IMG/VR virus record: IMGVR_UViG_3300017991_000090
Location: 1 to 64,000 of that record
Strand: one strand, 5' to 3'
DNA: 64,000 nucleotides
Origin: a virus
Numbering within the stretch: the stretch's first letter is position 1; each line of letters starts with the position of its first letter. Both the position numbers and the translations under genes were made by a program. Shown here piece by piece: positions 1 through 64,000 of this stretch. The notes beneath the pieces were generated by a model. That model saw nothing but the letters and a program-made list of their open reading frames with translations. It searched no databases and was not told the origin of the DNA.

Positions 1-2064
1 ATTAACAAAGTATCAGCCCCTGAACTTCGTGATTATCACCTCAATATTACTGACGGACAAGCTATATGGACTGGTGCGCGGCTGGACTGGAATATTGATT
101 ATCCATTCGATTTTGACGGCGGCCGGACAAAAAGAATGCGCAAATGGGACAGGGGAGCTCTTGAGTACCAGTCGAATAAAATAGTCTATTCGGTTGGTTA
201 TGGGGTAGATGATTATAAAACGCAACCACTGGTTGGTGCGTTGGATTATACAATTGAAGATGTTAATGGTCGCAACGTGCTGACATTCTCAATACCACAG
301 ACCCATCCCGGCCTTGGTGTAGGATGTGAGATTATCGACACTTCACAGCCATTCCCTAACGGATGTGTGCTGGTAGAAAAAATCAACACTTCAAAATGGA
401 TTGTAACTGACTTCCAAGGAAACAGTATTGGGACGAAAGAGTCTGAGGTGAATGTGATCAGGCGAGTATTTTCAAACCTGACTGATGCCCTCACTCTTTT
501 TAAGAGCAGCCCATATGTCGGCGCTGATTTGGAAACTGCTGGCGCATTTGTAATATTCGCCTGCTATGATGACTCTTTAGTCGGCCCTCCTTTTGTACAA
601 ACTGCAAAGCTTGATGGTTGCGGTGGAGGCAAGCATCATAATATCAAGATAATGACACCGTACAACCTTGAAACTGAATGCAATGAGAGCCAGAGACATG
701 AGGGTGTTTATGGTGATGGGTATTCGTTTGATCCATTTATATTGAGTGCAGAAGAAAATGCTGCGATATTTATTAATCAGCATAGCTATTTTGAGATTGA
801 GGGCCTACAAATAAGCTCTACCCTGAATGATGCCAGTGGGATACATCTGTATGATTGCCAGAATTCGTATATCGGTTATAATATAATTCATGATTTGGAC
901 GGCCACGGGATATTGCATGAGCCGATAACTAACCCGACAGACGAGATAATAAACAATTCGATATATGATTGTAAATTCGATGGAATCATGGTCAAGGTTC
1001 AACAGTGGGAATTCTTCTCAGTCGCTGTGTATATAAATAACAATACAATATTCAGGTGCAGGCGCGGCGTGCATGTTGATAAGCCTGATTATCATTTTCC
1101 GGCCGGGCTGATTGTTGAAGTGAATAATACCATTGCTACCGATTCCAGGTATCAAGATTTCGTATCTCAATATGAGAACAATTTCGGTCGAGTTGTATTG
1201 AATAGCTGTATCAGCGGGGACCCGTCTGCGTTTCTGTTCCCAGGTTTGAATAATATGCGGAGTGTATATGTCTCATTTATCAGCAGGGAGAATAAGAACT
1301 TTAATCTCAGCAAGCTCAAAGACGGGTTTGCAGTAGACAGTGCTATTGACTTCAGTACAGATTATCTACATCCATTTATTGATGATATACACAATGAAAT
1401 GAGAGACCCTGGAGAATTTGACCGGGGTGCTTTTGAAGTAATTGAGCTGCTTGGTACCGGTGAAATGGCGATAGGGCCGATTGTCACAAATTCTCAAATT
1501 GGAATTGAGAGCCTTATATTTCCGACAACTATTCTTTATTTAAGAGAGCCCGGGCCAGGCGGAGAAACTGATAATGCAAACTTCCTTTCACATATCGACC
1601 CGTTCTATCAATTTACAACGATTGAAGGTGCTGACCCTGATTGGAACATTAATGCTTTTTTAGCTATCTATGCAAAGACAGATAATATTATTATTTATGT
1701 CCATGGCGGGAAAACCTTCGGAGGAATGTTCGAGCTGCAGGACAGAAATCCAAGAACTGTGAGGATAGAAACTTATCCTCCGGAAACTTATCTTGGCCCG
1801 GCCGCGCATGCTTACAATGGGTATATTGTAGATACTGTAAGTAAGCAGGGCATACTGTTGTATCGCAATATGAAAGTGCACGAAAAACCTGAAGAAGGTT
1901 ACGGTTATATAATTAGCAACAGCGCCGATACTGCCTTGCTTAGATTTGAAAATTGCATTGTTCAAGTTAATTTGGACACAATTGTTAATAATGCTGATTG
2001 TCTTGTGCAGACTATACATACTATAGTTGTATATCGTTATGGGGCTGGTGGAGCAGTTCGATAA
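1..2064 (+). CDS. Beta-helix virion protein, probable tail/adhesion protein (5' end outside window)
   Basis: The frame is open from base 1, so the gene starts upstream of the window; the first internal ATG is at 136 and has no good ribosome binding site. The protein has repeated short beta-strand patterns. It twice shows the motif DRGA(L/F)E, at about residues 53-58 from the window edge and again about 475, each just after a short Gly/Arg-rich stretch. Such D-x-GA-x-E endings are typical of right-handed parallel beta-helix domains in surface and phage tail proteins. The next gene carries the same type of motif (DIGPYE), so the two are probably related virion proteins. The exact role (tailspike, fibre or baseplate) is inferred from context, and no catalytic site was recognised. 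Confidence 0.65.
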   Translation: MNKVSAPELRDYHLNITDGQAIWTGARLDWNIDYPFDFDGGRTKRMRKWDRGALEYQSNKIVYSVGYGVDDYKTQPLVGALDYTIEDVNGRNVLTFSIPQTHPGLGVGCEIIDTSQPFPNGCVLVEKINTSKWIVTDFQGNSIGTKESEVNVIRRVFSNLTDALTLFKSSPYVGADLETAGAFVIFACYDDSLVGPPFVQTAKLDGCGGGKHHNIKIMTPYNLETECNESQRHEGVYGDGYSFDPFILSAEENAAIFINQHSYFEIEGLQISSTLNDASGIHLYDCQNSYIGYNIIHDLDGHGILHEPITNPTDEIINNSIYDCKFDGIMVKVQQWEFFSVAVYINNNTIFRCRRGVHVDKPDYHFPAGLIVEVNNTIATDSRYQDFVSQYENNFGRVVLNSCISGDPSAFLFPGLNNMRSVYVSFISRENKNFNLSKLKDGFAVDSAIDFSTDYLHPFIDDIHNEMRDPGEFDRGAFEVIELLGTGEMAIGPIVTNSQIGIESLIFPTTILYLREPGPGGETDNANFLSHIDPFYQFTTIEGADPDWNINAFLAIYAKTDNIIIYVHGGKTFGGMFELQDRNPRTVRIETYPPETYLGPAAHAYNGYIVDTVSKQGILLYRNMKVHEKPEEGYGYIISNSADTALLRFENCIVQVNLDTIVNNADCLVQTIHTIVVYRYGAGGAVR

Positions 2065-2075
2065 AAAGGATTATT

Positions 2076-3101
2076 ATGGAAATAATTCGTATAACACACC
2101 GAAACGATCTTTGTTATGTTGCTACTGAAAAGGGAATTTTCCTTTGCAGAACCAGTAATGATGAGATTGTGTCTGGTATTGTACTGGACCCAGTATTGTA
2201 TTTGGTAAGAAATGATTTGCAAGGCAGTTTAGCCGCCAATTCTATATTCTTAGCATACATACCTTGGGACGGTGAGTTTAAAACAACAACATTGGCAGAC
2301 CCAAGTGATATTGTCAGTAATTGTATGACATTTGACCCAGTTGGCGGTGCTGATATTGATTTTGCCAACCCGTCTGCAAAAGTTATTAACTGCTTGCCCA
2401 ACACAGACCCTGAGTTTGCCGACCCATTTGTTCCACCTAATTGGTTTTTATATGACACATTAACAATCATGTCAAACTCATTTATTCCAAAGATTTCTTC
2501 TCCGGTTCTTAATGCTGGAGAAAATTCGTATGTTGCAGATATTGAAACTGATATTATTGGGAACCCAAGAAGATATCTGTTCAGCGATGTTGATATTGGG
2601 CCATATGAATTACAGGTTCATCAGTTATTATTTACTGCTGAACAGATCCAGTCTATTTTTCAGGACAAACTCCATGTTGATACATCAAATAGCAGATTTG
2701 TCCCGGTAACCGGAGATGACATATACACTGATTTGTGGACGCAATTCGATGACAACCCCAACTACCGTGAGGAGTTTGTCCGCGAGTCGAAAGTTATTAT
2801 AAAACTCAAAACCCTGGCCACTGATATTAAATCATCAACTGATAAGAAAAACATTGAGCTTGCGCGGTTTGAAGCTTATTTTGATTTAAAGACCAGGTCG
2901 ATTGTTCTGTCAAAAACAGATGAGAATCTTGGAGCAATGCTGAGTACCATTTTTGACGATGGTAGATATAAATTTTACTTTGATGAAGTCGAGCATATAC
3001 TAATCGTATACATTAACCCGACCTACAATATGGGCAAGTCCGGAAAAGGGAATATTGTAAATGAGGTAAGAGCCGGTGGGTCTGCAATTATAAACAGGTA
3101 A
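2076..3101 (+). CDS. Beta-helix-related virion protein
   Basis: A 341-residue protein. The start at 2076 is chosen because AAAGGA lies just before it; a longer frame from 1998 would overlap the upstream gene by 67 bases without a ribosome binding site. Residues about 155-180 contain a Gly-Asn-Pro-Arg-Arg step followed by DIGPYE, the same end-of-beta-helix motif seen in the upstream gene. The C-terminal ~130 residues are charged and look like a separate domain. It sits between a beta-helix protein and a 1232-residue protein in one tightly spaced plus-strand operon, which supports a virion role. The exact function is unknown. Confidence 0.6.
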   Translation: MEIIRITHRNDLCYVATEKGIFLCRTSNDEIVSGIVLDPVLYLVRNDLQGSLAANSIFLAYIPWDGEFKTTTLADPSDIVSNCMTFDPVGGADIDFANPSAKVINCLPNTDPEFADPFVPPNWFLYDTLTIMSNSFIPKISSPVLNAGENSYVADIETDIIGNPRRYLFSDVDIGPYELQVHQLLFTAEQIQSIFQDKLHVDTSNSRFVPVTGDDIYTDLWTQFDDNPNYREEFVRESKVIIKLKTLATDIKSSTDKKNIELARFEAYFDLKTRSIVLSKTDENLGAMLSTIFDDGRYKFYFDEVEHILIVYINPTYNMGKSGKGNIVNEVRAGGSAIINR

Positions 3102-3103
3102 TT

Positions 3104-6100
3104 ATGAAACGATTTACGAACGCAAGTCGGGCAACATATCACCATAGAACTATAACTGATTTTTCAGATATGAACCACCTTATTGCGACTGGTGTTGCAA
3201 AGGGGTATTCATCAAATAAGTACTCATGGGTTGCAGACCTGTTATTTAAACATGCGACAAACCTGTCTATTAATCCTCATACAGGATACATTGGGTTCAT
3301 AAGCGACCGAAACATTATGGAGCAGGAATACGGTAACGTGGTTAAGCTCCATGAGCAATATCCGTTTCTCAGCACATATCCAAAGGATATTTTACCAAAA
3401 CATTATTATGAGCTTGCAACAAAACAGTACTTTAAAATCGGCCAAAAACTTTCTGAATATGACACTATAGAATATGTGAATGTATCAAAATTATATACCC
3501 CGGATGATTTTAATTTCTCACAACCGTACAGAATAGGTTTAAGATATGATATAAATCATAATTATTATCGTTCGCCTGTTTTTTACGCCCAGGGTTATAA
3601 GGTTGATATAACCATGATAGGCGAAGAGCAGCAGTATTATGATAGGTATTTTTGGGCCCATGAAAGGCAGATACAGAATGCTGCTGAATTATACAGCCTT
3701 GAATATAAAGTTGATGAGCGAAACTTCGAACTTGGCCTTTTAGAGCACCTTGCAGACCTGGAAGATAATGATGCGTATGGTATTATAACCAGCTATCCAG
3801 ATGATAATATTGAAAGGCTGCTCGACTATAAAGTTCATATTGACAATCCAGAGTTTCATCATTTTCATGTTGATTCGGGTGAATGGGTTTTAAATCATAA
3901 AAATATTAATGCTGGCTCCAATAGTTATTATCCGTACATAGGCTTTGTTCAGGGCTTTGATGAAGACTGGCAGTTCAATTCGCCGTATGATGTGAGGGAT
4001 GTTTTTTATGCTGGGAACATTAAATTCTACCCTGAAATCACACAGAATGGTGTGTTGGAACAGGCTAAGACCATTATTAATTGGGGTCGACCAAAGATCG
4101 TCTCTGCTACCGGGCCACAGACAAGGCAATTAAGAGGGACTGCTGTTTATAATCCAGGCACCCATCTCGGCCAGGCTGATGACCAATCCAGAATTGTTTA
4201 TAACATCTGTAAGCACATGACTGAGTGGGACGGTGAAGCTGAGCGGTTTGTTGTTCAGAAAAGAGATATCGATTCTAACCTTGTCTTATATGGAGTCGAT
4301 GTTGACACTGAGCGAAATAGGCGCCACTCTGCTGTAGTGATGACAGAGCCGTATTTTACAACTAAGCCGATAGCAAATGGTCAAATTGTTAATATATCTT
4401 TTGTGAATTATAAAAACGTTCCAATACAGTTCACCAGCGACTCTGACTTTCTTGACAACCCAGCAATGTATCTAAAAATAAAAGCTCCACAATCAGTTAT
4501 CAGCGAACTTGATAGGTATTTAAGCCTCAATGAAAAGAACACTGACATAATACACACACTCGTTATTAAAAACCCAAGGGCATCTGGTGTCAATGACAAG
4601 TTTAATGATGAGGCTGAGTATTATAATACATTTGGTGGTAGCATGCTGGCCCTACTACTTCGTCAGGAGTTCTGCCTTGATGATTTGATTGGTATTATTG
4701 GCGGGATTGGTAGTACCGACGGTCATCATAAAGAGTTTTATATGCTGGCCCCTGGCGAATATTTCGAGCAGTATACCAATGACAGAATGAAAATTTGCGG
4801 CATGGGATTTGTGTGTCGAACTACCATTGATGATTCAGGGAACATATTACCTACAACGAACAATTCTGGAAGTGAATTCTTACATGTCTATTGTACAAAC
4901 TACACCCCAATCAGCGCTCCGCCTCCTGGCGGCGGTGCTTTTGCTTCAATTGATAATGAGATTAAAGAGATTATTACGGACAGCGGTATCGTAGCAGAGT
5001 ATCGTGACAATGAAGACTTCAAACCTATGATTAAACTGCCTGGCATCAATGGTTATATAAAAATTCTTGAGCGCAATCCACATTTTAAGGTGACTCGGGC
5101 TAAAGACGGAGACCATGAGATTGTTTATAATGTCGAGTTCCCATTCTGTCCCGGTTCATTCGTTGAACGCCAGACGATGAGTTTCAGCAGCGACCACCCG
5201 ACAAGGCCGGTGCAGATATTATATAAAGCCGACTATATTAATGCCGGCTCATGGGCCCCAAGTGTCGTTGGTGAATATAAAAGGTATGATGACACGAACG
5301 ACCGGTATGCGCCGTATGGAGATGACTCGTTTAACCCTCACCAGGTTCTTCGTCAGACGTCTGTGGATAATGATGTTACAATAATCGGTGAAGGATATTT
5401 TACTGATTATTTATTTGCACAATATGTAGACACGACATCCAATCTCGGCAAAGCTGATTTCCATAATGAGATAATACAATATCCGGACCACCTTATATGG
5501 GAAAAGTTTGACTACCATCTGTTGAGTCTTTTAAAACCTCGTGGATCCAGCGTGGAAACTGGATTTGATTTTAGAAGGCATGGTTTGTATAACCTGTCTG
5601 TTGTTGAGCCAAGGGTTACGGTTGGAGAGTTTTATCTGCCGTATTTTTCGAGTGATTTAAAAATAATGTCACTTGCTGATAATCGGCAGTGGAATTTTGA
5701 TAAGAATAAATACATTTCATTTATTAACAGAGAGAATCCTGCATACATTTTTGAAATGAATGTTTCAGTATTGTTTGAAGACTTTAAAAAATATCAGGCG
5801 CAGTATGGAGCAATACCAGATGTAAAACGATGGCTTTATGGCTACTTTTCAGGATTTGCCCATATGGTTGCTACAAATCAAGATGATGAGCCGACAAGGA
5901 GCGAGACAACCGTTGAAGACGAGGTGGCGCAACTTACAACACAAGACGCCCAATCAAATATTGCTATTGAAATATTTGACCACGAATCTGATGTTGGAAA
6001 TGGTTATGGTGGCAATTGGCGGCCGCTTTCAGTCATATCGTCTGATAGTAATAAGGTTTCTGGCGATCTTATTGTTGACAACCTGTTTGTTTGGAATAAT

Positions 6101-6802
6101 GGTGGAGATGTAGTTAATGAGTTCGATGATATATACCGGTTTTTTATTACACGCGCCGGTATTGAACAGCCAGGGTTTCCACCAGATTTTGATATTAACA
6201 TTCTGGACGATAAGTCTAATCTTGTTCTGGCTGACACATATCATAATAAAAATTATCATATAGTGCATATTGTTCACTGGGTAGAAATAGAAGGTATTGA
6301 CTTTTTTAGAGTATGGGCAAGGCCATTAGCTTCTGATGACACATTGTTTACTGATGGGGTGACAATGTTCGACCCTGCAGAGTGGCCTGACACATCGCCG
6401 TTAGCAATATACAAACCTAAAAAGCAATTGAGCAAAAGTCCGAATTTCAATATGTCTACCAGCACGCCATCGTCTGAAGATGTGCAGGAATTCTCAACAC
6501 GGTACATTGATATCAGATCAGAAGAAGGAACTGGTGGAATCCCAGACCTTCAACGCTACATCAGTGAAGAAAAGATATTTTTCAGAGTTCGAGTGTATAA
6601 GTACAGTGATTATCCAGTTAATTACATAGATGAAGATGAAAGTGACATTCAATATATTGGTGATGTTAGTGGTGGTGAATCGGTAAATTTCCCATGGCAG
6701 GATGTTGCTGAATTCGATACTGCGTTCAATTGGGGTAAGATAAATATTTACGAACGGATAAAAAAGTTTGGAGCCACTTATTTCAAATGCGCTTCTAAGT
6801 GA
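3104..6802 (+). CDS. Large virion protein of unknown function (1232 aa)
   Basis: The 1232-residue product starts two bases after the previous stop, with only a weak ribosome binding site, so translational coupling is likely. The sequence is rich in Tyr, Asp and Asn, has no clear signal peptide or membrane segment, and shows no catalytic motif I can name. A Pro-Pro-Gly-Gly-Gly linker lies near residue 608. Size, composition and position between beta-helix proteins and fibre-like proteins fit a baseplate, tail or fibre component, but this is inference only. Confidence 0.55.
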   Translation: MKRFTNASRATYHHRTITDFSDMNHLIATGVAKGYSSNKYSWVADLLFKHATNLSINPHTGYIGFISDRNIMEQEYGNVVKLHEQYPFLSTYPKDILPKHYYELATKQYFKIGQKLSEYDTIEYVNVSKLYTPDDFNFSQPYRIGLRYDINHNYYRSPVFYAQGYKVDITMIGEEQQYYDRYFWAHERQIQNAAELYSLEYKVDERNFELGLLEHLADLEDNDAYGIITSYPDDNIERLLDYKVHIDNPEFHHFHVDSGEWVLNHKNINAGSNSYYPYIGFVQGFDEDWQFNSPYDVRDVFYAGNIKFYPEITQNGVLEQAKTIINWGRPKIVSATGPQTRQLRGTAVYNPGTHLGQADDQSRIVYNICKHMTEWDGEAERFVVQKRDIDSNLVLYGVDVDTERNRRHSAVVMTEPYFTTKPIANGQIVNISFVNYKNVPIQFTSDSDFLDNPAMYLKIKAPQSVISELDRYLSLNEKNTDIIHTLVIKNPRASGVNDKFNDEAEYYNTFGGSMLALLLRQEFCLDDLIGIIGGIGSTDGHHKEFYMLAPGEYFEQYTNDRMKICGMGFVCRTTIDDSGNILPTTNNSGSEFLHVYCTNYTPISAPPPGGGAFASIDNEIKEIITDSGIVAEYRDNEDFKPMIKLPGINGYIKILERNPHFKVTRAKDGDHEIVYNVEFPFCPGSFVERQTMSFSSDHPTRPVQILYKADYINAGSWAPSVVGEYKRYDDTNDRYAPYGDDSFNPHQVLRQTSVDNDVTIIGEGYFTDYLFAQYVDTTSNLGKADFHNEIIQYPDHLIWEKFDYHLLSLLKPRGSSVETGFDFRRHGLYNLSVVEPRVTVGEFYLPYFSSDLKIMSLADNRQWNFDKNKYISFINRENPAYIFEMNVSVLFEDFKKYQAQYGAIPDVKRWLYGYFSGFAHMVATNQDDEPTRSETTVEDEVAQLTTQDAQSNIAIEIFDHESDVGNGYGGNWRPLSVISSDSNKVSGDLIVDNLFVWNNGGDVVNEFDDIYRFFITRAGIEQPGFPPDFDINILDDKSNLVLADTYHNKNYHIVHIVHWVEIEGIDFFRVWARPLASDDTLFTDGVTMFDPAEWPDTSPLAIYKPKKQLSKSPNFNMSTSTPSSEDVQEFSTRYIDIRSEEGTGGIPDLQRYISEEKIFFRVRVYKYSDYPVNYIDEDESDIQYIGDVSGGESVNFPWQDVAEFDTAFNWGKINIYERIKKFGATYFKCASK

Positions 6803-6831
6803 TTGATTGATTAAACCCAATATTGTATATT
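6803..6831 (+). promoter_or_regulatory. Putative sigma-70-like promoter
   Basis: TTGATT (6803-6808), a 17-base spacer and TATATT (6826-6831) lie in the 53-base gap before the gene at 6856, followed by GGAGGA. The same geometry recurs at 48080, 58912 and 63804. Confidence 0.5.
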
Positions 6832-6855
6832 GAATATATACATGGAGGATAATTA

Positions 6856-8010
6856 ATGTCTTCAAATTTAAGAGCAAAACCGGTTGAGGGACATGTTACA
6901 GACAGCGCCGGAAACGTTTTGCGCAATTCTCAGATCATTGTAAAATTGGCAACTCCTCATGGTAGTATTGCGGTTGCTTCAGTCACATCGGATGATGATG
7001 GTTATTTTCAGACCAAACCTCTTCCAAATGGCGTGTATGATATTTATGAAAATGGTATTAATATAGCTCGTACCATACATTCTCCTGACAGGAGTGCTAT
7101 ACCATGCTTTAGGCCGGGCCGTGACAACTACGACACTTCATTATTGCTAAACTTTACTACCTTAACAGAAACAAGCTGGCCATGGCTGAATGCGTATAAA
7201 TATTTCCTTCAGATTGAGCCTGAAGAGCTGGATATATCAGTATACGGTAGCTCGTATCCTATTTATCAGGAGTACAGCAACGACCCGAATGATAATGATT
7301 TATCCACCAATGCAGATCCGACAAATGAAATTTATAATATTGCCAGATTTTTTAATTTCACACCAGAATCACGGATAACAACAACGCGATTTGATATTGA
7401 ATATTTTGCTCCACTCACTGCTTTGTCAAGTTATTATAAACGTATACGATGGGCTGGTGTTCCGGCTATACGCTTTTCAGCAGATTCAAAGCTTGTAGTT
7501 CCTCTTGATTACTTTTCTATCGTGGCAAGTCTGCCAAAAAGGACTTCAAATTATGAAGAAGAGGACGGTATAGCAATTGAAAACACTGGGATTTCCAAAG
7601 TTAAATTGCTGAAAGAGACATCAGAATTTGCTGATTTTGAAACTCATGTAACTAATACTTTGATTGGAGATATTGTCAAAGTTACTGTAATGGGGGCATC
7701 TGGAGAAGAGGGCCCTGAATATTTTTACGGAGTAGTTGTTGCTGTTGATAATATTACTGATGAGGGGTGGAACCTGACTTTAGAGAGATGGCTATCATCT
7801 CGGTTTATTAGCAATCTTGATCTTAGTGGATTGACCAATCCTTATGTGATAAGGGTTGAATCATTTGACGGCATGTTTCCTGGCATTGTTGATATCAATG
7901 ACGATGTTAATGAAAGATTTTCAGTTGTAGAAAATATCAATGCTCAGAATAATGTTCCTGAGTTATATAATTATAATAGTCAGGGAGAGTTAGTACCTCC
8001 CCCTGAATAA
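6856..8010 (+). CDS. Virion protein with N-terminal carboxypeptidase-regulatory-like beta-sandwich
   Basis: A 384-residue protein preceded by GGAGGA. Residues about 10-75 have the pattern of a CarboxypepD_reg-like (transthyretin-like) beta-sandwich: VEGHVTDSAGN, then a strand, a D-D-D-G-Y-F step, and a P-L-P-N-G-V-Y-D turn. This domain is common in phage fibre and baseplate proteins and in bacterial surface proteins, where it serves as a structural module. The rest (about residues 90-384) is not recognised. Its own promoter-like sequence and its place in the tail gene block support a structural role. It is not a peptidase: no zinc-binding residues are seen. Confidence 0.6.
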   Translation: MSSNLRAKPVEGHVTDSAGNVLRNSQIIVKLATPHGSIAVASVTSDDDGYFQTKPLPNGVYDIYENGINIARTIHSPDRSAIPCFRPGRDNYDTSLLLNFTTLTETSWPWLNAYKYFLQIEPEELDISVYGSSYPIYQEYSNDPNDNDLSTNADPTNEIYNIARFFNFTPESRITTTRFDIEYFAPLTALSSYYKRIRWAGVPAIRFSADSKLVVPLDYFSIVASLPKRTSNYEEEDGIAIENTGISKVKLLKETSEFADFETHVTNTLIGDIVKVTVMGASGEEGPEYFYGVVVAVDNITDEGWNLTLERWLSSRFISNLDLSGLTNPYVIRVESFDGMFPGIVDINDDVNERFSVVENINAQNNVPELYNYNSQGELVPPPE

Positions 8011-8039
8011 CTGGGTGGCTCTAAATTAAGGAGGGTGTT

Positions 8040-8450
8040 ATGAACAAAGATGATTTTATGAAGCTTCCAATTGAGAAGCGGAGACTGATTGCCGTATCGC
8101 ATTTGGTACGGGAGAAGAGCGAACGTCCTGAAGATACAGCTAAACTGTTCCAGAAACTTGAAACCACAGAGAGGGCTGCAGCTCAAACAAATTCTGCCAT
8201 TCAACAGGCTGAGGCTTCGCTAAATGAACTAAGTAGCAATTTTATGAGGACTATTGGTTCTTTACAGACCATTACCGAATTAATTGCTGAAATGTTGCCT
8301 GAAGAAAAAATAGACGAGTGGTGTGCAAAGTATGTTCCGCCAAAAAATGTGCCGAATATGCCAACCATGCCATCGATGCCGGGCGGTGGAAAAATTATTC
8401 AGCCTGGGCCATCTGATATGGCTGGTATAACGTCTAAACAAAATCAATAG
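8040..8450 (+). CDS. Small coiled-coil protein of unknown function
   Basis: The 136-residue product has a strong AAGGAGGG ribosome binding site. The central part (about residues 35-80) is Ala/Gln/Glu-rich and predicted by eye to form a long helix or coiled coil. The C-terminus is a Met/Pro/Gly-rich low-complexity tail with repeated P-x-M-P steps. There is no enzymatic motif. It lies between the beta-sandwich protein and a fibre-like protein, so it may be a small structural protein or an assembly chaperone; this is only a positional guess. Confidence 0.5.
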   Translation: MNKDDFMKLPIEKRRLIAVSHLVREKSERPEDTAKLFQKLETTERAAAQTNSAIQQAEASLNELSSNFMRTIGSLQTITELIAEMLPEEKIDEWCAKYVPPKNVPNMPTMPSMPGGGKIIQPGPSDMAGITSKQNQ

Positions 8451-8458
8451 GACTTTAC

Positions 8459-9370
8459 ATGAAACGACTAAACGTCAGATATGCTTTAAAACAGAGGATG
8501 AACGAGCTGCTTGGCTCAGACACTGAAGCAGATGTTGATGGTATACCTGGGATAACCGCATGGTCTATTCAAGCTGCTATGCTGTCAAATTTACGAAGAA
8601 TTGTCAGCGCGTTAGCAAATGGTACTATTGGCAGGCCGATTAAAGGTTTGTGGATCACAGACGCTCCCGCTGCAGGGCTTGGGTATTCAATCGGTGATGG
8701 TTTCGGGTTCACGCCAAATGGTGATGTTATTGTCCTTGAAACAGCAATTTCTCATACTATATCTGAAGGTAGTGATGGTGATAAACACATCTACTTAAAG
8801 CATAAGATGGGCGTGGTTGATGGCGACCTGTATGATGATGGAAGGAAAACCGGTTTTATCGGCAAAGCTGGTCTTGAGGATATTGTGTATGATGATTTTG
8901 CAGCATCTAAAAAAGACACTGTATCTGCATTTGCTGGTGAAATTGTTGTCGAAGAGAGTGGTCCAATATCACATAATGATTATGTCTATCTTGGATATAT
9001 CACCGTCGAAAGCAATGAAATTACTTCAGTAACCAATAATCCTGCTCGCGGATTTGGTCCAAATGATGACTCTGGTAAATTTATGATGCCAGGCATTCGT
9101 GTTACCGGAGAATCGGTGTTTGAGGCCCCAGTTACTTTCAGCGAGCTTGTTTCGCTCAATATGGCATTGACGGATATCGAGAGCTCTGGAACAGCCACAT
9201 TGAATGATGTCATTGTTAATGGTGAGCTTGCGATTGGTGTTACTGGAAAAATAAGCGTAGATGGGTCTGATGGCATTGATGCAAATGTTCAGGTTAGAGA
9301 TGCTGCTGGAACAGGCACAATCACATTGCAATTCAAAGGTGGCATTCTGTACGGAACCACTGTACCATAA
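8459..9370 (+). CDS. Tail-fibre-like protein
   Basis: The 303-residue product is rich in Gly, Thr, Val and Asp. Its C-terminal third consists of short repeats of a beta type (F-x-A-P-V-T-F, then S-G-T-A-T-L-N-D-V, then V-N-G-E-L-A-I). It ends in TGTITLQFKGGILYGTTVP, which resembles the last strand of many phage fibre tips (L-x-F-K-x-G). The N-terminal half could be a virion attachment region. The gene begins eight bases after the preceding stop, within the tail operon. Assignment as a fibre or fibre-associated protein is by composition and repeat pattern, not by homology search. Confidence 0.55.
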   Translation: MKRLNVRYALKQRMNELLGSDTEADVDGIPGITAWSIQAAMLSNLRRIVSALANGTIGRPIKGLWITDAPAAGLGYSIGDGFGFTPNGDVIVLETAISHTISEGSDGDKHIYLKHKMGVVDGDLYDDGRKTGFIGKAGLEDIVYDDFAASKKDTVSAFAGEIVVEESGPISHNDYVYLGYITVESNEITSVTNNPARGFGPNDDSGKFMMPGIRVTGESVFEAPVTFSELVSLNMALTDIESSGTATLNDVIVNGELAIGVTGKISVDGSDGIDANVQVRDAAGTGTITLQFKGGILYGTTVP

Positions 9371-9388
9371 TAGATAAAGGAGCGTATT

Positions 9389-10057
9389 ATGAAATATGCG
9401 TTGAGGAATGAATTTCCAATTGACAACCCAGGTCATATCAAAACAGCCATGGCCTACTTTGATAAATACCTGAAGAGGTTTAATCCAGTTGACCGCGCCG
9501 TTATTGCATCAAATATTGAGAAGCGGGCGCATGAGCTTGGTATTAATTTGGACAGCGACTGGGTGACCAATTATTCCAGAATGTTCAAAAAGGAAGCTGC
9601 TATATCTCCAGACTTTGAACGGAACATGGTGCTGAGAAAGGACGCATGCGTCAAAGGTGATTTGAAAATTAGTATCGATAACAAATCATATAGCGCCGCT
9701 GAAATGTTGGACAAGATTGCCGCCCTTAAGGAGAACACTCCTGGTAAGGCTATTGTCACTGCTCTTATGGAGTTTGATAAAAAGGCAAATCTTGAGCATC
9801 ATTATGATAATGATATTATCGACCCGGTGCTTACCGTGTATGGCTGTTTGCGCGATCCTGAGTTTGATGCTGTCAAGGTTGCGGCTGACATCACAAACTA
9901 TAAGGCTATTCAACTATCACGTAGTCAGGATGCAATAAATAAGATTGCCAAAAAATTCGGCGATGAGTTTGCACAGGAATTCAAGCAGAACCCGATTGAG
10001 AAGCTCGGTTCACTAAAAGACCCTGAGTTAAGCTTATTTACTGAAGCTGTACTATAA
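9389..10057 (+). CDS. Unknown virion-region protein, DUF6582-like N-terminus
   Basis: A 222-residue product preceded by AAAGGAGC. Residues 1-52 (starting Y-A-L-R-N-E-F-P-I-D, then a helix with A-Y-F, then I-x-x-R-A-H-E-L-G-I) resemble a short helical module found in phage capsid and tail proteins, where a Y-A-L-P-x-x-x-F-P-I-D step is followed by a helix and a Lys/Gly-Ile ending. The rest is helical and charged. No catalytic motif is visible. It lies three genes upstream of the portal and is probably a minor structural protein. Confidence 0.5.
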   Translation: MKYALRNEFPIDNPGHIKTAMAYFDKYLKRFNPVDRAVIASNIEKRAHELGINLDSDWVTNYSRMFKKEAAISPDFERNMVLRKDACVKGDLKISIDNKSYSAAEMLDKIAALKENTPGKAIVTALMEFDKKANLEHHYDNDIIDPVLTVYGCLRDPEFDAVKVAADITNYKAIQLSRSQDAINKIAKKFGDEFAQEFKQNPIEKLGSLKDPELSLFTEAVL

Positions 10058-10068
10058 CAGGACAGAGT

Positions 10069-10731
10069 ATGCAGAATGAAACTTACCAGACCGGTCTAAC
10101 TGTTGGGTTATCAAAGATAGCTCAACAGGCAGATCCGGTTAGTTTAAAACGCTCTTTCTTTGCTGGTTTTGACCCGACGGGAACAGCAACCTTTGACCTG
10201 TCTCAAAGAGCGAGGCGACATGGCGCCCATCTCGCATCTGGGTTTGCTGGCGGAATTGTTGGTGGCGCTACCATTCTACCTTCTGCTGTAACTGGCGCAA
10301 TGGGCGCTGTGAGCGGATTTTCAAAAATGAAAGGTGGAGTTGGGGCCAGGCTTCTTGGTGGATTGGCCGGTTTTGCCAGGGGTGCTGTTATGCCTTATAA
10401 GCAACTTTACCATGGCACCAAAGCGTTAAAGGTGTTAAAGGGTAAGGGGCCTATTACTGAGGCGGCTGCCAAATCGATACATAAAGCCCTTGGCCTTAAA
10501 GGCGGAGAAAAAGCAATTACGAGCGCACCGGTGCGTCAGTTAATTAGATTCGGCAGACACACCGTGCCAGGCAAAGGTGTAACCAGCCTACTTGCAAAAC
10601 AGACTGGTGGGGCATATGCTGGTATTGGGGCCGGCGCAGCATTAGGAGCTGGGTCGTCAGTACTGCAGTATATGCAAGGCAAGAAGATTGGCGACGAACG
10701 CCGACAGTACTGGAGTGATAGAAGGGCGTAA
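10069..10731 (+). CDS. Gly/Ala-rich membrane-active-looking virion protein
   Basis: A 220-residue basic protein with several Gly/Ala-rich hydrophobic stretches (about residues 55-85, 95-112 and 175-205) that could span or disturb a membrane. Near the N-terminus lies a short Leu-Ser-Lys-Ile-Ala step resembling a tag seen on other virion genes in this window. Such proteins are often packaged inside phage heads or form part of a DNA-ejection apparatus; that role is inferred. Its stop codon overlaps the next start (TAATG). Confidence 0.5.
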   Translation: MQNETYQTGLTVGLSKIAQQADPVSLKRSFFAGFDPTGTATFDLSQRARRHGAHLASGFAGGIVGGATILPSAVTGAMGAVSGFSKMKGGVGARLLGGLAGFARGAVMPYKQLYHGTKALKVLKGKGPITEAAAKSIHKALGLKGGEKAITSAPVRQLIRFGRHTVPGKGVTSLLAKQTGGAYAGIGAGAALGAGSSVLQYMQGKKIGDERRQYWSDRRA

Positions 10732-11471
10732 TGGAAAAGCTATCTTCACAATTACGAGACGCTATTATTCTCGGTGATACTGATCGTGTCAACGAGATTA
10801 AGAGTAAAATTGCATCGAAACAGGAGATTAAAAAAGAGGCTCAAAACAATACCATTCGTATCAATACGATACTTAATGACGAAAAAGCCTCTGCAATTAA
10901 AATATACGACTTTCTGAACAAAGTATTTGGGGAGAGTTGGTGGGAATGGGAGTTTGCAACTATTGAACGGATACTGTGGATTAAATACGGTACCGCCCTT
11001 GAAGATATCAACCGTGATAAAATCTTTGCAATACGGCACACCTGTCGAAGCGACGGGCCGTTTTATGACTGGTTTGAATTTAACCAGGTCGCCCTGTCAT
11101 TCTCCGGGAGTATTGCTGACTTTGAGTATTTAAGAAGCCCCTCGCCGGGGATGGTTATAAATGCCGTAAAAACACTCAACCATATAAGGCCAGACAGGAA
11201 GGGTGTTTTCAGTAACGATGTTCTTAAATATATGAGCATATGCCTTATTAATGATGGTGTTTATTCACCTCCACCTTCTCTGGTTTTTCTTGTTAAGGAT
11301 GTTATGAAAGAGATGGTTGAGAAGTCAACATCTTCAAATTGGCTTTCTATAATGAAGCGATACAATAAATTTAAGCACAGTATGTATTCGAGCGTGGGTG
11401 AAAATTTAGTTGACATCCAGGCTAAAAGGTTGTTAAAGGCCGAAAAAGCAGCTTCGGCATATGCTACTTAA
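10731..11471 (+). CDS. Unknown protein upstream of portal
   Basis: A 246-residue protein whose ATG overlaps the previous stop. The N-terminal ~50 residues are charged and helical. The middle contains Trp-rich segments (W-W-E-W-E) and no recognised motif. The C-terminus is basic and ends Ala-rich. It is conserved in position only by inference: directly before the portal gene, so a head-tail connector, portal partner or completion protein is possible. I cannot assign it. Confidence 0.45.
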   Translation: MEKLSSQLRDAIILGDTDRVNEIKSKIASKQEIKKEAQNNTIRINTILNDEKASAIKIYDFLNKVFGESWWEWEFATIERILWIKYGTALEDINRDKIFAIRHTCRSDGPFYDWFEFNQVALSFSGSIADFEYLRSPSPGMVINAVKTLNHIRPDRKGVFSNDVLKYMSICLINDGVYSPPPSLVFLVKDVMKEMVEKSTSSNWLSIMKRYNKFKHSMYSSVGENLVDIQAKRLLKAEKAASAYAT

Positions 11472-11485
11472 AAAGGGATATTAAT

Positions 11486-13576
11486 ATGGCAAATGAAGGA
11501 TTGGCAGGGCCTGGTATAGCACTACCGTCAGCTGGAACCAATGCGAGTAGTACCAGGGTTGCATTTACAAGGGGTTCGTTAAAATACGATTCTCCGTTTA
11601 TAGACATGACCAGCACGTTTTTGCCAAAAAGCATTAAAGGCCTGCTCAGATTTATAGCTGCCTTTATTGTCGGTGACGGTCTTGTCTCACAATGTATTAC
11701 AAAGCTGGCCGAATATCCTATCACCAAACTTCTGTACAATGAGGATGAAGCTTCTGCCATTAAGGATGATAGACAGTCTGAAAAGTGGGTTGACATCTTA
11801 GAAAAGCGCCTGAAGATAATACGCTCAATGAAGCAGGCTGGTATGGATTACTACGGCTATGGTAACAGTGTCATATCTATCAACTGGCCTTTTAAAAGAT
11901 GGTTCGAATGTAAAAGCTGTAAGAAAGAGTTTGCTGCTGACTCAATTAAATACGAATTCAAAAATTATAAATTTAAAGCAAAATGCCCTAAATGTGGGAC
12001 ACATGGTATTGTTGGCGTAAGAGATAAGAATACCAAAGAGCTTAGCAAGCTGCATTTGATTCACTGGGATTTGCTGTGTATGGATATTAAATACAATAGT
12101 ATTACCGGTGACCATTTCTATTTCTATTCAGTTCCAAAACAATTGGCAACTGCAATCAAACGAGGCGATAAAGATATTGTCGGCTCAACACGCCTTGAAA
12201 TAATTGAGGCAGTTAAAAAGCGTAAACAGCTCAAGATAATGGCTGACAACATATTTCATCTCAAAAGACCGGCTCCACAATATCTGATACCATCAGAGCG
12301 TGGGTGGGGCATACCGGTTGTCATGCCTGTGATGAAAGACATATTCCACATTAAGATTCTGAAAAAAGGTAATGAGATGATTGCCTTTGACCACATCGTA
12401 CCTTTAAGAGTTTTGTTTCCACAGGGTACTGGTGACGTGAGCCCCCATGCAACGATTAATCTGGCCGGGTGGCGCAATAAAATTGAAGATGAAATCAGAC
12501 AGTGGAAGGCTGACCCGAACCATATATCAGTAGTGCCGCTTCCAATAGGCGTTGCCAATTTCAGCGGTGATGCGAAGATGCTTCTGGTTACTCCGGAGAT
12601 TAAAGCAACTGAGGATGCTATAATTACCGGTATAGGTATTATTCCGGAGATTATCCGCGGTGGCGCATCCTGGTCCGGTAGCAATGTTTCGTTAAGGGTT
12701 GTTGAAAATAGCTTCCTGAATCATCGTAATGATATACATGAGCTTCTTGAGTGGATTATTGAAAACATATCACGATACTTTGATATACCGCCTATTGATG
12801 TAAAAATGTCTGACTTTAAAATGGCTGACGATATACAGAAGAAGCAGCTTATGGTTAATGCTGCTCTCGGCTCTGCAGCCAAGACCTTAATATCGAAAAC
12901 AACAACTATTAAAGAGCTTGGCTTCGATCCGGAGCAGGAGTTCGAAAATAAAACGAAAGAGCTTCGCCAGATACTGGAACTTCTTATTGAAGAGGTTGAA
13001 GGAGAGGCTACAGCCCAGGGTGCCGGTGCAGTTATTAACGCAATGTACTCTGCTGATGCCGAGGCATCCCATAAAGACAGGCTTGAAATACATGACCGTG
13101 AAGCGCAGCAGAAGCGTGATGATGCCACAAGAGGTATGGAGGAAGAACGTGCTGTTGAGGTCTCAAAAGAAATTGATGCGGCTGGTGAAAAGAAGGGTGT
13201 TCCTGCCGGAACAGTCACTTTACCTAATTTGATTATGCTGCTGACGCACCGGTTCTCAATTCTTGCTAAGACTGACAAAGAAGAGTTTAAGATGCGCATG
13301 CTTCTTATGAAGAACTCCATGCCTGAAGCATATGCGGTGGTGTATAACAATCTGAAGGAAATGAATCTTATTGAAGCTGATCTGACGCCAAATATTGAAA
13401 CGGCACAGCAGTACACACCAGGCGAGCTACCATCATATATGCAGGGCGAGACTCATTCCGAAACTCCTCCGAATATCGCTGAGCTTGGGCCAGATTCATC
13501 ATCTGTAAACAAAGGCTCATACAATAAGCCGCTGCCCGAAGCAAGGCCACCGGTATCAGATAAAGCACCGATATAG
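11486..13576 (+). CDS. Portal protein with embedded zinc ribbon
   Basis: The 696-residue product forms the dodecameric ring at the head vertex in tailed phages. Support comes from the overall portal-like layout: a lead segment about M-K-Q-A-G-M-D-Y-Y-G-Y-G-N near residue 112, a crown/stem region with I-I-P-E-I-I near 385, and a long charged, coiled C-terminal tail after about residue 480. A zinc-ribbon insertion has C142-x2-C145 and C167-x2-C170; such insertions occur in portals of large phages. It is the last gene of the first plus-strand block. The C-terminal ~60 residues are Pro/Ser-rich and probably flexible. Confidence 0.75.
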   Translation: MANEGLAGPGIALPSAGTNASSTRVAFTRGSLKYDSPFIDMTSTFLPKSIKGLLRFIAAFIVGDGLVSQCITKLAEYPITKLLYNEDEASAIKDDRQSEKWVDILEKRLKIIRSMKQAGMDYYGYGNSVISINWPFKRWFECKSCKKEFAADSIKYEFKNYKFKAKCPKCGTHGIVGVRDKNTKELSKLHLIHWDLLCMDIKYNSITGDHFYFYSVPKQLATAIKRGDKDIVGSTRLEIIEAVKKRKQLKIMADNIFHLKRPAPQYLIPSERGWGIPVVMPVMKDIFHIKILKKGNEMIAFDHIVPLRVLFPQGTGDVSPHATINLAGWRNKIEDEIRQWKADPNHISVVPLPIGVANFSGDAKMLLVTPEIKATEDAIITGIGIIPEIIRGGASWSGSNVSLRVVENSFLNHRNDIHELLEWIIENISRYFDIPPIDVKMSDFKMADDIQKKQLMVNAALGSAAKTLISKTTTIKELGFDPEQEFENKTKELRQILELLIEEVEGEATAQGAGAVINAMYSADAEASHKDRLEIHDREAQQKRDDATRGMEEERAVEVSKEIDAAGEKKGVPAGTVTLPNLIMLLTHRFSILAKTDKEEFKMRMLLMKNSMPEAYAVVYNNLKEMNLIEADLTPNIETAQQYTPGELPSYMQGETHSETPPNIAELGPDSSSVNKGSYNKPLPEARPPVSDKAPI

Positions 13577-13624
13577 ACTGTGGGGTAAGAGCCACCCAAA
13601 ACCCTCACCTCATAGTCCGCCGAG

Positions 13625-13645
13625 CCCGGTCTGATGATCGGGTTT
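13625..13645 (+). terminator. Weak terminator after portal gene
   Basis: CCCG (13625-13628) pairs with CGGG (13639-13642), followed by TTTGTG. The stem is short; this is the only plus-strand candidate close to the portal stop. Confidence 0.3.
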
Positions 13646-13658
13646 GTGCGTGATAGCT

Positions 13659-13685
13659 AAAAAAAAAGAGTTGGGCACATCTCTT
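13659..13685 (-). terminator. Weak minus-strand terminator
   Basis: On the minus strand AAGAG and CTCTT (13681-13685 and 13666-13670) form a 5-bp stem followed by nine T residues and AGCTA. Confidence 0.35.
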
Positions 13686-13856
13686 CTACTTTGCGTTTCG
13701 TTACTCTACTTCTGTTGCTCCTTCCATGCTTCCTATTTCCGTTGTTCCTTCAATGCTTTCACTACTTTGCGTTTCATTCGATGTGTACCTTATACCATTA
13801 CTGACTAAGGCTACCAACCCTGTTATAATTATACCAGATTACTGAGAATAATAACT

Positions 13857-13893
13857 AAAAAAAATGGGCGCAATGTACTGACACAATGCGCCC
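13857..13893 (-). terminator. Intrinsic terminator of the minus-strand block
   Basis: GGGCGCA (13866-13872) pairs with TGCGCCC (13887-13893), with three further inner pairs. On the minus strand it is followed by a run of T residues (plus-strand A run 13857-13864). Confidence 0.7.
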
Positions 13894-13913
13894 ATCCCTA
13901 CGTCTCGGTTCCT

Positions 13914-13983
13914 CTAAAACCGTGATTTCGTTGAGCTCTGCTTCTCCGCGGCTCACCACTGGAGTAGGTGACACTGATTTTAG
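13914..13983 (-). ncRNA. Possible small structured RNA before the terminator
   Basis: An 8-bp closing stem pairs 13976-13983 with 13914-13921. One of these pairs is U-G on the minus strand but C-A on the plus strand, which favours the minus strand. Inside, TCACC/GGTGA and GAGC/GCTC can form two hairpins. The element ends about 20 bases before the terminator at 13893. An alternative hairpin (CGGTT/AACCG) would compete with the closing stem. No known family was recognised. Confidence 0.35.
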
Positions 13984-14064
13984 ATGAAAATTCTTTATTT
14001 AGAAAATAAAGATATCAATGTTGTAATTACAAATATAATATCAAAATAACGCTCGGCACTGGTA

Positions 14065-14091
14065 GCTAAAAACACGCCCCCCAACGGGGGC
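14065..14091 (-). terminator. Intrinsic terminator after gene at 14107
   Basis: On the minus strand GCCCCC-GTT-GGGGGC (14076-14091) is followed by GTGTTTTTAGC, 16 bases after the stop of the last gene of the minus block. Confidence 0.75.
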
Positions 14092-14106
14092 AGCACTCTA
14101 AAAAAA

Positions 14107-14469
14107 TTAGGTGTGTGCTTTAGATACGTGTGCCGTATCTGCCTCTTCCTGTCGCAAGGAGTGTTTTACGAACTTGAATGACAATTCTTCAAGAGAATTA
14201 CCACTAAAATACTCCTTTTCATTTTCATCATAAATCGTAAACCTTTCGCTTCCATTACAGTCAATATAATATTCTGTACCCGAGTGCGTTATAATGGATA
14301 GTGTTTTGTTTAGATTATTTTCATTAGTTTTTTCTACTTTTTCATTGTCCCCCGATTCTTTTCTCGGGATATATGTGCACCTTAAAGAATCAATCCGATG
14401 CACTGGAATTAAATCAACCTGGACCTCACCAGTTTCGTTTACGCGCTGAAAAACACGTAAAGTTTTCAT
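14107..14469 (-). CDS. Unknown small protein, last gene of ubiquitin-like operon
   Basis: A 120-residue acidic protein with a good AAAGGAGC ribosome binding site. The middle is Asn/Glu/Lys-rich and probably disordered. The second half has a Tyr/Phe pattern that could form a small beta domain (E-Y-Y-I-D-C, F-T-I-Y-D-E, E-Y-F-S-G). It follows the tandem ubiquitin-like gene in the same operon and ends in a terminator. A link to the ubiquitin-like pathway, for example as a target or regulator, is only a positional inference. Confidence 0.45.
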   Translation of the reverse strand: MKTLRVFQRVNETGEVQVDLIPVHRIDSLRCTYIPRKESGDNEKVEKTNENNLNKTLSIITHSGTEYYIDCNGSERFTIYDENEKEYFSGNSLEELSFKFVKHSLRQEEADTAHVSKAHT

Positions 14470-14536
14470 GTCTAATATACGCTCCTTTCTGTTAAAATGA
14501 TAGGAGGGGAATAGCTCCCCTCCCTTTATGATAACG

Positions 14537-15019
14537 CTACCATCTGTTACCTTTTACCTTTTGCGACAGAATTATGTTCACGGCCCTGTCGCCCGCCGGC
14601 TTTTTTAACACGAAATCCTCATCCTGCTTGATATGATTAATACGATACTCATAAGCAGGAGAACCATCCGCTTTATAATACGCTTTGCGCTCATCTTCAG
14701 GCATCTGGTCAATAACATCCTTGATCGTCATACCTTCTTCGGCGCCCATCGATTTTATTCCACCACCGGAACCCATCTTGATGAGTTTTACCTCAAACGG
14801 GTCACCGTCCTGGTTTCCTTTTACTTTTTTACCGACGAATACCTTATCGCCATCTTCAAGTTCTGTATCCGGATCTACATCCTCTCCGCGCCTGGTGACT
14901 TTACAGTCATCGGGAAATTCCTCACCACAGGCGTCGAACAATCCCTGTACGGTAGGGTCATCGGATATCTCAACTTCCTGTACATCCGAGCCCATTTTGA
15001 TAAGCTTACAACAAACCAC
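14537..15019 (-). CDS. Tandem ubiquitin-like (Ubl) protein
   Basis: The 160-residue product consists of two beta-grasp-like repeats. Both begin with the same K-L-I-K-M-G strand (residues 5-10 and 78-83) and both end in K-V-K-G-N (65-69 and 154-158). Repeat 1 has the classic ThiS/MoaD/ubiquitin-like run of a T-V-x-x-L-F helix start and an L-E-D-G-D-K-V final strand. The protein ends G-N-R-W rather than Gly-Gly, so removal of a short tail by the neighbouring JAB peptidase, or use of a non-canonical end, would be needed for E1 activation. The GTG start at 15019 is preferred because it includes the first beta-strand; AAAGGAAA lies upstream. It sits next to E1, JAB and two E2-like genes, which strongly supports a conjugation role. 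Confidence 0.75.
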   Translation of the reverse strand: MVCCKLIKMGSDVQEVEISDDPTVQGLFDACGEEFPDDCKVTRRGEDVDPDTELEDGDKVFVGKKVKGNQDGDPFEVKLIKMGSGGGIKSMGAEEGMTIKDVIDQMPEDERKAYYKADGSPAYEYRINHIKQDEDFVLKKPAGDRAVNIILSQKVKGNRW

Positions 15020-15062
15020 GACTATATGATTTCCTTTCTTTTGTTGTAATTAATGTCGTTAA

Positions 15063-15818
15063 TTAAGGTTGTTGTATGAATTGAGGCTCTATGTCCTCGT
15101 TGAAGTTCCTGTAGTAGAAACTATCAGGGTAAAGGGAAAAATGAACCTCATTCCATATCTTGGACTGTTCAGATTTTTCACTGTCAGCCCCGTAGTGCGC
15201 ATTAAAATGCTGTACAACCCTCCCACATGCCATACTGGCCAAAAATGTCACGGTCGTAATAATTGACGCGCTCGCGCCACATGCACTACTATCTGCTTCT
15301 TCATCGGAATATAAAGTTTTTTTCCATTCTTCTGCTTGTTCACCGTCATGAGGATTGAATGCGTAGACCCGACCGTCTCGCAATCCCATCCTCGTTTCTA
15401 TGACGAGGTCTGTATCAAAGGAAAACTTTAAGCATTTATCAAAAATCTCCTCACGAGATTTCATGGTATCTGTAAGCAGAAACACATATGTCGAGCGCAC
15501 ACTCTGTTGATCAGTAATATACTCATTGTGCACTTCAATTTCAAAGCCGCATTTTCGAAGAATCACTTCTTTAAGAGCTTCTACTTTTGGCATTCCAATA
15601 TGCGAAGGTTCATAAATCTGGTTTGCCAGATTATGCTCCTCTACTTTGTCACCATCAAATACTTTTAAAGTTCCCTGTCCGTGCGGGGAATTTCCCCATC
15701 CTAATTGTGCTAATATAAAAGCAACGTAGCTTCCGGTTGCACCGGCCCCAACCAGTGCAATTGATTTATTTTTAATTTGCTTCGGGTCAAGCAAATCTAT
15801 TTGTCTTATATAATCCAT
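15063..15818 (-). CDS. E1-like / ThiF-family adenylating enzyme
   Basis: The 251-residue product should activate the C-terminus of a ubiquitin-like protein with ATP. Residues 24-30 are G-A-G-A-T-G-S, the nucleotide-binding loop of the Rossmann fold. It is followed by F-D-G-D-K-V-E-x-x-N-L-x-x-Q, the usual acidic step and Asn of ThiF/MoeB/E1 enzymes. A Cys within S-S-A-C-G-A-S-A-S near residue 195 is a candidate for the thioester or for a structural Cys. The start at 15818 is chosen for its perfect GGAGG site, which lies inside the last codons of the JAB gene; a start at 15869 would lack this. It lies between JAB and the ubiquitin-like gene. Confidence 0.85.
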   Translation of the reverse strand: MDYIRQIDLLDPKQIKNKSIALVGAGATGSYVAFILAQLGWGNSPHGQGTLKVFDGDKVEEHNLANQIYEPSHIGMPKVEALKEVILRKCGFEIEVHNEYITDQQSVRSTYVFLLTDTMKSREEIFDKCLKFSFDTDLVIETRMGLRDGRVYAFNPHDGEQAEEWKKTLYSDEEADSSACGASASIITTVTFLASMACGRVVQHFNAHYGADSEKSEQSKIWNEVHFSLYPDSFYYRNFNEDIEPQFIQQP

Positions 15819-15819
15819 A

Positions 15820-16737
15820 TTATCCTCCGGATCCAGATTGTGTTTCAAATTCCTCAATCTGCTTCTCAACGTCAGTCATTAAAGTGGCGATTTCAGCTTC
15901 ACTAAGAATACTGTCTGAGCTGTCATCATCCTCTTGTTTCTTATTAACTTTTGTAGTAGTAACGTTGGTGCTTCCGCTATAGTCAAACAGGTTTCCCTGC
16001 TGATGACCATGGTGATAACTATGGCTTCCTGATCGGCAGTGATATTGCCGTGTAGGTATGTTTTTCTCTTTGAGCTTCTTTACTTTCTGCTCTATCTCTT
16101 CCATTTCCTGATCGTGTTTAAATATCGAATAGACCCTTGCAATTACGTCATACGGGTCTTCAGAATAATCAGGTGTAACAAGCTCCTTTATATCATCGAG
16201 CTTTTGTATCATTGCATTTTTGGACGCATTTTCTTCGACAGTCCATTTTATATTATCAAAGCGTATTTGATTCTGATAGTCAAAGAATGATATAGATATC
16301 TCATTGTCTGAACAGATTGCACGTATCAGATACGCTTGAGTAGAGTTCATCCTGTCAAAAGCCTGGGTTTCATCCTGACCAGACGGAGTGGTAAAACCCT
16401 GGGGATGATAATGCCCCCAGAATCTTATGAAGGGTATTTCTTCTTCACGACCTTTATCACAAAGGTACTCCATCACCTCAGTTTCACCTTCAGGCGATAT
16501 TTCACATGTTCCACCATCTGCAGCACAGTGCTTCGGATAGAATATGTCACGGATGTAATAAGTGTATTCCTCCTGCTCATCAATTATGGCGTAGAATCCA
16601 ACCTCAGTAGTATGAGCCTCTATTAACGCACGAATCCACTTCAAAGCTGTTACGCTGAAAATAATATTCGGAGCAACCTTTTTCTCCTGAGTAAACAGCC
16701 TGTAGGTGACCTTTCTGTCATCTGGTTTAAAATCCAT
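15820..16737 (-). CDS. JAB/JAMM-type metallopeptidase
   Basis: The 305-residue product has the JAMM zinc-peptidase signature: E45 (T-E-V-G-F-Y-A), then H109-x-H111-x7-S119-x2-D122 within W-G-H-Y-H-P-Q-G-F. In known families this domain removes ubiquitin-like proteins from targets or trims their C-terminal tails. The region after about residue 165 is a coiled, His/Gly/Ser-rich and acidic extension without a recognised fold. Its ATG overlaps the stop of the upstream E2-like gene, and its own stop is next to the E1 start. This placement ties it to the ubiquitin-like cassette. Confidence 0.85.
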   Translation of the reverse strand: MDFKPDDRKVTYRLFTQEKKVAPNIIFSVTALKWIRALIEAHTTEVGFYAIIDEQEEYTYYIRDIFYPKHCAADGGTCEISPEGETEVMEYLCDKGREEEIPFIRFWGHYHPQGFTTPSGQDETQAFDRMNSTQAYLIRAICSDNEISISFFDYQNQIRFDNIKWTVEENASKNAMIQKLDDIKELVTPDYSEDPYDVIARVYSIFKHDQEMEEIEQKVKKLKEKNIPTRQYHCRSGSHSYHHGHQQGNLFDYSGSTNVTTTKVNKKQEDDDSSDSILSEAEIATLMTDVEKQIEEFETQSGSGG

Positions 16738-17891
16738 TAAGGATCAACCTCTTCAGCTATTTTCCAGTTCTTCATATGCGCTCCCCAGCTGTCAGATTCA
16801 TTAGGACTTGTGAGGAATCTGAGTAAGCTTTCAGCGATATATTCAAGGTTACGTTCAACGAACGCCTCAAACAGAAAGTCGTATGTATTACCAATACATT
16901 TTGAGCCGTTAGAATCCACATGGCCACACTCCCAGATTCGTGACCCGGTGTTATACCGATGCGTCAAATTGTGAATAGTAATTACACTGTCAACGTCTGT
17001 TAAAGCTTTCGGTGAGAAAAAAGCGCTCAACGCAATACCGATACGCATTGTGCCAACAAGACGCCTTTCACCTTCAATTTCATCATCGGTGATTAGCGGC
17101 TCAGTGATAATAATAATCTGCTTATCAGTAAAGTAAACATCATTAATGAGCTTATGCCTTTTAACCTCTTCAATCTGATCAATAATACTCTTGATAATCG
17201 GGTGCTCCTGGACATCGTGCTCCATCAGCTTGATGTTCCGCTTCATTATCAACAACTCACGAAACATTTTGTCAAACTGATTTTTAGTTTCGAGAAGCTG
17301 TTTTGCGCGGTTTGTCGAATCGTCTTCCAGCAGTCGTGCAATTGCTGCATACACTGATTCACGCTCAATCTTAATATCAGCAGGTATGTCGGACGGGCCA
17401 ATCATACCAGAGTCAAGCTTAATAGCAAGGTCTGCTGGCGGGTCAACGGTGTCATCTTCCTCAACCGCCTCTTCAGTAGGTACCCCTGGCGCTGGCGCTT
17501 CATCATCAGCTTCTTCAACCGGCATCTCAGCAGCTTCAGCACGTACAGCCTCTTCTGGTGCCGCGTCAGCCTGGTTAGCAGCTTCAGCTGGCTCATCAGC
17601 ATCTTCACAACGTCTCACCTGCACCTCATCTTCATCCTGCGTATCTTCTTCCATAACTCTTAAGGAAATCCGTGTTGTATTACGGTGCCTGCTTATGCGT
17701 AGCGGCGTTTCCGGATTTGGGCGCGACCCGTTCGATAACAATCTGATCGCACTCCTTTCGTCTTCTGGCAACACTTTTAATTGAAGACTGCCATCGGCTC
17801 CCTGGTCGATTTCTCTAATTAAATCGTATACACGATCTGGTATAGCATCGACAGTATAACCGACTTCTTTGTTAATGTGGATAGTGACCAC
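16737..17891 (-). CDS. E2-like (UBC-fold) protein A
   Basis: A 384-residue product. The GTG start at 17891 has GGAGG upstream at a rather long distance. Residues about 95-160 are an Ala/Glu-rich, disordered acidic linker. The C-terminal part (about 250-384) has the pattern of bacterial E2-like conjugating enzymes. Two beta strands are followed by E-C-G-H-V-D-S-N-G-S-K-C-I-G-N, with C332 at the position of the E2 active cysteine, then a helix and L-T-S-P-N-E-S-D-S-W-G, which matches the L-L-x-x-P-N-x-x-D end of the E2 core. This is a motif-level assignment; a structure prediction would settle it. It is translationally coupled to the JAB gene. Confidence 0.65.
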   Translation of the reverse strand: MVTIHINKEVGYTVDAIPDRVYDLIREIDQGADGSLQLKVLPEDERSAIRLLSNGSRPNPETPLRISRHRNTTRISLRVMEEDTQDEDEVQVRRCEDADEPAEAANQADAAPEEAVRAEAAEMPVEEADDEAPAPGVPTEEAVEEDDTVDPPADLAIKLDSGMIGPSDIPADIKIERESVYAAIARLLEDDSTNRAKQLLETKNQFDKMFRELLIMKRNIKLMEHDVQEHPIIKSIIDQIEEVKRHKLINDVYFTDKQIIIITEPLITDDEIEGERRLVGTMRIGIALSAFFSPKALTDVDSVITIHNLTHRYNTGSRIWECGHVDSNGSKCIGNTYDFLFEAFVERNLEYIAESLLRFLTSPNESDSWGAHMKNWKIAEEVDP

Positions 17892-17911
17892 TTGGTTATA
17901 AACCTCCTTTA

Positions 17912-19867
17912 CTATGTATGCACTGGAATTAAATTAGCAAACTGTTCGTCAAATTTCTTTTCAGCCTCTACGAGCTTATGAATCTTTTCATACCTGGTGG
18001 CGTCATCTGTCATATTACCATTCAACGCGGTATCGGCAGCAACTTCAGGCCATTTGTTAACCTGTTCACCAGCACTGTCGGCTGTATTTGCTTCACTGAG
18101 AAACAGTATTATTTGATATACAAGTTCAAACATATTGCGGCGCTTATACGCATCAGTCATTCCGGTCGCAAGATTACCATGGCAGATGTGACCGTCATGC
18201 CATACATGGGGCGCCTGCATTGCCTGAGAAAATGCATCAATCTGATATTTAGTGTTCTTGATATTGACAGTTTTACCGACATCATATTCGTTGCTGTGCA
18301 TGCCGATCGCTATCTGGAATGTTCCAATGTCATGCCATCTGTCTGTCCGCTCATCCTGAACATAGATGTTATGGGTATAAACATACACCACATTGTCACG
18401 CACCACAATAGAGCTCACCTTGTCAATCGCAAGAGTTTCATCATAATTGCTCTGAGCCTTATCACGCTCATCCTGCATAAATTTACTTTCATCGAAGTAT
18501 GAAATCTGTTCATGGAACTTCTGGAAAATCTTCGCATGCTCCATGGCTTTAGCAAGATGTTCCTTATACTTCTTACGGTGTTCATCACGCTTTTTCTTAA
18601 GCTCATCAATAATAATTTTGGAGTTACTGACGCTAAATTTAACATAGTCCTCCCGATTGTCAGTATGCATCTGTTCAAGATATGCATTATCAATTTCCTG
18701 AAGCGCTTCATAAGACAGGCTGTGATTATACCGTCTGGTAAACTCAGAAAGAGAAGTTTTGTAGAAATCCGTCTTGCTGAAATCAACCATACAGTATACA
18801 ATACATCTATCCTTTAGCGCCCATACCACATTGGTAGCAGTGTCTTTGTACACCTCGTCATATTTATATAAAGAGGTATTCTGACGCTTAGCAAGTATCT
18901 CATCAACCTGCTTATTCTTTTCTTCATCGGTCAGGTCTTTATCTTTCCTTATCATCTCGATTTTTAAATTGTCATCACCATCGCTTGTAGGAGCATACAG
19001 TTCTGAAACATTATGACCGAAACATATCATGCTTTTGTGGGTATTATAAATAAACCCGGAAGCATATTCAGCACTGATTAAAAAAAGAGTATGATATTCT
19101 ACCTGGGCCAGCTTGTAATCATTCTTCATTTCATGAATAACATAATGCGCAAGAAGTGAATTCTTAATAATGACGATATTTCTTTTAAGAGTTGTGGCGA
19201 CATCGTCTACAGCACGCTTAATACCTGAATTCATAGAATGGCCAATTGATAAAATATGAAAGCCTTCACACGTATAATCATCATACACTTCAGCGCTTTT
19301 TTTACGAGCAATTATATTAATAAACTCGTCGATTTTCTGCTGCTGTTTACTGATTTTTGGCTCTTCTTTTTTCTTGGGCTCTTCTTTCTTTTCCTGCTGA
19401 GCTGCCTCGCCTGCCACCTCGGCCGGAACAGCTTCACCGGTTCCAGTTGCCTGTACCGCCTCCTGTGTGGGCTGGTTTGGCTGTGGGTTTAATATTTCAG
19501 ATATTTTTACTTTAATATTATCAATATTAAATCGTGCGCCACTTGGCCCCATGGACTTTACAGCCTCATACTGTGAAACTGCTTTTGCATCTTCGCCGGT
19601 AATTTCATCGAGAATCTCGTCATCTGACCAATAGATATGTATAATAGTTCTCATATCCATTACAGTTGAGTTAACAATAATAGGCGTATACTGTGGTGCT
19701 GCATTACTCAATTGCTCCCACAATTTAGCCAACACGTTCATTATTTTATTGAACCCCACATGGTCAACGGCCGCAACGGTCTTGCCGCTTTCCAACGGGT
19801 AGTTCATTATCTCAACGCCGACTGATTCAGCAATCCATAATTCAACGAACCCGTAAGTATCATTCAT
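17912..19867 (-). CDS. E2-like (UBC-fold) protein B with long N-terminal region
   Basis: A 651-residue product with AAGGAAGGTG upstream. Residues about 145-185 form a low-complexity Ala/Glu/Lys/Pro linker, and about 395-460 are a charged coiled coil. The C-terminal part repeats the E2-like theme: strands, then A-P-H-V-W-H-D-G-H-I-C-H-G-N with C562 as candidate catalytic cysteine, followed by a helix and a Trp-containing end. The P-H-V-x-x-D-G-x-x-C step is closer to known prokaryotic E2 families than that of protein A. The N-terminal 150 residues may form a further domain. It is the first gene of the ubiquitin-like cassette, in the same order and direction as the rest. Confidence 0.65.
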   Translation of the reverse strand: MNDTYGFVELWIAESVGVEIMNYPLESGKTVAAVDHVGFNKIMNVLAKLWEQLSNAAPQYTPIIVNSTVMDMRTIIHIYWSDDEILDEITGEDAKAVSQYEAVKSMGPSGARFNIDNIKVKISEILNPQPNQPTQEAVQATGTGEAVPAEVAGEAAQQEKKEEPKKKEEPKISKQQQKIDEFINIIARKKSAEVYDDYTCEGFHILSIGHSMNSGIKRAVDDVATTLKRNIVIIKNSLLAHYVIHEMKNDYKLAQVEYHTLFLISAEYASGFIYNTHKSMICFGHNVSELYAPTSDGDDNLKIEMIRKDKDLTDEEKNKQVDEILAKRQNTSLYKYDEVYKDTATNVVWALKDRCIVYCMVDFSKTDFYKTSLSEFTRRYNHSLSYEALQEIDNAYLEQMHTDNREDYVKFSVSNSKIIIDELKKKRDEHRKKYKEHLAKAMEHAKIFQKFHEQISYFDESKFMQDERDKAQSNYDETLAIDKVSSIVVRDNVVYVYTHNIYVQDERTDRWHDIGTFQIAIGMHSNEYDVGKTVNIKNTKYQIDAFSQAMQAPHVWHDGHICHGNLATGMTDAYKRRNMFELVYQIILFLSEANTADSAGEQVNKWPEVAADTALNGNMTDDATRYEKIHKLVEAEKKFDEQFANLIPVHT

Positions 19868-19944
19868 TTGCTATATGCACCTTCCTTTCGAAAAATAATT
19901 ATCCATACCATTATAGTTATTCCATAATCAATATCGTGATAACA

Positions 19945-20274
19945 TTAATTTTGTTCATTGTGCGCCTTAATAACATTATCGCGGGTCAAGTTAAGCTTCT
20001 TCTTGAGCGCCACCCATTCTTCTATGGAGTGGCACACAAAAGCATTTACACCGCAGCTATTTAATTTGGCTATTTTAACTTTCTGGAGTTTTCTAACGAC
20101 TCCTTTTTTCTTTTTCGCTTCTATAAAAATTGCGCCGGTGAGGCAAGTCGTAAAAAAAATGTCGGGCTCACCGGCGTCACTTGCTTTCATTATTTTGAAC
20201 ACTTCGCAATACTGGTCGTATGAACGTAAGTCGCCCAGTATTATATCTTGGACTTTCTTTTCATTTTTTGCCAT
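19945..20274 (-). CDS. VRR-NUC / Holliday-resolvase-like nuclease
   Basis: The 109-residue product has the compact PD-(D/E)xK nuclease pattern: G-E-P-D38, then I-F-I-E52-A-K54 followed by a Lys-rich turn and R-K-L-Q. This is the layout of stand-alone VRR-NUC proteins common in phages, which cut branched or nicked DNA. GGTGATT lies before the ATG, inside the preceding small frame. The likely role is in recombination or replication-intermediate processing. Confidence 0.75.
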   Translation of the reverse strand: MAKNEKKVQDIILGDLRSYDQYCEVFKIMKASDAGEPDIFFTTCLTGAIFIEAKKKKGVVRKLQKVKIAKLNSCGVNAFVCHSIEEWVALKKKLNLTRDNVIKAHNEQN

Positions 20275-20360
20275 GTCTCAATCACCCATTTCGCTGCTTT
20301 TATCAGCATGTAATAAGTTCTGTATCTACCGTTTTTGTCCCGTGGCTGCTTGAACCCCAT
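20241..20360 (-). CDS. Possible 39-residue basic peptide
   Basis: A short frame whose ATG overlaps the stop of the upstream gene (TAATG) and whose end overlaps the start of the nuclease gene. The peptide is basic (rich in Lys, Arg, Tyr) and has no known motif. The ribosome binding site is weak (AAAGTGG). It may be a coupled small protein or simply a spacer; evidence is limited to gene packing. Confidence 0.35.
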   Translation of the reverse strand: MGFKQPRDKNGRYRTYYMLIKAAKWVIETWQKMKRKSKI

Positions 20361-20749
20361 TACTGGCCACTTTCTATTAAGTAATAAGAATCATCACTGA
20401 ATGGTATAAATATGCTTCTGTGCGGTTGGTTAAGAGATTGCCATATCCATCCGCCAGGAACTTTGATTATTTTATTGTGTTTATCAACCTCGGCAGACTC
20501 ACCCAGCTGAAGTCTGTAAAATCGATGTGCCGTTGCGACACTTTCTTTACTCGGCTGTGACACATATTGCCTTAATGGCTCATACTTTTTACGAGCAACT
20601 TCCACCCATTCCGTAATTTTGCGCTCTATCCACTTTTTTCTTTCTAACAGATTAAGCATAGAAGGAGGGGCGTTGTCTCTCCTAAATGCTTCTTCAGCCG
20701 CCACCTCAAGGGTCAGCTTCAGCGCTGCGTTATTGTTTATCAGATCCAT
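20360..20749 (-). CDS. Unknown protein
   Basis: A 129-residue product with a GGAGGG site. It is helical and charged at the N-terminus and ends in a beta-rich part with P-G-G-W-I-W-Q-S-L. I recognise no family. It overlaps the upstream HTH gene by 20 bases, so the two are co-translated. Confidence 0.5.
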   Translation of the reverse strand: MDLINNNAALKLTLEVAAEEAFRRDNAPPSMLNLLERKKWIERKITEWVEVARKKYEPLRQYVSQPSKESVATAHRFYRLQLGESAEVDKHNKIIKVPGGWIWQSLNQPHRSIFIPFSDDSYYLIESGQ

Positions 20750-21026
20750 CGGTTACCCTCCGTGATTTAATAATTCGATTAATTGATTGTTGAGACAGGC
20801 CAATGCGTTTAGATATATCATGCACTGTCATGCCCTGGTCATACAGTTTAATCGCAGAATTATTACGTTCAGGTATCCTCTCAAGCCTTGATGGTACTCC
20901 TAACTTTTTTCTTTGTTGCTGTACACTTTGTCGGGTTACACCGAGGTGCCTTGCTATTGCGGCGTCTGACCCATAATTATCCATCATATATTCCATTTGC
21001 TGTCTTGTAAATCTTTTGTTTGCCAA
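20730..21026 (-). CDS. Double helix-turn-helix DNA-binding protein
   Basis: A 98-residue product. It begins with TTG, chosen because a strong AAGGAGG site lies just upstream. It has two helix-turn-helix segments: A-A-I-A-R-H-L-G-V-T-R-Q-S-V (about residues 21-34) and V-H-D-I-S-K-R-I-G-L-S-Q-Q-S-I (about 68-82). Both resemble resolvase/sigma-region-4-like HTH units. It is probably a phage transcription regulator or DNA-organising protein. The targets are unknown; the inverted repeats at 39127-39167 are one place to look. Confidence 0.7.
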   Translation of the reverse strand: MANKRFTRQQMEYMMDNYGSDAAIARHLGVTRQSVQQQRKKLGVPSRLERIPERNNSAIKLYDQGMTVHDISKRIGLSQQSINRIIKSRRVTDGSDKQ

Positions 21027-21084
21027 GGAACCTCCTTTAAAAAGGTGGAAGGAGGGGCTTGCGCCCCATCCCCCCTTAATATTA

Positions 21085-21717
21085 CTACGTCCTCTTATGC
21101 AAATAATGATGCTTCAAGCCATCATGAATTACCTTCAGACGTTTATACTGCATTCCACCGCTTGCCTGTGCTCGTAAATATTTCGCAACATTACGCCGCT
21201 CGGGGGAGTCAGCATGTTGCTCAATAATATTTACACAGGTATTTGCAGCGATATTTTCATGCCGCTGCTGGGCAATCCGCGGATACAACCATCGAACTGC
21301 TCGATTGGGTGTCATGTGCTTTTCAAGGACATATCCCAGCCCGGATGCTCCATATACCGCTTCACCAGGCTTACCCTCCTTGGATGCAAAGTTCTTATTT
21401 AGCCAGGTCTTTGTATTTGTAATCACAGACGGGCTAAACTCATACTCGCCTGACCTGTCTCTGATAAGCTTCTTTAAAAGGCGATCTGCCTCTTTAGCGT
21501 TTGGAGCCATATACACCGTCAACATGTCATCAAGAGTCATGGTTAGGCGTACAGGTTTTTTCCATAAGAATATAATATTCCTTGCGTCTTTGCGCACAAT
21601 ACCATCGTGTAGCAATCGAGAACTGATTTCCGGGTTTGCCTCAATTCTACGGTGGATTTCAAACCTCAATTCCTTTGGGAATTTAGGCCTTACAGGTGAA
21701 ACTTTAGGTTTTGCCAT
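21085..21717 (-). CDS. Unknown basic protein
   Basis: A 210-residue basic product with an AGGAG site. It has many Arg/Lys/His residues and several helices; the last 60 residues are especially basic. There is no recognised motif. Basic charge and position among DNA-metabolism genes suggest nucleic-acid binding, but this is inference. Confidence 0.45.
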   Translation of the reverse strand: MAKPKVSPVRPKFPKELRFEIHRRIEANPEISSRLLHDGIVRKDARNIIFLWKKPVRLTMTLDDMLTVYMAPNAKEADRLLKKLIRDRSGEYEFSPSVITNTKTWLNKNFASKEGKPGEAVYGASGLGYVLEKHMTPNRAVRWLYPRIAQQRHENIAANTCVNIIEQHADSPERRNVAKYLRAQASGGMQYKRLKVIHDGLKHHYLHKRT

Positions 21718-21732
21718 TAGATTTTAAATCTC

Positions 21733-22299
21733 CTATCCGACAGCTTCGGCACTCATTACCATGTCGAGCTGACTGGCTATTGAATCAAGCGTGTTCAATT
21801 GATTAATACAGGCTTTGAATAGCTCCATTGTTTCACCGTACTGCTTATTCAGCCTGTTGTTTATTTCCTGCAACATCATATCTGATGCGCTGTTACTGTG
21901 ACTTTCGGCACCGGATTTTTCGGCAACCATGTCAGCAATTTTCTGAAGGTGCTTGTCAGTTAATATTTCAGTGAAATTTTCTTTCGTTGTTGGGCTCTTT
22001 TTCGGGCTTTGCTTGGCCGCTTTTCTTTGCTTCCTGATTTTCGCATGCGTTTCATTAAGAATAGTCTCGGCAAGCTTTAAATTTAATGCAAGGCCGTTCC
22101 AATGATACGGCTTCCCGTGACCCTTTCTTGAAACCGCGCCGTGCTTACGCAGAATCGGTCCCATAGTTACGTTGCGCAGAGTCTTCTCGCACATTTTAGA
22201 GAAATCCCTTATATTGCCCTTGTCAACTTTTGCCTTTACTCTTTTCAGGCGTTGCAGGACGATTTTAGGGGTTAATGTTTTTGTTGAGTGGTTGGCCAT
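21733..22299 (-). CDS. Unknown basic protein with coiled C-terminus
   Basis: A 188-residue product with AAAGGAGG upstream. Residues about 10-105 are strongly basic, with a Lys-rich linker near 90-105. The C-terminal half is a helical stretch with heptad-like spacing that could form a coiled coil. The N-terminal region has an R-N-V-T-M-G-P-I-L-R-K-H-G turn that might be a winged-helix-like unit. A nucleic-acid-binding role is possible but not shown. Confidence 0.45.
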   Translation of the reverse strand: MANHSTKTLTPKIVLQRLKRVKAKVDKGNIRDFSKMCEKTLRNVTMGPILRKHGAVSRKGHGKPYHWNGLALNLKLAETILNETHAKIRKQRKAAKQSPKKSPTTKENFTEILTDKHLQKIADMVAEKSGAESHSNSASDMMLQEINNRLNKQYGETMELFKACINQLNTLDSIASQLDMVMSAEAVG

Positions 22300-22321
22300 A
22301 ATCGGCCTCCTTTCTTAAAAG

Positions 22322-22347
22322 AAAAAAGGGCCGCATTGCTGCAGCCC
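22322..22347 (-). terminator. Intrinsic terminator after SNF2 helicase gene
   Basis: On the minus strand GGGCTGC-AGCAAT-GCGGCCC (22328-22347) is followed by TTTTTTC, between the SNF2 gene and the gene starting at 22299. Confidence 0.75.
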
Positions 22348-22374
22348 TCCGTGAATAGTAATTTGATAGAAAAT

Positions 22375-24153
22375 TTATATTTTAAAACTATCTGGTTTCT
22401 TCAATATCCTTGACCATTGAGATAGCGTCAGTGATAAATCGACCTTCTTATCAATTGCTTTGAGTATAATCTCGTCAATAGTTTTTCTGACAGCCAACTC
22501 AATAGTGGTAACACTACTGGTTTGGCCCTTTCTGTGTTGTCTTCCCTCGGCCTGGTCTTTATCTACATAGGAGTACGAGTTGTTAAAGAATACAGCGTAA
22601 TTGCTAAATTGTATATTGTGACCATGCCCCATTTTCCCAGGGTTACCAATCATCCAGTTATACTGGTCTTCTTTAAATCTTTGAATTTGTTCGAAGGCGT
22701 TATCTTTCTCATAACACGTTAAAACCCGTTCATGGCCGAACGCCTCGCCAACTTTCTTTTTTATGAGTGATATTGCCGGAACATAAGTGCTCCAAACAAT
22801 AACTTTTCTGTCGATGGGTATATTGTTTAATGTTTGTATTAACAATCTCAGCTTTGGATTTTCATTCAGATAGATGACATTTCTGTGTGTCTTGGTCTTT
22901 CCGTCATCGTCAACAAACTTACGAGTGTTGATATAAAACCCTGAAGCTATTTGTCTTAATTTCTCAGTGAGAACCAGTGCGTTATTTGCTGTAATAGTGC
23001 CTGAACAGCTCATATTACATTTACCCTTCATGTCACAATGGTCGCACATATTATCAATCATTGTGACAAGGTCTGATTTCATTTCGGTGTACATCTTTTT
23101 CTGACCTGGTTCCATATCACATGTATGCGTTTCACGTATTAATGGAGGAAGGTCAAGGCACTCTTCTTTTCTGAATCGCACTGATATGCTGCCTATTATT
23201 TTGCTTACCTTCTCTACAGAGCCGTGGTTCGGCTTCCATATATGACCATCTGGGTCAACGGTATGCATAAATTCTTTCCGGAATGACCAGTACTTCGCAA
23301 ACGGCACAGTGTCAGGGCCAAGGAATCGATACGGCATATAAAATGACATCAGATTATTAGCCGTCAGAGTTCCTGTAAGTACGTGCTTGTATTTACAGAA
23401 CTCAAACTTTTTAACAATCTCTTTCGTCTGCCTTGAGCTGGGGCTTCCTATCCTATGCGCCTCATCAAGAACAACCATATCAAAATAGTCGTCAGGAGTC
23501 ACAGACAGGACGCTGAACATCTGCTCGTAGTTTCCTATGTATATATCGTAATCAATGTTTTTCTTTTGAATGGTGTACTTTTTATTGATTACCTTATCAG
23601 CCTGTGCTTTTCCTTTTAGAATCACCCCGGTTAAATGAGGAACCTGCAACTTCATCTCTGCAAGCACGTTTGGTTTTAAATCTGACATTGTAATAATCAA
23701 CGCTTTTTTTACTTGTCCGCGCTTTATTCTATTGTCAATAGCCCACAGGTATGGGCCTGTCTTACATGTGCCACAGTCAGCTATAACAGCGCTGACATCT
23801 GGGTATGCTATACAGTTGTACATTATCTTTTGATGCTCAAGTGGGTCATAGACGCCTTTGCAATCATATTCAAATTTAATCACTTGACCGTATTGGCTTT
23901 TAATCTTTCTTATAATTTCGCGCCGTTTAATCGTGTTGGCTACTACTTGGTCAATGAGCTGTTTAACGCCTTTGCCCCATTCGATACCATAGTTTTGAAA
24001 TCTGTATATCTTGGTACCGGATCTGAGCGGAATAGATATTTTGTTGACACGAAATATCTTTTTTCCGCTCATATGTTCTTTCATTGTTTCGAGAAGCGCC
24101 CTGTCATCACATCCGATGACAAGGTTATTCTTGTCAAGAACTTCGACAACCAC
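22375..24153 (-). CDS. SNF2-family DEAH helicase/translocase
   Basis: A 592-residue product with a GTG start and a close GGAGGG site. It has the superfamily 2 ATPase set: a Walker A variant A-D-C-G-T-C-K-T-G (residues 125-133), D-E-A-H (230-233), T-G-T-L-T-A-N-N (motif III), and the SNF2-type motif VI Q-A-E-G-R-Q-H-R-K-G-Q near residue 545. Cys residues near 385-400 (C-D-H-C, then C-N-M-S-C) form a small cluster that may bind metal, which is unusual within this fold. Phage SNF2 proteins are thought to move DNA-bound proteins or remodel replication and recombination intermediates; the exact role here is not known. Confidence 0.88.
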   Translation of the reverse strand: MVVEVLDKNNLVIGCDDRALLETMKEHMSGKKIFRVNKISIPLRSGTKIYRFQNYGIEWGKGVKQLIDQVVANTIKRREIIRKIKSQYGQVIKFEYDCKGVYDPLEHQKIMYNCIAYPDVSAVIADCGTCKTGPYLWAIDNRIKRGQVKKALIITMSDLKPNVLAEMKLQVPHLTGVILKGKAQADKVINKKYTIQKKNIDYDIYIGNYEQMFSVLSVTPDDYFDMVVLDEAHRIGSPSSRQTKEIVKKFEFCKYKHVLTGTLTANNLMSFYMPYRFLGPDTVPFAKYWSFRKEFMHTVDPDGHIWKPNHGSVEKVSKIIGSISVRFRKEECLDLPPLIRETHTCDMEPGQKKMYTEMKSDLVTMIDNMCDHCDMKGKCNMSCSGTITANNALVLTEKLRQIASGFYINTRKFVDDDGKTKTHRNVIYLNENPKLRLLIQTLNNIPIDRKVIVWSTYVPAISLIKKKVGEAFGHERVLTCYEKDNAFEQIQRFKEDQYNWMIGNPGKMGHGHNIQFSNYAVFFNNSYSYVDKDQAEGRQHRKGQTSSVTTIELAVRKTIDEIILKAIDKKVDLSLTLSQWSRILKKPDSFKI

Positions 24154-24161
24154 AGTCCCTC

Positions 24162-24641
24162 CTATACCCAGTTAAAGAATCCGGTCTTTATGACATTGTT
24201 CTGTACAATGCCGACAAATTGAAGGGTTTTGTCACCACTCCAACTTTTAATATCCACAGTGAACCTGAACTCTGTGCCGCCATTTGCAGCAGGCTCTTCT
24301 TTATATTCGTTCTTTTTACGAGCATTCGCAAGCAGAGTAATGATAAATGATTTTAGATTTGAAGAAAAAAGTAATGAGTCATATCGAGACTCAGGTTTAC
24401 ATATATCATTATATATAACAGAGTTTTTCAAAGCAAGCTTTTCAAAACGTTCTGATATCTGCTTGAAGGCGTGTGCCGAGACTTCAACACCATACCCGCC
24501 GTCGCCATCAGGGCTGCCAAGCTCAGTCTTAAGCTCTTCCAACAATCTTATCTTATTGTGAAGCTCCCTTTCCAATGACCCGAGACCACTAAGGGTTTCG
24601 GCGTATCGTATATATATTTCAGTTAGGTCATTCTCAGCCAT
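24162..24641 (-). CDS. Unknown protein
   Basis: A 159-residue product with a perfect AAGGAGG site. The N-terminal half is coiled (about residues 10-45). It is followed by V-E-V-S-A-H-A-F-K-Q-I-S-E-R-F, a step somewhat like the HA-x-x-R/K-x-x-E-R signature of small phage RelE-like proteins. The C-terminal part is beta-rich. It overlaps the upstream gene by eight bases. The function is unknown. Confidence 0.45.
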   Translation of the reverse strand: MAENDLTEIYIRYAETLSGLGSLERELHNKIRLLEELKTELGSPDGDGGYGVEVSAHAFKQISERFEKLALKNSVIYNDICKPESRYDSLLFSSNLKSFIITLLANARKKNEYKEEPAANGGTEFRFTVDIKSWSGDKTLQFVGIVQNNVIKTGFFNWV

Positions 24642-25347
24642 CTGTTACCTCCTTAAAGACTATCATTCCGTATTTACAACTATCTAATGGCAGAGTACAT
24701 GCGTAGGTGTAATTATTGATATTCTTCTTATAAATTGCAAGATGTTTAATAAACTGTTCTACAGACTTCGTTCTCATATAATGGCGGCGTTTTTCAAGAA
24801 AGTAAAGCCTTTTTCTGCGACCAACAAAACTCTGGTCAACGATTGAAGCAAATAAATATCCGCTCGATAATATCGTCGGCGTGCTTCTTAAAAAAGATAT
24901 TTTTAGATTTATAATTTTATGATTAACGTATTTATTCAGATAGTGGTGTGGCAGCACCAGATTGTTACCCTCTGTAAAATATGGGGTAAATTCATTTTCT
25001 AATTTTGTACTGCGTTTGCCAAGGCTGAACTTTACGGGTTTTATTCTGAACAGCTCATCCGGTTCAGGGTTTAATCGCTCAGTATAGTACCACGCCTTCT
25101 TTCCGGCGTGCGGTGTCAATTGTTTTGGTGTCCTTATCAATACCTTACCGGCGTCGAACTGGACTTTCTTATAATATTTTCCTAACGTTAATTCGTCTCC
25201 TCCGGGTGGTTTGGCTATTAGGTTTGTACCACCCGTATCATCAACAAGAAAGAAATGTACATACTCAATATTTCCTTCTACGATACGTTGATAAATCTCA
25301 TCATCATCGATGACAATATTTTTCTTTTGGATAGTAAAAACATTCAT
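24634..25347 (-). CDS. Unknown protein
   Basis: A 237-residue basic product with AAGGGGTG upstream. It has beta-rich and helical parts, with many Tyr and Lys residues, and ends in a charged segment. I see no known motif. It is encoded between a small membrane peptide and the gene at 24641, within the DNA-metabolism block. Confidence 0.45.
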   Translation of the reverse strand: MNVFTIQKKNIVIDDDEIYQRIVEGNIEYVHFFLVDDTGGTNLIAKPPGGDELTLGKYYKKVQFDAGKVLIRTPKQLTPHAGKKAWYYTERLNPEPDELFRIKPVKFSLGKRSTKLENEFTPYFTEGNNLVLPHHYLNKYVNHKIINLKISFLRSTPTILSSGYLFASIVDQSFVGRRKRLYFLEKRRHYMRTKSVEQFIKHLAIYKKNINNYTYACTLPLDSCKYGMIVFKEVTDG

Positions 25348-25380
25348 AGCACCCCTTTAAAAAAGAGAATGGTGAAAACA

Positions 25381-25518
25381 TTATTTACGACGCTTCCACC
25401 ATTCGGCTATTTGGTGTATCCTTTTGTTAGTTTCATCAATTATTATAGTTTTAATGCTTCGTATAATTGATGCTGTTGCTGATCCAGTAATGATAACGAT
25501 AACAATGGCCTTACGCAT
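25381..25518 (-). CDS. Small single-pass membrane protein (45 aa)
   Basis: The frame encodes 45 residues and is preceded by AAGGGAGG at a normal distance. Residues 4-20 are hydrophobic (V-I-V-I-I and onwards), with positive charge at both ends, consistent with a single membrane helix or a short signal anchor. The C-terminus is Trp/Arg/Lys-rich. Many phages encode such small inner-membrane proteins; its role is unknown. Confidence 0.55.
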   Translation of the reverse strand: MRKAIVIVIITGSATASIIRSIKTIIIDETNKRIHQIAEWWKRRK

Positions 25519-25528
25519 ATACCTCCCT

Positions 25529-25565
25529 TTTTAAGTGAAACACCTCGGGGAGTGTTCACTTAAAA
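25529..25565. other. Strong inverted repeat between exonuclease gene and small membrane protein gene
   Basis: A 14-bp stem with one bulged base: TTTTAAGTG (25529-25537) pairs with CACTTAAAA (25557-25565), with an inner AACAC/GTGTT and an 8-base loop. It lies between the stop of the exonuclease gene (25568) and the start at 25518. It may act as an RNA processing site or terminator; it lacks a classical T run after the stem on the minus strand. Confidence 0.5.
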
Positions 25566-25567
25566 GG

Positions 25568-27646
25568 TTATGCGTTCAGGTAATTACCATTCTTCGCTTC
25601 TTTCTCAGTAAAAGCATCAAACTGTGATTTTGTCTTTTTCTTCGATATAGAGTCAAGCTCATCTTCATTAAACTCAAGCTTCTTTTTCTCAATCAGAGCT
25701 TTCATGGATGCGTCTGTTAAGCTGAAGAAGTTAATAAAATCCTCAACTTTGAGACCCTTCTTTAAAAGGAATTGCATTGATTTAAGAGGGAAATACTCTC
25801 TGTGCTCCTTGATATAATAATCAAGCTTTGCATGCACATCAATGTGAACCGGGTCGGCACACCCGTTAATGAAAACCTTGCATTGGTTTGTGAGCCTTTT
25901 ATTTTCAGCCTTATTAGCCTCAACACGTTTCCATGCCATCTGACAATCCTCTATATCAGTAACCACGAACCGTTCAGGGTCATCGATATTGTTAATAAAT
26001 CTCTTGTCAAACAACGGGCATCTACCCTCATCACCGAGAAAACAGGTGTGGCAGAATTCGTTACGTTCAGGCTCAAAAGCATTACCACCGGTTTTAAGCA
26101 TTTCTGATTCAATCAACCTAATTGAGTCGTGGATCCACTGAAGCGCCTCATCGACAATCGATTTTATATCAGTGACCTCATACTCAACTGTTTTACCGAA
26201 CCTCAGAAACTCTATCCTGACAATAATACGATTATAGCTTTCTCTCGGCATGAAGTAAAATATCAACAGGATATATATCTTCATCTGTATATCTTCTCTC
26301 AACTGCTGAACTGTCATCAGCTTTCTGGATGTTTTGTAATCAGTGATAACAATACAATCCTTCATGTACCCAATAACATCAAGCACGCCTCTAAAGAAGG
26401 CTTTATTGGAAAAGAAATCTGCCAGCAACTTCCAGTCTTTATCAAAGGCAAGGCGCTTTTCGGTAAGTATTATATCACCAGGAACCAGCGAAAAATCTTT
26501 GGTCTGATAAAATTTATCCATAATAAAGCGAACGTCTTTAATAATCGCAGGGTCGCTACATCTTACGCTGGTTATTGCAGCATTGATAATTTCGTTGTAC
26601 GATTCCATATCAGGAATTGACGGGTTTTCATAACTGTCGGCAGGCACAACCTTGTCAAGCTCATATATCAATGCAGCAAGACCTTCCAGCCCATTGAAAT
26701 ACTCTTTTATCCTGTTGGGGTGCCGGTAAAAGAACCTGCCAACATGTTTAAAAGTTATTGACTCAAGCTCCACTTTTAAATCTTTAGAAGCCTCTCCCCT
26801 GAGTTCGGGAAACACCTCCAACTTTTTGATGCGACCATAGGCCGCCATTTTATTAGCAATCAGTTCCCGATAACACCACTGCCCTGACCACTCAGCCACC
26901 TTATGACATATCTTTCCAGTAGTCAGATAGTCAACATCGGGCTGCTTGGCTTTTTTGATATACTGCATATACCATTTGAACCTGCACTGGTGAAATAGGT
27001 TTATTCTTGAAAAGGAATATGCCTGGGTGGCAAATACCTGCTTGTCTCCATCTGTTGGTATAACTCCAATTTGATGGGCGGCTGTTTTAACTTTATCATC
27101 AGGCCTCTGTGCAAACAATGGTGCAGTAGCCTTACGCTCAGCCTCTTCTTCATCCATTTCTTTTAATTTGACAAAAAGCTCAATACACTTCATGACGTCG
27201 TATTCCGACCTGTGGGCCTGTTTATCGTCCCACTCTATCCCGAGCCTTTGGCAAGCTGTCTTGAGCTTATTCCCACCACGCCAGCGCTTCCTGCACATCA
27301 ATAAAGTGTCTGCGGTGGCTTTGGTGTTAATGCGAAGAAATTTAATATCAAAGCCATCAATATTGTGGCCGACAACAGTTCTTCTTCCGAAGAACGCTGC
27401 TATTTTTTCACGAATTCCATCTTTAAGAAAGTATGGGCAATTCTTGACCATGTCCCAGGTGATATTATTAATCTTTGTCACCTCCGGCGGTACCATGCCG
27501 AGCATTGGCTTGCAGAGCTGGGTGATTACTTCCCCAATCTCTCCTTTGAGATTAAACTCAATAGCCGTCACCTCAATGACTTCATCGTTCTGATGATTCA
27601 GTCCTGTGGTCTCTACATCAACGCAAACGTAATCGTATTTTGCCAT
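25568..27646 (-). CDS. DEDDh 3'-5' exonuclease fused to PD-(D/E)xK (Cas4/RecB-like) nuclease
   Basis: A 692-residue product. Residues 1-175 are a DnaQ-type exonuclease: D10-x-E12 in V-D-V-E-T-T-G, then V-G-H-N-I-D-G-F-D, and a final H-R-S-E-Y-D step. Residues about 215-560 look like a RecB/Cas4-type nuclease, with F-R-G-V-L-D-V-I-G, then I-T-D-Y-K-T-S near residue 437. A Cys cluster (C-H-T-C, then G-R-C-P-L, near 531-545) is typical of iron-sulphur Cas4-like nucleases. The C-terminal ~130 residues are Lys/Glu-rich. The fusion would join proofreading-like and DNA-end-processing activities in one chain, probably for replication or recombination. Confidence 0.85.
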   Translation of the reverse strand: MAKYDYVCVDVETTGLNHQNDEVIEVTAIEFNLKGEIGEVITQLCKPMLGMVPPEVTKINNITWDMVKNCPYFLKDGIREKIAAFFGRRTVVGHNIDGFDIKFLRINTKATADTLLMCRKRWRGGNKLKTACQRLGIEWDDKQAHRSEYDVMKCIELFVKLKEMDEEEAERKATAPLFAQRPDDKVKTAAHQIGVIPTDGDKQVFATQAYSFSRINLFHQCRFKWYMQYIKKAKQPDVDYLTTGKICHKVAEWSGQWCYRELIANKMAAYGRIKKLEVFPELRGEASKDLKVELESITFKHVGRFFYRHPNRIKEYFNGLEGLAALIYELDKVVPADSYENPSIPDMESYNEIINAAITSVRCSDPAIIKDVRFIMDKFYQTKDFSLVPGDIILTEKRLAFDKDWKLLADFFSNKAFFRGVLDVIGYMKDCIVITDYKTSRKLMTVQQLREDIQMKIYILLIFYFMPRESYNRIIVRIEFLRFGKTVEYEVTDIKSIVDEALQWIHDSIRLIESEMLKTGGNAFEPERNEFCHTCFLGDEGRCPLFDKRFINNIDDPERFVVTDIEDCQMAWKRVEANKAENKRLTNQCKVFINGCADPVHIDVHAKLDYYIKEHREYFPLKSMQFLLKKGLKVEDFINFFSLTDASMKALIEKKKLEFNEDELDSISKKKTKSQFDAFTEKEAKNGNYLNA

Positions 27647-28114
27647 TTACTTTTTTGGTTCTCCTTCTACTTTGTCTTCAGGCATTTTGTCAATAGTGCT
27701 CTGTACTCTTTCAATTAGGTTTGTATAAAACTTGGCATCATCAACACTTTTGACACCTTTTAATAATTTATAAATTCCGGAGAGTAAAACCACCATCTCC
27801 ACTTTGTTAAATTCTACTTTTACTTCAGTGACTTCCTTTCGTATTGCGATGCCGAAACTTTTTTCGACAGCGTCTTCCACATCGATTGCACGCTTACGAT
27901 ACATCGCCCTTTCTTCGCTCACCCTCTCGAGCATGATAAATAATTGTGCTATAGCGCATGTTTTCTGGCCAATCTTTTCATTCAATTTATAATTTGCCTG
28001 GTTCAGCGTTTCTATATCACGATTTGCCTCTTTAAGCTTTTCGCGGGGCACATATAATGCTATTGCTGTTGCCACCCATCCTGTTATTGCTGCAATTATT
28101 AAAAAAGTGACCAT
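27647..28114 (-). CDS. Membrane-anchored coiled-coil protein
   Basis: A 155-residue product. The start at 28114 is chosen for its GGAGG site; a longer frame from 28141 has none. Residues 2-22 are one membrane helix (F-L-I-I-A-A-I-T-G-W-V-A), followed by about 80 residues of coiled coil and a Lys-rich tail. The layout recalls spanin-like or Rz-like proteins, but the coil is cytoplasmic or periplasmic with unknown orientation and no lysis cassette is nearby. The function is unknown. Confidence 0.5.
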   Translation of the reverse strand: MVTFLIIAAITGWVATAIALYVPREKLKEANRDIETLNQANYKLNEKIGQKTCAIAQLFIMLERVSEERAMYRKRAIDVEDAVEKSFGIAIRKEVTEVKVEFNKVEMVVLLSGIYKLLKGVKSVDDAKFYTNLIERVQSTIDKMPEDKVEGEPKK

Positions 28115-28115
28115 T

Positions 28116-28331
28116 CTACCTCCATCCGTGTACCTGGTCAAAGAGTTTAAATATGTCGGTAATTCGGTCAGGACTCAACCCATTGATATAATATTTAATA
28201 TGCTGCCTTATCTTCACCCATTCAGGGTCCACAAATATTTTATCGGGCATTCCAATACCTTTAAGCGTCTCTATTAATTTATCGTAACGTGCCACCCATG
28301 GGTCTTCTATTTTCGGAATCTCTTTTACCAA
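28116..28331 (-). CDS. Small unknown protein (71 aa) with TTG start
   Basis: The frame begins at TTG, three bases after a perfect AAAGGAGGGA site, which decides the start. The protein is charged and helical with several Trp and no known motif. It directly follows (about 40 bases) the structured element 28372-28485 on the same strand. If that element is a regulatory RNA, this gene is its most likely target. Confidence 0.55.
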   Translation of the reverse strand: MVKEIPKIEDPWVARYDKLIETLKGIGMPDKIFVDPEWVKIRQHIKYYINGLSPDRITDIFKLFDQVHGWR

Positions 28332-28371
28332 AATCCCTCCTTTGATGGTATATAACTAATTTGACAATGAC

Positions 28372-28485
28372 AATTTAAACCGTTGTTGCATAGGCCCGCT
28401 GGCACCTATCCGCTCGGATAGCGGATGGCACATCCCGCTAATAGAGCGGAATGGTGCGAGGAGGGCCGAGCAACTGAGGTTTGAA
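28372..28485 (-). ncRNA. Compact three-way-junction RNA element with twin hairpins
   Basis: AATTTAAACC (28372-28381) pairs with 28475-28485 (10 bp, one bulge). Then GTTGC (28382-28386) pairs with GCAAC (28467-28471), then GGCCC/GGGCC and GCACC/GGTGC. Inside are two look-alike hairpins, ATCCGCT-N5-AGCGGAT and ATTCCGCT-N5-AGCGGGAT. The element fills most of a 273-base gap between minus-strand genes and lies just upstream of the 71-residue gene. It could be a cis-regulatory RNA or a stand-alone small RNA. I do not recognise the family, and there is no tRNA-like feature. Confidence 0.55.
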
Positions 28486-28604
28486 ATTGAGAATCAAGTT
28501 AATTAATAAATTACAATGGCGAAACACCATCCTAATAAAAGTCTTATATACCAAAATAAATCTCCCATATCAGTGATTACAGTTTTTTATCTTAAATAAC
28601 TTGA

Positions 28605-28814
28605 TTATATCGGCTCTTTGGAGCCGTTTTTAACTATTTGCGCATCTTTAAAATGCATAGCCATAACGCAACCGTCTGCGTTGGTTGGCTCGCCAAGCCA
28701 CTCAGTATCGTTTTCAAGCATTTGCTTGAGGTCAACGTTTTTATTGACTTTTACAATCATACTGAAGGTGGCTTCTAATGTGACTCTCCGCGTTCCGTCT
28801 TTGCTCGTTCCCAT
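28605..28814 (-). CDS. Small unknown protein (69 aa)
   Basis: A 69-residue product overlapping the end of the upstream gene by 40 bases. It is beta-rich by eye, with T-L-E-A-T-F-S-M-I-V-K-V and a later G-C-V-M-A-M-H-F strand. The start ATG lies inside the upstream gene without a strong separate site; its stop lies before the structured gap. The function is unknown. Confidence 0.45.
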   Translation of the reverse strand: MGTSKDGTRRVTLEATFSMIVKVNKNVDLKQMLENDTEWLGEPTNADGCVMAMHFKDAQIVKNGSKEPI

Positions 28815-29308
28815 CGCAACTCCTTATCATGGTGTGGGCCGGGAGACCCGATTAATGCAATCTTACGAACCATATGGACCGGTTTTATAGCAATGTCCAG
28901 TTTAAGGTTTTTGCGCATCGTGAGCATAACGTTGACACCCATCGCCTCCGGTATCTTATGGTAGATTAAATCCTTATTTCCAATAAAACTTTTACACTTA
29001 ACGTCAAGTTGGCTCCTGACACCATTCTGCCAGTATAACACGCACCTGCATTGACGCTCTGACCACTCTGGGTGCTTCTTTTTCATTTTGTCGGCGAATT
29101 CGCCAATATTAAATTCAACAATAGCAAACCAGTGTGGCTTGGTTAAATCATAATATTCACCCACTTTTGGAAAGCAGCATTTATTAGGATAATTAGGGCA
29201 CCCCTTCGGGTGTCCTGGGTATGGAAGCTCACACCAGGCTTTCAGTCCACCGACTCGTGTTGCTGCGCGATAATTGATTATAAGTTTATTTGTTACTTCT
29301 ACTATCAT
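28775..29308 (-). CDS. Cys-rich phage protein with C-E-L-P-Y-P motif
   Basis: A 177-residue product. Near residue 26 it has W-C-E-L-P-Y-P-G-H-P-K-G-C-P-N, followed by K-C-C-F-P, a Cys-rich head that could bind iron-sulphur or zinc. A W-S-E-R-Q-C-R-C step follows around residue 85. I have the impression that proteins with this C-x-L-P-Y-P-x-H-P-x-G-C-P-N head occur widely in phages without a known function. It is the first gene after the terminator that ends the large structured region, so its expression may depend on read-through. Confidence 0.55.
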   Translation of the reverse strand: MIVEVTNKLIINYRAATRVGGLKAWCELPYPGHPKGCPNYPNKCCFPKVGEYYDLTKPHWFAIVEFNIGEFADKMKKKHPEWSERQCRCVLYWQNGVRSQLDVKCKSFIGNKDLIYHKIPEAMGVNVMLTMRKNLKLDIAIKPVHMVRKIALIGSPGPHHDKELRWERAKTERGESH

Positions 29309-29323
29309 TTAATCTCCGTATTT

Positions 29324-29349
29324 AAAAAAAAGAGGCGTTTTACCGCCCC
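29324..29349 (-). terminator. Terminator at the end of the large structured region
   Basis: On the minus strand GGGGCG-GTAAAA-CGCCTC (29349-29332) is followed by eight T residues. One pair is G-U on the minus strand but A-C on the plus strand, favouring the minus strand as the transcribed one. Confidence 0.65.
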
Positions 29350-30594
29350 CTTTTTGTGCGACTAAATCGATAAGTTCGCAAGCACGTTGACGGCGTGTAG
29401 GGGTGGAATGGTCCTGCAGCATTCTTTCCTCGTCTTTTCCGAAACTCTTCTGAAAAAGCCCTTTTTCTGAAGAGTAGAGGAAGAGTAAAGAATGCGTAAC
29501 GGACCTGGAACCCCGGGCGCCGTAACACGTCTTGCGCTTAACACCAAATTAATGGCTGTGACGAAACATCACAATTAAGCGACTCGCACAACATAACTTA
29601 AGATAGATTAACCGGTGGTGGCCACGAGCCATGGGCCCTGGATAACACCTCCGATTGTTCCGGAAAAACGCAGTGACTCCGGAACCCTCGGAGGAGTTCT
29701 CCCGGGCCCATGGCGTGGGCCACCACCCGACGGGCAGCAAGATTCTTGCTGCCCGGAAGGGGCCGGGCATAGCGTTTTTTCCGTCTAACACCCTACCGAA
29801 ACAGTAGGTTTAGAACTTATGTTAATACAACTAAAGATTGAAATATCCTTCTATTACTGAAACATCGACGTGATCTCAGGTTACCGGTCTGGCTATGGCC
29901 AACGCCATTGCCAGTCCGGTCACCTGTGTGATCTCGTCGCTGTTTCATAATCGAAGGAACAAGCGAAGGCCCGGAAACTCTCCTGATGAGCTCTGGGTTC
30001 GAGATGAGCCAAGTCATCAGGACCCAGCTTCCAGGTGCAGCGGGTCAACCGGCGAACCTGGACGCTTGGGTCCTGATGATATGGAATCATCTCGAACCCA
30101 GAGCTCATCACTCCCAGTTTCCGGTGCCGCAGCGCCTTACCTTTGCTTAGTATTGCCGGTGAAACACCAGCCTTTCTCTTGTATAAAATGTATAAATTAA
30201 GTACATGCTAAAGATTGAAATAACGCATCCATTTACTCCTGGCTGAGTGACTGATTGTCTGGTCGTAACATCTGCAGCTTAGCGGGCGCAGCCGGCGGTG
30301 CTGCCGATGTTAGCGACAAAGACATAAAGTCAACGAAGCGTGGTGTAAATGGCATCCGTTTATTAGCCAATATCAGCAAACCGTACATCTGGCGCATCGC
30401 CTCCAAGGGGGTGGTGGGCGCCAAGAGAAGCGCAAACATCAATCCGGCTCCAGCCGGAATTGATGGAAGGGCTTCTATATTGGCGCCGTCCAACCCTCCT
30501 GGAGGCGTAGCTCCGGATGTGTGGTTTGCGCCAATATTTGCGATCTGCTTTTATTTGGTAACACTGAAGAAGCTTCAGCTTATCCCCGTGTACT
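29324..30594 (-). ncRNA. Large ornate structured non-coding RNA candidate (~1.27 kb)
   Basis: This gap between two minus-strand genes holds no convincing gene but a chain of very strong stem-loops, ending at a terminator. In plus coordinates: 29411-29504 (long hairpin, ACTCTTC/GAAGAGT core); 29614-29727 (10 + 11 + 7 + 7 bp); 29731-29755 (11 bp, 3-base loop); 29858-29947 (long interrupted stem); 29971-30124 (9 bp, then a perfect 24-bp stem 29984-30007 with 30087-30110, then 13 bp and 6 bp more); 30262-30317; 30417-30487. A repeated CTAAAGATTGAAATA motif (29831 and 30207) separates three modules. Size and complexity recall the GOLLD and ROOL RNA classes of phages, but I cannot confirm membership. 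Frames inside it look like chance frames of GC-rich stems. Confidence 0.65.
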
Positions 30595-31632
30595 TTAATT
30601 TCCTTCTTTATCTAATAATGTTTCTGAGCCCTTCTTCTGGGCTGATTCAGTTACTTCTTGCTGTGGCTTGTCAGCATCGGTAGCAAAATTTTCTGCAATT
30701 GATTTCTCATCCTGCTGGTCAAGCGGTACAGCTTCCTCGTCTGGATTTACTTCCAGCAACTTTTGCTCAAGGTCGCCTATATCAAGCATTGACCCAGTAC
30801 CGCCACCGCCTTCTATTCTGGCTTGGTCGACCTGGAATTTTAATCCACGCTTAATAGGCTCCATTACGAGCTGTATGAAATCCGGTGTAGGTATCAGGTC
30901 TGTTATGAAAACATCCCTTCCTCCGGATTTAATCTTTTTATGAATTAAGTATAACTTGGCTCCAAAAAAGCCATCAAATTTTAACGATTTGTTCGCCTCT
31001 CGTTCTTTTATGGAATGTGCAACGCGCAACAGGTTCCATAATTGAGAGATAGAAGATTCAATACCCAAAATGGTATTAATCGATCGTGTCTCAAACCTGT
31101 ATGGATTTGGTGTCATGTCAATAACCGGAAAGCACTTCATAAATCCAATCTCTTTACACTTCTTAGATTGAAAATCAGGACAATCCTTATAAAGACATTT
31201 TCTTTCTGTCCATTCACGGTCTCCATCAGGAGTGAATTTCAAAAACTTAGCCGTATCATTCAAGCCTTGGCTCTGACACAAAAGGCCTTCAGAAGATGAA
31301 TACATAGCCAGCTTACTTTCCCACATCTCTTGAGGTGTTTGGTACAAGCTGACAATTTCAACCCGCCGCGGCGTTTTGCTGTCAAGAGTTGTTTCAAGCG
31401 CTTTTTGAACTGTTTCATTTAGAACCCAGTCTTTTATAACGACCTGCTCTTGTGAACTTCCAACCCTTTTTGTCTGGGTAACTTCCTTCAACATACGGAA
31501 GAAACCAGCAGCTTTGGGCGCATTCTTTTTATTAGGGCCTTCGTTTGGTGCATACCCTGTTGAAATCTTTCCTCTATATTTTATTATCATATGAGGAACG
31601 CCAGCATCGTCGTGAGTTAATCCTTTTATCAT
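30595..31632 (-). CDS. Gp3-like (recombination-directionality-factor-like) DNA-metabolism protein
   Basis: A 345-residue product with AAGGAGG upstream. The middle carries a Cys cluster (K-C-L-Y-K-D-C-P, then K-K-C-K, then K-C-F-P, near residues 143-167). It is followed by Y-R-F-E-T-R-S-I-N-T-I and later G-A-K-L-Y-L-I. This matches the layout of the phage gp3-like family, some members of which act as recombination directionality factors, while many sit in replication modules. No integrase is present here and the next gene is SSB-like, so a replication-associated role is more likely. The last 60 residues are acidic and disordered. Confidence 0.6.
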   Translation of the reverse strand: MIKGLTHDDAGVPHMIIKYRGKISTGYAPNEGPNKKNAPKAAGFFRMLKEVTQTKRVGSSQEQVVIKDWVLNETVQKALETTLDSKTPRRVEIVSLYQTPQEMWESKLAMYSSSEGLLCQSQGLNDTAKFLKFTPDGDREWTERKCLYKDCPDFQSKKCKEIGFMKCFPVIDMTPNPYRFETRSINTILGIESSISQLWNLLRVAHSIKEREANKSLKFDGFFGAKLYLIHKKIKSGGRDVFITDLIPTPDFIQLVMEPIKRGLKFQVDQARIEGGGGTGSMLDIGDLEQKLLEVNPDEEAVPLDQQDEKSIAENFATDADKPQQEVTESAQKKGSETLLDKEGN

Positions 31633-31653
31633 TATTCCTCCTTCACAAAAGAG

Positions 31654-32412
31654 TTAAAAATCTTCTGTTTTAGAGTCGAGTCCAGGAGTCTCCTGCGATG
31701 CCTTTTCTCCTTCAGCGACAGCTTTATTAGCCATCTCTTCAGCATCAATGTTGCCAGTTTCATTAACGGCTGTGCTGTAATCGAGGTCAGACGGGTCTGA
31801 CTCTTTTGCTTCAGGTTCTTTCTTTGGTTCATTTGACACTGACTTGTCATTTGCCGCTGCTGGCACAATTGTATCAACCCGCAATTTCGGCTGATTGTTG
31901 TACCAGTCATCTACAACCTTAACCATGACCTCCTTCTTCATGTTGTGGTCTCTTACAAGCGTCATGCTTTCGCCCTCACGCTTGAATTCGGGAGTCAGGT
32001 TTTCTACGAGCCATTGCGGCTCCATACGGATTTCTTCATGGCCAAGCATAGCAACCAGTTTCGGCTTCGCCATCCTGGCCATGGTCTGTATAGTTTCTTT
32101 CTTCGCACCGGGAGCTGGTGCCATATTAATGTTGAAGAACATCAACGAGCCTTTCGGCACAAGCGGCGTTCCGTCAACGACCCGTAAGGGTACAACAAGT
32201 TGCAGTACACCCTTCTGAGAGCTTTTGTCAAAACAAGGAAACTGTTTTGCCTCATTGTCCTTGACATAGCCAAAGGTGTCTACTTTCATCCGGTATGTTC
32301 CGGAAACTCCTACATATAGCCTCTCATGGGAACTTGCGTTATCCATAGAGCTTTGAGCCTCTTGGCTCGTCTGTTCGTTTAGAAAATCCTTTACCAGATT
32401 CTCACCACTCAT
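31654..32412 (-). CDS. Probable single-stranded DNA-binding protein
   Basis: A 252-residue product with AGGAGGT upstream and a promoter-like sequence. The first ~165 residues are beta-rich and OB-fold-like (G-V-S-G-T-Y-R-M-K-V-D-T-F, then L-R-V-V-D-G-T-P-L-V-P-K-G-S). The last 80 residues are acidic and disordered and end in E-D-F, like the acidic, aromatic-ended tails of SSBs that recruit partners. It lies next to the gp3-like and primase-helicase genes. Assignment is by layout, without a clear family match. Confidence 0.55.
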   Translation of the reverse strand: MSGENLVKDFLNEQTSQEAQSSMDNASSHERLYVGVSGTYRMKVDTFGYVKDNEAKQFPCFDKSSQKGVLQLVVPLRVVDGTPLVPKGSLMFFNINMAPAPGAKKETIQTMARMAKPKLVAMLGHEEIRMEPQWLVENLTPEFKREGESMTLVRDHNMKKEVMVKVVDDWYNNQPKLRVDTIVPAAANDKSVSNEPKKEPEAKESDPSDLDYSTAVNETGNIDAEEMANKAVAEGEKASQETPGLDSKTEDF

Positions 32413-32440
32413 CAGTTACCTCCTGAAAGTTAATATGTAC

Positions 32441-32469
32441 ATAATAGTTATTACATAAAACATATTCAA
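32441..32469 (-). promoter_or_regulatory. Putative sigma-70-like promoter for the SSB-like gene
   Basis: On the minus strand TTGAAT (32469-32464), a 17-base spacer and TATTAT (32446-32441), about 30 bases before the start at 32412. Confidence 0.5.
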
Positions 32470-32476
32470 AATCACA

Positions 32477-33070
32477 TTAGAAAGGGAGGTCATCTGCCCA
32501 ATTAGGGTCGTCGTCATGCTCCACAACACTGTCGATGTTGTCATATTCGGCAAGAGCTGCTCTGACATCACCGGGCGTTACAACGTCGAACTCCCAGTCT
32601 AAATAAGTAATGTGTACAGGTTCAACTATTCGATTATTGTAGTCACGATTCCACATCCCGTATTCAATTGTAATCGGGTGCATTTCAAATGATACCTGCA
32701 CAGGATTAAAGCACTTGAATTTATCAAGTATATCCTGCGGTATCGGTTCAGGGTGAATTAATTTATCGACAGCCTTCTCAGACAACTGCAGCTTATTCAT
32801 CATATAACGCTCCAACCAATCCTTTTTAGGATTGACGCGGAATATTGAATGCAGGTACATAAACTGCAATAATTCAGGGTCGTTGTCTAAAAACATGTCC
32901 AATATTTTTTCTCTATCGTCGTTGACACGGTTAAACACCTTAAGGAGGTGCTTATACTGTACTGACGAATTTTTTATACGTTTGCACCATTTCATTTCGA
33001 TAAAGTATTCCAAACATTCCTGGGTGTACTTTGCATCAAGACTGTCCCAATCAACCCGCTTCTTGTGCAT
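32477..33070 (-). CDS. Replication-associated protein with SSB-like acidic tail
   Basis: The most likely start is the ATG at 33070, which overlaps the end of the primase-helicase gene by 20 bases; a frame from 33172 would overlap by 122 bases. The ribosome binding site is weak, so coupling is likely. The 197-residue product is charged and helical and ends D-D-D-P-N-W-A-D-D-L-P-F. This acidic end with a final P-F is the classic tip of bacterial SSBs that binds partner proteins. No OB fold is obvious in the rest. It could be a helicase loader, a decoy for SSB partners or a replication adaptor; this is inference. Confidence 0.5.
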   Translation of the reverse strand: MHKKRVDWDSLDAKYTQECLEYFIEMKWCKRIKNSSVQYKHLLKVFNRVNDDREKILDMFLDNDPELLQFMYLHSIFRVNPKKDWLERYMMNKLQLSEKAVDKLIHPEPIPQDILDKFKCFNPVQVSFEMHPITIEYGMWNRDYNNRIVEPVHITYLDWEFDVVTPGDVRAALAEYDNIDSVVEHDDDPNWADDLPF

Positions 33071-36000
33071 CAGAATGTTCGTCACTCGACAAATGGTCTT
33101 CGAGTTTCTTAATGACATCAGCATCCGATTCATGCTGTGTAATTTCGAGTATATCCGAGAGTTCTCTTTCATCTTTGTTTGCTACCATGTCAGACAACCA
33201 CTCATTAAATGCTGGTGTTTTACGATAAGTCGACTTGGCCCTGACAAGGCACCTCCTTATGATTAAAGTGTTAATAAGTTTTTGAGTTCCGATGTTTACA
33301 GGCATCCCTGTCGACTTAAAATCATCGTTTGACGCATCGACCATTAATAGTTCGCGGTCATACACCCTTTGTAAATAATCACAGAACAGTTGCTGTAAAG
33401 ATTTGTCCGTAAACTCTTCTTCCAGCAATAAAGACCTGGGGTTGATATACTTGATGATATTTTCCATAAACCTCATATCGCCAAGAGATTCCAAATCCTT
33501 CTGCTGCTCCGAATATATGTCAAGCTGCATATTTGGATGGCAGTACAGCTTAATTAATAAATTCATTACAAATTCAATGTGTTCCTTTTTTACTAATACC
33601 TTATTCCAGTCATCATCTGGTGTAGAGTACATCATTGCTGCTACAGAAGTCCCCATCCTCGTCAGCTTGAGCCGTGTTTCATGGTTAATAAGCTGGGTGT
33701 TGGTGTGGAACTTATTCAGCAATTTTTTCTGGCAAGAGTTGATATATTTTTCTATACCCTCTTCATAGACCACTTCTTTTGGAGAGCGTGAGTGCGTCCA
33801 CATCAGAAGGTACCTTGATTGAAACTCCGTAAACTCGGTGAGCAGCGGAGTATATATCGGCGTGAACGAGTCGTCTTTTATATCGCTCTGCTTCACAATC
33901 CATGCTACATCGAACCGCGAAAGGATCTCATCCTTAAAGCAAAGGTGTTTTAGAAACCTGACCCCGTTACCGAACGACGCAGCTTTATCAGACGTCCATG
34001 CCCGGGGGTTTGATAGGAAAATCTTCCTTACCCGTGCAGGAGCCTTCTTGCAACCAGCCACAGTGGTTACATCAGCTATTCCAGAAGAACGAAGAGATGT
34101 TATCCCATTCAGCGCGTCCTGATTTATATTACTTAATTCATCGATAACGACTACGCCGCCATCATTCATAACCATCTTCCCCCATGAAACAACCGGTTTA
34201 TTCTTGGTATATTTTATACCACCCAATAGCCCTGCCCTGGTAACAGCGCTCGAACCGGCAATCAGGTCTCCAACCTTATAGTGATTCATTAGGAATTGAC
34301 TTATCATAGTTTTACAACATCGTGATTCCCCGCCTATTAATACTTCAACCCATCCTCTTTTAAGAGAAGGGAACAGGGTCTTGTTATCCAATTCGAGCTG
34401 TGAGAAGAATGCCAGGTCGTTAAGAAGAAACATCTCCCTCCTTCCATTGACACCGGCTGCCTGGGCAAATATATCATATCTGCGTTCAAGAGCCTGCTCA
34501 ACAGTCTCACCTTCTTTTGGTCTGAACACTTTCAATATGTCATGTGTTTCCTGGTCCATTACAAAATTTTCGGTCGAGGTTGCTATTGGTTCAGCTTTAT
34601 GGGCAAAAAGCACAGCCCTGGAATCGTTTGGCGCCCGTGTTTGAACGCCTTTGAATTTATACGACCTGTTCGGGTAAACGTCCATATCTCCAACAATGTA
34701 AGCGTCCATTTCTATAGCAGAGCTTTCCATAGCCTTACTCAAGATACCCTCTCCATACTCAGACACATCCCTTGTCAAGCGTACACGTAACAGCTTTTCA
34801 AATGTTTTGTTGGTAATGCTGACAAAGTTACAACTCGGATTTATTCCGGCCAGCTTTTTAATGTACATATCACGCTTATCGTCAGACACTTCTATCATAC
34901 TCAGAATGTCGTGGGTGTTTATTTTAATACACCCGAGATTGTTATAATGCTCTTTTGGTATATTGCCATTTACCAACACAAACTCTATCTCAGGAGACTC
35001 TCTAAATTCTGGAAAGCTTGGCAGCACACACTTCTTACACGATGCGTACAATGTACTTGAAGGGCACCCAGTATGTTTACAGCTCATAGACAGCTCTTCC
35101 GGATAAAGATATGCTGCGTCAATAAAGTCACCAACAGACGCAACCATTTCAAGAATTTTGCTGTCATCATGTGACGAATACCTCGGCAGCCTCGACTCCT
35201 GAAGAGTAACCTTGTATAGCTCTGTTTTGACACGTTCTACATTTTCAGTATAAACCGGAGTGTTCTTAACAAGAGAAAGAAACCTCTGAGTAGCGAGTTC
35301 GTCGAATCCATTCTTCTCCATAAAATCAGTGAAGTCCTTCTCCGCACGTTTCATCTTCTTGTTACCCTTGGCGTTGGTAACCTCCACCATCTTCTCCGGG
35401 TCAAGCCCGAACGGGTTGTCCTTAGATTTATCGAGGTTGACAATCTTAATCTGTTTTGCGTAAGGATACAGTGACTTGGCAAGCTTCTTCGCCCCGGCAA
35501 TACCGGTTTCATCGGAGTCCAGGCATATGATAATCTCTTTGTCGGTAAACAGCTGTCGCGCTTTTTTCTCACCGAACACCTTAACGACGTCGGTATTACG
35601 CTCGGCACCCATAGTCACAGCACCTTCGATGCCGTGGGCGATGCCGCAGTACATGTCCGGCTCACCGCCGAAGAACATAATCTGGCTCTTGGTGAAGTTG
35701 TTCATGGGCGATGGGAGTATCTCCCGGCCCTTGTGCAGGAACAGCCATTTAAAGGCTCTATTCGTATTGAAGGGATCATACACCTTCAGATTTATCAGGT
35801 CGCCGTCAGCGTGTATCATTGGGAAAATATACCTGCGCCGGCCATCCAGGCCGATGCGGAAGTTCCTGACCATATCCTCATCGATACGCCTTTTATCATA
35901 CAGGTAGGAGAGCCTGTCAGGGTCGTTCAAGAGATTGTTGACGTATCCATCCAGTTCTTCCATCGGAAGTGATGAGACAGCCTTCGCTTCCTGTGCAAGC

Positions 36001-36476
36001 TGTTCTGAAAGAACAAACGGCTTACCCTTGGCTGTTTTATGCTTTTTCTGGCATTTTGAATACAGCTCATATAACTGCTGATTCCATTCATCCTCACCGT
36101 CATTAAATGTGGTTGAGAACCGTATACCGGTTTGTGACTCGTTAATACTGAGAAAGTCAATAAGAAAATCGGAGTAGTGATCACCCCACTGGCTTGTTCC
36201 TTTAAGATATTCAGTCCAGTATTTCTGGAAGTTCCCCTTCTCTCCGCATGTATGGCAATAGTACTGCCCAGTGTCGTTGTTTACTGACATGGAGGCGTGT
36301 GAATCGACCCCCTGAGAATGCGCTCCAGCGTTGATACAGCGGAAGTTTTTGTTCGCGTCCTGATACCATCCGAGGCGTTTATATATCTCGTGATAATCGC
36401 CCGACATCAGCATTTCGGCAGTTGCAAATAAAATTTTCAAATCTGCCTTTTTTAACTTATATTTATTGTTGGACAA
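33051..36476 (-). CDS. DnaG-type primase fused to MCM-like AAA+ helicase
   Basis: A 1141-residue product beginning at TTG after a perfect GGAGGAA site. The N-terminus is a primase zinc-binding domain (C47, H53, C74-x2-C77). A TOPRIM domain follows (G-G-E-P-D at 270-274 and D320-x-D322). A second Cys cluster lies at 466-483. Residues about 690-870 are an MCM-like ATPase: Walker A G-G-E-S-R-C-C-K-T (715-723), G-S-S-A-V-T near 741, D-G-G-V-V-V-I-D-E (772-780), sensor L-S-N-P-R (821-825) and I-L-S-R-F-D (851-856, R854 as arginine finger). Most phage replicative helicases fused to TOPRIM primases are of the RecA-like T7 gp4 type, so an MCM-type partner is unusual. Confidence 0.82.
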   Translation of the reverse strand: MSNNKYKLKKADLKILFATAEMLMSGDYHEIYKRLGWYQDANKNFRCINAGAHSQGVDSHASMSVNNDTGQYYCHTCGEKGNFQKYWTEYLKGTSQWGDHYSDFLIDFLSINESQTGIRFSTTFNDGEDEWNQQLYELYSKCQKKHKTAKGKPFVLSEQLAQEAKAVSSLPMEELDGYVNNLLNDPDRLSYLYDKRRIDEDMVRNFRIGLDGRRRYIFPMIHADGDLINLKVYDPFNTNRAFKWLFLHKGREILPSPMNNFTKSQIMFFGGEPDMYCGIAHGIEGAVTMGAERNTDVVKVFGEKKARQLFTDKEIIICLDSDETGIAGAKKLAKSLYPYAKQIKIVNLDKSKDNPFGLDPEKMVEVTNAKGNKKMKRAEKDFTDFMEKNGFDELATQRFLSLVKNTPVYTENVERVKTELYKVTLQESRLPRYSSHDDSKILEMVASVGDFIDAAYLYPEELSMSCKHTGCPSSTLYASCKKCVLPSFPEFRESPEIEFVLVNGNIPKEHYNNLGCIKINTHDILSMIEVSDDKRDMYIKKLAGINPSCNFVSITNKTFEKLLRVRLTRDVSEYGEGILSKAMESSAIEMDAYIVGDMDVYPNRSYKFKGVQTRAPNDSRAVLFAHKAEPIATSTENFVMDQETHDILKVFRPKEGETVEQALERRYDIFAQAAGVNGRREMFLLNDLAFFSQLELDNKTLFPSLKRGWVEVLIGGESRCCKTMISQFLMNHYKVGDLIAGSSAVTRAGLLGGIKYTKNKPVVSWGKMVMNDGGVVVIDELSNINQDALNGITSLRSSGIADVTTVAGCKKAPARVRKIFLSNPRAWTSDKAASFGNGVRFLKHLCFKDEILSRFDVAWIVKQSDIKDDSFTPIYTPLLTEFTEFQSRYLLMWTHSRSPKEVVYEEGIEKYINSCQKKLLNKFHTNTQLINHETRLKLTRMGTSVAAMMYSTPDDDWNKVLVKKEHIEFVMNLLIKLYCHPNMQLDIYSEQQKDLESLGDMRFMENIIKYINPRSLLLEEEFTDKSLQQLFCDYLQRVYDRELLMVDASNDDFKSTGMPVNIGTQKLINTLIIRRCLVRAKSTYRKTPAFNEWLSDMVANKDERELSDILEITQHESDADVIKKLEDHLSSDEHSDAQEAG

Positions 36477-36513
36477 TGTTCCTCCTTTTTTGAGACAAAA
36501 ATGGACAGAAATG

Positions 36514-36548
36514 TAAAGGGCTCTTGCTGTTTCGGCAGGAGCCCTTTA
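36514..36548 (-). terminator. Terminator-like hairpin after gene at 36557
   Basis: AAAGGGCTC and GAGCCCTTT (36515-36547) form a 9-bp stem. On the minus strand it is followed by ACATTTC, a weak T tract. Confidence 0.5.
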
Positions 36549-36556
36549 ATAGTTAT

Positions 36557-36847
36557 TTACGGCGTTTTGTTTTCTTCGCTGGCTATATCTGTTAAAGACG
36601 GTGAATCTTTTTTCTCTTCTTCTTCAACAATCTCTTCAGCCTTTCCATCTGACAACTTAATAGTTCGCATCATGGTAGGCTTGACCATTATGTTGTTGCT
36701 TCTCATCTTATCTACGATGAAACTTCCAATACATTTTTCGCCAATAAATAGGCCTACTTCGGACCTGTCTCCGAAGCCTGGAATCTCGCGCATCATCAGG
36801 TCGATGCCATTTGCTAATTTGTGAGTATGAACGTGATTGCCCTGCAT
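36557..36847 (-). CDS. Small unknown acidic protein
   Basis: Two starts are possible: 36862 (no ribosome binding site, 101 residues) and 36847 (GGGTGG just upstream, 96 residues). The second is preferred because the same GGGTGGCT-ATG arrangement precedes the gene at 58848. The N-terminal two thirds are a small mixed domain with G-F-G-D-R-S-E-V-G-L-F-I-G-E-K-C. The tail is acidic (E-E-E-E) and disordered. The function is unknown. Confidence 0.5.
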   Translation of the reverse strand: MQGNHVHTHKLANGIDLMMREIPGFGDRSEVGLFIGEKCIGSFIVDKMRSNNIMVKPTMMRTIKLSDGKAEEIVEEEEKKDSPSLTDIASEENKTP

Positions 36848-36891
36848 GAGCCACCCTTTCATGGAAAAAATTAATAAACTTGGTAATTAAC

Positions 36892-36920
36892 AATCTACAG
36901 CTTTGGAGCGAGAAAGTCAA
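36892..36920 (-). promoter_or_regulatory. Putative sigma-70-like promoter
   Basis: On the minus strand TTGACT (36920-36915), a 17-base spacer and TAGATT (36897-36892), about 30 bases before the start of the small acidic protein gene. Confidence 0.55.
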
Positions 36921-36957
36921 ATACAATATGTAAAAAGTAGACCACAACATGTAGAGA

Positions 36958-37494
36958 TTATTCTACCTTTAGACCCTTTAGTCCCATATGTTGTATCATG
37001 TGTATGAGCACTTCCGCATTCCCTTGTGCATCGTGAACCGGGTTATGATCGTGAGGTGTCTTCCGGAGCTTCTTAAATTCTCTATTTCGAAAATCGTTCT
37101 TTTGGCCCCGGAAAATGTCCTGAAGGTTGCGAGATGTATGCCCAAACGGGTCTTCACCGTAAAAGTGCATGCAATACCAATGCACGAACATATAGTCAAA
37201 CCCGTTATTGTCTGAAAAGAACATGGGCCTTGTATTAGGTGTGTTGGTATTGTTCACCCAATCAATGAACATTCCAATGCCATCACAAGCAGAGTGCTCA
37301 AAGGCAAAAGTGTTCCGTCTTGAATAGCCTGTGACATTCAACGCCTCTTGCACAAAATGATGAGATATTGGTCTCATCTGAATTCGAAATGTCACATCCA
37401 GCTTAGCTGTTAATTTTACAGCACCTATCTCTATCATGCTGTAGTCTCCCGGTATTGGGCCATCTGCTTCGATATCAACTATGTAAGCGCTCAT
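36958..37494 (-). CDS. DEDDh 3'-5' exonuclease
   Basis: A 178-residue stand-alone exonuclease of the DnaQ/RNase T fold with GGAGGTGA upstream. D7-x-E9 lies in V-D-I-E-A-D-G, D100 in N-G-F-D, and the final H150-x4-D155 in D-H-N-P-V-H-D-A-Q-G-N-A-E. Together these are the four acidic residues and His of the DEDDh class. The likely role is removal of nucleotides from DNA or RNA 3' ends during replication or nucleotide scavenging. It overlaps the next upstream gene by 20 bases. Confidence 0.82.
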   Translation of the reverse strand: MSAYIVDIEADGPIPGDYSMIEIGAVKLTAKLDVTFRIQMRPISHHFVQEALNVTGYSRRNTFAFEHSACDGIGMFIDWVNNTNTPNTRPMFFSDNNGFDYMFVHWYCMHFYGEDPFGHTSRNLQDIFRGQKNDFRNREFKKLRKTPHDHNPVHDAQGNAEVLIHMIQHMGLKGLKVE

Positions 37495-37738
37495 TGATTC
37501 TCTTTTTCACCTCCATTTGATTAATAATATCATTAACGCAATCTATTAAATTCCTACCATACACCATAGGATATTCCTCTGCCCTTTCAGAGTCAGTTGC
37601 GCTTAATCGGCATGTTACCCCTGCCTCAAGATATTGAACTCCTCCAGGAACCTTGTCCCTCCAGTTATCAAAACTGATTGTCATTTTATGAGCCTTGCAC
37701 CACCGTATAGCCTGACTATTCCGTTTTATTTTAGCCAT
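37475..37738 (-). CDS. Small unknown protein
   Basis: An 87-residue product. The start at 37738 has GGAGG and overlaps the stop of the upstream gene (TAATG); the longer frame from 37786 is less likely. It has a basic N-terminus and a beta-rich centre with G-G-V-Q-Y-L-E-A-G-V-T-C, followed by a helix. The function is unknown. Confidence 0.5.
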   Translation of the reverse strand: MAKIKRNSQAIRWCKAHKMTISFDNWRDKVPGGVQYLEAGVTCRLSATDSERAEEYPMVYGRNLIDCVNDIINQMEVKKRINERLHS

Positions 37739-38019
37739 TATAACTCCTCCAACGGAAACTGTGCGCCACACGTACCAACGATGCACTGAACAAAATCTCC
37801 AGTATCATCAATTGTAAATATATGTTCACATTTTTCACGCTTAAGCAAGCCATGCAGGTTGAAGTCATTAACACAGTCAGTAAGAAGCCCTATCCCTGTT
37901 TTCTCGGATACCAATGGTACGATATGGTTCGCCATTAAATCTCCGACTTGATCCATCGTTTCGTCACTAATATCATTCTCAGGAATGATGATAATAACTA
38001 AACTACTTTTTTTCATCAT
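37738..38019 (-). CDS. Small unknown protein with Cys/His pairs
   Basis: A 93-residue product (or 92 if the second ATG at 38016 is used; GGAGG is immediately before). It has a hydrophobic strand (L-V-I-I-I-I-P) at the N-terminus and, near the end, K-C-E-H-I-F and Q-C-I-V-G-T-C-G-A-Q-F, which could form a small zinc knuckle. It overlaps the upstream gene, which has a similar layout of an N-terminal strand and C-terminal Cys pairs, so the two may be distant paralogs. The function is unknown. Confidence 0.5.
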   Translation of the reverse strand: MMKKSSLVIIIIPENDISDETMDQVGDLMANHIVPLVSEKTGIGLLTDCVNDFNLHGLLKREKCEHIFTIDDTGDFVQCIVGTCGAQFPLEEL

Positions 38020-38350
38020 CCTCCTTCAATTTTGAAAAGAAATGGTTTTTAGTTTCATCGTTTAAGTCAGCTTTCGCAAATTTTTGCAGACAATGTACGC
38101 AAATCATACACGGTTTTTCAGCGCCATCAAACTCAACGAGTTCATGCTCTTTCCTGGTGCATTTATGCGGGTTGTCCAGTAAGTCCTGTAAAGTCACAAT
38201 AATTGGAAGCTTGACCTTTTCAGTCAGCTTTTTGGCAACTATGTTCACGGTATTATAAACAAGTTTCCACTCATCGATAGTCATTTGGAACGCAGTCGTT
38301 ACAATTATCGACGGGTTGCTCATTTTTGGAATGTGTTTAAAATGTTCCAT
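38003..38350 (-). CDS. Small unknown protein with zinc-knuckle-like Cys cluster
   Basis: A 115-residue product with GGAGAATT upstream. Near residues 65-87 it has K-C-T-R-K-E-H and C-M-I-C-V-H-C, a likely metal-binding knuckle. The N-terminal half includes S-I-I-V-T-T-A-F and a helix. It shares its general layout with the next downstream gene. It directly follows a terminator and a 14-codon frame, so its expression may be attenuated. The function is unknown. Confidence 0.5.
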   Translation of the reverse strand: MEHFKHIPKMSNPSIIVTTAFQMTIDEWKLVYNTVNIVAKKLTEKVKLPIIVTLQDLLDNPHKCTRKEHELVEFDGAEKPCMICVHCLQKFAKADLNDETKNHFFSKLKEDDEKK

Positions 38351-38364
38351 AATTCTCCTTAGTT

Positions 38365-38391
38365 AAAAAAAAAGAGGGTCCGAAGACCCTC
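38365..38391 (-). terminator. Intrinsic terminator with UUCG loop
   Basis: On the minus strand GAGGGTC-TTCG-GACCCTC (38391-38374) is followed by nine T residues. It is very strong and lies inside the minus-strand operon, before the gene starting at 38350. Confidence 0.85.
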
Positions 38392-38402
38392 CAATTCGTT
38401 GC

Positions 38403-38447
38403 TTACTTACCAGTAATACGTTTTATTAATATCCAGTAAGCGAACAT
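38403..38447 (-). CDS. 14-residue micropeptide, possible leader peptide
   Basis: A short frame (M-F-A-Y-W-I-L-I-K-R-I-T-G-K) with an excellent GGAGGTGG site and correct spacing. It ends 12 bases before a strong intrinsic terminator. This placement fits a leader peptide of an attenuator, though there is no run of regulatory codons. It could instead be a tiny hydrophobic peptide with its own role. Confidence 0.4.
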   Translation of the reverse strand: MFAYWILIKRITGK

Positions 38448-38463
38448 ATTCACCACCTCCAAT

Positions 38464-39057
38464 TTATTGAACAACTACAGGAGCATTTTCTGATGGCGCC
38501 TCTTCTAAAGCTTTTTCTTTCTGGACATACTCTTTACGCCTCTGTCTCTTACTTGGGTAGTGCCTGTGTTCAAAGAAATGCTGTTGCTGAATTACAGCAT
38601 TTACAATTCGTCCTTCAAAATTAAGGACCACAAGCTTACCGCCACCTTCCATGGTTACGATAGCGGAGTTACCTGACCTGAGTGTGATTAGGCTATCAAC
38701 CCAGCTTTTTTTGTATCCATAACCGGTACAAATTGCCTCTTGTTTGTGGCCGGTCTGGAACCATTTGCCTTTTACTTTGCTGACCTGTCGCTTAGTGTCA
38801 GCGATTGTTAAGATTCGCAATAATACCGTCGGACTTTTCCGATCGGCCTTGATTAATTTTGGCTTTTCTGACATTTGATCAATTGTGCAGAATGCGTCGT
38901 AAACTACTCCATCCTTGATGAGTGGTGGGTTGTCTTCGTCATAAAACAATTTAAACCCTTTGCATGATTCCCCGCTGGCCCCGAAAAATACGTGGCTTCC
39001 GTCGGTTAATTGCAGTCCTTTCTTCAGCTCTTGGTGAATGAGGCTATAACACTCCAT
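38464..39057 (-). CDS. Unknown protein, first gene of the minus-strand block
   Basis: A 197-residue product with AAAAGGAG upstream, directly after the divergent promoter region. The first ~140 residues are a mixed alpha/beta domain with H-V-F-F-G-A-S-G-E-S-C-K-G-F and later G-N-S-A-I-V-T-M-E-G-G-G-K. A basic stretch (S-K-R-Q-R-R-K) and an acidic, Pro/Ala-rich tail follow. As the first gene it is probably expressed early. I do not recognise the family. Confidence 0.5.
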   Translation of the reverse strand: MECYSLIHQELKKGLQLTDGSHVFFGASGESCKGFKLFYDEDNPPLIKDGVVYDAFCTIDQMSEKPKLIKADRKSPTVLLRILTIADTKRQVSKVKGKWFQTGHKQEAICTGYGYKKSWVDSLITLRSGNSAIVTMEGGGKLVVLNFEGRIVNAVIQQQHFFEHRHYPSKRQRRKEYVQKEKALEEAPSENAPVVVQ

Positions 39058-39126
39058 CTTAAGTAACTCCTTTTTTTTAATGTTGAGGTGGGGAAATAAA
39101 AATTTTGGTTAAAAACTCTTCTATTA

Positions 39127-39138
39127 TTGGTATACCAA
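39127..39138. promoter_or_regulatory. Perfect 12-base palindrome in divergent promoter region
   Basis: TTGGTATACCAA lies between the divergent genes at 39057 and 39235 and may be an operator or part of a minus-strand promoter (TGGTATACC resembles an extended -10 element). Confidence 0.45.
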
Positions 39139-39150
39139 CTTTTTTAAAAT

Positions 39151-39167
39151 AATCACATTTAGTGATT
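39151..39167. promoter_or_regulatory. Inverted repeat upstream of the RNA polymerase gene
   Basis: AATCAC-ATTTA-GTGATT is a perfect 6-bp inverted repeat that ends one base before the TG of the extended -10 at 39168. It sits where a repressor would block the plus-strand promoter. Confidence 0.45.
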
Positions 39168-39176
39168 TGCTATAAT
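39168..39176 (+). promoter_or_regulatory. Extended -10 promoter for RNA polymerase gene
   Basis: TGC-TATAAT, an extended -10 with no good -35, lies about 60 bases before the start at 39235. Confidence 0.5.
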
Positions 39177-39234
39177 AGTACATTAATGCTATATTTATTA
39201 TGACACCCTTTTTTCAATTTATCAGAGAAGCGCC

Positions 39235-42200
39235 ATGCCAGATTCTAAACAGAAGGTTTTGCAGAAGCTGTCAAAGATGGATGCTGACGCTCGCAGCAAC
39301 GTGTTGATGAATACGACAGTTTCTGGCACTGTACAAAGAATACTTGAGTCCGTTGAAGATGATGAAGTTAAGCTGAAGGTCAACAAAATCTGGGTAGATA
39401 GAAAGCACAACAATAAAGACATCTCTGCTCAACAGTCGGTCAGGAATAAAGGCCAGATATGGGGAAACGATTTACGGGCAGACCTTGAGTTTGTTGACAA
39501 AACTACCGGAAAGGTTGTTGACCGGGTTCCAAATATTAAAGTTACTAACATTCCAAAAATTACAGACCGCGGCACATTTCTCGTTAAGGGTAATGAGTAC
39601 CAGTTTACAAAACAATCCAGGTTGAAGCCCGGCGTATACACAAAGCGACAGACCAATGGTGAGATAAGCTCTTTCTTCAATGTTGATAAGACCGTCGATT
39701 TTGAGCGAGGATTTAACAATAATTTCAAAATCAATTTCAACCCTGAGAAGAAAACATTCACCATGGGGTATGGCTCCAAGAACATACCTCTTATCAATGC
39801 TTTAAGAATGGTGGGTGTGAGTGAAAAGGAACTGACAGACCGATGGGGAAAGTCGGTCTACGAAGCCAATTCAAAAGCTTATGATAAACATGCTACCAGG
39901 GACCAGAACAAATTATACGAAGCAATATTTGGCCGCCCTCCGGCAACTGGAACACCAACGGCAAAAATAAATGAAGAGATAAAAGAACGACTTTTTGTCA
40001 CAGGCTTAGACCCTGAAACTACTCAAGTTACGTTGGGTAAGCCATATAAAAATGTCAACAAAAATGTTCTGCTTGATGCATCCAATAAAATTATTGGAAT
40101 ACATAAAGGTGATGTTGAAGGTGACGACCGGGAAGCTCTGATATTCAAATCCTTTTATGACATCGAAGACCATGTCAGGGAGAAGCTGGTCAAGAACAGT
40201 GGAAAAATTATCAACAATATTAAGTACAAGCTTAAAAAGAATAAACAGATTAATAAATCAATCAGCTCCCAGGTATTTGACCCGTTCGTTATAGGTGTCG
40301 TAACCAGCAGCCAGCTGTCAAACCCACCAAACCAGACCAACACCATGTCAATAATCGGAGAGGGTAGTAAGTTCACCGTAATGGGTGAGGGTGGTATAGG
40401 AACCACCAATGCTATCACCAATGAGACCAGGCAGATATCAAATAGTGAAGCAGGATTTATCGACCCGCTTCATACACCTGAAGGCCCGGGTATTGGAGTT
40501 GCGGTGCACAGCACTGTTGATACGATAAAAGTTGGCAATGATTTATACAGTCGCTTTCTGTCCCCAAAGGGTGAAACGGTTATGATGCGCCCAATGGACA
40601 CATGGGGTAAGAATATTGCTTTCCCGGATGAGTATGACACCTCCAGAAAAGTTCCAAAACCGAAGAAGAGGAAAGTCAGGGTTATCAATAAAGGTGATAT
40701 CAAAGAGGTTGCTGCATCAAAGGTTGACAGTATCATTGCCAGCCCGTCAGGTATGTTCGACACATCTGCAAACTCAATACCATTCCTGAATTCAATCCAG
40801 GGTAACCGTGGGCTGACAGCTTCGAAAATGCAAGAGCAAGCCCTGCCGTTAAAATACCGTGAGCAGCCTGTGGTTAATATTGTTGATGAAAACGGTATGT
40901 CTATTGGCGGAATGATGGCAGAGACAATGGCACTCCCAAAGTCCCCAGCAGCTGGAACCGTAACCAAGGTAACGCCGGGTAAAATAACTATCACTGATAA
41001 AAAAGGTGCCGCACATGATGTGCAGCTTTACAATAATTTCTCATTAAACTCAGAGAGTTTCATTCACAACGAGCCTCTTGTCAAAGAGGGCGATAAGGTT
41101 AAATCGGGACAAACTCTTGCCGACAACAATTTTACCAAAGATGGTAAAGTTGCTATCGGCACAAATCTCCGGGTGGCGTACCTTCCATACAAGGGCTACA
41201 ACTATGAGGATTCCGCGGTAATGTCAGAAAGTGGCGCGAAGAAATTAACCTCATTGCATATGCGTGATTTTAAAGTAAAGAGGTCAGCTAAAGGCACGTT
41301 CTCGAGAGATAAGTTCAAAGCGTACTACCCTGAAGAAGCAAATGCCGAACAGCTGTCGAAGCTGGACAAAGACGGTGTTATTAAAAAGGGCCAGAAAGTA
41401 GCTCGTGATGATATTCTTATTGCGCATATGGAGCGGCGCGTCCCGACAGCTGATGATAAGGCGCTTGGGCGTCTTGACAAACAGCTTATGAAAGACATGA
41501 CCAATAATGCCATCAAGTGGGACAATGACCATGTTGGAAAAGTTACCAATGTTGAGAAGCATGGTAACAGCGTCCTTGTCAGCATCAAGACCGAAGAACC
41601 CCTTCGTGAGGCTGATAAAATATCCGGGCTGCATGGCAATAAGCACATTATATCAAAGATACTTCCCGACCATGAAATGCCTTATGACCCGAAAACCGGA
41701 AAACACATTGAGTTGACTATGAACCCGATTGGTGTATCCAATCGTATTAATACATCTCAGATTCTGGAAAATGCAGCGGGCAAAATCGCTGACAAATCAG
41801 GGAAGCAGTATAAAGTTTTAAATTTCTCTGGTGAAGATAATTCACAAAAAGTAATGGATGATTTGAAAAAATGGGGCCTGGACGATAAAGATATTTTAAT
41901 CGACCCTGAGACGGGAAAGCCTTTTTTAAACCCGGTGGCTAATGGGAAGTCAAACATCCTGAAGCTGGAACACATTGTAGAGCATAAATTCTCTTCACGA
42001 TATAAAGACGGGTACGATGCAAATGAGCAGCCAGTAGCCGGTGGAAAGACCGGTGGTAAGAATCTTGCCAGAATGGAAATGGCTGCAATGCTTGCTCGCG
42101 GCGCCAATGAAAACCTGAAGGAGATGTTTCAAATTAAAGGCCAGAAAAATGATGAATTCTGGGAAGCCATGGAAACTGGCCAAAGCCTGCCACCGCCCAA

Positions 42201-45200
42201 GAAGGCATTTGTGTGGGACAAGATGCTTTCCATGATGGCTGGTTCCGGCATTAATGTGGAGCAGAAAGGGAAAACCTTTACTTTAAAGCCCATGACAGAT
42301 GATGAGATATTAGCAAGGTCAAGGGGCGAGTTAAAACGCCCACAGGAAACATACCGTAAAAAAGACATGTCCCCAATGCGGGAAGGGCTGTATGACCCGG
42401 TTAAAGCTGGTGGAATGTTCGGAGATCACTACACTCATTTTGCTCTTCCGGAAAAAACCCTTAATCCAATTACCGCCGCTGCCACAGCGTCTCTTCTTAA
42501 CATGCCTTTAAAGACTCTCAACAGCGTGATGGATGGTAAGCAGTTTATTGATAAAACAACCGGTGAGATAGTCAAGCCAGGTTCACGGAATGCTATATCT
42601 GGGGGGCCTGCTATTGAAATGATGCTGGAGCGTGTTAATGTTAATAAAGAGCTGAAAAATACTCAGGAGCTGGCCCAGACTATTACCAATCCGTCAGAAC
42701 TAAATAAGGCGCACCGCAAGATTAAGTATCTAAAATCGTTAAAAGACAATAAAATGAAACCAACTGATTACATGGTTTCAAACGTTCTGGTAACACCATC
42801 CAAATACCGTCCGATGGTAGCTATGGGGCCAGACAATGTAATCATAATGTCTGATATCAACAATCTGTATCAGACGGCTGGCCACACTGCAAAAGCGCTC
42901 AAAGGCCTGAAGTCTCAATTGAAGAAAAGTGTCGGAAATGATGATATTGAGAATCTTCAATTGGCAGAGACTCGTGGCGCAATGTACCAGGATTTGAAAG
43001 CGATATCCGGGCTGACCGAACCGACAGCATACCTTCATCGCGTTCAGGATAAGAAGGGTTTTATTACACAGATTGATGGCGGTAAAAAGAAGCAGACCAA
43101 AGAGGGTTTCTTCCAAGACCGGGTGCTTGAGCGCAGGCAGGACTTGGTCGGACGCTCTACCATTATCCTCAATCCCGACCTCGGTGGTGACGAGATTGGT
43201 CTCCCGAAAGACATGGCAACAAAAATGTTCCAGCCATTTATTATGCGTAAATTGATTGGTTGGGGGTATAAGCCTGGTGAGGCCCAAAAGCACATTAAAG
43301 AAAAGTCTCCAATATTCGAGCGGGCACGACAGGTCGTTTCAGATGAGAGGCTCATTATAGCAAACCGGGCACCGACGCTTCATCGGTGGAATATGACAGC
43401 CTTCAAACCAAAGCTGACAGATGGCAAATCCATTGAGGTTCCGTCTGTTGTGATTAAAGAGAATTTCGGCGGAGACTTTGACGGAGATACGTTCCAACTA
43501 CACACTCCGATAAGTGCAAAAGCTCTCCGGGAGGCGGAGGCAATGAAACCGTCAGCCAGTATGCTTAAGACCGGGTATGATTCAGTGCTGAATGCTCCTG
43601 AAGCAGATATGGTTGCTGGCAGCTGGTTAATGTCGAAGGGCAAGGGTGGGCAGAATACAAAACTAAAATTCAAAGATATTGAGGAAGCAAGGTTCGCTTT
43701 TAATAATAATAGGTTTACATACGGTGACACTATAGAGATCAATGGTCGTAAGGCTCCGTTCGGTATGCATGAAATTAATTCTGTTGTTCCAGAAGATACT
43801 CAGAAATGGGATGTTGAGCTTGATTCTAAAAATGTGCAGGATTGGGTTAAAAACGTAACCAAGAAGCACAATGGAAAGGTTGCGCTTGGTCTCGCTGATA
43901 AAATTAAAGATATTGGTAACAATTATGTTACCCAGTATGGATTTACACTCGGGGTCTCTGATACTCTGGCTGACAAAGACCTCAGAAAAACATTGCTGGA
44001 TGAAGCTTATCAGAAATCGCTTGGGCGTTCAGATAGAACTGTGGTCAAGGCGTATTCCGATGCGACAATCAAGGGCAAGAAAAAACTCGAAAAGAAATAC
44101 GGTGATTCGACCATGCTCGGTGTCGGGATACAATCAGGGGCTGGTAAAGGTATTGATAATACCTCTGCTATAACGCTTATGCCCGGTATTGTCATGGATG
44201 CGAATGACCAGCCAATACCGGTTCCGATTACCAAATCATACTCAGAAGGCCTAAATACTTCAGGGTATTGGGCCGCTGCTCATGGAGCCCGCGGCGGAAG
44301 TATTAAGAAATCAGTTCAGTCTTATATGCCGGGCTGGCTGACAAAAGACCTGATGAACTCAATCTACGAAACGCGCATCCATAATGATGAGCCAGTAGAT
44401 GTTGAGGGTGTCGAATACAAGATTGATGATAAGAAGGCTATAATGAACCGATACCTTGCCCGTGATGTTAAAGACACCGGTGGTAAGATTATCGCCAAGC
44501 GCAATGAGCTTATTGACAGCGACACGATGAACAAGATGGTTCAGAATAAAGTCAAAAGTATATTTATCCAATCGCCCCTTACCGACCCAACACCAGGAGA
44601 CGGGTTCTCAAGCTGGTCATATGGCACGGATTATGAGGGTAAGCGTCACAATATCGGTGACAATATCGGTGTAATCTCTGCCCATACAATTACCGAGCCG
44701 TCACTTAACCTTGCCATGAAATCGTTTCATACCGGCGGCGCTTTTAAAGGTGATGATACACACCAGAAAGGTACCCGCTTCGACCAGCTGGACAGAACAT
44801 TGCGGTTTACCAGAAACCTTCCGGACAAGGCTACCCTTTCAGATATGAGCGGAGAGGTAAAGAGTATTTCCAAGTCTCCTATTGGAGGTTGGGACGTTGT
44901 CTTATCTGATGGAAAGAAAGAAACCAACCGGTATATTGACCCGAACAATCGCGTCTCGGTAAAGAGGGGTGACAGGATTAAGATGGGAGACAAGCTGTCA
45001 ACTGGAACTCCCAGTGCTCACGATATGTTGAAATACAAAGGTATGAAAGATACTCAAAAGTTCCTGGTCGAACAGATTGATGACATTAATGAGGGTAAGC
45101 TCGACCGTAGAGATATTGAAACAATTGTCCGTGGGATTACCAATACAACAAGAGTGCTTGACCCTGGCTCCAGCGCATATACCCCTCACGACATCGCCCC

Positions 45201-45579
45201 TCTTACTGCCGTAGAGCATTATAACAATAATAACGAGAAGGAAGAAGATATTGAGCAGTCTGAGGGAGACCATCTCGCTCAGAATTATGGCACGCACAAA
45301 AAGCATCAGAAAATTGATAAGAGAACAATCGACGACCTCGGCAAAAAGGGTGTTAAGCGGGTCAAGGTCTTTAAGGATAGAATTAAACACGAGCCGTTCT
45401 TAACGCCGGCGGGTATCAGTGCGAAGGCTGCGTCTTCAGAAGACTGGATTGCACGCCTTGCTCATAACAGAATTAGAAAAGTTCTGGAAGAAGGTACCAC
45501 TCAGGGTTGGAAAACTACAATCGACCCGAAGAAAGGGCACCCGATCCCTCAGTACGTGACAGGAGAATACACATGGTAA
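39235..45579 (+). CDS. Single-chain DNA-dependent RNA polymerase (fused beta and beta')
   Basis: The 2114-residue product joins both large subunits of a bacterial-type RNA polymerase. Beta-like signatures: T-D-R-G-T-F-L-V-K-G-N-E-Y near residue 117, G-Y-N-Y-E-D-S-A near 654, and S-G-L-H-G-N-K-H near 797. Beta'-like signatures: N-R-A-P-T-L-H-R near 1377, the catalytic loop D1414-F-D1416-G-D1418 that holds the metal ion, and A-H-T-I-T-E-P-S-L-N-L with F-H-T-G-G near 1831 (bridge helix/trigger loop region). All three catalytic Asp are present. No separate alpha, omega or sigma gene is seen here. It would transcribe phage genes independently of the host enzyme; whether it is packaged in the virion is unknown. 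Confidence 0.92.
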   Translation: MPDSKQKVLQKLSKMDADARSNVLMNTTVSGTVQRILESVEDDEVKLKVNKIWVDRKHNNKDISAQQSVRNKGQIWGNDLRADLEFVDKTTGKVVDRVPNIKVTNIPKITDRGTFLVKGNEYQFTKQSRLKPGVYTKRQTNGEISSFFNVDKTVDFERGFNNNFKINFNPEKKTFTMGYGSKNIPLINALRMVGVSEKELTDRWGKSVYEANSKAYDKHATRDQNKLYEAIFGRPPATGTPTAKINEEIKERLFVTGLDPETTQVTLGKPYKNVNKNVLLDASNKIIGIHKGDVEGDDREALIFKSFYDIEDHVREKLVKNSGKIINNIKYKLKKNKQINKSISSQVFDPFVIGVVTSSQLSNPPNQTNTMSIIGEGSKFTVMGEGGIGTTNAITNETRQISNSEAGFIDPLHTPEGPGIGVAVHSTVDTIKVGNDLYSRFLSPKGETVMMRPMDTWGKNIAFPDEYDTSRKVPKPKKRKVRVINKGDIKEVAASKVDSIIASPSGMFDTSANSIPFLNSIQGNRGLTASKMQEQALPLKYREQPVVNIVDENGMSIGGMMAETMALPKSPAAGTVTKVTPGKITITDKKGAAHDVQLYNNFSLNSESFIHNEPLVKEGDKVKSGQTLADNNFTKDGKVAIGTNLRVAYLPYKGYNYEDSAVMSESGAKKLTSLHMRDFKVKRSAKGTFSRDKFKAYYPEEANAEQLSKLDKDGVIKKGQKVARDDILIAHMERRVPTADDKALGRLDKQLMKDMTNNAIKWDNDHVGKVTNVEKHGNSVLVSIKTEEPLREADKISGLHGNKHIISKILPDHEMPYDPKTGKHIELTMNPIGVSNRINTSQILENAAGKIADKSGKQYKVLNFSGEDNSQKVMDDLKKWGLDDKDILIDPETGKPFLNPVANGKSNILKLEHIVEHKFSSRYKDGYDANEQPVAGGKTGGKNLARMEMAAMLARGANENLKEMFQIKGQKNDEFWEAMETGQSLPPPKKAFVWDKMLSMMAGSGINVEQKGKTFTLKPMTDDEILARSRGELKRPQETYRKKDMSPMREGLYDPVKAGGMFGDHYTHFALPEKTLNPITAAATASLLNMPLKTLNSVMDGKQFIDKTTGEIVKPGSRNAISGGPAIEMMLERVNVNKELKNTQELAQTITNPSELNKAHRKIKYLKSLKDNKMKPTDYMVSNVLVTPSKYRPMVAMGPDNVIIMSDINNLYQTAGHTAKALKGLKSQLKKSVGNDDIENLQLAETRGAMYQDLKAISGLTEPTAYLHRVQDKKGFITQIDGGKKKQTKEGFFQDRVLERRQDLVGRSTIILNPDLGGDEIGLPKDMATKMFQPFIMRKLIGWGYKPGEAQKHIKEKSPIFERARQVVSDERLIIANRAPTLHRWNMTAFKPKLTDGKSIEVPSVVIKENFGGDFDGDTFQLHTPISAKALREAEAMKPSASMLKTGYDSVLNAPEADMVAGSWLMSKGKGGQNTKLKFKDIEEARFAFNNNRFTYGDTIEINGRKAPFGMHEINSVVPEDTQKWDVELDSKNVQDWVKNVTKKHNGKVALGLADKIKDIGNNYVTQYGFTLGVSDTLADKDLRKTLLDEAYQKSLGRSDRTVVKAYSDATIKGKKKLEKKYGDSTMLGVGIQSGAGKGIDNTSAITLMPGIVMDANDQPIPVPITKSYSEGLNTSGYWAAAHGARGGSIKKSVQSYMPGWLTKDLMNSIYETRIHNDEPVDVEGVEYKIDDKKAIMNRYLARDVKDTGGKIIAKRNELIDSDTMNKMVQNKVKSIFIQSPLTDPTPGDGFSSWSYGTDYEGKRHNIGDNIGVISAHTITEPSLNLAMKSFHTGGAFKGDDTHQKGTRFDQLDRTLRFTRNLPDKATLSDMSGEVKSISKSPIGGWDVVLSDGKKETNRYIDPNNRVSVKRGDRIKMGDKLSTGTPSAHDMLKYKGMKDTQKFLVEQIDDINEGKLDRRDIETIVRGITNTTRVLDPGSSAYTPHDIAPLTAVEHYNNNNEKEEDIEQSEGDHLAQNYGTHKKHQKIDKRTIDDLGKKGVKRVKVFKDRIKHEPFLTPAGISAKAASSEDWIARLAHNRIRKVLEEGTTQGWKTTIDPKKGHPIPQYVTGEYTW

Positions 45580-46376
45580 TTTATGATGATATTTACAACG
45601 CCGCCTTTATTGACGAGCTTGAGAAATTGTCTGGCTGCAAAAGCCATAAAGGTGTTAAGCCTAAAAAAACAAAGCCTATTGAAAAAGTTGCCGGTAGATA
45701 TGAAACAATATTAGAGCGTGCCGGCACACCATTGGTGGCGGGTTTAATGGGACTTGGTCTTGGTGGTTCTGTATTTGGCACAATAGCTCAAAAGAAAATT
45801 GAAGATATCACCCCTGAATTTGCTAAAAAGATGGAGCAGTCTTCTGCCAGTGTGAGAGACTTAAGAAAAAAAGTAAAAGAATTGCATCCTGAAGTTTCAG
45901 TAATTACCAAGAAAAAAGAGCTTAAGAAAATGAAGGACGTCAATGTGCTGAGAAAAATACTGCTCGGTATGTTTACTCCTATTGAAGAGAACGCATTGTA
46001 TTCATCCAGTAAGAAAAGCCCTATTGTAATACTTCCAGACACTGGTAAAATTAATAAGTACGTTCTCGGGCATGAGCTGGGCCACCATCGATCATATAAA
46101 GAGTTGCAGGACAAAGGGCTCTTGACTAAAATAAAAAGACATTTCGAGCCCGATTTAAAAGAAGAGCATAGGGCGTGGGAACTCTCTCCATTTGCCGGGC
46201 AGAAGCGTGAAGAGAAAATAAAAGAACTTGCCCTGCAAACTTATACTGAAGCTGATAAGGCCGGTAAACGGGCAAGAGCCACTGCTCTTGCGGTTGCTGC
46301 TCCAACTGCTGTTGTGGTTAATAAAGATTTGATTGTTGACGCAGTAAAGAAACTCAAAAAAATAGTAAAAAAGTAG
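45573..46376 (+). CDS. HExxH metalloprotease-like membrane-associated protein
   Basis: A 267-residue product. The start at 45573 is chosen for AGGAGA six bases upstream; it overlaps the polymerase stop. Residues 11-20 (A-F-I-D-E-L-E-K-L-S) match a short tag recurring in virion genes here. Residues 52-72 are a Gly-rich hydrophobic segment. H167-E168-x2-H171 in L-G-H-E-L-G-H-H, with E-E-H-R-A-W-E about 27 residues later, resembles a zinc metalloprotease (gluzincin-like) centre. The C-terminus has a second Ala/Val-rich segment. It may act on the cell envelope or on virion proteins; the substrate is unknown. Confidence 0.6.
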   Translation: MVIYDDIYNAAFIDELEKLSGCKSHKGVKPKKTKPIEKVAGRYETILERAGTPLVAGLMGLGLGGSVFGTIAQKKIEDITPEFAKKMEQSSASVRDLRKKVKELHPEVSVITKKKELKKMKDVNVLRKILLGMFTPIEENALYSSSKKSPIVILPDTGKINKYVLGHELGHHRSYKELQDKGLLTKIKRHFEPDLKEEHRAWELSPFAGQKREEKIKELALQTYTEADKAGKRARATALAVAAPTAVVVNKDLIVDAVKKLKKIVKK

Positions 46377-46381
46377 GTATT

Positions 46382-46687
46382 ATGAATCAAAATGTAATGA
46401 CAGCCTTTTCTGGCGCAATGATAAAACTTGCCAAGAAAAGCTCATTCGAAATTCTGAAGAAGTATAAAGTTCCTCTCACCCCAGAGGAGCGATCAACTGT
46501 AATGAAAAGGGGGGCTGTATGGCACCATGGCCCAAATGGTGAAGAGACCCCAGCTGTATGGAAATCTCATAACCCTAAAACTAAAAAGACAACTTATATT
46601 ACAAACACTCACCGGGCGTACAATGCTCGACCGACGCTCCGTGGAGCAATCAGTCGTTATCATAAATTTATCAAAGGTACTGCATAA
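46382..46687 (+). CDS. Small conserved-looking phage protein
   Basis: A 101-residue basic product. The first residues include A-F-S-G-A-M-I-K-L-A, similar to the N-terminal tag of the gene before. The rest contains K-R-G-A-V-W-H-H-G-P-N-G, then P-A-V-W-K, then Y-I-T-N-T-H-R-A-Y-N-A-R-P-T-L. To my recollection this pattern is a widespread small phage protein of unknown role. It follows the metalloprotease-like gene by five bases in the virion operon. Confidence 0.5.
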   Translation: MNQNVMTAFSGAMIKLAKKSSFEILKKYKVPLTPEERSTVMKRGAVWHHGPNGEETPAVWKSHNPKTKKTTYITNTHRAYNARPTLRGAISRYHKFIKGTA

Positions 46688-46690
46688 TTT

Positions 46691-48061
46691 ATGAATCATC
46701 CAACCGACACCATTAGCCAGACCCCTGTTCAGTGTATGTGCAGTGGTATTATAACCAATAAGCTCGAAGATGAGGAGTCATACGAGGTCAGCTTGTATGA
46801 TTCTCCCATGCTTGGTTTTGCAGGGCCAGTCAATGCTACTCTTATGTACAGCCCAGGAACAGATGGTAATTTTAAAAAGGGTGACTATGTAAAATTAATG
46901 GTCAGTTTTGCATTTGGTGGTGCGAAGAATGATTATGAAGGTGTTATGGCCGGAGGTAATCATTACATTTTAGGAATGTTCAATGAGCGCACCATGGCCA
47001 CCAAAAGGGTGGAGAACCCATTGTCAGAAAACAGTCCTGACCATATGAGGTATCTGAACGCAAAAAGCGATGCTGGACTCGTTGCTACTGATAGTGGTGA
47101 TGTGGTCATGGCGTCAGGTGGCGCAATACAGTTTGTTTTAAAACCGTTCGGCTACGGCTTATCACGCAATATGAGTTACCTTGTTGCTCAGAACCATTTC
47201 CGTATCGTTTCTCATAACCCACCTAATTATTTCGCCAGAGAGCATTTCGGCATGTATGACGGTGATAATGTTGAGGATGAAAGCGGTAGGATTTCTGAGG
47301 AAGACTTCCCGGTAATTTACCGGAGGTTTGTTACTCAGACCAGGTCGCCATATAATTGGGTTTCTACCTGCGAAGGGGCTTATGCGCCGTGGGTGGGGGC
47401 AAATATGGATGAGCCATCCGTGACCAAAAACAAAGACGTTTTGTTTACCAAAATTGTAAACTTTAGAGACACCCGGGCCACAATAGAAATCGGAAAGCCA
47501 GGCGATGAGTTTGTAAATATCCGCGTCGATGATGTCAAAGACAATGAGAAGACGGTGCCGGTGTCTCCAGGCGCAACACCAGCCCTTGTCGGAAACCGGT
47601 TTAAGCTGACAATCAGCGATAAAGGTGAGCTTGATCTGAGGGCTGCGAGCCAGGCCAAGCCCGCTGAGAACCTGAATGCATTTCATTTAAAGATTGATGA
47701 AGACGGCCTGACTATACATTCCAAGGGTCGCATCTCTCTGTCTCATGGTGATAATGATGAGAGTAACAACTCAATTGTTCTTGACCCGTCAAATGGTATT
47801 GATATTACCGCCTTGAACGGGGTGAGGATAAATAAGCAGGAAATTCTTTTAAATTCATTTCTTGAATTTTTAAGCACGTATAGAAAACTGTGGTGTCAGG
47901 TAACATCCCCTGGCGGCCCGGCATTTATACACCCTGCTATTGAACCCATCTTCGATGCTGGGATTAAAAAGTTTGCTAAAAATGGAGGATTTACATCAAT
48001 CGGTAAAGATAAAGCGGCGTCAGGTTTGATTAGAGACCGTGATAGATTTCCTACGGTTTAA
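46691..48061 (+). CDS. Virion protein, possible baseplate spike-like
   Basis: A 456-residue beta-rich product beginning three bases after the previous stop. Residues about 10-75 have an OB-like run with F-K-K-G-D-Y-V-K-L-M-V. The C-terminal third includes D-E-D-G-L-T-I-H-S-K-G-R-I-S-L and N-G-I-D-I-T-A-L-N-G-V, short repeats like the spike-type beta-helix strands of phage baseplate hubs. This suggests a spike or hub protein, but no diagnostic zinc-binding tip was found, so the assignment is tentative. Confidence 0.4.
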   Translation: MNHPTDTISQTPVQCMCSGIITNKLEDEESYEVSLYDSPMLGFAGPVNATLMYSPGTDGNFKKGDYVKLMVSFAFGGAKNDYEGVMAGGNHYILGMFNERTMATKRVENPLSENSPDHMRYLNAKSDAGLVATDSGDVVMASGGAIQFVLKPFGYGLSRNMSYLVAQNHFRIVSHNPPNYFAREHFGMYDGDNVEDESGRISEEDFPVIYRRFVTQTRSPYNWVSTCEGAYAPWVGANMDEPSVTKNKDVLFTKIVNFRDTRATIEIGKPGDEFVNIRVDDVKDNEKTVPVSPGATPALVGNRFKLTISDKGELDLRAASQAKPAENLNAFHLKIDEDGLTIHSKGRISLSHGDNDESNNSIVLDPSNGIDITALNGVRINKQEILLNSFLEFLSTYRKLWCQVTSPGGPAFIHPAIEPIFDAGIKKFAKNGGFTSIGKDKAASGLIRDRDRFPTV

Positions 48062-48079
48062 ATTTAATCGGCTGTGAAT

Positions 48080-48108
48080 TTGAATTAAGTTAAATTATAT
48101 TATATAAT
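48080..48108 (+). promoter_or_regulatory. Putative sigma-70-like promoter
   Basis: TTGAAT (48080-48085), a 17-base spacer and perfect TATAAT (48103-48108), 14 bases before the GTG start at 48122. Confidence 0.55.
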
Positions 48109-48121
48109 ATGAGAGGTTAAG

Positions 48122-48439
48122 GTGCCTTTAATAAGAAAAACCGAATCAATTGTCGGCAAGCAGGTTGTTGGCGATGTAACGAAATTCGTGCGTGATAACG
48201 CAGAGGCGCTTGAACGAGAGGCGTTCAGCAAAAAAGAAAAGTTCGAAATGACACTTGAGGAAAGTGCTAAACACCTGTCTCATGCAATAGCTTACGGTAT
48301 ATCAAAAGTATTATCGCATCAATTGGTTTCAACAGCTTTTGCCCAGGGAATATGCCCTGTTGGTGGTGATGTGCCGCCATATCAGGTTGGAAATAAAATA
48401 TTTGATGCACTGAACGGCGTTACCAAGGAAAAGTCATGA
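48122..48439 (+). CDS. Small virion-region protein, paralog 1
   Basis: A 105-residue product starting at GTG, with GAGG upstream. It resembles the next gene's product throughout: the shared core is E/K-S-I-V/M-G, then K-F-V/I-x-D-N, then A-I-A/V-Y-G-I/T-S, with the same spacing and a similar end. The two are likely tandem duplicates. No known fold was seen. It may be a small structural protein. Confidence 0.5.
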   Translation: MPLIRKTESIVGKQVVGDVTKFVRDNAEALEREAFSKKEKFEMTLEESAKHLSHAIAYGISKVLSHQLVSTAFAQGICPVGGDVPPYQVGNKIFDALNGVTKEKS

Positions 48440-48744
48440 CCCAGGAGCGGTTTACAAAATCAATAATGGGTCAATACCTTGAGCCTAAGATTTATAAATT
48501 TATCATGGATAATATAAATCACTTAAGGAACCGCCGTGATGTGGATATAGAGATAGGATCTGAATTGATAGCAAACGCAATAGTGTATGGAACATCTTTA
48601 GCACTTTCAAGCAACATAATGAAAGCTGCACTTGCTGTCGGAATAACACCATTACCAGTTGCCCCAGCCACAGTTACTCCAGGTGGGCCAATTGGACTAT
48701 GGATGTATCAAACCCTGAAACCAAGTGTTATAAAAGAAACATAA
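48436..48744 (+). CDS. Small virion-region protein, paralog 2
   Basis: A 102-residue product overlapping the previous stop by four bases (ATGA). It aligns by eye along its full length with the preceding protein (I-x-G then K-F-I-M-D-N, later A-N-A-I-V-Y-G-T-S). The C-terminal part has a Pro-rich turn (P-L-P-V-A-P-A). The function is unknown. Confidence 0.5.
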   Translation: MTQERFTKSIMGQYLEPKIYKFIMDNINHLRNRRDVDIEIGSELIANAIVYGTSLALSSNIMKAALAVGITPLPVAPATVTPGGPIGLWMYQTLKPSVIKET

Positions 48745-48759
48745 ACAAGGACATAAAAT

Positions 48760-50946
48760 ATGGTTACTGTACATGATGCCGTCAATCCGCCAACATTAAC
48801 GAAGGTAGCTAATTACGAGCTGCCTAACAATGTGGCAGAATGGAACGAGGAAATCCTCGACCAATTTATTGAGCAGGTCAATTACCTGCCAAAAGAATTT
48901 GGCGTTGATATTTCAGTAAAGTCAGTTGACGAAAATGAAGGATACGCCAAAGGGAGTATAATCGTATCGTACCAGGGAAGGCAAATCAACTTTCCAATTA
49001 TTGTCAAGGATTACCAGCTGAGCCCGTTCGACGTCTTCGTATACAAAGAAAAGGGTGAGAACAAATTCGTCTCAGCAAACCTTGATAATATCAAAAAGGT
49101 TCTCTCTTCAACGAAGATTGGCAAGGTTGAAAATAAAATTAAGGGTGGTCAGTATCCGGGAATAAAGCGCCCCGGTGGAATCCTCCCTAAAGAGACCATT
49201 GACATCAATGACCTTATGAATTCATATGACTATCCTGAATTCTCCAAGATGTCAGGATGGCCTTTATACGCTGACACAGAGGCGATGGAAAAGCTCGCTA
49301 TCCAGATGGAGTCAGATGCAGATGTTGGCGAATCTTTCGTTGATAACACCGGCGACCTGATAGGGAACATCATAGAGCTTAATAAAAATAAAAAGCGTAT
49401 CATTAGCGACGACCATAAAGAAGGTATCCTTGACCTTAAAAACGTCGTCAAAGCAAAACGCGCCGTGGTTGTTCTGGATTCTCAGCTGTTTGATGTGAAC
49501 AGCCTCAAACCTGTTGAAGCTCCATCAGTGTGTGAGGTCAGGCTGTATCAATATCCAACCATGGAAGACTATATCGAAAGCGGTAGCACAATGGCTGGAA
49601 GGTTCCTTGCCACCATGAACGGTAAAGCCGTCCCTGGTATCGTTATTGATTATAAAGACAGTTATGACCTGAGAAATGAACCAATAGGATGCGTACCATC
49701 CACATGCGATGACGATGCGACCAAGGATAAAAAGAAGGTTCGCAACCGCCGCGATCAGGTCTTCATTTCGCTTGATGGCAGGTACTACTGTCGATACAAT
49801 GACTATGAGAAAACCGGTATTGGTTTTTATGGCTCAAGCGTCCTCGGCCAGGATGGTGCGATGGAAAAAGCCATCGGCATCCTCCGTGATAAAACCAGCG
49901 ATTGTTTTACCAACATAAATCGTGAAAATAAAAATGACGGCTCAGACAAGCTGTTTAAGCCGAATGAGGAGCGTGAAGACGGTAAGAAAGAATACCATGG
50001 CGGCGTATGCTGTGGTGGTCTGTATGGAAATCTTTTCGTGATTTACGGCTCCAAAGATGCGTATGAATGCACATCGTTCGGCGGCAGGTTCCGCAAATAC
50101 CGCGTCAACGATATCAATGTTTTTGTATCAGCAGAAGACGCAGTTGTTCCTGCTAATGTTGCCGGAATACAGCGTGTCAGCGATGTAAAAGATCCTGTCT
50201 ACAAAATGGTTCTCGGAAAGGTGAGAAATATATACCTTGTCCCTGAAGGGTCTCTTATTATCAATTCAGGATTTATGCAGTCGCTGAACAATGGTGACAT
50301 TATGAAGCCCGACAAACCGATATGTCAGATGTATGAAGATGCTGCGATTAATAAAGTGGCCCTGCTTATCCAGGACAACGCTTATACTATCACCGGCGAA
50401 CCGTTCGAACCGTTAAAGAAAGTGGCTAAAATTAACGGCACCGGCCTTGACACAAAGCAGACAATCACAGCGCTTAATACAATGGGTGTCGAAACTGAAA
50501 TAGCCAAGACAGCAATGAAGGTGGCCTTGAACCGGGCAACTGATGACGATGTCGCTGATAAGGCTGTCACCATATGGGGAGTGTGTGACGATTACATCAA
50601 TACCGGTGTGGTGAAGGAGCTTGAAAAGCAGGCCAGAGTCAAGAAAATCCTTAAACAGATGTGTGACGAAATGAGGGTAGACCTGGTTAAAGAGGCAAGC
50701 GCCCTTGATGACCCTGAAGCTGTCGACGTTGTGCTGTCGTTGAATTTTATCAATGAGGACAGTCTGAGGGGTTATATTGACAACCTGCGTACAATGAAGG
50801 ATGTCTCCAACAACCTTGCCGAGCTGCTGATAGCATCACGGATGGGCCTGAAAGATATTGATGAAAGCGCTGTGAAAAAGGCTATGGACGGCCTCAACAA
50901 GGTGATTCTTAATCTCGAAAGTGTAAAGCTGGCCGTTGAAGGTTAG
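48760..50946 (+). CDS. Large virion protein of unknown function (728 aa)
   Basis: The product is acidic and multi-domain. A beta-rich N-terminal part (Y-Q-G-R-Q-I-N-F-P-I-I-V-K-D-Y) leads into a charged linker. Several Cys appear in the middle (I-G-C-V-P-S-T-C and G-G-V-C-C-G-G). The last ~200 residues are helical. Two A-M-E-K-L-A/A-M-E-K-A-I steps occur. It is the last gene of the RNA-polymerase operon, before a clear terminator. The role is unknown; a large internal or structural protein is likely. Confidence 0.5.
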   Translation: MVTVHDAVNPPTLTKVANYELPNNVAEWNEEILDQFIEQVNYLPKEFGVDISVKSVDENEGYAKGSIIVSYQGRQINFPIIVKDYQLSPFDVFVYKEKGENKFVSANLDNIKKVLSSTKIGKVENKIKGGQYPGIKRPGGILPKETIDINDLMNSYDYPEFSKMSGWPLYADTEAMEKLAIQMESDADVGESFVDNTGDLIGNIIELNKNKKRIISDDHKEGILDLKNVVKAKRAVVVLDSQLFDVNSLKPVEAPSVCEVRLYQYPTMEDYIESGSTMAGRFLATMNGKAVPGIVIDYKDSYDLRNEPIGCVPSTCDDDATKDKKKVRNRRDQVFISLDGRYYCRYNDYEKTGIGFYGSSVLGQDGAMEKAIGILRDKTSDCFTNINRENKNDGSDKLFKPNEEREDGKKEYHGGVCCGGLYGNLFVIYGSKDAYECTSFGGRFRKYRVNDINVFVSAEDAVVPANVAGIQRVSDVKDPVYKMVLGKVRNIYLVPEGSLIINSGFMQSLNNGDIMKPDKPICQMYEDAAINKVALLIQDNAYTITGEPFEPLKKVAKINGTGLDTKQTITALNTMGVETEIAKTAMKVALNRATDDDVADKAVTIWGVCDDYINTGVVKELEKQARVKKILKQMCDEMRVDLVKEASALDDPEAVDVVLSLNFINEDSLRGYIDNLRTMKDVSNNLAELLIASRMGLKDIDESAVKKAMDGLNKVILNLESVKLAVEG

Positions 50947-50982
50947 CACGTTGCTTTATCCTTTTTAAATAATTGAGCAATT

Positions 50983-51005
50983 GGCCCGGTCTAACCGGGC
51001 CTTTT
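50983..51005 (+). terminator. Intrinsic terminator of the RNA polymerase operon
   Basis: GGCCCGGT-CTA-ACCGGGCC (50983-51001) is followed by TTTT, 37 bases after the stop at 50946. Confidence 0.85.
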
Positions 51006-51017
51006 GTATTAATAGCT

Positions 51018-51046
51018 AAAAAAAAAGCCTTCGGTCGGGAAGGCTT
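51018..51046 (-). terminator. Intrinsic terminator of the retron-like operon
   Basis: On the minus strand AAGCCTTC-CCGACC-GAAGGCTT (51046-51025) is followed by a run of T residues and AGCTA. It starts three bases after the a2 arm of the candidate msr-msd RNA. Confidence 0.85.
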
Positions 51047-51048
51047 AA

Positions 51049-51313
51049 AAACTATGTTGATGAAGCTGAATCTGGCTGGGGTCGGGGGCCAGACAGGGGC
51101 AACCCTGACTGGCCGCACGGTTCCCGCATGTTAGTGCGGGAGCCGTGACCAGGCATTGATCGACACAAATCCACATTTGTAAAACAGCTTCTGTTTTAGA
51201 AATTGGATTTGTTATACGCCCCGTGCGTTTTTGTGAGCCACAGGTGCCTTATATGCCCTCCGAAGCGAAACGCTTCAGTCGAGAGCTCAGCTCTCCCTCC
51301 ATCAACTGAGTTT
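51049..51313 (-). ncRNA. Candidate retron msr-msd RNA, downstream of the RT
   Basis: On the minus strand the ends (51313-51297 and 51065-51049) form a 17-position stem with two mismatches and one G-U pair, like retron a1/a2 arms; the G-U would be C-A on the other strand. One base after a1, a G at 51296 could be the branching guanosine. Two short msr-type hairpins follow: GAGAGC-TGA-GCTCTC (51295-51281) and GAAGCG-TTT-CGCTTC (51276-51262), the latter with the UUU loop known to be recognised by retron RTs. Then come long msd-like hairpins at 51211-51166, 51147-51116 and 51114-51087, then a2 and a terminator. In most known retrons the RNA precedes the RT; here it follows the operon. Confidence 0.65.
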
Positions 51314-51497
51314 AATCTGCCTCATTCTTGGTCTCTGTAAGATCAGGTTCCTTTTTCTTTCGTTTCGGCAGAATTTTTTTCATACTACCAACTAAATTGG
51401 CAACCGGTTCAGCTATTGCTTTTACAAAATTCGCTGTCGCATCGACACCTTTGTTAAATTTCTCGAGCTTCTGCTCGCCTGTTGCTGTTTGGTCCAT
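51312..51497 (-). CDS. Small basic protein in retron-like operon (61 aa)
   Basis: The start at 51497 is chosen for AGGAGAG just upstream; a frame from 51602 would run into the RNase H gene. The protein has an amphipathic helix (about residues 8-45) and a Lys/Arg cluster (K-R-K-K-K), and ends in an acidic tail. Its stop overlaps the a1 arm of the candidate msr-msd RNA. It may be an accessory, membrane- or nucleic-acid-binding protein. No family was recognised. Confidence 0.5.
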   Translation of the reverse strand: MDQTATGEQKLEKFNKGVDATANFVKAIAEPVANLVGSMKKILPKRKKKEPDLTETKNEAD

Positions 51498-51528
51498 AAA
51501 CTCTCCTGTATGGAAAATGGTTATAGAA

Positions 51529-52017
51529 TTATTTACCCTTCGCCTTAAGCATCTGCTCCTTGACAATAGCATCAACAGCATTGTTATACTGATTTGATGC
51601 ATGCCCTTTCACCCACTTAAAGGTAAAGGATTTAAATTCGGGGGTAATACTATCCAACCTTTTCCACAAATTCAAGTTTAATACTTTCTTACCGTTTGAT
51701 TTTCTCCAGCCGTTCCTCTTCCATTCAGGAAGGTATGCAGTATAGTTCTCACTTACATACTGCGAATCTGGCCTTACTATACAATGGTGGTTTGAGGCGC
51801 CGTCATAAGAATCGTCCAGCTCTTTCTTTAATGCCTTTAACCCTTGAATAACAGCGAGCAATTCCATCTGATTATTGGTGACGTTTATTCTGTAGCCACC
51901 TCCTTTTCTTATTATTGTGTTGGCAGGGTCTAATATAATCCACCCGTACCCTCCAGGACATCCAGCATCTCTCTTGTTTCCAGAGCAACCACCGTCAGTG
52001 TAAACTGTAAATGTCAC
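51529..52017 (-). CDS. Ribonuclease HI
   Basis: A 162-residue product with the full RNase HI set: D8 (Y-T-D-G-G), E52 (N-N-Q-M-E-L), D84 (R-P-D-S-Q-Y-V), H139 (V-K-G-H-A) and D149. It cuts RNA in RNA-DNA hybrids. It lies 14 bases downstream of a retron-type RT gene and upstream of a candidate msr-msd RNA. Known retrons rely on RNase H, usually the host's, to trim the RNA template of msDNA, so a phage-encoded copy here would make the unit self-sufficient. A role in Okazaki RNA primer removal is the alternative. Confidence 0.88.
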   Translation of the reverse strand: MTFTVYTDGGCSGNKRDAGCPGGYGWIILDPANTIIRKGGGYRINVTNNQMELLAVIQGLKALKKELDDSYDGASNHHCIVRPDSQYVSENYTAYLPEWKRNGWRKSNGKKVLNLNLWKRLDSITPEFKSFTFKWVKGHASNQYNNAVDAIVKEQMLKAKGK

Positions 52018-52031
52018 TAATTTCTCCGTTT

Positions 52032-53084
52032 CTAATTAAATTTTTCTCCTTCAAATTTTAGCAACTGATCCATGTATTTCTTTCCTTTACCATGGTCAAT
52101 TGACATAACAAATGAGGCGTACCCTTTTAATTGTTTCAGAAGTGATTTGGTAGTTTTATCAGCGTGTTTAACAGTGGCGTGGTGTACCTGTGCCCGGAAT
52201 AGATGCATCCTTTTCCGCTGTATTGATGTTTTTACGTTAACAACAACACCGCACACCTTAAGCCTTCCTGCTTTTGATTTCCACAATGTTTTCTTTTTAT
52301 TCGGAGTAAATCCATAAGCCCACAGCTGTCTGTATGCCTGCTGTTTTATGGCTTTCTTTAACTCTTTTTTAGTCAAGGTTTTACTGCTGAACGCAAGGTC
52401 GTCAGCATACCTGGTATATTCAATGTCTCGCTCTTTGCAATATCTGAGCATGGTCTGGTCGAAACCCCTCATAACGATATTCGCTATCATTGGAGAGGTG
52501 GGAAACCCCTGTGCAGTATATCCATCAACAGTGCAAAGGTCAATTATCCGGTTAAACATGGACTGGTAGCCAGTAGCCTCGCAATATTCTTTAATGACTA
52601 CGGCTTTTATCTCTTCGCACTTAAACTCATAATTCTGGTTTTTATTATGATAAAGCGATGGGCTGCACCTTCCATCCAGCATCCGTTCATAAAATTTGCA
52701 ATATCTGCAAATATGCTTATTGCCGAACAGGCAGTTTTTCAAATGTTCCGTTGATATGGAATCAAAGAAACTCTTAATGTCAATCTTACCAAGAGAGTTT
52801 GCTCCGACATGGAGCTTTGCATTTGTTGCAATACCTTTCTTTGCCACAAAGCCATGAGCAGCCTCACTCGGCCTGAACCGGCGAAGAAAGCGCCAGTAAA
52901 TTGACTTCTGTATATATTTTAATCGTTTGTCGGGTGCAACGATTTGTCTTTTGGATCCGTCCTTTTTAGGGACTGTTATCCTATCAAGATGATTGTGTTT
53001 ATTTAGAATTATGTCATCAATTTCTTCAATTTCGGCCCCAAGAATCTTGGGCATGTCAAAATTACTGAGTGGAGCCTTTATCAT
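52032..53084 (-). CDS. Retron-type reverse transcriptase
   Basis: A 350-residue product with the RT core: D102 in K-I-D-I-K-S-F-F, Q-G-F-P-T-S-P (192-198), and Y-A-D-D (226-229). It shows both retron hallmarks: N-A-K-L-H (88-92), matching NAxxH, and V-C-G (277-279), a one-residue variant of VTG. A Cys set (C126-x2-C129, C140, C156) inserted between the first two catalytic motifs could bind zinc and is not a usual part of retron RTs. The motif Q-G-x-P-T-S-P excludes diversity-generating RTs, which have S-Q. Its start overlaps the DHH gene by 23 bases; RNase HI follows. A structured RNA at the operon end is the likely template. Confidence 0.85.
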   Translation of the reverse strand: MIKAPLSNFDMPKILGAEIEEIDDIILNKHNHLDRITVPKKDGSKRQIVAPDKRLKYIQKSIYWRFLRRFRPSEAAHGFVAKKGIATNAKLHVGANSLGKIDIKSFFDSISTEHLKNCLFGNKHICRYCKFYERMLDGRCSPSLYHNKNQNYEFKCEEIKAVVIKEYCEATGYQSMFNRIIDLCTVDGYTAQGFPTSPMIANIVMRGFDQTMLRYCKERDIEYTRYADDLAFSSKTLTKKELKKAIKQQAYRQLWAYGFTPNKKKTLWKSKAGRLKVCGVVVNVKTSIQRKRMHLFRAQVHHATVKHADKTTKSLLKQLKGYASFVMSIDHGKGKKYMDQLLKFEGEKFN

Positions 53085-54210
53085 TAGTTTTGTCTTCCTC
53101 CTGTTCTTCTACGGCCTTTTTGCGGGCCTCGTTCATATCCTTGGCTTCTCCTGTTTTGACCATATCAGTAGCTTCGGTCTCAACCGGATCCACCTCAATA
53201 TCCACTCCTACCTTTTCCATCTCAGCGTCTGCCATTTCGCCCTCCGGATTAAGTATTGTTAAAATGTCATCAATATGTTGTTCCAATTTATCTTTGGTAA
53301 TAACTGAGCCACCAACATCATGGTGGCCACCGCCACTTATGGTGTAATTAAACCCTCCCAGCATTTGACCAATATGAACACCATTGGTAAAATTGCCCCA
53401 TTGATTAAAACCAACATCGGTCTGTACCCTGTCGCCACCGAGGTGTACAACTCTGAATGCATATTTTACATCAGGCCTGACATAATATTCAGAATACCTG
53501 GGGTAAGCATACAGTCTGTTCATCTCAGTGATCGCAACCGGTCCATTTATAACCATCGCCTTTTCAATGGACAAGGCTGCCTTCCGTAACTTTGCAACAG
53601 CCGACTGGTCAATACCGAGAGTTAGCAACGCCTCATTAATGTCAAAGTCTGCTGCACAAATCACTTCGACTATTCTGCAATACAGCGAATCAATCGTAAT
53701 AGTCATCTGCTCAAGGTGCGCTTTTAATATCATCAAAGGCGTAAGACAGCTGAATATATATTCAACAGATTCATAGCCGGCGCTGTCAATCATATCAACC
53801 ATATTAATCATATGCGGGTCAATCGGCAAATACCTTCCAAGCGGGTTGTATGTAAGGTGTTCATAAATAATTTTCGCCGCAGATTTTGCCTTTGGGTCAT
53901 AACACTTGTTCGGATCAATGACCGGCTTGTCACCAAGGGTTTTATTGTAATGGTGGTCAATCCATAAGTTGGCCATTTCATGGTGCTGGTAGTCAACAAT
54001 TATACAAATGTCGTTACCATCCAAATCCGCATCTTCTATGATTTTATTAAACTTATCACCCCTCTGTGAAGACCTCACAGGTCTTAGGGTGTACATTCTA
54101 CCATCGACCACGTACTTTAAAACCAAAGCCGCGCTTATAATACCATCCACATCATCGTGGAAAAAGATGTGAAACATACCGTTGTTCATTCTTGGTATAT
54201 GCCCTTTCAT
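53062..54210 (-). CDS. DHH-DHHA1 family phosphoesterase
   Basis: A 382-residue product. H18-D19-D20-V-D22-G begins the DHH domain, D85-H86-H87 is the name motif (W-I-D-H-H-Y-N), and G-G-G-H-H-D-V-G-G near residue 290 belongs to a DHHA1 domain. Family members degrade short RNA, single-stranded DNA or cyclic dinucleotides. The last ~75 residues are acidic and disordered. The end overlaps the RT gene by 23 bases. It may process retron DNA/RNA or nucleic acids generally, or act against cyclic-nucleotide host signals; the sequence does not tell. The start codon lacks a good ribosome binding site; a start at M8 or M12 is also possible. Confidence 0.8.
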   Translation of the reverse strand: MKGHIPRMNNGMFHIFFHDDVDGIISAALVLKYVVDGRMYTLRPVRSSQRGDKFNKIIEDADLDGNDICIIVDYQHHEMANLWIDHHYNKTLGDKPVIDPNKCYDPKAKSAAKIIYEHLTYNPLGRYLPIDPHMINMVDMIDSAGYESVEYIFSCLTPLMILKAHLEQMTITIDSLYCRIVEVICAADFDINEALLTLGIDQSAVAKLRKAALSIEKAMVINGPVAITEMNRLYAYPRYSEYYVRPDVKYAFRVVHLGGDRVQTDVGFNQWGNFTNGVHIGQMLGGFNYTISGGGHHDVGGSVITKDKLEQHIDDILTILNPEGEMADAEMEKVGVDIEVDPVETEATDMVKTGEAKDMNEARKKAVEEQEEDKTNDKGSTQ

Positions 54211-54309
54211 TAGTTAAAGAAGGGAGCCGAGAATCCCGACCCCCTAAACTCAATATTAAAAAGAAGAAGGAATAATAAGTCCTTCAACATTGTTATTACA
54301 TGATAATTT

Positions 54310-54597
54310 TTAAAATAACGAGTACTTGGTATACTTGGTGTCACTCCGCTCTCTGACATGGGCATGCAATTTCTTTTTATCTACCAGATGGCTCATGCTG
54401 ACATTGGCTCTTGTCTGTCTTTTGGCGAATGGCCGGTCTTGCGGTTTAGATAGTGTGGGCCTGTTCTTGCTTAACGGCTGGAGATCATGCTTTGCACGAG
54501 CGTTATACAGTGTCTCATCATACACTGCAAGTTTGACAAAGGCAGCTGCCGTGTTCTGCAGCTGCCCGTCAAAATACTCTGAGGATATAGATAACAT
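54310..54597 (-). CDS. Small basic protein, probable virion component
   Basis: A 95-residue product whose start overlaps the stop of the upstream gene. The N-terminal part contains A-A-A-F-V-K-L-A-V-Y-D, close to the short tag of other virion genes here. The rest is very basic (K/R/H-rich), with P-T-L-S-K-P-Q-D-R-P. It may bind nucleic acid or be a minor virion protein. The function is unknown. Confidence 0.45.
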   Translation of the reverse strand: MLSISSEYFDGQLQNTAAAFVKLAVYDETLYNARAKHDLQPLSKNRPTLSKPQDRPFAKRQTRANVSMSHLVDKKKLHAHVRERSDTKYTKYSLF

Positions 54598-55214
54598 TAT
54601 AATAGTTTGCCGGTACCGTAACCAGCGGCAAGACCTCCTGCAGCAAGAGTTCCAGGGGCCTTTTTACCGAGCAGCCTGGCTGATGCCATTGCTTTTTCGC
54701 CGAAGGTTTTATATTTTTTCTTAGTAAGACCAACACCCTGGCCTTTGAAAATTTTCCCAATGTCTTTAAAAACTTTCTTGCCGCCGAACAAAGCTTTTAA
54801 GACACCAGCCTTGGCCTCTTTATCCATGCCAATAAAACTTTCTGCAACCGAAGAGTCTGAGGCGAGTTTCTGCATCTCATCTTCAAACGATGCAGTGTAA
54901 ACTTCGTCGAGTTGACCAGCTGTTTTTGCTTGACCCATCTGGAACCCCTTTCTTAAATAATGCTGTGCTATTTGTTTGTTCTCAACTTTATTTCGTGCTT
55001 GCCATGCGGTATGTAACCGCTTATTTTCCCGGATATTAGCTTCAACAAAAGCTTTTCCAAGCTCATCAGCCATTGTTTCTGCACCGACCCGGAGTCCCTT
55101 CTTCTTACCGAGCAAGAACCCGCCAGTACCACCAGCAGTAAGGCTGGCCGCAGCAGCAGTTATAGGGCTCTTTATCACTTTGGATAAAGCGCCTTTGAAG
55201 GCAGTTTTCTCCAT
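54597..55214 (-). CDS. Gly/Ala-rich virion-type protein
   Basis: A 205-residue basic product. It has hydrophobic Gly/Ala segments at about residues 17-35 (A-A-A-A-S-L-T-A-G-G-T-G-G-F-L-L-G) and near the C-terminus. The N-terminus M-E-K-T-A-F and an internal F-E-D-E-M-Q-K-L-A (about residues 108-116) match the tag recurring in virion genes. It is probably packaged in the head or part of a membrane-penetrating device; inference from composition. Confidence 0.5.
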   Translation of the reverse strand: MEKTAFKGALSKVIKSPITAAAASLTAGGTGGFLLGKKKGLRVGAETMADELGKAFVEANIRENKRLHTAWQARNKVENKQIAQHYLRKGFQMGQAKTAGQLDEVYTASFEDEMQKLASDSSVAESFIGMDKEAKAGVLKALFGGKKVFKDIGKIFKGQGVGLTKKKYKTFGEKAMASARLLGKKAPGTLAAGGLAAGYGTGKLL

Positions 55215-55368
55215 ATCTATATCCTTTGAAAAAAAGTCAAAACTAATATATAATGTTATTATAGAATATAATTAACGATTCTTGCAAGTACAAAAAAATT
55301 AAACGATAAATTAGCGATATTATAAAAAATATTATATATTCCATAATATAGACTAATTGAGAGGTTTA

Positions 55369-56421
55369 ATGGGTACAATTCCTTTTAAGAAATTTATCAT
55401 AACTCTTTTATTTTGTAATAAAGAGATACCTGATATCATAAGCAAACTCAACTCTTTCAGCTATGAAGTGACGGAAGAAGAAGTAAGCGAAATCTTCTCC
55501 GAGATGAGAGACATCCTACCTGAAAATATAAGTAAGCATGTTGAAAATAGAATGCTGCTTAGCACCAGTGATGCAACCCATGTTGAGTGGTTGAGGTATT
55601 TTGATGTATTCGAAATATACGATTACATTGTAAGGTGTAATGATAACATTGATAATAAGCCAAATTATTTTAAATGGTGTGAAGACTGTGTGTGGGCGCA
55701 TACTCATAAAGATGTAATGTCCCTGATTAATATTTTCCTTTTCAATGAAGAAGATATCGATTCCATTTCAGAAATCATAATGGTAAAGTACAGAAGGAAG
55801 ATTGGTGTTGATGCGCTTCAGTTGTATCAAAAAATATTCTGGGACACCAACAACCTGTCAGCCAAAGATGCGCATAGATATTGCAGGCCATTCAGGAACA
55901 ATTCGTTAATCATCCGACAGTTCAGGTCAGGAAACTCTGAAATAGAAATGCGTGATATCCCAGCCGATTCACATGACGGCTGCGATGTTCCATTCAATTT
56001 CCATGACAGTGATTACATTAAGTGGAAGATAGGATACACTGTAACAGCCCCTACCCCCAAAGACTTTCTGCAAAAGGTTCAGACAGACAGCGTGTTCAAA
56101 TATTATGAAGCTATGAACATGGCGCAGAGTGTTGAGGTTGAGGAAAGTTCAGGTTCTAATGATATAGTCGGTGCATTTGAAAACACTAAATCAAAACGAC
56201 GCAACGTAGAGGAAATGCGGGTCAGACTGGCGAAGGAGTGGATGAAGTTATACATCCGTGCCAGGGACAATATGCCTGACGGCGATAATAAGTCAGATGA
56301 TTTCTTTAAGAAGATGCGTGAGCTTGAGCTTGGTTTTGACCAGTGTAATGAGCAGATTGCCAAAATCGATGATATGCCAGATGTGCAGGATGATATCAAG
56401 GGTGATATTCCAAATCTATGA
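55369..56421 (+). CDS. Possible small terminase or packaging partner
   Basis: A 350-residue product. The start at 55369 has GAGG upstream; a TTG at 55357 is less likely. It is helical and acidic throughout and ends in a charged region with D-D-M-P-D-V-Q-D-D-I. The overlap with the large terminase start (ATGA) suggests a packaging function, such as the DNA-recognition subunit. No helix-turn-helix is clearly visible, and it is larger than most small terminases, so this remains tentative. Confidence 0.4.
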   Translation: MGTIPFKKFIITLLFCNKEIPDIISKLNSFSYEVTEEEVSEIFSEMRDILPENISKHVENRMLLSTSDATHVEWLRYFDVFEIYDYIVRCNDNIDNKPNYFKWCEDCVWAHTHKDVMSLINIFLFNEEDIDSISEIIMVKYRRKIGVDALQLYQKIFWDTNNLSAKDAHRYCRPFRNNSLIIRQFRSGNSEIEMRDIPADSHDGCDVPFNFHDSDYIKWKIGYTVTAPTPKDFLQKVQTDSVFKYYEAMNMAQSVEVEESSGSNDIVGAFENTKSKRRNVEEMRVRLAKEWMKLYIRARDNMPDGDNKSDDFFKKMRELELGFDQCNEQIAKIDDMPDVQDDIKGDIPNL

Positions 56422-58082
56422 TTACTCCACAACAGTTTGCAGTCAACGTATTCTATCTGAATATGGCTCCGCTGCAGATGCCCGAAGCGTCAATGCGGCA
56501 TCTGTATCCGCTTTATAATTTAAAATCCAACGCAATGATGTTTAAGTTTGGGCGGCAAACGCACAAATCTACTACGCTTGGATTTAAAGTGGCCCTCCCG
56601 GCAGTAAAGTATAGTCCATACCATGCACTGTATGTGGCACCTACCGGACATCAGGTGTCAGTGTTCTCAACAGATAAGCTCAATAGCGCCCTGCGTGAAT
56701 CTCATTTTATCCGTGACCATTACTTCGATACCAAGACTAAAGACCAGGTTTCGTATAAAGAGCTTCGGAATGGAAGTAAGATTTATCTCCGGTCAGCGTT
56801 CCACACTGCTGACTCAATTCGTGGTATCTCGGCAGACCTGACAGCGATTGATGAGGTTCAGGACATAATCAGCGACCACATCCCGGTTATTGAACAGTCC
56901 ATGAGTCATAGTCTTGCTAAATGGGATCATTTGGTAAAAGAACAGCCCAACCTCCCAATGCACCTTTTCAACAGTAAGATATACGCCGGAACACCTAAAA
57001 CTGTTGAAAACACAATGGAGATATACTGGGAGCAGTCCACTCAGAATGAATGGATTATCAAGTGTGAAAACCAGGGTTGCAGAAAATACAATTTCATCAA
57101 CGAATACAATATCGGTGACACTTGCCTGATATGTAATAAGTGTGGAAAGCCAATACATTACCGTGACGGGCAGTGGGTAGCTATGAATCCGGAAGGGTTT
57201 ATTGACGGCTTCCGGTTGCCACAGATTGTTTTGAACTGGGTAAATAACCCTAACAATTCAGAGGCCTGGCAGATTAATGTAATCCGGACAAGGAAGATTT
57301 ACTCCACTGAGAAATATTTCAACGAAGTGCTGGCCCTTCCATACGCTGCCGCCAAGCACCCTTTGAGTGTTGCTGAAATTAAAGCCTGTTGTCAACCATA
57401 CGATATGGTCGAAGATACATGGGCCCCAAATGATAAAGTGGTCAAGGCCGGTTCAAATTTTGCAGGAATAGACTGGGGCAAGGGCGACACTGCGTCGGGA
57501 ACTTCATATTCTATGCTTACTATCAGCACTTGGCATCAGGGTGTGTTTAAAGTATTATTTAAAAAGCGATACACCGGCAGGTTATCAGAACCAATTTCTC
57601 AGGTAAAGGATATGCTGAGAATAATCAACCTGTTTAAGTGCCTACTGACTATAGCAGACACTGGTGACGGACGCACTTCAAACGCTATGATGGTTCAGTC
57701 ACTCGGAGTAAACAGGTTCGCTGAAATTTATGAGCACGGATCTTTAAAGAAGAAAATTCGTTGGGATAAGGATAAAGGATATTATATTATAAATCGTACC
57801 CAGGTGATGACAGATTTTATCATGGAAATCAAAAGAGCCCAGGTACAATTTTTTAAATATGAAGAATTCAAAGAGTTTCAGTCTGACTTTACCGGCATCT
57901 ACGCTGAGTATAGTGAGAGGCTCAGAATGACCAAATATGACCACAACGTTCCCGACGATGCCTTTCATTCATACATGTTCAGCAGGATAGCCTGTAAAAT
58001 AGCCAGGGGTGAATACTCCAAGTATCTTACTGGCGGCGCTGATACTGACTATTCAGAGCAGACGGTTATTACATTACCATAG
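56418..58082 (+). CDS. terL: Terminase large subunit
   Basis: The 554-residue DNA-packaging motor and nuclease. The ATPase part has Walker A G-R-Q-T-H-K-S (45-51) and Walker B L-T-A-I-D145-E146. A zinc-ribbon insertion carries C217, C222, C237, C240 and C243. The RNase H-like nuclease has D353 in G-I-D-W-G, D415 in A-D-T-G-D-G, and D514/D515 in P-D-D-A-F-H-S. The gene overlaps the upstream gene by four bases. Head and protease genes downstream complete a packaging/head block. Confidence 0.93.
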   Translation: MITPQQFAVNVFYLNMAPLQMPEASMRHLYPLYNLKSNAMMFKFGRQTHKSTTLGFKVALPAVKYSPYHALYVAPTGHQVSVFSTDKLNSALRESHFIRDHYFDTKTKDQVSYKELRNGSKIYLRSAFHTADSIRGISADLTAIDEVQDIISDHIPVIEQSMSHSLAKWDHLVKEQPNLPMHLFNSKIYAGTPKTVENTMEIYWEQSTQNEWIIKCENQGCRKYNFINEYNIGDTCLICNKCGKPIHYRDGQWVAMNPEGFIDGFRLPQIVLNWVNNPNNSEAWQINVIRTRKIYSTEKYFNEVLALPYAAAKHPLSVAEIKACCQPYDMVEDTWAPNDKVVKAGSNFAGIDWGKGDTASGTSYSMLTISTWHQGVFKVLFKKRYTGRLSEPISQVKDMLRIINLFKCLLTIADTGDGRTSNAMMVQSLGVNRFAEIYEHGSLKKKIRWDKDKGYYIINRTQVMTDFIMEIKRAQVQFFKYEEFKEFQSDFTGIYAEYSERLRMTKYDHNVPDDAFHSYMFSRIACKIARGEYSKYLTGGADTDYSEQTVITLP

Positions 58083-58090
58083 AGGTGAAT

Positions 58091-58441
58091 ATGCCATTTA
58101 AATCAAAAGCGCAAATGAGGGCATTTTTTGCAATGGAAGACCGGGGCGAGCTTCCAAAGGGAACTGCAAAAAAGTGGGCTAAGGAGACAAAGAATATCTC
58201 GTCGCTTCCCGAACACGTTAAAAAGGCATGTCTTATCAACTTTATCAAGATTGCCAAAGAGCTGTTCGACCCTAATAAAACAAAGCCAATTCCGACTCGC
58301 ATTATTCAGCAGGAAATGATAGCAACTGCCAAACAGGAGAAAATGAAAGGCATGACCCCTGTTGAATACAGAAACGATTTAACCGCAAGACGGACTGGCG
58401 TTGTGCGCAGAAACAGACAGTCAGCGAAAGCAGCTGCTTAA
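58091..58441 (+). CDS. Small basic protein with K-A-Q-M-R-A-F-F motif
   Basis: A 116-residue product. ATG at 58091 follows GAGGTG; the upstream GTG at 58085 is part of that site. It begins M-P-F-K-S-K-A-Q-M-R-A-F-F, then G-E-L-P-K-G-T-A-K-K-W-A-K-E-T, then L-P-E-H-V. To my recollection this is a short pattern frequent in phage proteins, often fused to or near head genes, with unknown function. The C-terminus is very basic. It follows the terminase by eight bases. Confidence 0.55.
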   Translation: MPFKSKAQMRAFFAMEDRGELPKGTAKKWAKETKNISSLPEHVKKACLINFIKIAKELFDPNKTKPIPTRIIQQEMIATAKQEKMKGMTPVEYRNDLTARRTGVVRRNRQSAKAAA

Positions 58442-58848
58442 TTATTTTTCTTTAAGTGCTCCGGAACAAATAATCCGCCTTCCTGGATATATTTTTCCTT
58501 GTTGATGCTTAAAGTGCTTTCGATACTTGCTAAATCCTCACCTTGATGATGAAGCGCCGCTTCCTGCAATATCTCCTGAACAGTCTGTTCAAACAAATCA
58601 TCATACTGCTCTTCTGACATTTGATACTCGCCGAGGTCAGTGTTTCTGAATTCTGTTATCAAATTCTTCTTAACCTCAACAACATAATCAGACTCAAGCC
58701 GGTCAGCGCCATGCTTAACCTGAATATGCTCAAAAAGCTTTGCCACCCAATATTTGAATGTCATCTTAAGCAATTCTTTCCTATCCATTTCTGAATTAAG
58801 AATTGCTTCTTTCAAATCGCGCTGGAAATTAAAATCACTTTTTGACAT
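58438..58848 (-). CDS. Unknown protein encoded opposite the head genes
   Basis: A 136-residue product on the minus strand within a plus-strand block; its stop overlaps that of the convergent gene at 58441. The start at 58848 has GGGTGGCT upstream; a frame from 58917 has none. It is helical and acidic (Q-M-S-E-E-Q-Y-D-D-L-F-E). There is no recognised motif. The orientation suggests separate, possibly earlier, expression. Confidence 0.5.
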   Translation of the reverse strand: MSKSDFNFQRDLKEAILNSEMDRKELLKMTFKYWVAKLFEHIQVKHGADRLESDYVVEVKKNLITEFRNTDLGEYQMSEEQYDDLFEQTVQEILQEAALHHQGEDLASIESTLSINKEKYIQEGGLFVPEHLKKNN

Positions 58849-58911
58849 AAGCCACCCATTATTTTGAAGTATATTAATTATATAATATAATTTAATAGAA
58901 TTCGATAATAG

Positions 58912-58940
58912 TTGCAAGTGGTTAGCATATATGTTATATT
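58912..58940 (+). promoter_or_regulatory. Putative sigma-70-like promoter
   Basis: TTGCAA (58912-58917), a 17-base spacer and TATATT (58935-58940), 17 bases before the start at 58958. Confidence 0.5.
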
Positions 58941-58957
58941 TTTCTTAGAGGTGTTGC

Positions 58958-59209
58958 ATGTCAAAAATGTTACAAAATACAGAAGTATTACGAGCATTTA
59001 CCAGTGAAATGGAAAAAAACGCCACTGTTTTCACTAAGATATTATCAAAAATTAATCCCTTTTTGAAAGCAGGAAAAGAAGTGGTAAAAAAGAAACCTAA
59101 CAGGTTTTTAAGCACAGGTAAAGAGCTTATGACCATCCCGCTTGTTGGAGGTGCGGTTCTGGGCGCTGGCAGTTTATACGGAGCTGTAACATTGCCACCA
59201 GAAATATAA
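58958..59209 (+). CDS. Small membrane-type virion protein
   Basis: An 83-residue product with GAGGTG upstream. Residues 12-20 are A-F-T-S-E-M-E-K-N-A, the recurrent tag. A basic stretch (K-K-K-P-N-R) is followed by a hydrophobic Gly-rich end (P-L-V-G-G-A-V-L-G-A-G-S-L-Y-G-A-V). This is the pattern of several nearby genes and fits a protein packaged in the head or ejected with DNA. Confidence 0.5.
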   Translation: MSKMLQNTEVLRAFTSEMEKNATVFTKILSKINPFLKAGKEVVKKKPNRFLSTGKELMTIPLVGGAVLGAGSLYGAVTLPPEI

Positions 59210-59211
59210 TT

Positions 59212-60042
59212 ATGATCGAGTCAATTAAAGAAATTGCACATAAAATAGCAGAAGAGTATCTTCTGACCGGTGACGACATGAATGAAGCACTGCTTGATTC
59301 ATATCAATCCGGTGAAATTGAAAATCTGGAAGTATTAAAGCGGATATGCGAAACAGCCAACCAGAATGTTTACCTCGCTTTATACCAGAACGACGATACA
59401 GATAAAACTAATATTACATTTGTCCTTGCTGATTATGATAAACTAAAAGGCGAAATCCAAAAAGGTGAAAAAGATATGGATAAATACCTAACTCCCCCAA
59501 ATGATTTTCGTGGATTGTTAACTATGGTTGCTGGCGAGGCGCCGAAAGAAATTCCAGAATCTTCTGACGGCGGTGAAAAGGTTGCCGAGATTCATAAATT
59601 AGGCCAATACAAGAATGTCTTTGAGGCCTTTTTTAGTGACATTCAGTCTTTACGAACACATGAAGAGATGAATGCTGACCGGGCTTTTGAAAAGATGTCG
59701 CTTGACGCAAAGACCATGATAGCAAATGGAGAGTCGCTTGGTGACATCTCTAAGGTGGCGTGTCGCTTTGTGCGTGATGAGGGCTACGACTTTAAAAAGG
59801 TCGCTCTCGCATACGATATGATTCACAGAGAGTTGTTAGAGAAGAATTTTAAAGTCAATACAAGCTTTACCAAAACGTCTTCCATCAGAAGGATTAATCG
59901 TAACGCAGATATGTTGCAGCCGGTAAACGAGTACATATCATCTGTTGAGAAAATTGCCGCACTGAATGATATGTTAAAAAATCTCGGCCACACTGTATCA
60001 AAAATGCGTGAACTGTTTACTGAAAAAATAAAGCAGTCTTAA
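59212..60042 (+). CDS. Unknown virion-region protein (276 aa)
   Basis: The product starts two bases after the previous stop. It is helical and acidic, with I-C-E-T-A-N-Q-N-V-Y-L-A-L-Y near residue 45, a step like those in head-gene-region proteins of large phages, and several V-A-E-I/K-V-A turns. The last 40 residues end in a helix with K-I-A-A-L-N. There is no catalytic motif. It may be a scaffold-like or internal head protein; inference from position. Confidence 0.5.
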   Translation: MIESIKEIAHKIAEEYLLTGDDMNEALLDSYQSGEIENLEVLKRICETANQNVYLALYQNDDTDKTNITFVLADYDKLKGEIQKGEKDMDKYLTPPNDFRGLLTMVAGEAPKEIPESSDGGEKVAEIHKLGQYKNVFEAFFSDIQSLRTHEEMNADRAFEKMSLDAKTMIANGESLGDISKVACRFVRDEGYDFKKVALAYDMIHRELLEKNFKVNTSFTKTSSIRRINRNADMLQPVNEYISSVEKIAALNDMLKNLGHTVSKMRELFTEKIKQS

Positions 60043-60043
60043 T

Positions 60044-60736
60044 ATGCAAATGCCAGATTGGGAAGAAAAAACTGACCGGTTTGAACGTCGGATTGCCGAA
60101 AAGGTTATAAAGCCAGACGATGAACCGTTTGGCGAAACACGCAAAGATAAATTGTTGGCTGCTGGCCTCGGGGCTATATCAGGCCTGGCTTTCAGCATGG
60201 CTCCACTTCTCGTCAAAAGGAAGCCACGACTGCGTGATATGATTGAAGATACATTGAAGGGTTCTATCGTCGGAATCACAGCACCAACCTTAGCAAATGT
60301 CATATTGAAAGAAAAGCGCGGTGAGCTTCCGTCAAGCGCAGTTGATGAAGAATATGCGAAGCGCCGCGAAATGAAGCAGGATGTTGATACCATTGTTGCC
60401 GCATATCCTATGAAAAAAGAGTCAGGGCTTTTAACCACACCTCTACGGTTCGCCGCCGGTGCCGGTAAAAATGTCGGCGGAGCGCTTTGGAGAGGCGCAC
60501 TGGCAAATCCTTTCAGTAAAAAGATTGGGGTTGGTGAAAGAATATGGGGAGCAGCCGTAAAAGGCGGAGCGCTTTATGGTGGGATTAAAGGGGTGAAAGC
60601 AGTTCGGGCATCCAGGCAAAGGTCAGGAACTAATTATGCAACGCTCCTCCGAAATAACATCCTTGCTGGAAACATTAAACCTCACCAATTGTCTCAGGCT
60701 GACTTGATAGCAGTCAGACAGTTAGGGATGAAATAA
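60044..60736 (+). CDS. Membrane-type virion protein
   Basis: A 230-residue basic product whose start follows the previous stop by one base. Hydrophobic Gly/Ala-rich segments lie at about residues 37-58 and 135-160 (F-A-A-G-A-G-K-N-V-G-G-A-L-W). The C-terminal 35 residues (N-Y-A-T-L-L-R-N-N-I-L-A-G-N-I-K-P and onwards) look like a compact helical motif. A role in DNA ejection or head interior is inferred. Confidence 0.5.
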   Translation: MQMPDWEEKTDRFERRIAEKVIKPDDEPFGETRKDKLLAAGLGAISGLAFSMAPLLVKRKPRLRDMIEDTLKGSIVGITAPTLANVILKEKRGELPSSAVDEEYAKRREMKQDVDTIVAAYPMKKESGLLTTPLRFAAGAGKNVGGALWRGALANPFSKKIGVGERIWGAAVKGGALYGGIKGVKAVRASRQRSGTNYATLLRNNILAGNIKPHQLSQADLIAVRQLGMK

Positions 60737-60737
60737 T

Positions 60738-60989
60738 ATGGATGCAAAGTGGAAAGCTTTTTTCAATACCGCAATGGAAAAAACAGCTCTTGTAGGTTCT
60801 GCTATTTATGGTGGCCTTTCTTTATGGTCTCTTAAAGACAGAAATCAACAGCTTCAAAATATTGCAAAAATAGACCCAGTGCAAAGGGACCGCGACGCAA
60901 GATTACAATTAAAACCGTCCAGTGCATATCAATTTGAGGGTGGGAAAAGGTCGGGCACGCCGGGATTAGTGAACCCTCATCGTATGTAA
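60738..60989 (+). CDS. Small virion-type protein with N-terminal tag
   Basis: An 83-residue product starting one base after the previous stop. Residues 7-17 are A-F-F-N-T-A-M-E-K-T-A, followed by L-V-G-S-A-I-Y-G-G-L. The second half is charged and polar. It is similar in design to the genes at 58958 and 61606: tag, short hydrophobic stretch, polar end. The function is unknown. Confidence 0.5.
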   Translation: MDAKWKAFFNTAMEKTALVGSAIYGGLSLWSLKDRNQQLQNIAKIDPVQRDRDARLQLKPSSAYQFEGGKRSGTPGLVNPHRM

Positions 60990-60999
60990 AGGAGCCAAT

Positions 61000-61593
61000 A
61001 TGACAGAAAACATAAAAACTGCTGCTGAAAACCTTAAAGCAAAAGGTGTAATCAGCGATGAAGAGTACGACATACTGTGTAAATTTGCTGCATTTACTAT
61101 TGGTAAAAAAGCGCCTACCGGCCTGAAAGGTTTATGGGCAAAATTTACCGGTTCGGGCAGCAAGTCCGGAATCAAAATTATGGGCAAGGGCAAAGGTAAG
61201 AAAAAGGCTTTTGATATAGCCAAAGGCGACCTTATGCCTTATGCTGTTATTGGTGCTGGCGCTCTTGCAGGTAAAGAAGTTGTCGTTGACCCGATTATAC
61301 AGGCAACAAAAATAAAACGCTCATATGACGCAATGACTAAAAAGGTGCCACAGCTGGCAGAAAAAGACCAGGAGCAGCTCAAAGACTATTTCAATGTCGT
61401 AAAGACCTTCTCCCCAAGAACTGCCAGCAACCCACTGGTCGCAGGTCACCTTGTCAATAAAATGATAGAGTTCGGCGGTGTTGACCATAAGCTCGTTCAG
61501 GATATTGCATCTATTGAGGCTGGGCTCACGCCGACGAAAATTGTTCCCGGCGCTCTTGAAGCTGGGGCGAAAGCTGTAGCCGGCGCCCCATAA
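61000..61593 (+). CDS. Virion-type protein with Gly/Lys-rich segment
   Basis: A 197-residue product with AAAGGAG upstream. It has a helical N-terminus, a Gly/Lys-rich basic stretch (G-K-G-K-G-K-K-K) near residue 65, a hydrophobic segment (Y-A-V-I-G-A-G-A-L-A-G), and a helical C-terminal part. The pattern is similar to the other small genes between the terminase and the prohead protease. Its role is probably in the virion; the exact function is unknown. Confidence 0.5.
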   Translation: MTENIKTAAENLKAKGVISDEEYDILCKFAAFTIGKKAPTGLKGLWAKFTGSGSKSGIKIMGKGKGKKKAFDIAKGDLMPYAVIGAGALAGKEVVVDPIIQATKIKRSYDAMTKKVPQLAEKDQEQLKDYFNVVKTFSPRTASNPLVAGHLVNKMIEFGGVDHKLVQDIASIEAGLTPTKIVPGALEAGAKAVAGAP

Positions 61594-61605
61594 GAAAGGA
61601 CTGAT

Positions 61606-61947
61606 ATGATACCGCTGGACGGGATGGATACTTATATTGAGAAAAGGGCCGCGCCAATCGGAGACAGTATAGCAAAACTTGTCGGGAAAGGTGCGAAGGG
61701 TCTTTTTAATGTTGTGCGTCGCTATCCAAAAACAACCATTGGCGTTGTCGGAGCTGGTGCTTTAGCTACCGGCGTTTCAGACCGGGTACATGACCTATAT
61801 AATATTCTCAGTGAAATGCGGAAGCGCAGAACAATGAAGAAAGAGGTTATACCGACCCTCAAACAGATAGCACAAAATACGGCACCTCCTCCAACAGAGG
61901 CGACTCCACCTGAACAACAGAAATTAATGGTACTACCATTAACATAA
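61606..61947 (+). CDS. Small virion-type protein with N-terminal tag
   Basis: A 113-residue product with AAAGGA upstream. The N-terminus M-D-T-Y-I-E-K-R-A-A resembles the recurring tag. It is followed by a basic Gly-rich stretch and one hydrophobic segment (T-I-G-V-V-G-A-G-A-L-A-T-G). The C-terminal third is Pro/Thr-rich and ends in a short hydrophobic run. The role is inferred from position. Confidence 0.5.
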   Translation: MIPLDGMDTYIEKRAAPIGDSIAKLVGKGAKGLFNVVRRYPKTTIGVVGAGALATGVSDRVHDLYNILSEMRKRRTMKKEVIPTLKQIAQNTAPPPTEATPPEQQKLMVLPLT

Positions 61948-61954
61948 AAATATT

Positions 61955-63763
61955 ATGATAAAATACATTACATGCGACTCCATTGATGAGAATGGCCAAC
62001 ACATTGTTCCGGTAAATTCACTTTACCAGATGAATAAGACCGCGGCAAGTAATTATGCTCCGGAAATTATGAAGGTTATTCTTCATATGAAGCGTAAACC
62101 TGACCGATATTATGTTGTGGTTAACGCTCTTGGCTCATACGAGATATGGGGTTCGAATCGTAATGGTGATGCCTTTCCAGAGGTTGGCCTTGCCCACAAG
62201 TCATTAAGAACAGATATGGGCACGCCAAACGATTACGGGTACAAAACCTTCGAATACTATGCCAAATTTTATAAGCACCATGTCAATAAAGACCCGAAGC
62301 GCTCCTTCGGTGAAATTATCTTCTCACACTGGAACCCGGTACTGCATCGTGTAGAGCTTATTGTAGCCATAAATACAAAATCTGGTGCCGATGTTATTGA
62401 GGCTCTTGAAAAAGGAGATCATGTTGCCGTCTCGATGGGGTGTAAGGTAAAGTTTGACAGATGTAACATATGCGGAAATAAAGCCAAGACCAGAAAGTCC
62501 TACTGCAAGCACGCTAAAAACCATCTCGGTAAAATCATTACAGAAGACCTTGCAAAATTGTGGTCAAGAGAATTAGGCAAGGTGATTCTTCCTGGAACAC
62601 AGGTGTTCGTTTATAATGACTTTCCAAGATTTTTTGATTTATCCAGAGTTTTTGTCGGCGCAGACAGAATTTCGTATGTTCTTGGAAAAGCCGCATCGGC
62701 CGGCCCGATTATACTGTCAACAGATTTAGCTGACGCATACGGTGTTACTGATGATATGGTTGATAAGTTTGCGCAGGTGAGTAAAAAGAGTGAAATCAGC
62801 AAAAACATCGGTGGAACGCTCGGCCCTGATGATATTGACGGTAGAATGCAGCCAGCAAGCAAAGTCACTTTATTAAGAAAAGCCCTTGATGAAAAAGTGA
62901 ATAACTCTATTGCCGCCGAACCAAAACTCCCTCGACAGCTTATTGATTCAATGGCGTCCACGCTGTCATTGAGCACTATCTTCTCAACACTTCTTGGCCT
63001 TGGTATACACCCAAAGCCTGAAGAATTCCAGCGTATTGTTTTAATACGGATACGACAAAAACCCCTTGCAGACGAGTTGGATAATAAAGGTATTATATTC
63101 AACTATAGGGACGAAGCTGAACCACAACATCTTGATATATCCAACAGCAACTTCAGCAACACCTTGGGTCGTCTGCTTGTTCCACATTTACAATCGAGAA
63201 GTTGTTTCCCCAGCTTTCTTGAGCCTCGCATCAAATCAATAATGATGATAAAGACCGGGCAGTTTGAAGAGTCGCCTGCTGAATATAAACCAAGCCCACT
63301 ACACGCATTGGCCGGGCTTGTTGCTTTATACACAGGGTTGAAGTTAAAAGCGAAAGGGTATGGCCCGAAGCAGCTTGCCGATGTGTTTTCAAAACCATGG
63401 CTCCAAGCAGTTATAGGTGGTGGCGCTGTTGCGACAATATATAATAAAATTAATAAGAAAAAAGATGATGAAATGTTCAGGCCTGCAATTGACTATGAAA
63501 ACATACTACAGGATACTAACTTTTCAGGCCACATTAAACAGTCTGGCGCTCGTGAGGCGGCATACGGCTATGGTTTACTTGCCAGTGCTCTGGCATTACC
63601 AAGTGCATATGTAGCCAACGTATACAATCAAAAGTCATTACGAACCAAAGGTCGCAAGCTATTTCCTGGTGCTGGAACAGACCCTCGAGTTGCTGCTGGA
63701 GGTGCTGGTATATCAGCTGCTGGAATTACATCGCTGATTAAAAAATTACCTAAAAAAGGTTAG
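61955..63763 (+). CDS. Prohead protease-like protein with zinc finger and C-terminal extension
   Basis: A 602-residue product. Residues about 45-200 fit the head-maturation protease layout of large phages: S-N-R-N-G-D (67-72), then H109 in Y-K-H-H-V-N-K-D-P, and S160 in V-A-V-S-M-G-C, a His-Ser pair as in herpes/HK97-type proteases. An inserted zinc finger follows directly (C170-x2-C173, C184, H186). The region after about 210 is longer than in most proteases and contains a hydrophobic segment near 455. It sits just before the gene at 63889, which is probably the scaffold or capsid gene. The protease should cut scaffold and tagged internal proteins during head maturation. Confidence 0.7.
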   Translation: MIKYITCDSIDENGQHIVPVNSLYQMNKTAASNYAPEIMKVILHMKRKPDRYYVVVNALGSYEIWGSNRNGDAFPEVGLAHKSLRTDMGTPNDYGYKTFEYYAKFYKHHVNKDPKRSFGEIIFSHWNPVLHRVELIVAINTKSGADVIEALEKGDHVAVSMGCKVKFDRCNICGNKAKTRKSYCKHAKNHLGKIITEDLAKLWSRELGKVILPGTQVFVYNDFPRFFDLSRVFVGADRISYVLGKAASAGPIILSTDLADAYGVTDDMVDKFAQVSKKSEISKNIGGTLGPDDIDGRMQPASKVTLLRKALDEKVNNSIAAEPKLPRQLIDSMASTLSLSTIFSTLLGLGIHPKPEEFQRIVLIRIRQKPLADELDNKGIIFNYRDEAEPQHLDISNSNFSNTLGRLLVPHLQSRSCFPSFLEPRIKSIMMIKTGQFEESPAEYKPSPLHALAGLVALYTGLKLKAKGYGPKQLADVFSKPWLQAVIGGGAVATIYNKINKKKDDEMFRPAIDYENILQDTNFSGHIKQSGAREAAYGYGLLASALALPSAYVANVYNQKSLRTKGRKLFPGAGTDPRVAAGGAGISAAGITSLIKKLPKKG

Positions 63764-63803
63764 GATATATATAATTTAATTATATTTAATTATTGAAAAT
63801 TTA

Positions 63804-63832
63804 TTGCATTCAATATATCATGAACTTATATT
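63804..63832 (+). promoter_or_regulatory. Putative sigma-70-like promoter before the last gene
   Basis: TTGCAT (63804-63809), a 17-base spacer and TATATT (63827-63832), about 55 bases before the start at 63889, which has GGAGG. This is the longest intergenic gap in the head block. Confidence 0.55.
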
Positions 63833-63888
63833 GTTAATAAATGCAAAGTTGAAATAACTTTTTTTTAATCCATCGATGGAGGTTATAA

Positions 63889-64000
63889 ATGAGTAAGACC
63901 AAGAAAACAACTTTTGAGGATCATCTCAATATTGTTGAGGCTGGTCAGAAAACAGCATCTGCCAACGCTGTTGATGGTGACAACCAGGGCAGTTTGCTTG
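63889..64000 (+). CDS. Partial gene, possibly scaffold or capsid protein (3' end outside window)
   Basis: The first 37 codons of a gene with a strong GGAGG site and its own promoter-like sequence. The N-terminus (M-S-K-T-K-K-T-T-F-E-D-H) is charged, followed by V-E-A-G-Q-K-T-A-S-A-N. Its place after the prohead protease and its own strong signals fit a scaffold or major capsid gene, but too little is visible to assign it. Confidence 0.5.
   Translation, partial: MSKTKKTTFEDHLNIVEAGQKTASANAVDGDNQGSLL

Follow-up and report, generated by a model that had tools for sequence, protein, structure and literature searches.

The window analysed here is a stretch of 64,000 nucleotides of viral DNA (positions 1 to 64,000 of the IMG/VR record IMGVR_UViG_3300017991_000090), and from position 14537 to position 19867 its minus strand carries five adjacent genes, which in the order of transcription encode two E2-like proteins (E2a and E2b), a JAMM/JAB peptidase, an E1/ThiF enzyme and a tandem ubiquitin-like protein (Ubl). 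All five open reading frames, first listed with lengths of 651, 384, 305, 268 and 160 aa respectively, lie where a preliminary description of the sequence had placed them. As for the gene overlaps which that description saw at the E2/JAB and JAB/E1 junctions, the former stands as one base shared by E2b and JAB (TAATG), whereas the latter is a start-codon artefact which appeared because the first TTG was taken as the E1 start; in fact the conserved start is the ATG at 15818 (MDYIRQ), located behind GGAGG and one base after the JAB stop. Directly after the Ubl gene, a terminator-like hairpin at 14502..14524 on the minus strand (10-pair stem; fold z-score -2.55) is the probable end of the operon, and the five genes are probably transcribed as one operon inside the early/replication block of the phage.

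The identical five-gene order, which had been proposed as a check on the cassette, is indeed kept in 8 distinct phages, namely contigs of 58-208 kb together with the 84.7-kb record of the window. Since the E2 proteins of these phages share just 21-46% identity with their window counterparts, such an agreement is far beyond chance. Moreover, the position of the cassette is syntenic in all 8, between head genes and replication genes, for which reason a reading as moron or accessory cargo was rejected. The portal/head block adjoins the cassette in all relatives; the cassette itself lies on the strand opposite to the head genes and is co-directional with genes for a VRR nuclease, a SNF2 helicase, a DnaQ-PD(D/E)XK nuclease and a primase, its neighbours being the VRR nuclease and small proteins. 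When 84,980 bacterial and archaeal genomes were scanned with the alignment of the E2a C-terminal domain, no relatives of E2a were found.

The E1/ThiF-like adenylating enzyme (15063..15818, minus strand; 251 aa from the conserved ATG as placed by the alignment) matches Pfam ThiF (9e-23), and its identity across the family is 64-72%. The nucleotide loop GxGATGS is intact as previously described (GAGATGS), but the usual arginine of the NLxRQ motif is replaced, by Asn in the E1s of the window family and mostly by Gly in those of crAss type, and the adenylation chemistry may thus differ. Like the E1s of conjugation systems, the enzyme has an adenylation fold and a conserved Cys, the invariant C180 in CGAS (C197 of the 268-aa form), but not the NLxRQ Arg. 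Compared by hhalign, it reaches 99.8% with the crAss-type E1 and 99.0% with the PRTRC ThiF, and against TIGR03736 (PRTRC ThiF) it scores 41 bits (E 1.2e-10) where the cut-off is 144.75. In the E1 tree it is placed outside the PRTRC clade, and its grouping with the phages is weak (86/66).

The JAB/JAMM metallopeptidase (15820..16737, minus strand; 305 aa) was said to have all its metal-binding residues, and the full set E45, H109-x-H111-x7-S119-x2-D122 is present and invariant in the 8 phages. Pfam Prok-JAB matches weakly in 3 of the 8 family members. The profile of the family matches the crAss-type JAB with an E-value of 4e-5, scoring 43 where the maximum in 39 column shuffles is 18, and the DAC15 member of the crAss-type family exceeds the Prok-JAB cut-off; with the full motif and this link to a Prok-JAB-positive family, the protein corresponds to the JAMM deconjugase of conjugation systems. 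PDB sequence searches gave nothing or chance matches for the window JAB profile, and weak matches to CSN5 and Rpn11 (E 0.2 and 1.1) for the crAss-type one.

The Ubl gene (14537..15019, minus strand) encodes 160 aa with two repeats, spanning residues 1-69 and 74-158, which both end in KGN, and both KGN are invariant in the 8 phages. The first half matches Pfam ThiS (3.4e-6, over the cut-off), and the AlphaFold2 model contains two ubiquitin folds with a mean pLDDT of 84.7, the KGN tail falling below 50. With this model, Foldseek matched linear di-ubiquitin (8.1e-7) as well as FAT10 and ISG15, so that the tandem ubiquitin-like protein of the preliminary description is confirmed, including the beta-grasp domains whose lack had been set beforehand as a refuting result. 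The protein is therefore a beta-grasp Ubl with a flexible Gly-bearing C-terminus, as found in Ubl conjugation systems. All family members end in KGN rather than GG, which counts against conjugation, and the best PDB sequence matches, ThiS and SAMP2, are weak (E 0.6-0.95).

E2a (17912..19867, minus strand; 651 aa) carries an E2-like domain at its C-terminus, and E2b (16737..17891, minus strand; 384 aa), likewise conserved in the 8 phages, is its paralogue with an hhalign probability of 98.8%. The motif of E2a is AP-H554-VWHDGHI-C562-H-G-N, of which APHxxxxGxxCxGN is invariant in the 8-phage alignment, and that of E2b is CG-H324-VDSNGSK-C332-I-G; the candidate active sites C562 (codon 18182..18184, minus strand) and C332 (codon 16896..16898, minus strand) are each the sole Cys of their protein that is invariant in all 8 phages. 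The E2 profiles align with PRTRC protein B (Pfam Prok-E2_D) on the Cys motif, where hhalign gives 4% and beats 100 of 100 column shuffles, and they match the 892-aa protein adjoining the E1 of Xanthomonas phage PhiXhv-12 better than 40 of 40 shuffles. Neither E2a nor E2b matches a Pfam E2 family, a direct profile comparison between the window and crAss-type E2s is not significant, and the E2a, E2b and crAss-type E2 profiles, searched against PDB sequences, returned nothing or chance matches. The full-length AlphaFold2 model of E2a (pLDDT 64, active-site loop below 50) has no PDB match with a UBC fold, being itself too poor to test the fold. Searched against BFVD by Foldseek, the same model has one full-length match (low-confidence model). 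The two Cys-bearing E2-like proteins of the preliminary description are supported, with the reservation that the E2 assignment is drawn from the motif, the paralogy, the operon context and the weak, control-beating Prok-E2_D profile match.

Parallel sets are present in other phages. Of the 83 crAss-like or Flavobacterium-type phage loci that were sampled, 82 have E2, JAB and E1 together, and 79 have a Ubl; the SH...CxG of their E2s is invariant, and all 78 Ubls whose end motif can be recognised have a C-terminal tail, the JAB being present. In PhiXhv-12, in contrast, the Ubl already ends in GG and no JAB was detected in the 228 kb of the phage, a difference that fits a JAB-dependent maturation; a scan with the PhiXhv-12 E1 gave no relatives. 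The crAss-type sets adjoin genes for primase, uracil-DNA glycosylase and exonuclease, that is, they are located in the replication region. The DAC15 and Fpv3 loci correspond to PHROG 15560, 15310, 16107/21448 and 15670, all of unknown function, and the database labels of such phage proteins read 'unknown function' or 'thiamine biosynthesis'.

Altogether, it is likely that the phage encodes, in this cassette, a system for ubiquitin-like conjugation and deconjugation, and the five-gene set looks able to make a Ubl tag, to couple it to proteins and to take it off again. The idea of a complete cassette in a phage is borne out by the 8-phage conservation, the Ubl fold, the E1 and JAB profiles and the parallel phage operons; a mere E1-JAB pair was rejected, as the Ubl and the proteins with invariant Cys argue against it. 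In such a system the JAB would act on the tandem Ubl precursor, trimming or splitting it at the KGN ends, and the E1 would adenylate the exposed Gly end and hold the Ubl as a thioester, probably on C180 in the 251-aa numbering. The Ubl could then be passed to E2a (on C562) and/or E2b (on C332) and be attached by an E2 to lysines of target proteins, from which the JAB could remove it. The targets, which we can but guess, would most likely be phage or host proteins of DNA replication and recombination during infection; the context of the cassette points to a replication/recombination module rather than to the virion, host proteins or counter-defence.

Counter-defence or superinfection exclusion, in which the phage would tag or block host defence (e.g. 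of CBASS or Bil type) or tag competing phages, seems unlikely to us. Bacterial E1-E2-JAB systems do act in anti-phage defence, as CBASS Cap2/Cap3 (PMC10097602), and the PADLOC CBASS E1-E2 models match the window E1 locally, in the ThiF part only; but the cassette is a syntenic core instead of a sporadic accessory, it includes no cyclase, effector or defence gene and no CBASS E1-E2 fusion, and no relative of E2a was found in the bacterial and archaeal genomes scanned.

The Pfam matches to ThiS and ThiF and the weak PDB matches to ThiS and SAMP2 could also be read as a sulfur-carrier pathway, where E1 and Ubl, like ThiF/ThiS or Urm1, would provide a thiocarboxylate for the thiolation of a base, a tRNA or a cofactor, the JAB having no role but to mature the carrier; the two Cys proteins would then accept sulfur or be enzymes of another kind. 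Ubls with a dual use, e.g. SAMP2/Urm1, exist. Nevertheless such a pathway is rather improbable here: the window E1 is without a rhodanese domain, like the E1s of the conjugation-type operons of Iyer et al. 2006 (PMC1779556). Moreover, the tandem Ubl models as di-ubiquitin/ISG15, the pair of paralogues with E2-like Cys motifs is never missing, and no sulfurtransferase gene is seen beside the cassette.

Least probable of all is a modification of the virion, in which the Ubl would be attached to proteins of the capsid or tail while they are assembled, since the cassette runs opposite to the head genes and along with the nuclease, helicase and primase genes, and the crAss-type sets are located in the replication region, even though Bil systems modify phage structural proteins and the portal/head block adjoins the cassette in all relatives.

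Returning to conjugation, we may tentatively speculate that complete Ubl systems are a core content kept vertically in several deep phage lineages (the 150-200 kb group of the window, crAss-like and Flavobacterium-type phages, and the Xanthomonas jumbo phage), distinct from the bacterial defence and plasmid types, and that they reversibly tag replication/recombination proteins during infection, the window lineage with a di-Ubl that processes itself and two E2s as a pair; SUMO and ubiquitin at eukaryotic replication forks would be the analogue. The full E1-E2-Ubl-deconjugase set is here core phage content with sister sets in about 80 phage loci, among them those of the cultured crAss-like phage DAC15 and Flavobacterium phage Fpv3, which makes the question of phage tagging directly testable. 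It also offers names for several gut-phage gene families and extends the phylogeny of ubiquitin systems by deep branches.

In prokaryotes, bacterial defence operons and plasmid operons are the known settings of ubiquitin-like conjugation. No description of phage-encoded E1-E2-JAB-Ubl sets was found in the open PMC literature, a scope outside which subscription journals and bioRxiv lie, so that this absence is not proof. CBASS type II Cap2/Cap3 shares the E1, E2 and JAB chemistry and reversible conjugation, but it has an E1-E2 fusion, no separate Ubl gene, and a cyclase and effector, none of which applies to the window cassette; with E1 and E2s as separate genes and no cyclase, CBASS was rejected. 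Bacterial poly-Ubl operons (row 6e in Iyer et al. 2006, PMC1779556) likewise have one protein with repeated Ubl domains plus E1 and JAB, but in them JAB and E1 usually form one fusion protein and the E2-like domain is without the Cys.

The closest known relative is the plasmid PRTRC cassette (Prok-E2_D, Prok-JAB, ThiF, Prok_Ub), given as Prok_Ub / Prok-E2_D / DUF2016+Prok-JAB / ThiF in row 6d of Iyer et al. 2006 (PMC1779556). Both have separate Ubl, E2, JAB and ThiF genes in the order E2-JAB-ThiF, a mobile-element setting, related E1s and a similar G-x-x-CxG around the E2 Cys. The window differs in its tandem Ubl, which is last in order and ends in KGN, in its two, much longer E2 paralogues and in the lost NLxRQ arginine of its E1. 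Moreover, Pfam gives no match to Prok-E2_D or Prok_Ub in the window proteins; the Ubl stays below 1% in hhalign against PRTRC C and matches ThiS instead; the DUF2016 N-domain has no match in the window JAB, while PRTRC A proteins match it; and ParB and the helical protein F are absent from the window cluster, E2a having no profile match to protein F. As four defining features are thus missing, PRTRC membership was rejected and the cassette is not classed as PRTRC.

The crAss-like and Flavobacterium-phage loci resemble the window as complete phage-borne sets near replication genes, with related E1s, a JAB profile match, the E2 motif HSH...CxG and a Ubl ending in KxK(S)G; they differ by one E2, by a single Ubl domain with a long C-terminal tail that is placed first, and by a Gly in E1 at the position of the window family's Asn. 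The occurrence of related sets in many phages, including the gut crAss-like ones, suggests that protein tagging is a permanent element of the life cycle in several lineages of phages.

In the record holding the window (84,744 bases in IMG/VR), positions 14537-19867 contain five consecutive ORFs, all on the minus strand, which in transcription order encode E2a (651 aa), E2b (384 aa), JAB (305 aa), E1 (251 aa counted from the conserved ATG) and Ubl (160 aa). E2a and E2b are spaced by 20 bases, E2b and JAB overlap by one base (TAATG), JAB and E1 are one base apart and E1 and Ubl 43 bases apart; Shine-Dalgarno-like sequences precede E2b and E1, and a terminator-like hairpin lies 3' of the Ubl gene. 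The tight coupling claimed in the preliminary description is borne out by these gaps of 1-43 bases, as is the E2b/JAB overlap, while the claimed JAB/E1 overlap disappears, because it arose from a TTG start taken upstream of the conserved MDYIRQ start. Beyond the hairpin, a 120-aa ORF (14107-14469, minus strand) had no relative by BLAST against the other loci, and a 100-aa ORF occupies the equivalent place in locus L003. Elsewhere on the minus strand, 52032-53084 matches Pfam RVT_1 (1.3e-18), a reverse transcriptase domain that may belong to a diversity-generating retroelement, and 33051-36476 encodes a 1141-aa protein joining a primase-like part to an MCM-type AAA helicase domain.

Scanning with the aligned C-terminal part of E2a returned one near-identical contig and seven further distinct phages (contigs of 58-208 kb), two hits being copies of one phage. 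Every one of the seven has the complete five-gene set in unchanged order, with identities to the window of 64-72% for E1, 39-49% for JAB, 31-52% for Ubl, 27-46% for E2a and 24-35% for E2b; the flanks are syntenic, the cassette being bordered by portal and head genes at one end and by VRR nuclease, SNF2 helicase and DnaQ-PD(D/E)XK nuclease genes at the other. Since genes and flanks are kept together in the relatives, the cassette, as judged from gene content, is core content of this lineage.

Three of the earlier assignments hold well. E1 matches Pfam ThiF at 9e-23, and NCBIfam ThiF/MoeB and PRTRC ThiF below their cut-offs. The first half of Ubl matches Pfam ThiS (3.4e-6), and AF2, run on 8 sequences, models the protein as two beta-grasp domains (pLDDT 84.7), with linear di-ubiquitin (8.1e-7), FAT10 and ISG15 as best PDB matches, in agreement with a tandem ubiquitin-like protein. 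Moreover, KGN ends both repeats in 8/8 phages, and the C-terminus falls exactly there in five proteins and one or two residues later in three, which suggests that both units may be processed, or one double unit used as in ISG15. The window JAB on its own matched nothing significant in Pfam, and only 3/8 family members touched Prok-JAB (best 0.011); its JAMM ligands are complete as claimed, and profile comparison links it to the JABs of crAss-type phages (E 4e-5; score 43, where 39 column shuffles reached no more than 18), of which that of DAC15 clears the Prok-JAB cut-off (6.2e-7).

The C-terminal domains of E2a and E2b are homologous to each other (hhalign 98.8%). The proposed active sites, C562 and C332, are each the sole invariant cysteine across eight phages, the former inside APHxxxxGxxCxGN and the latter within HxxxxxxxCxG in most members, a layout resembling the HPN...G-x-C of E2 active sites. 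On this motif the E2 profile aligns to PRTRC protein B, a Pfam Prok-E2_D protein (scores 22.8-24.1; maxima 19.4-21.9 in 100 column shuffles each), and it also aligns to an 892-aa protein upstream of E1 in Xanthomonas phage PhiXhv-12 (HPHM...GSLCLG; score 30.4; maximum 19.0 in 40 shuffles), at low nominal hhalign probabilities of 4-13%. The cysteines of the two E2-like proteins stand, and their UBC fold is putative; for full-length E2a, AF2 gave a poor model without a match among UBC structures, a result that does not count against the fold. This model has a full-length match (E 2.5e-5) to a 1146-aa uncultured-phage protein (BFVD A0A6J5NL39), perhaps a fusion of cassette genes.

Through relatives of the window E1 we reached a second type of set, in 83 crAss-like and Flavobacterium-type loci, including Bacteroides phage DAC15 (order Crassvirales) and Flavobacterium phage Fpv3, some of which end at a contig edge or are copies of one phage. 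E1 is present in 83/83, E2 in 82/83, JAB in 82/83 and Ubl in 79/83, in the constant order Ubl-E2-JAB-E1, and S-H...C-x-G is invariant in 35/35 aligned E2s. Six loci (L020, L027, L029, L030, L059, L085) have a JAB, E2 or E1 gene that is broken up or displaced, its pieces separated by an insert such as introns, inteins or homing elements would leave. The 78 crAss-type Ubls with a recognisable end motif have a [KR]xK[SA]G-like end followed by a 4-252-residue tail. In PhiXhv-12, E2 adjoins E1, a 140-aa Ubl-like protein ends in ASGG, and no JAB was detectable across the entire 228-kb record; since the tail accompanies JAB in the crAss type and neither occurs in this single phage, the co-occurrence fits maturation of Ubl by JAB. 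PHROGs annotates all these phage families as of unknown function. A common origin of the three phage types beyond E1 and JAB is weakly indicated, because the window E2s had no significant match to crAss-type E2 profiles and the phage E1s cluster in the E1 tree with support of 86/66 only. The NLxRQ arginine is absent from E1 of all three types and kept in the plasmid types examined. In the same tree, ThiF proteins from plasmids of Lysinibacillus (L107), Alicyclobacillus (L109) and Chroococcidiopsis (L110) fall outside the PRTRC clade; their genes, paired with a JAB gene in the latter two, neighbour dnaX, or a helicase on one side and a PD-(D/E)XK nuclease on the other.

In the mechanism we propose, JAB would cut Ubl at KG|N or KGN|, E1 would activate it, and the activated Ubl would pass to C562 of E2a or C332 of E2b and then to target lysines, with JAB able to reverse conjugation. 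By strand and neighbours the cassette is grouped with replication and recombination genes, crAss-type sets are likewise placed, and plasmid sets lie near dnaX, helicase or nuclease genes; from these settings, our best guess is that the targets are proteins of the replication and recombination machinery.

The cassette is not assigned to CBASS, nor to PRTRC, whose Prok-E2_D, Prok_Ub, DUF2016 and ParB/F it does not match. No description of phage-encoded sets was found in the open-access literature searched, and paywalled or preprint literature could contain one. By its predicted mode of working the cassette works like a ubiquitin-like conjugation system; it is a variant of prokaryotic Ubl conjugation, new in its phage-core setting, its tandem Ubl and its two E2 paralogues.
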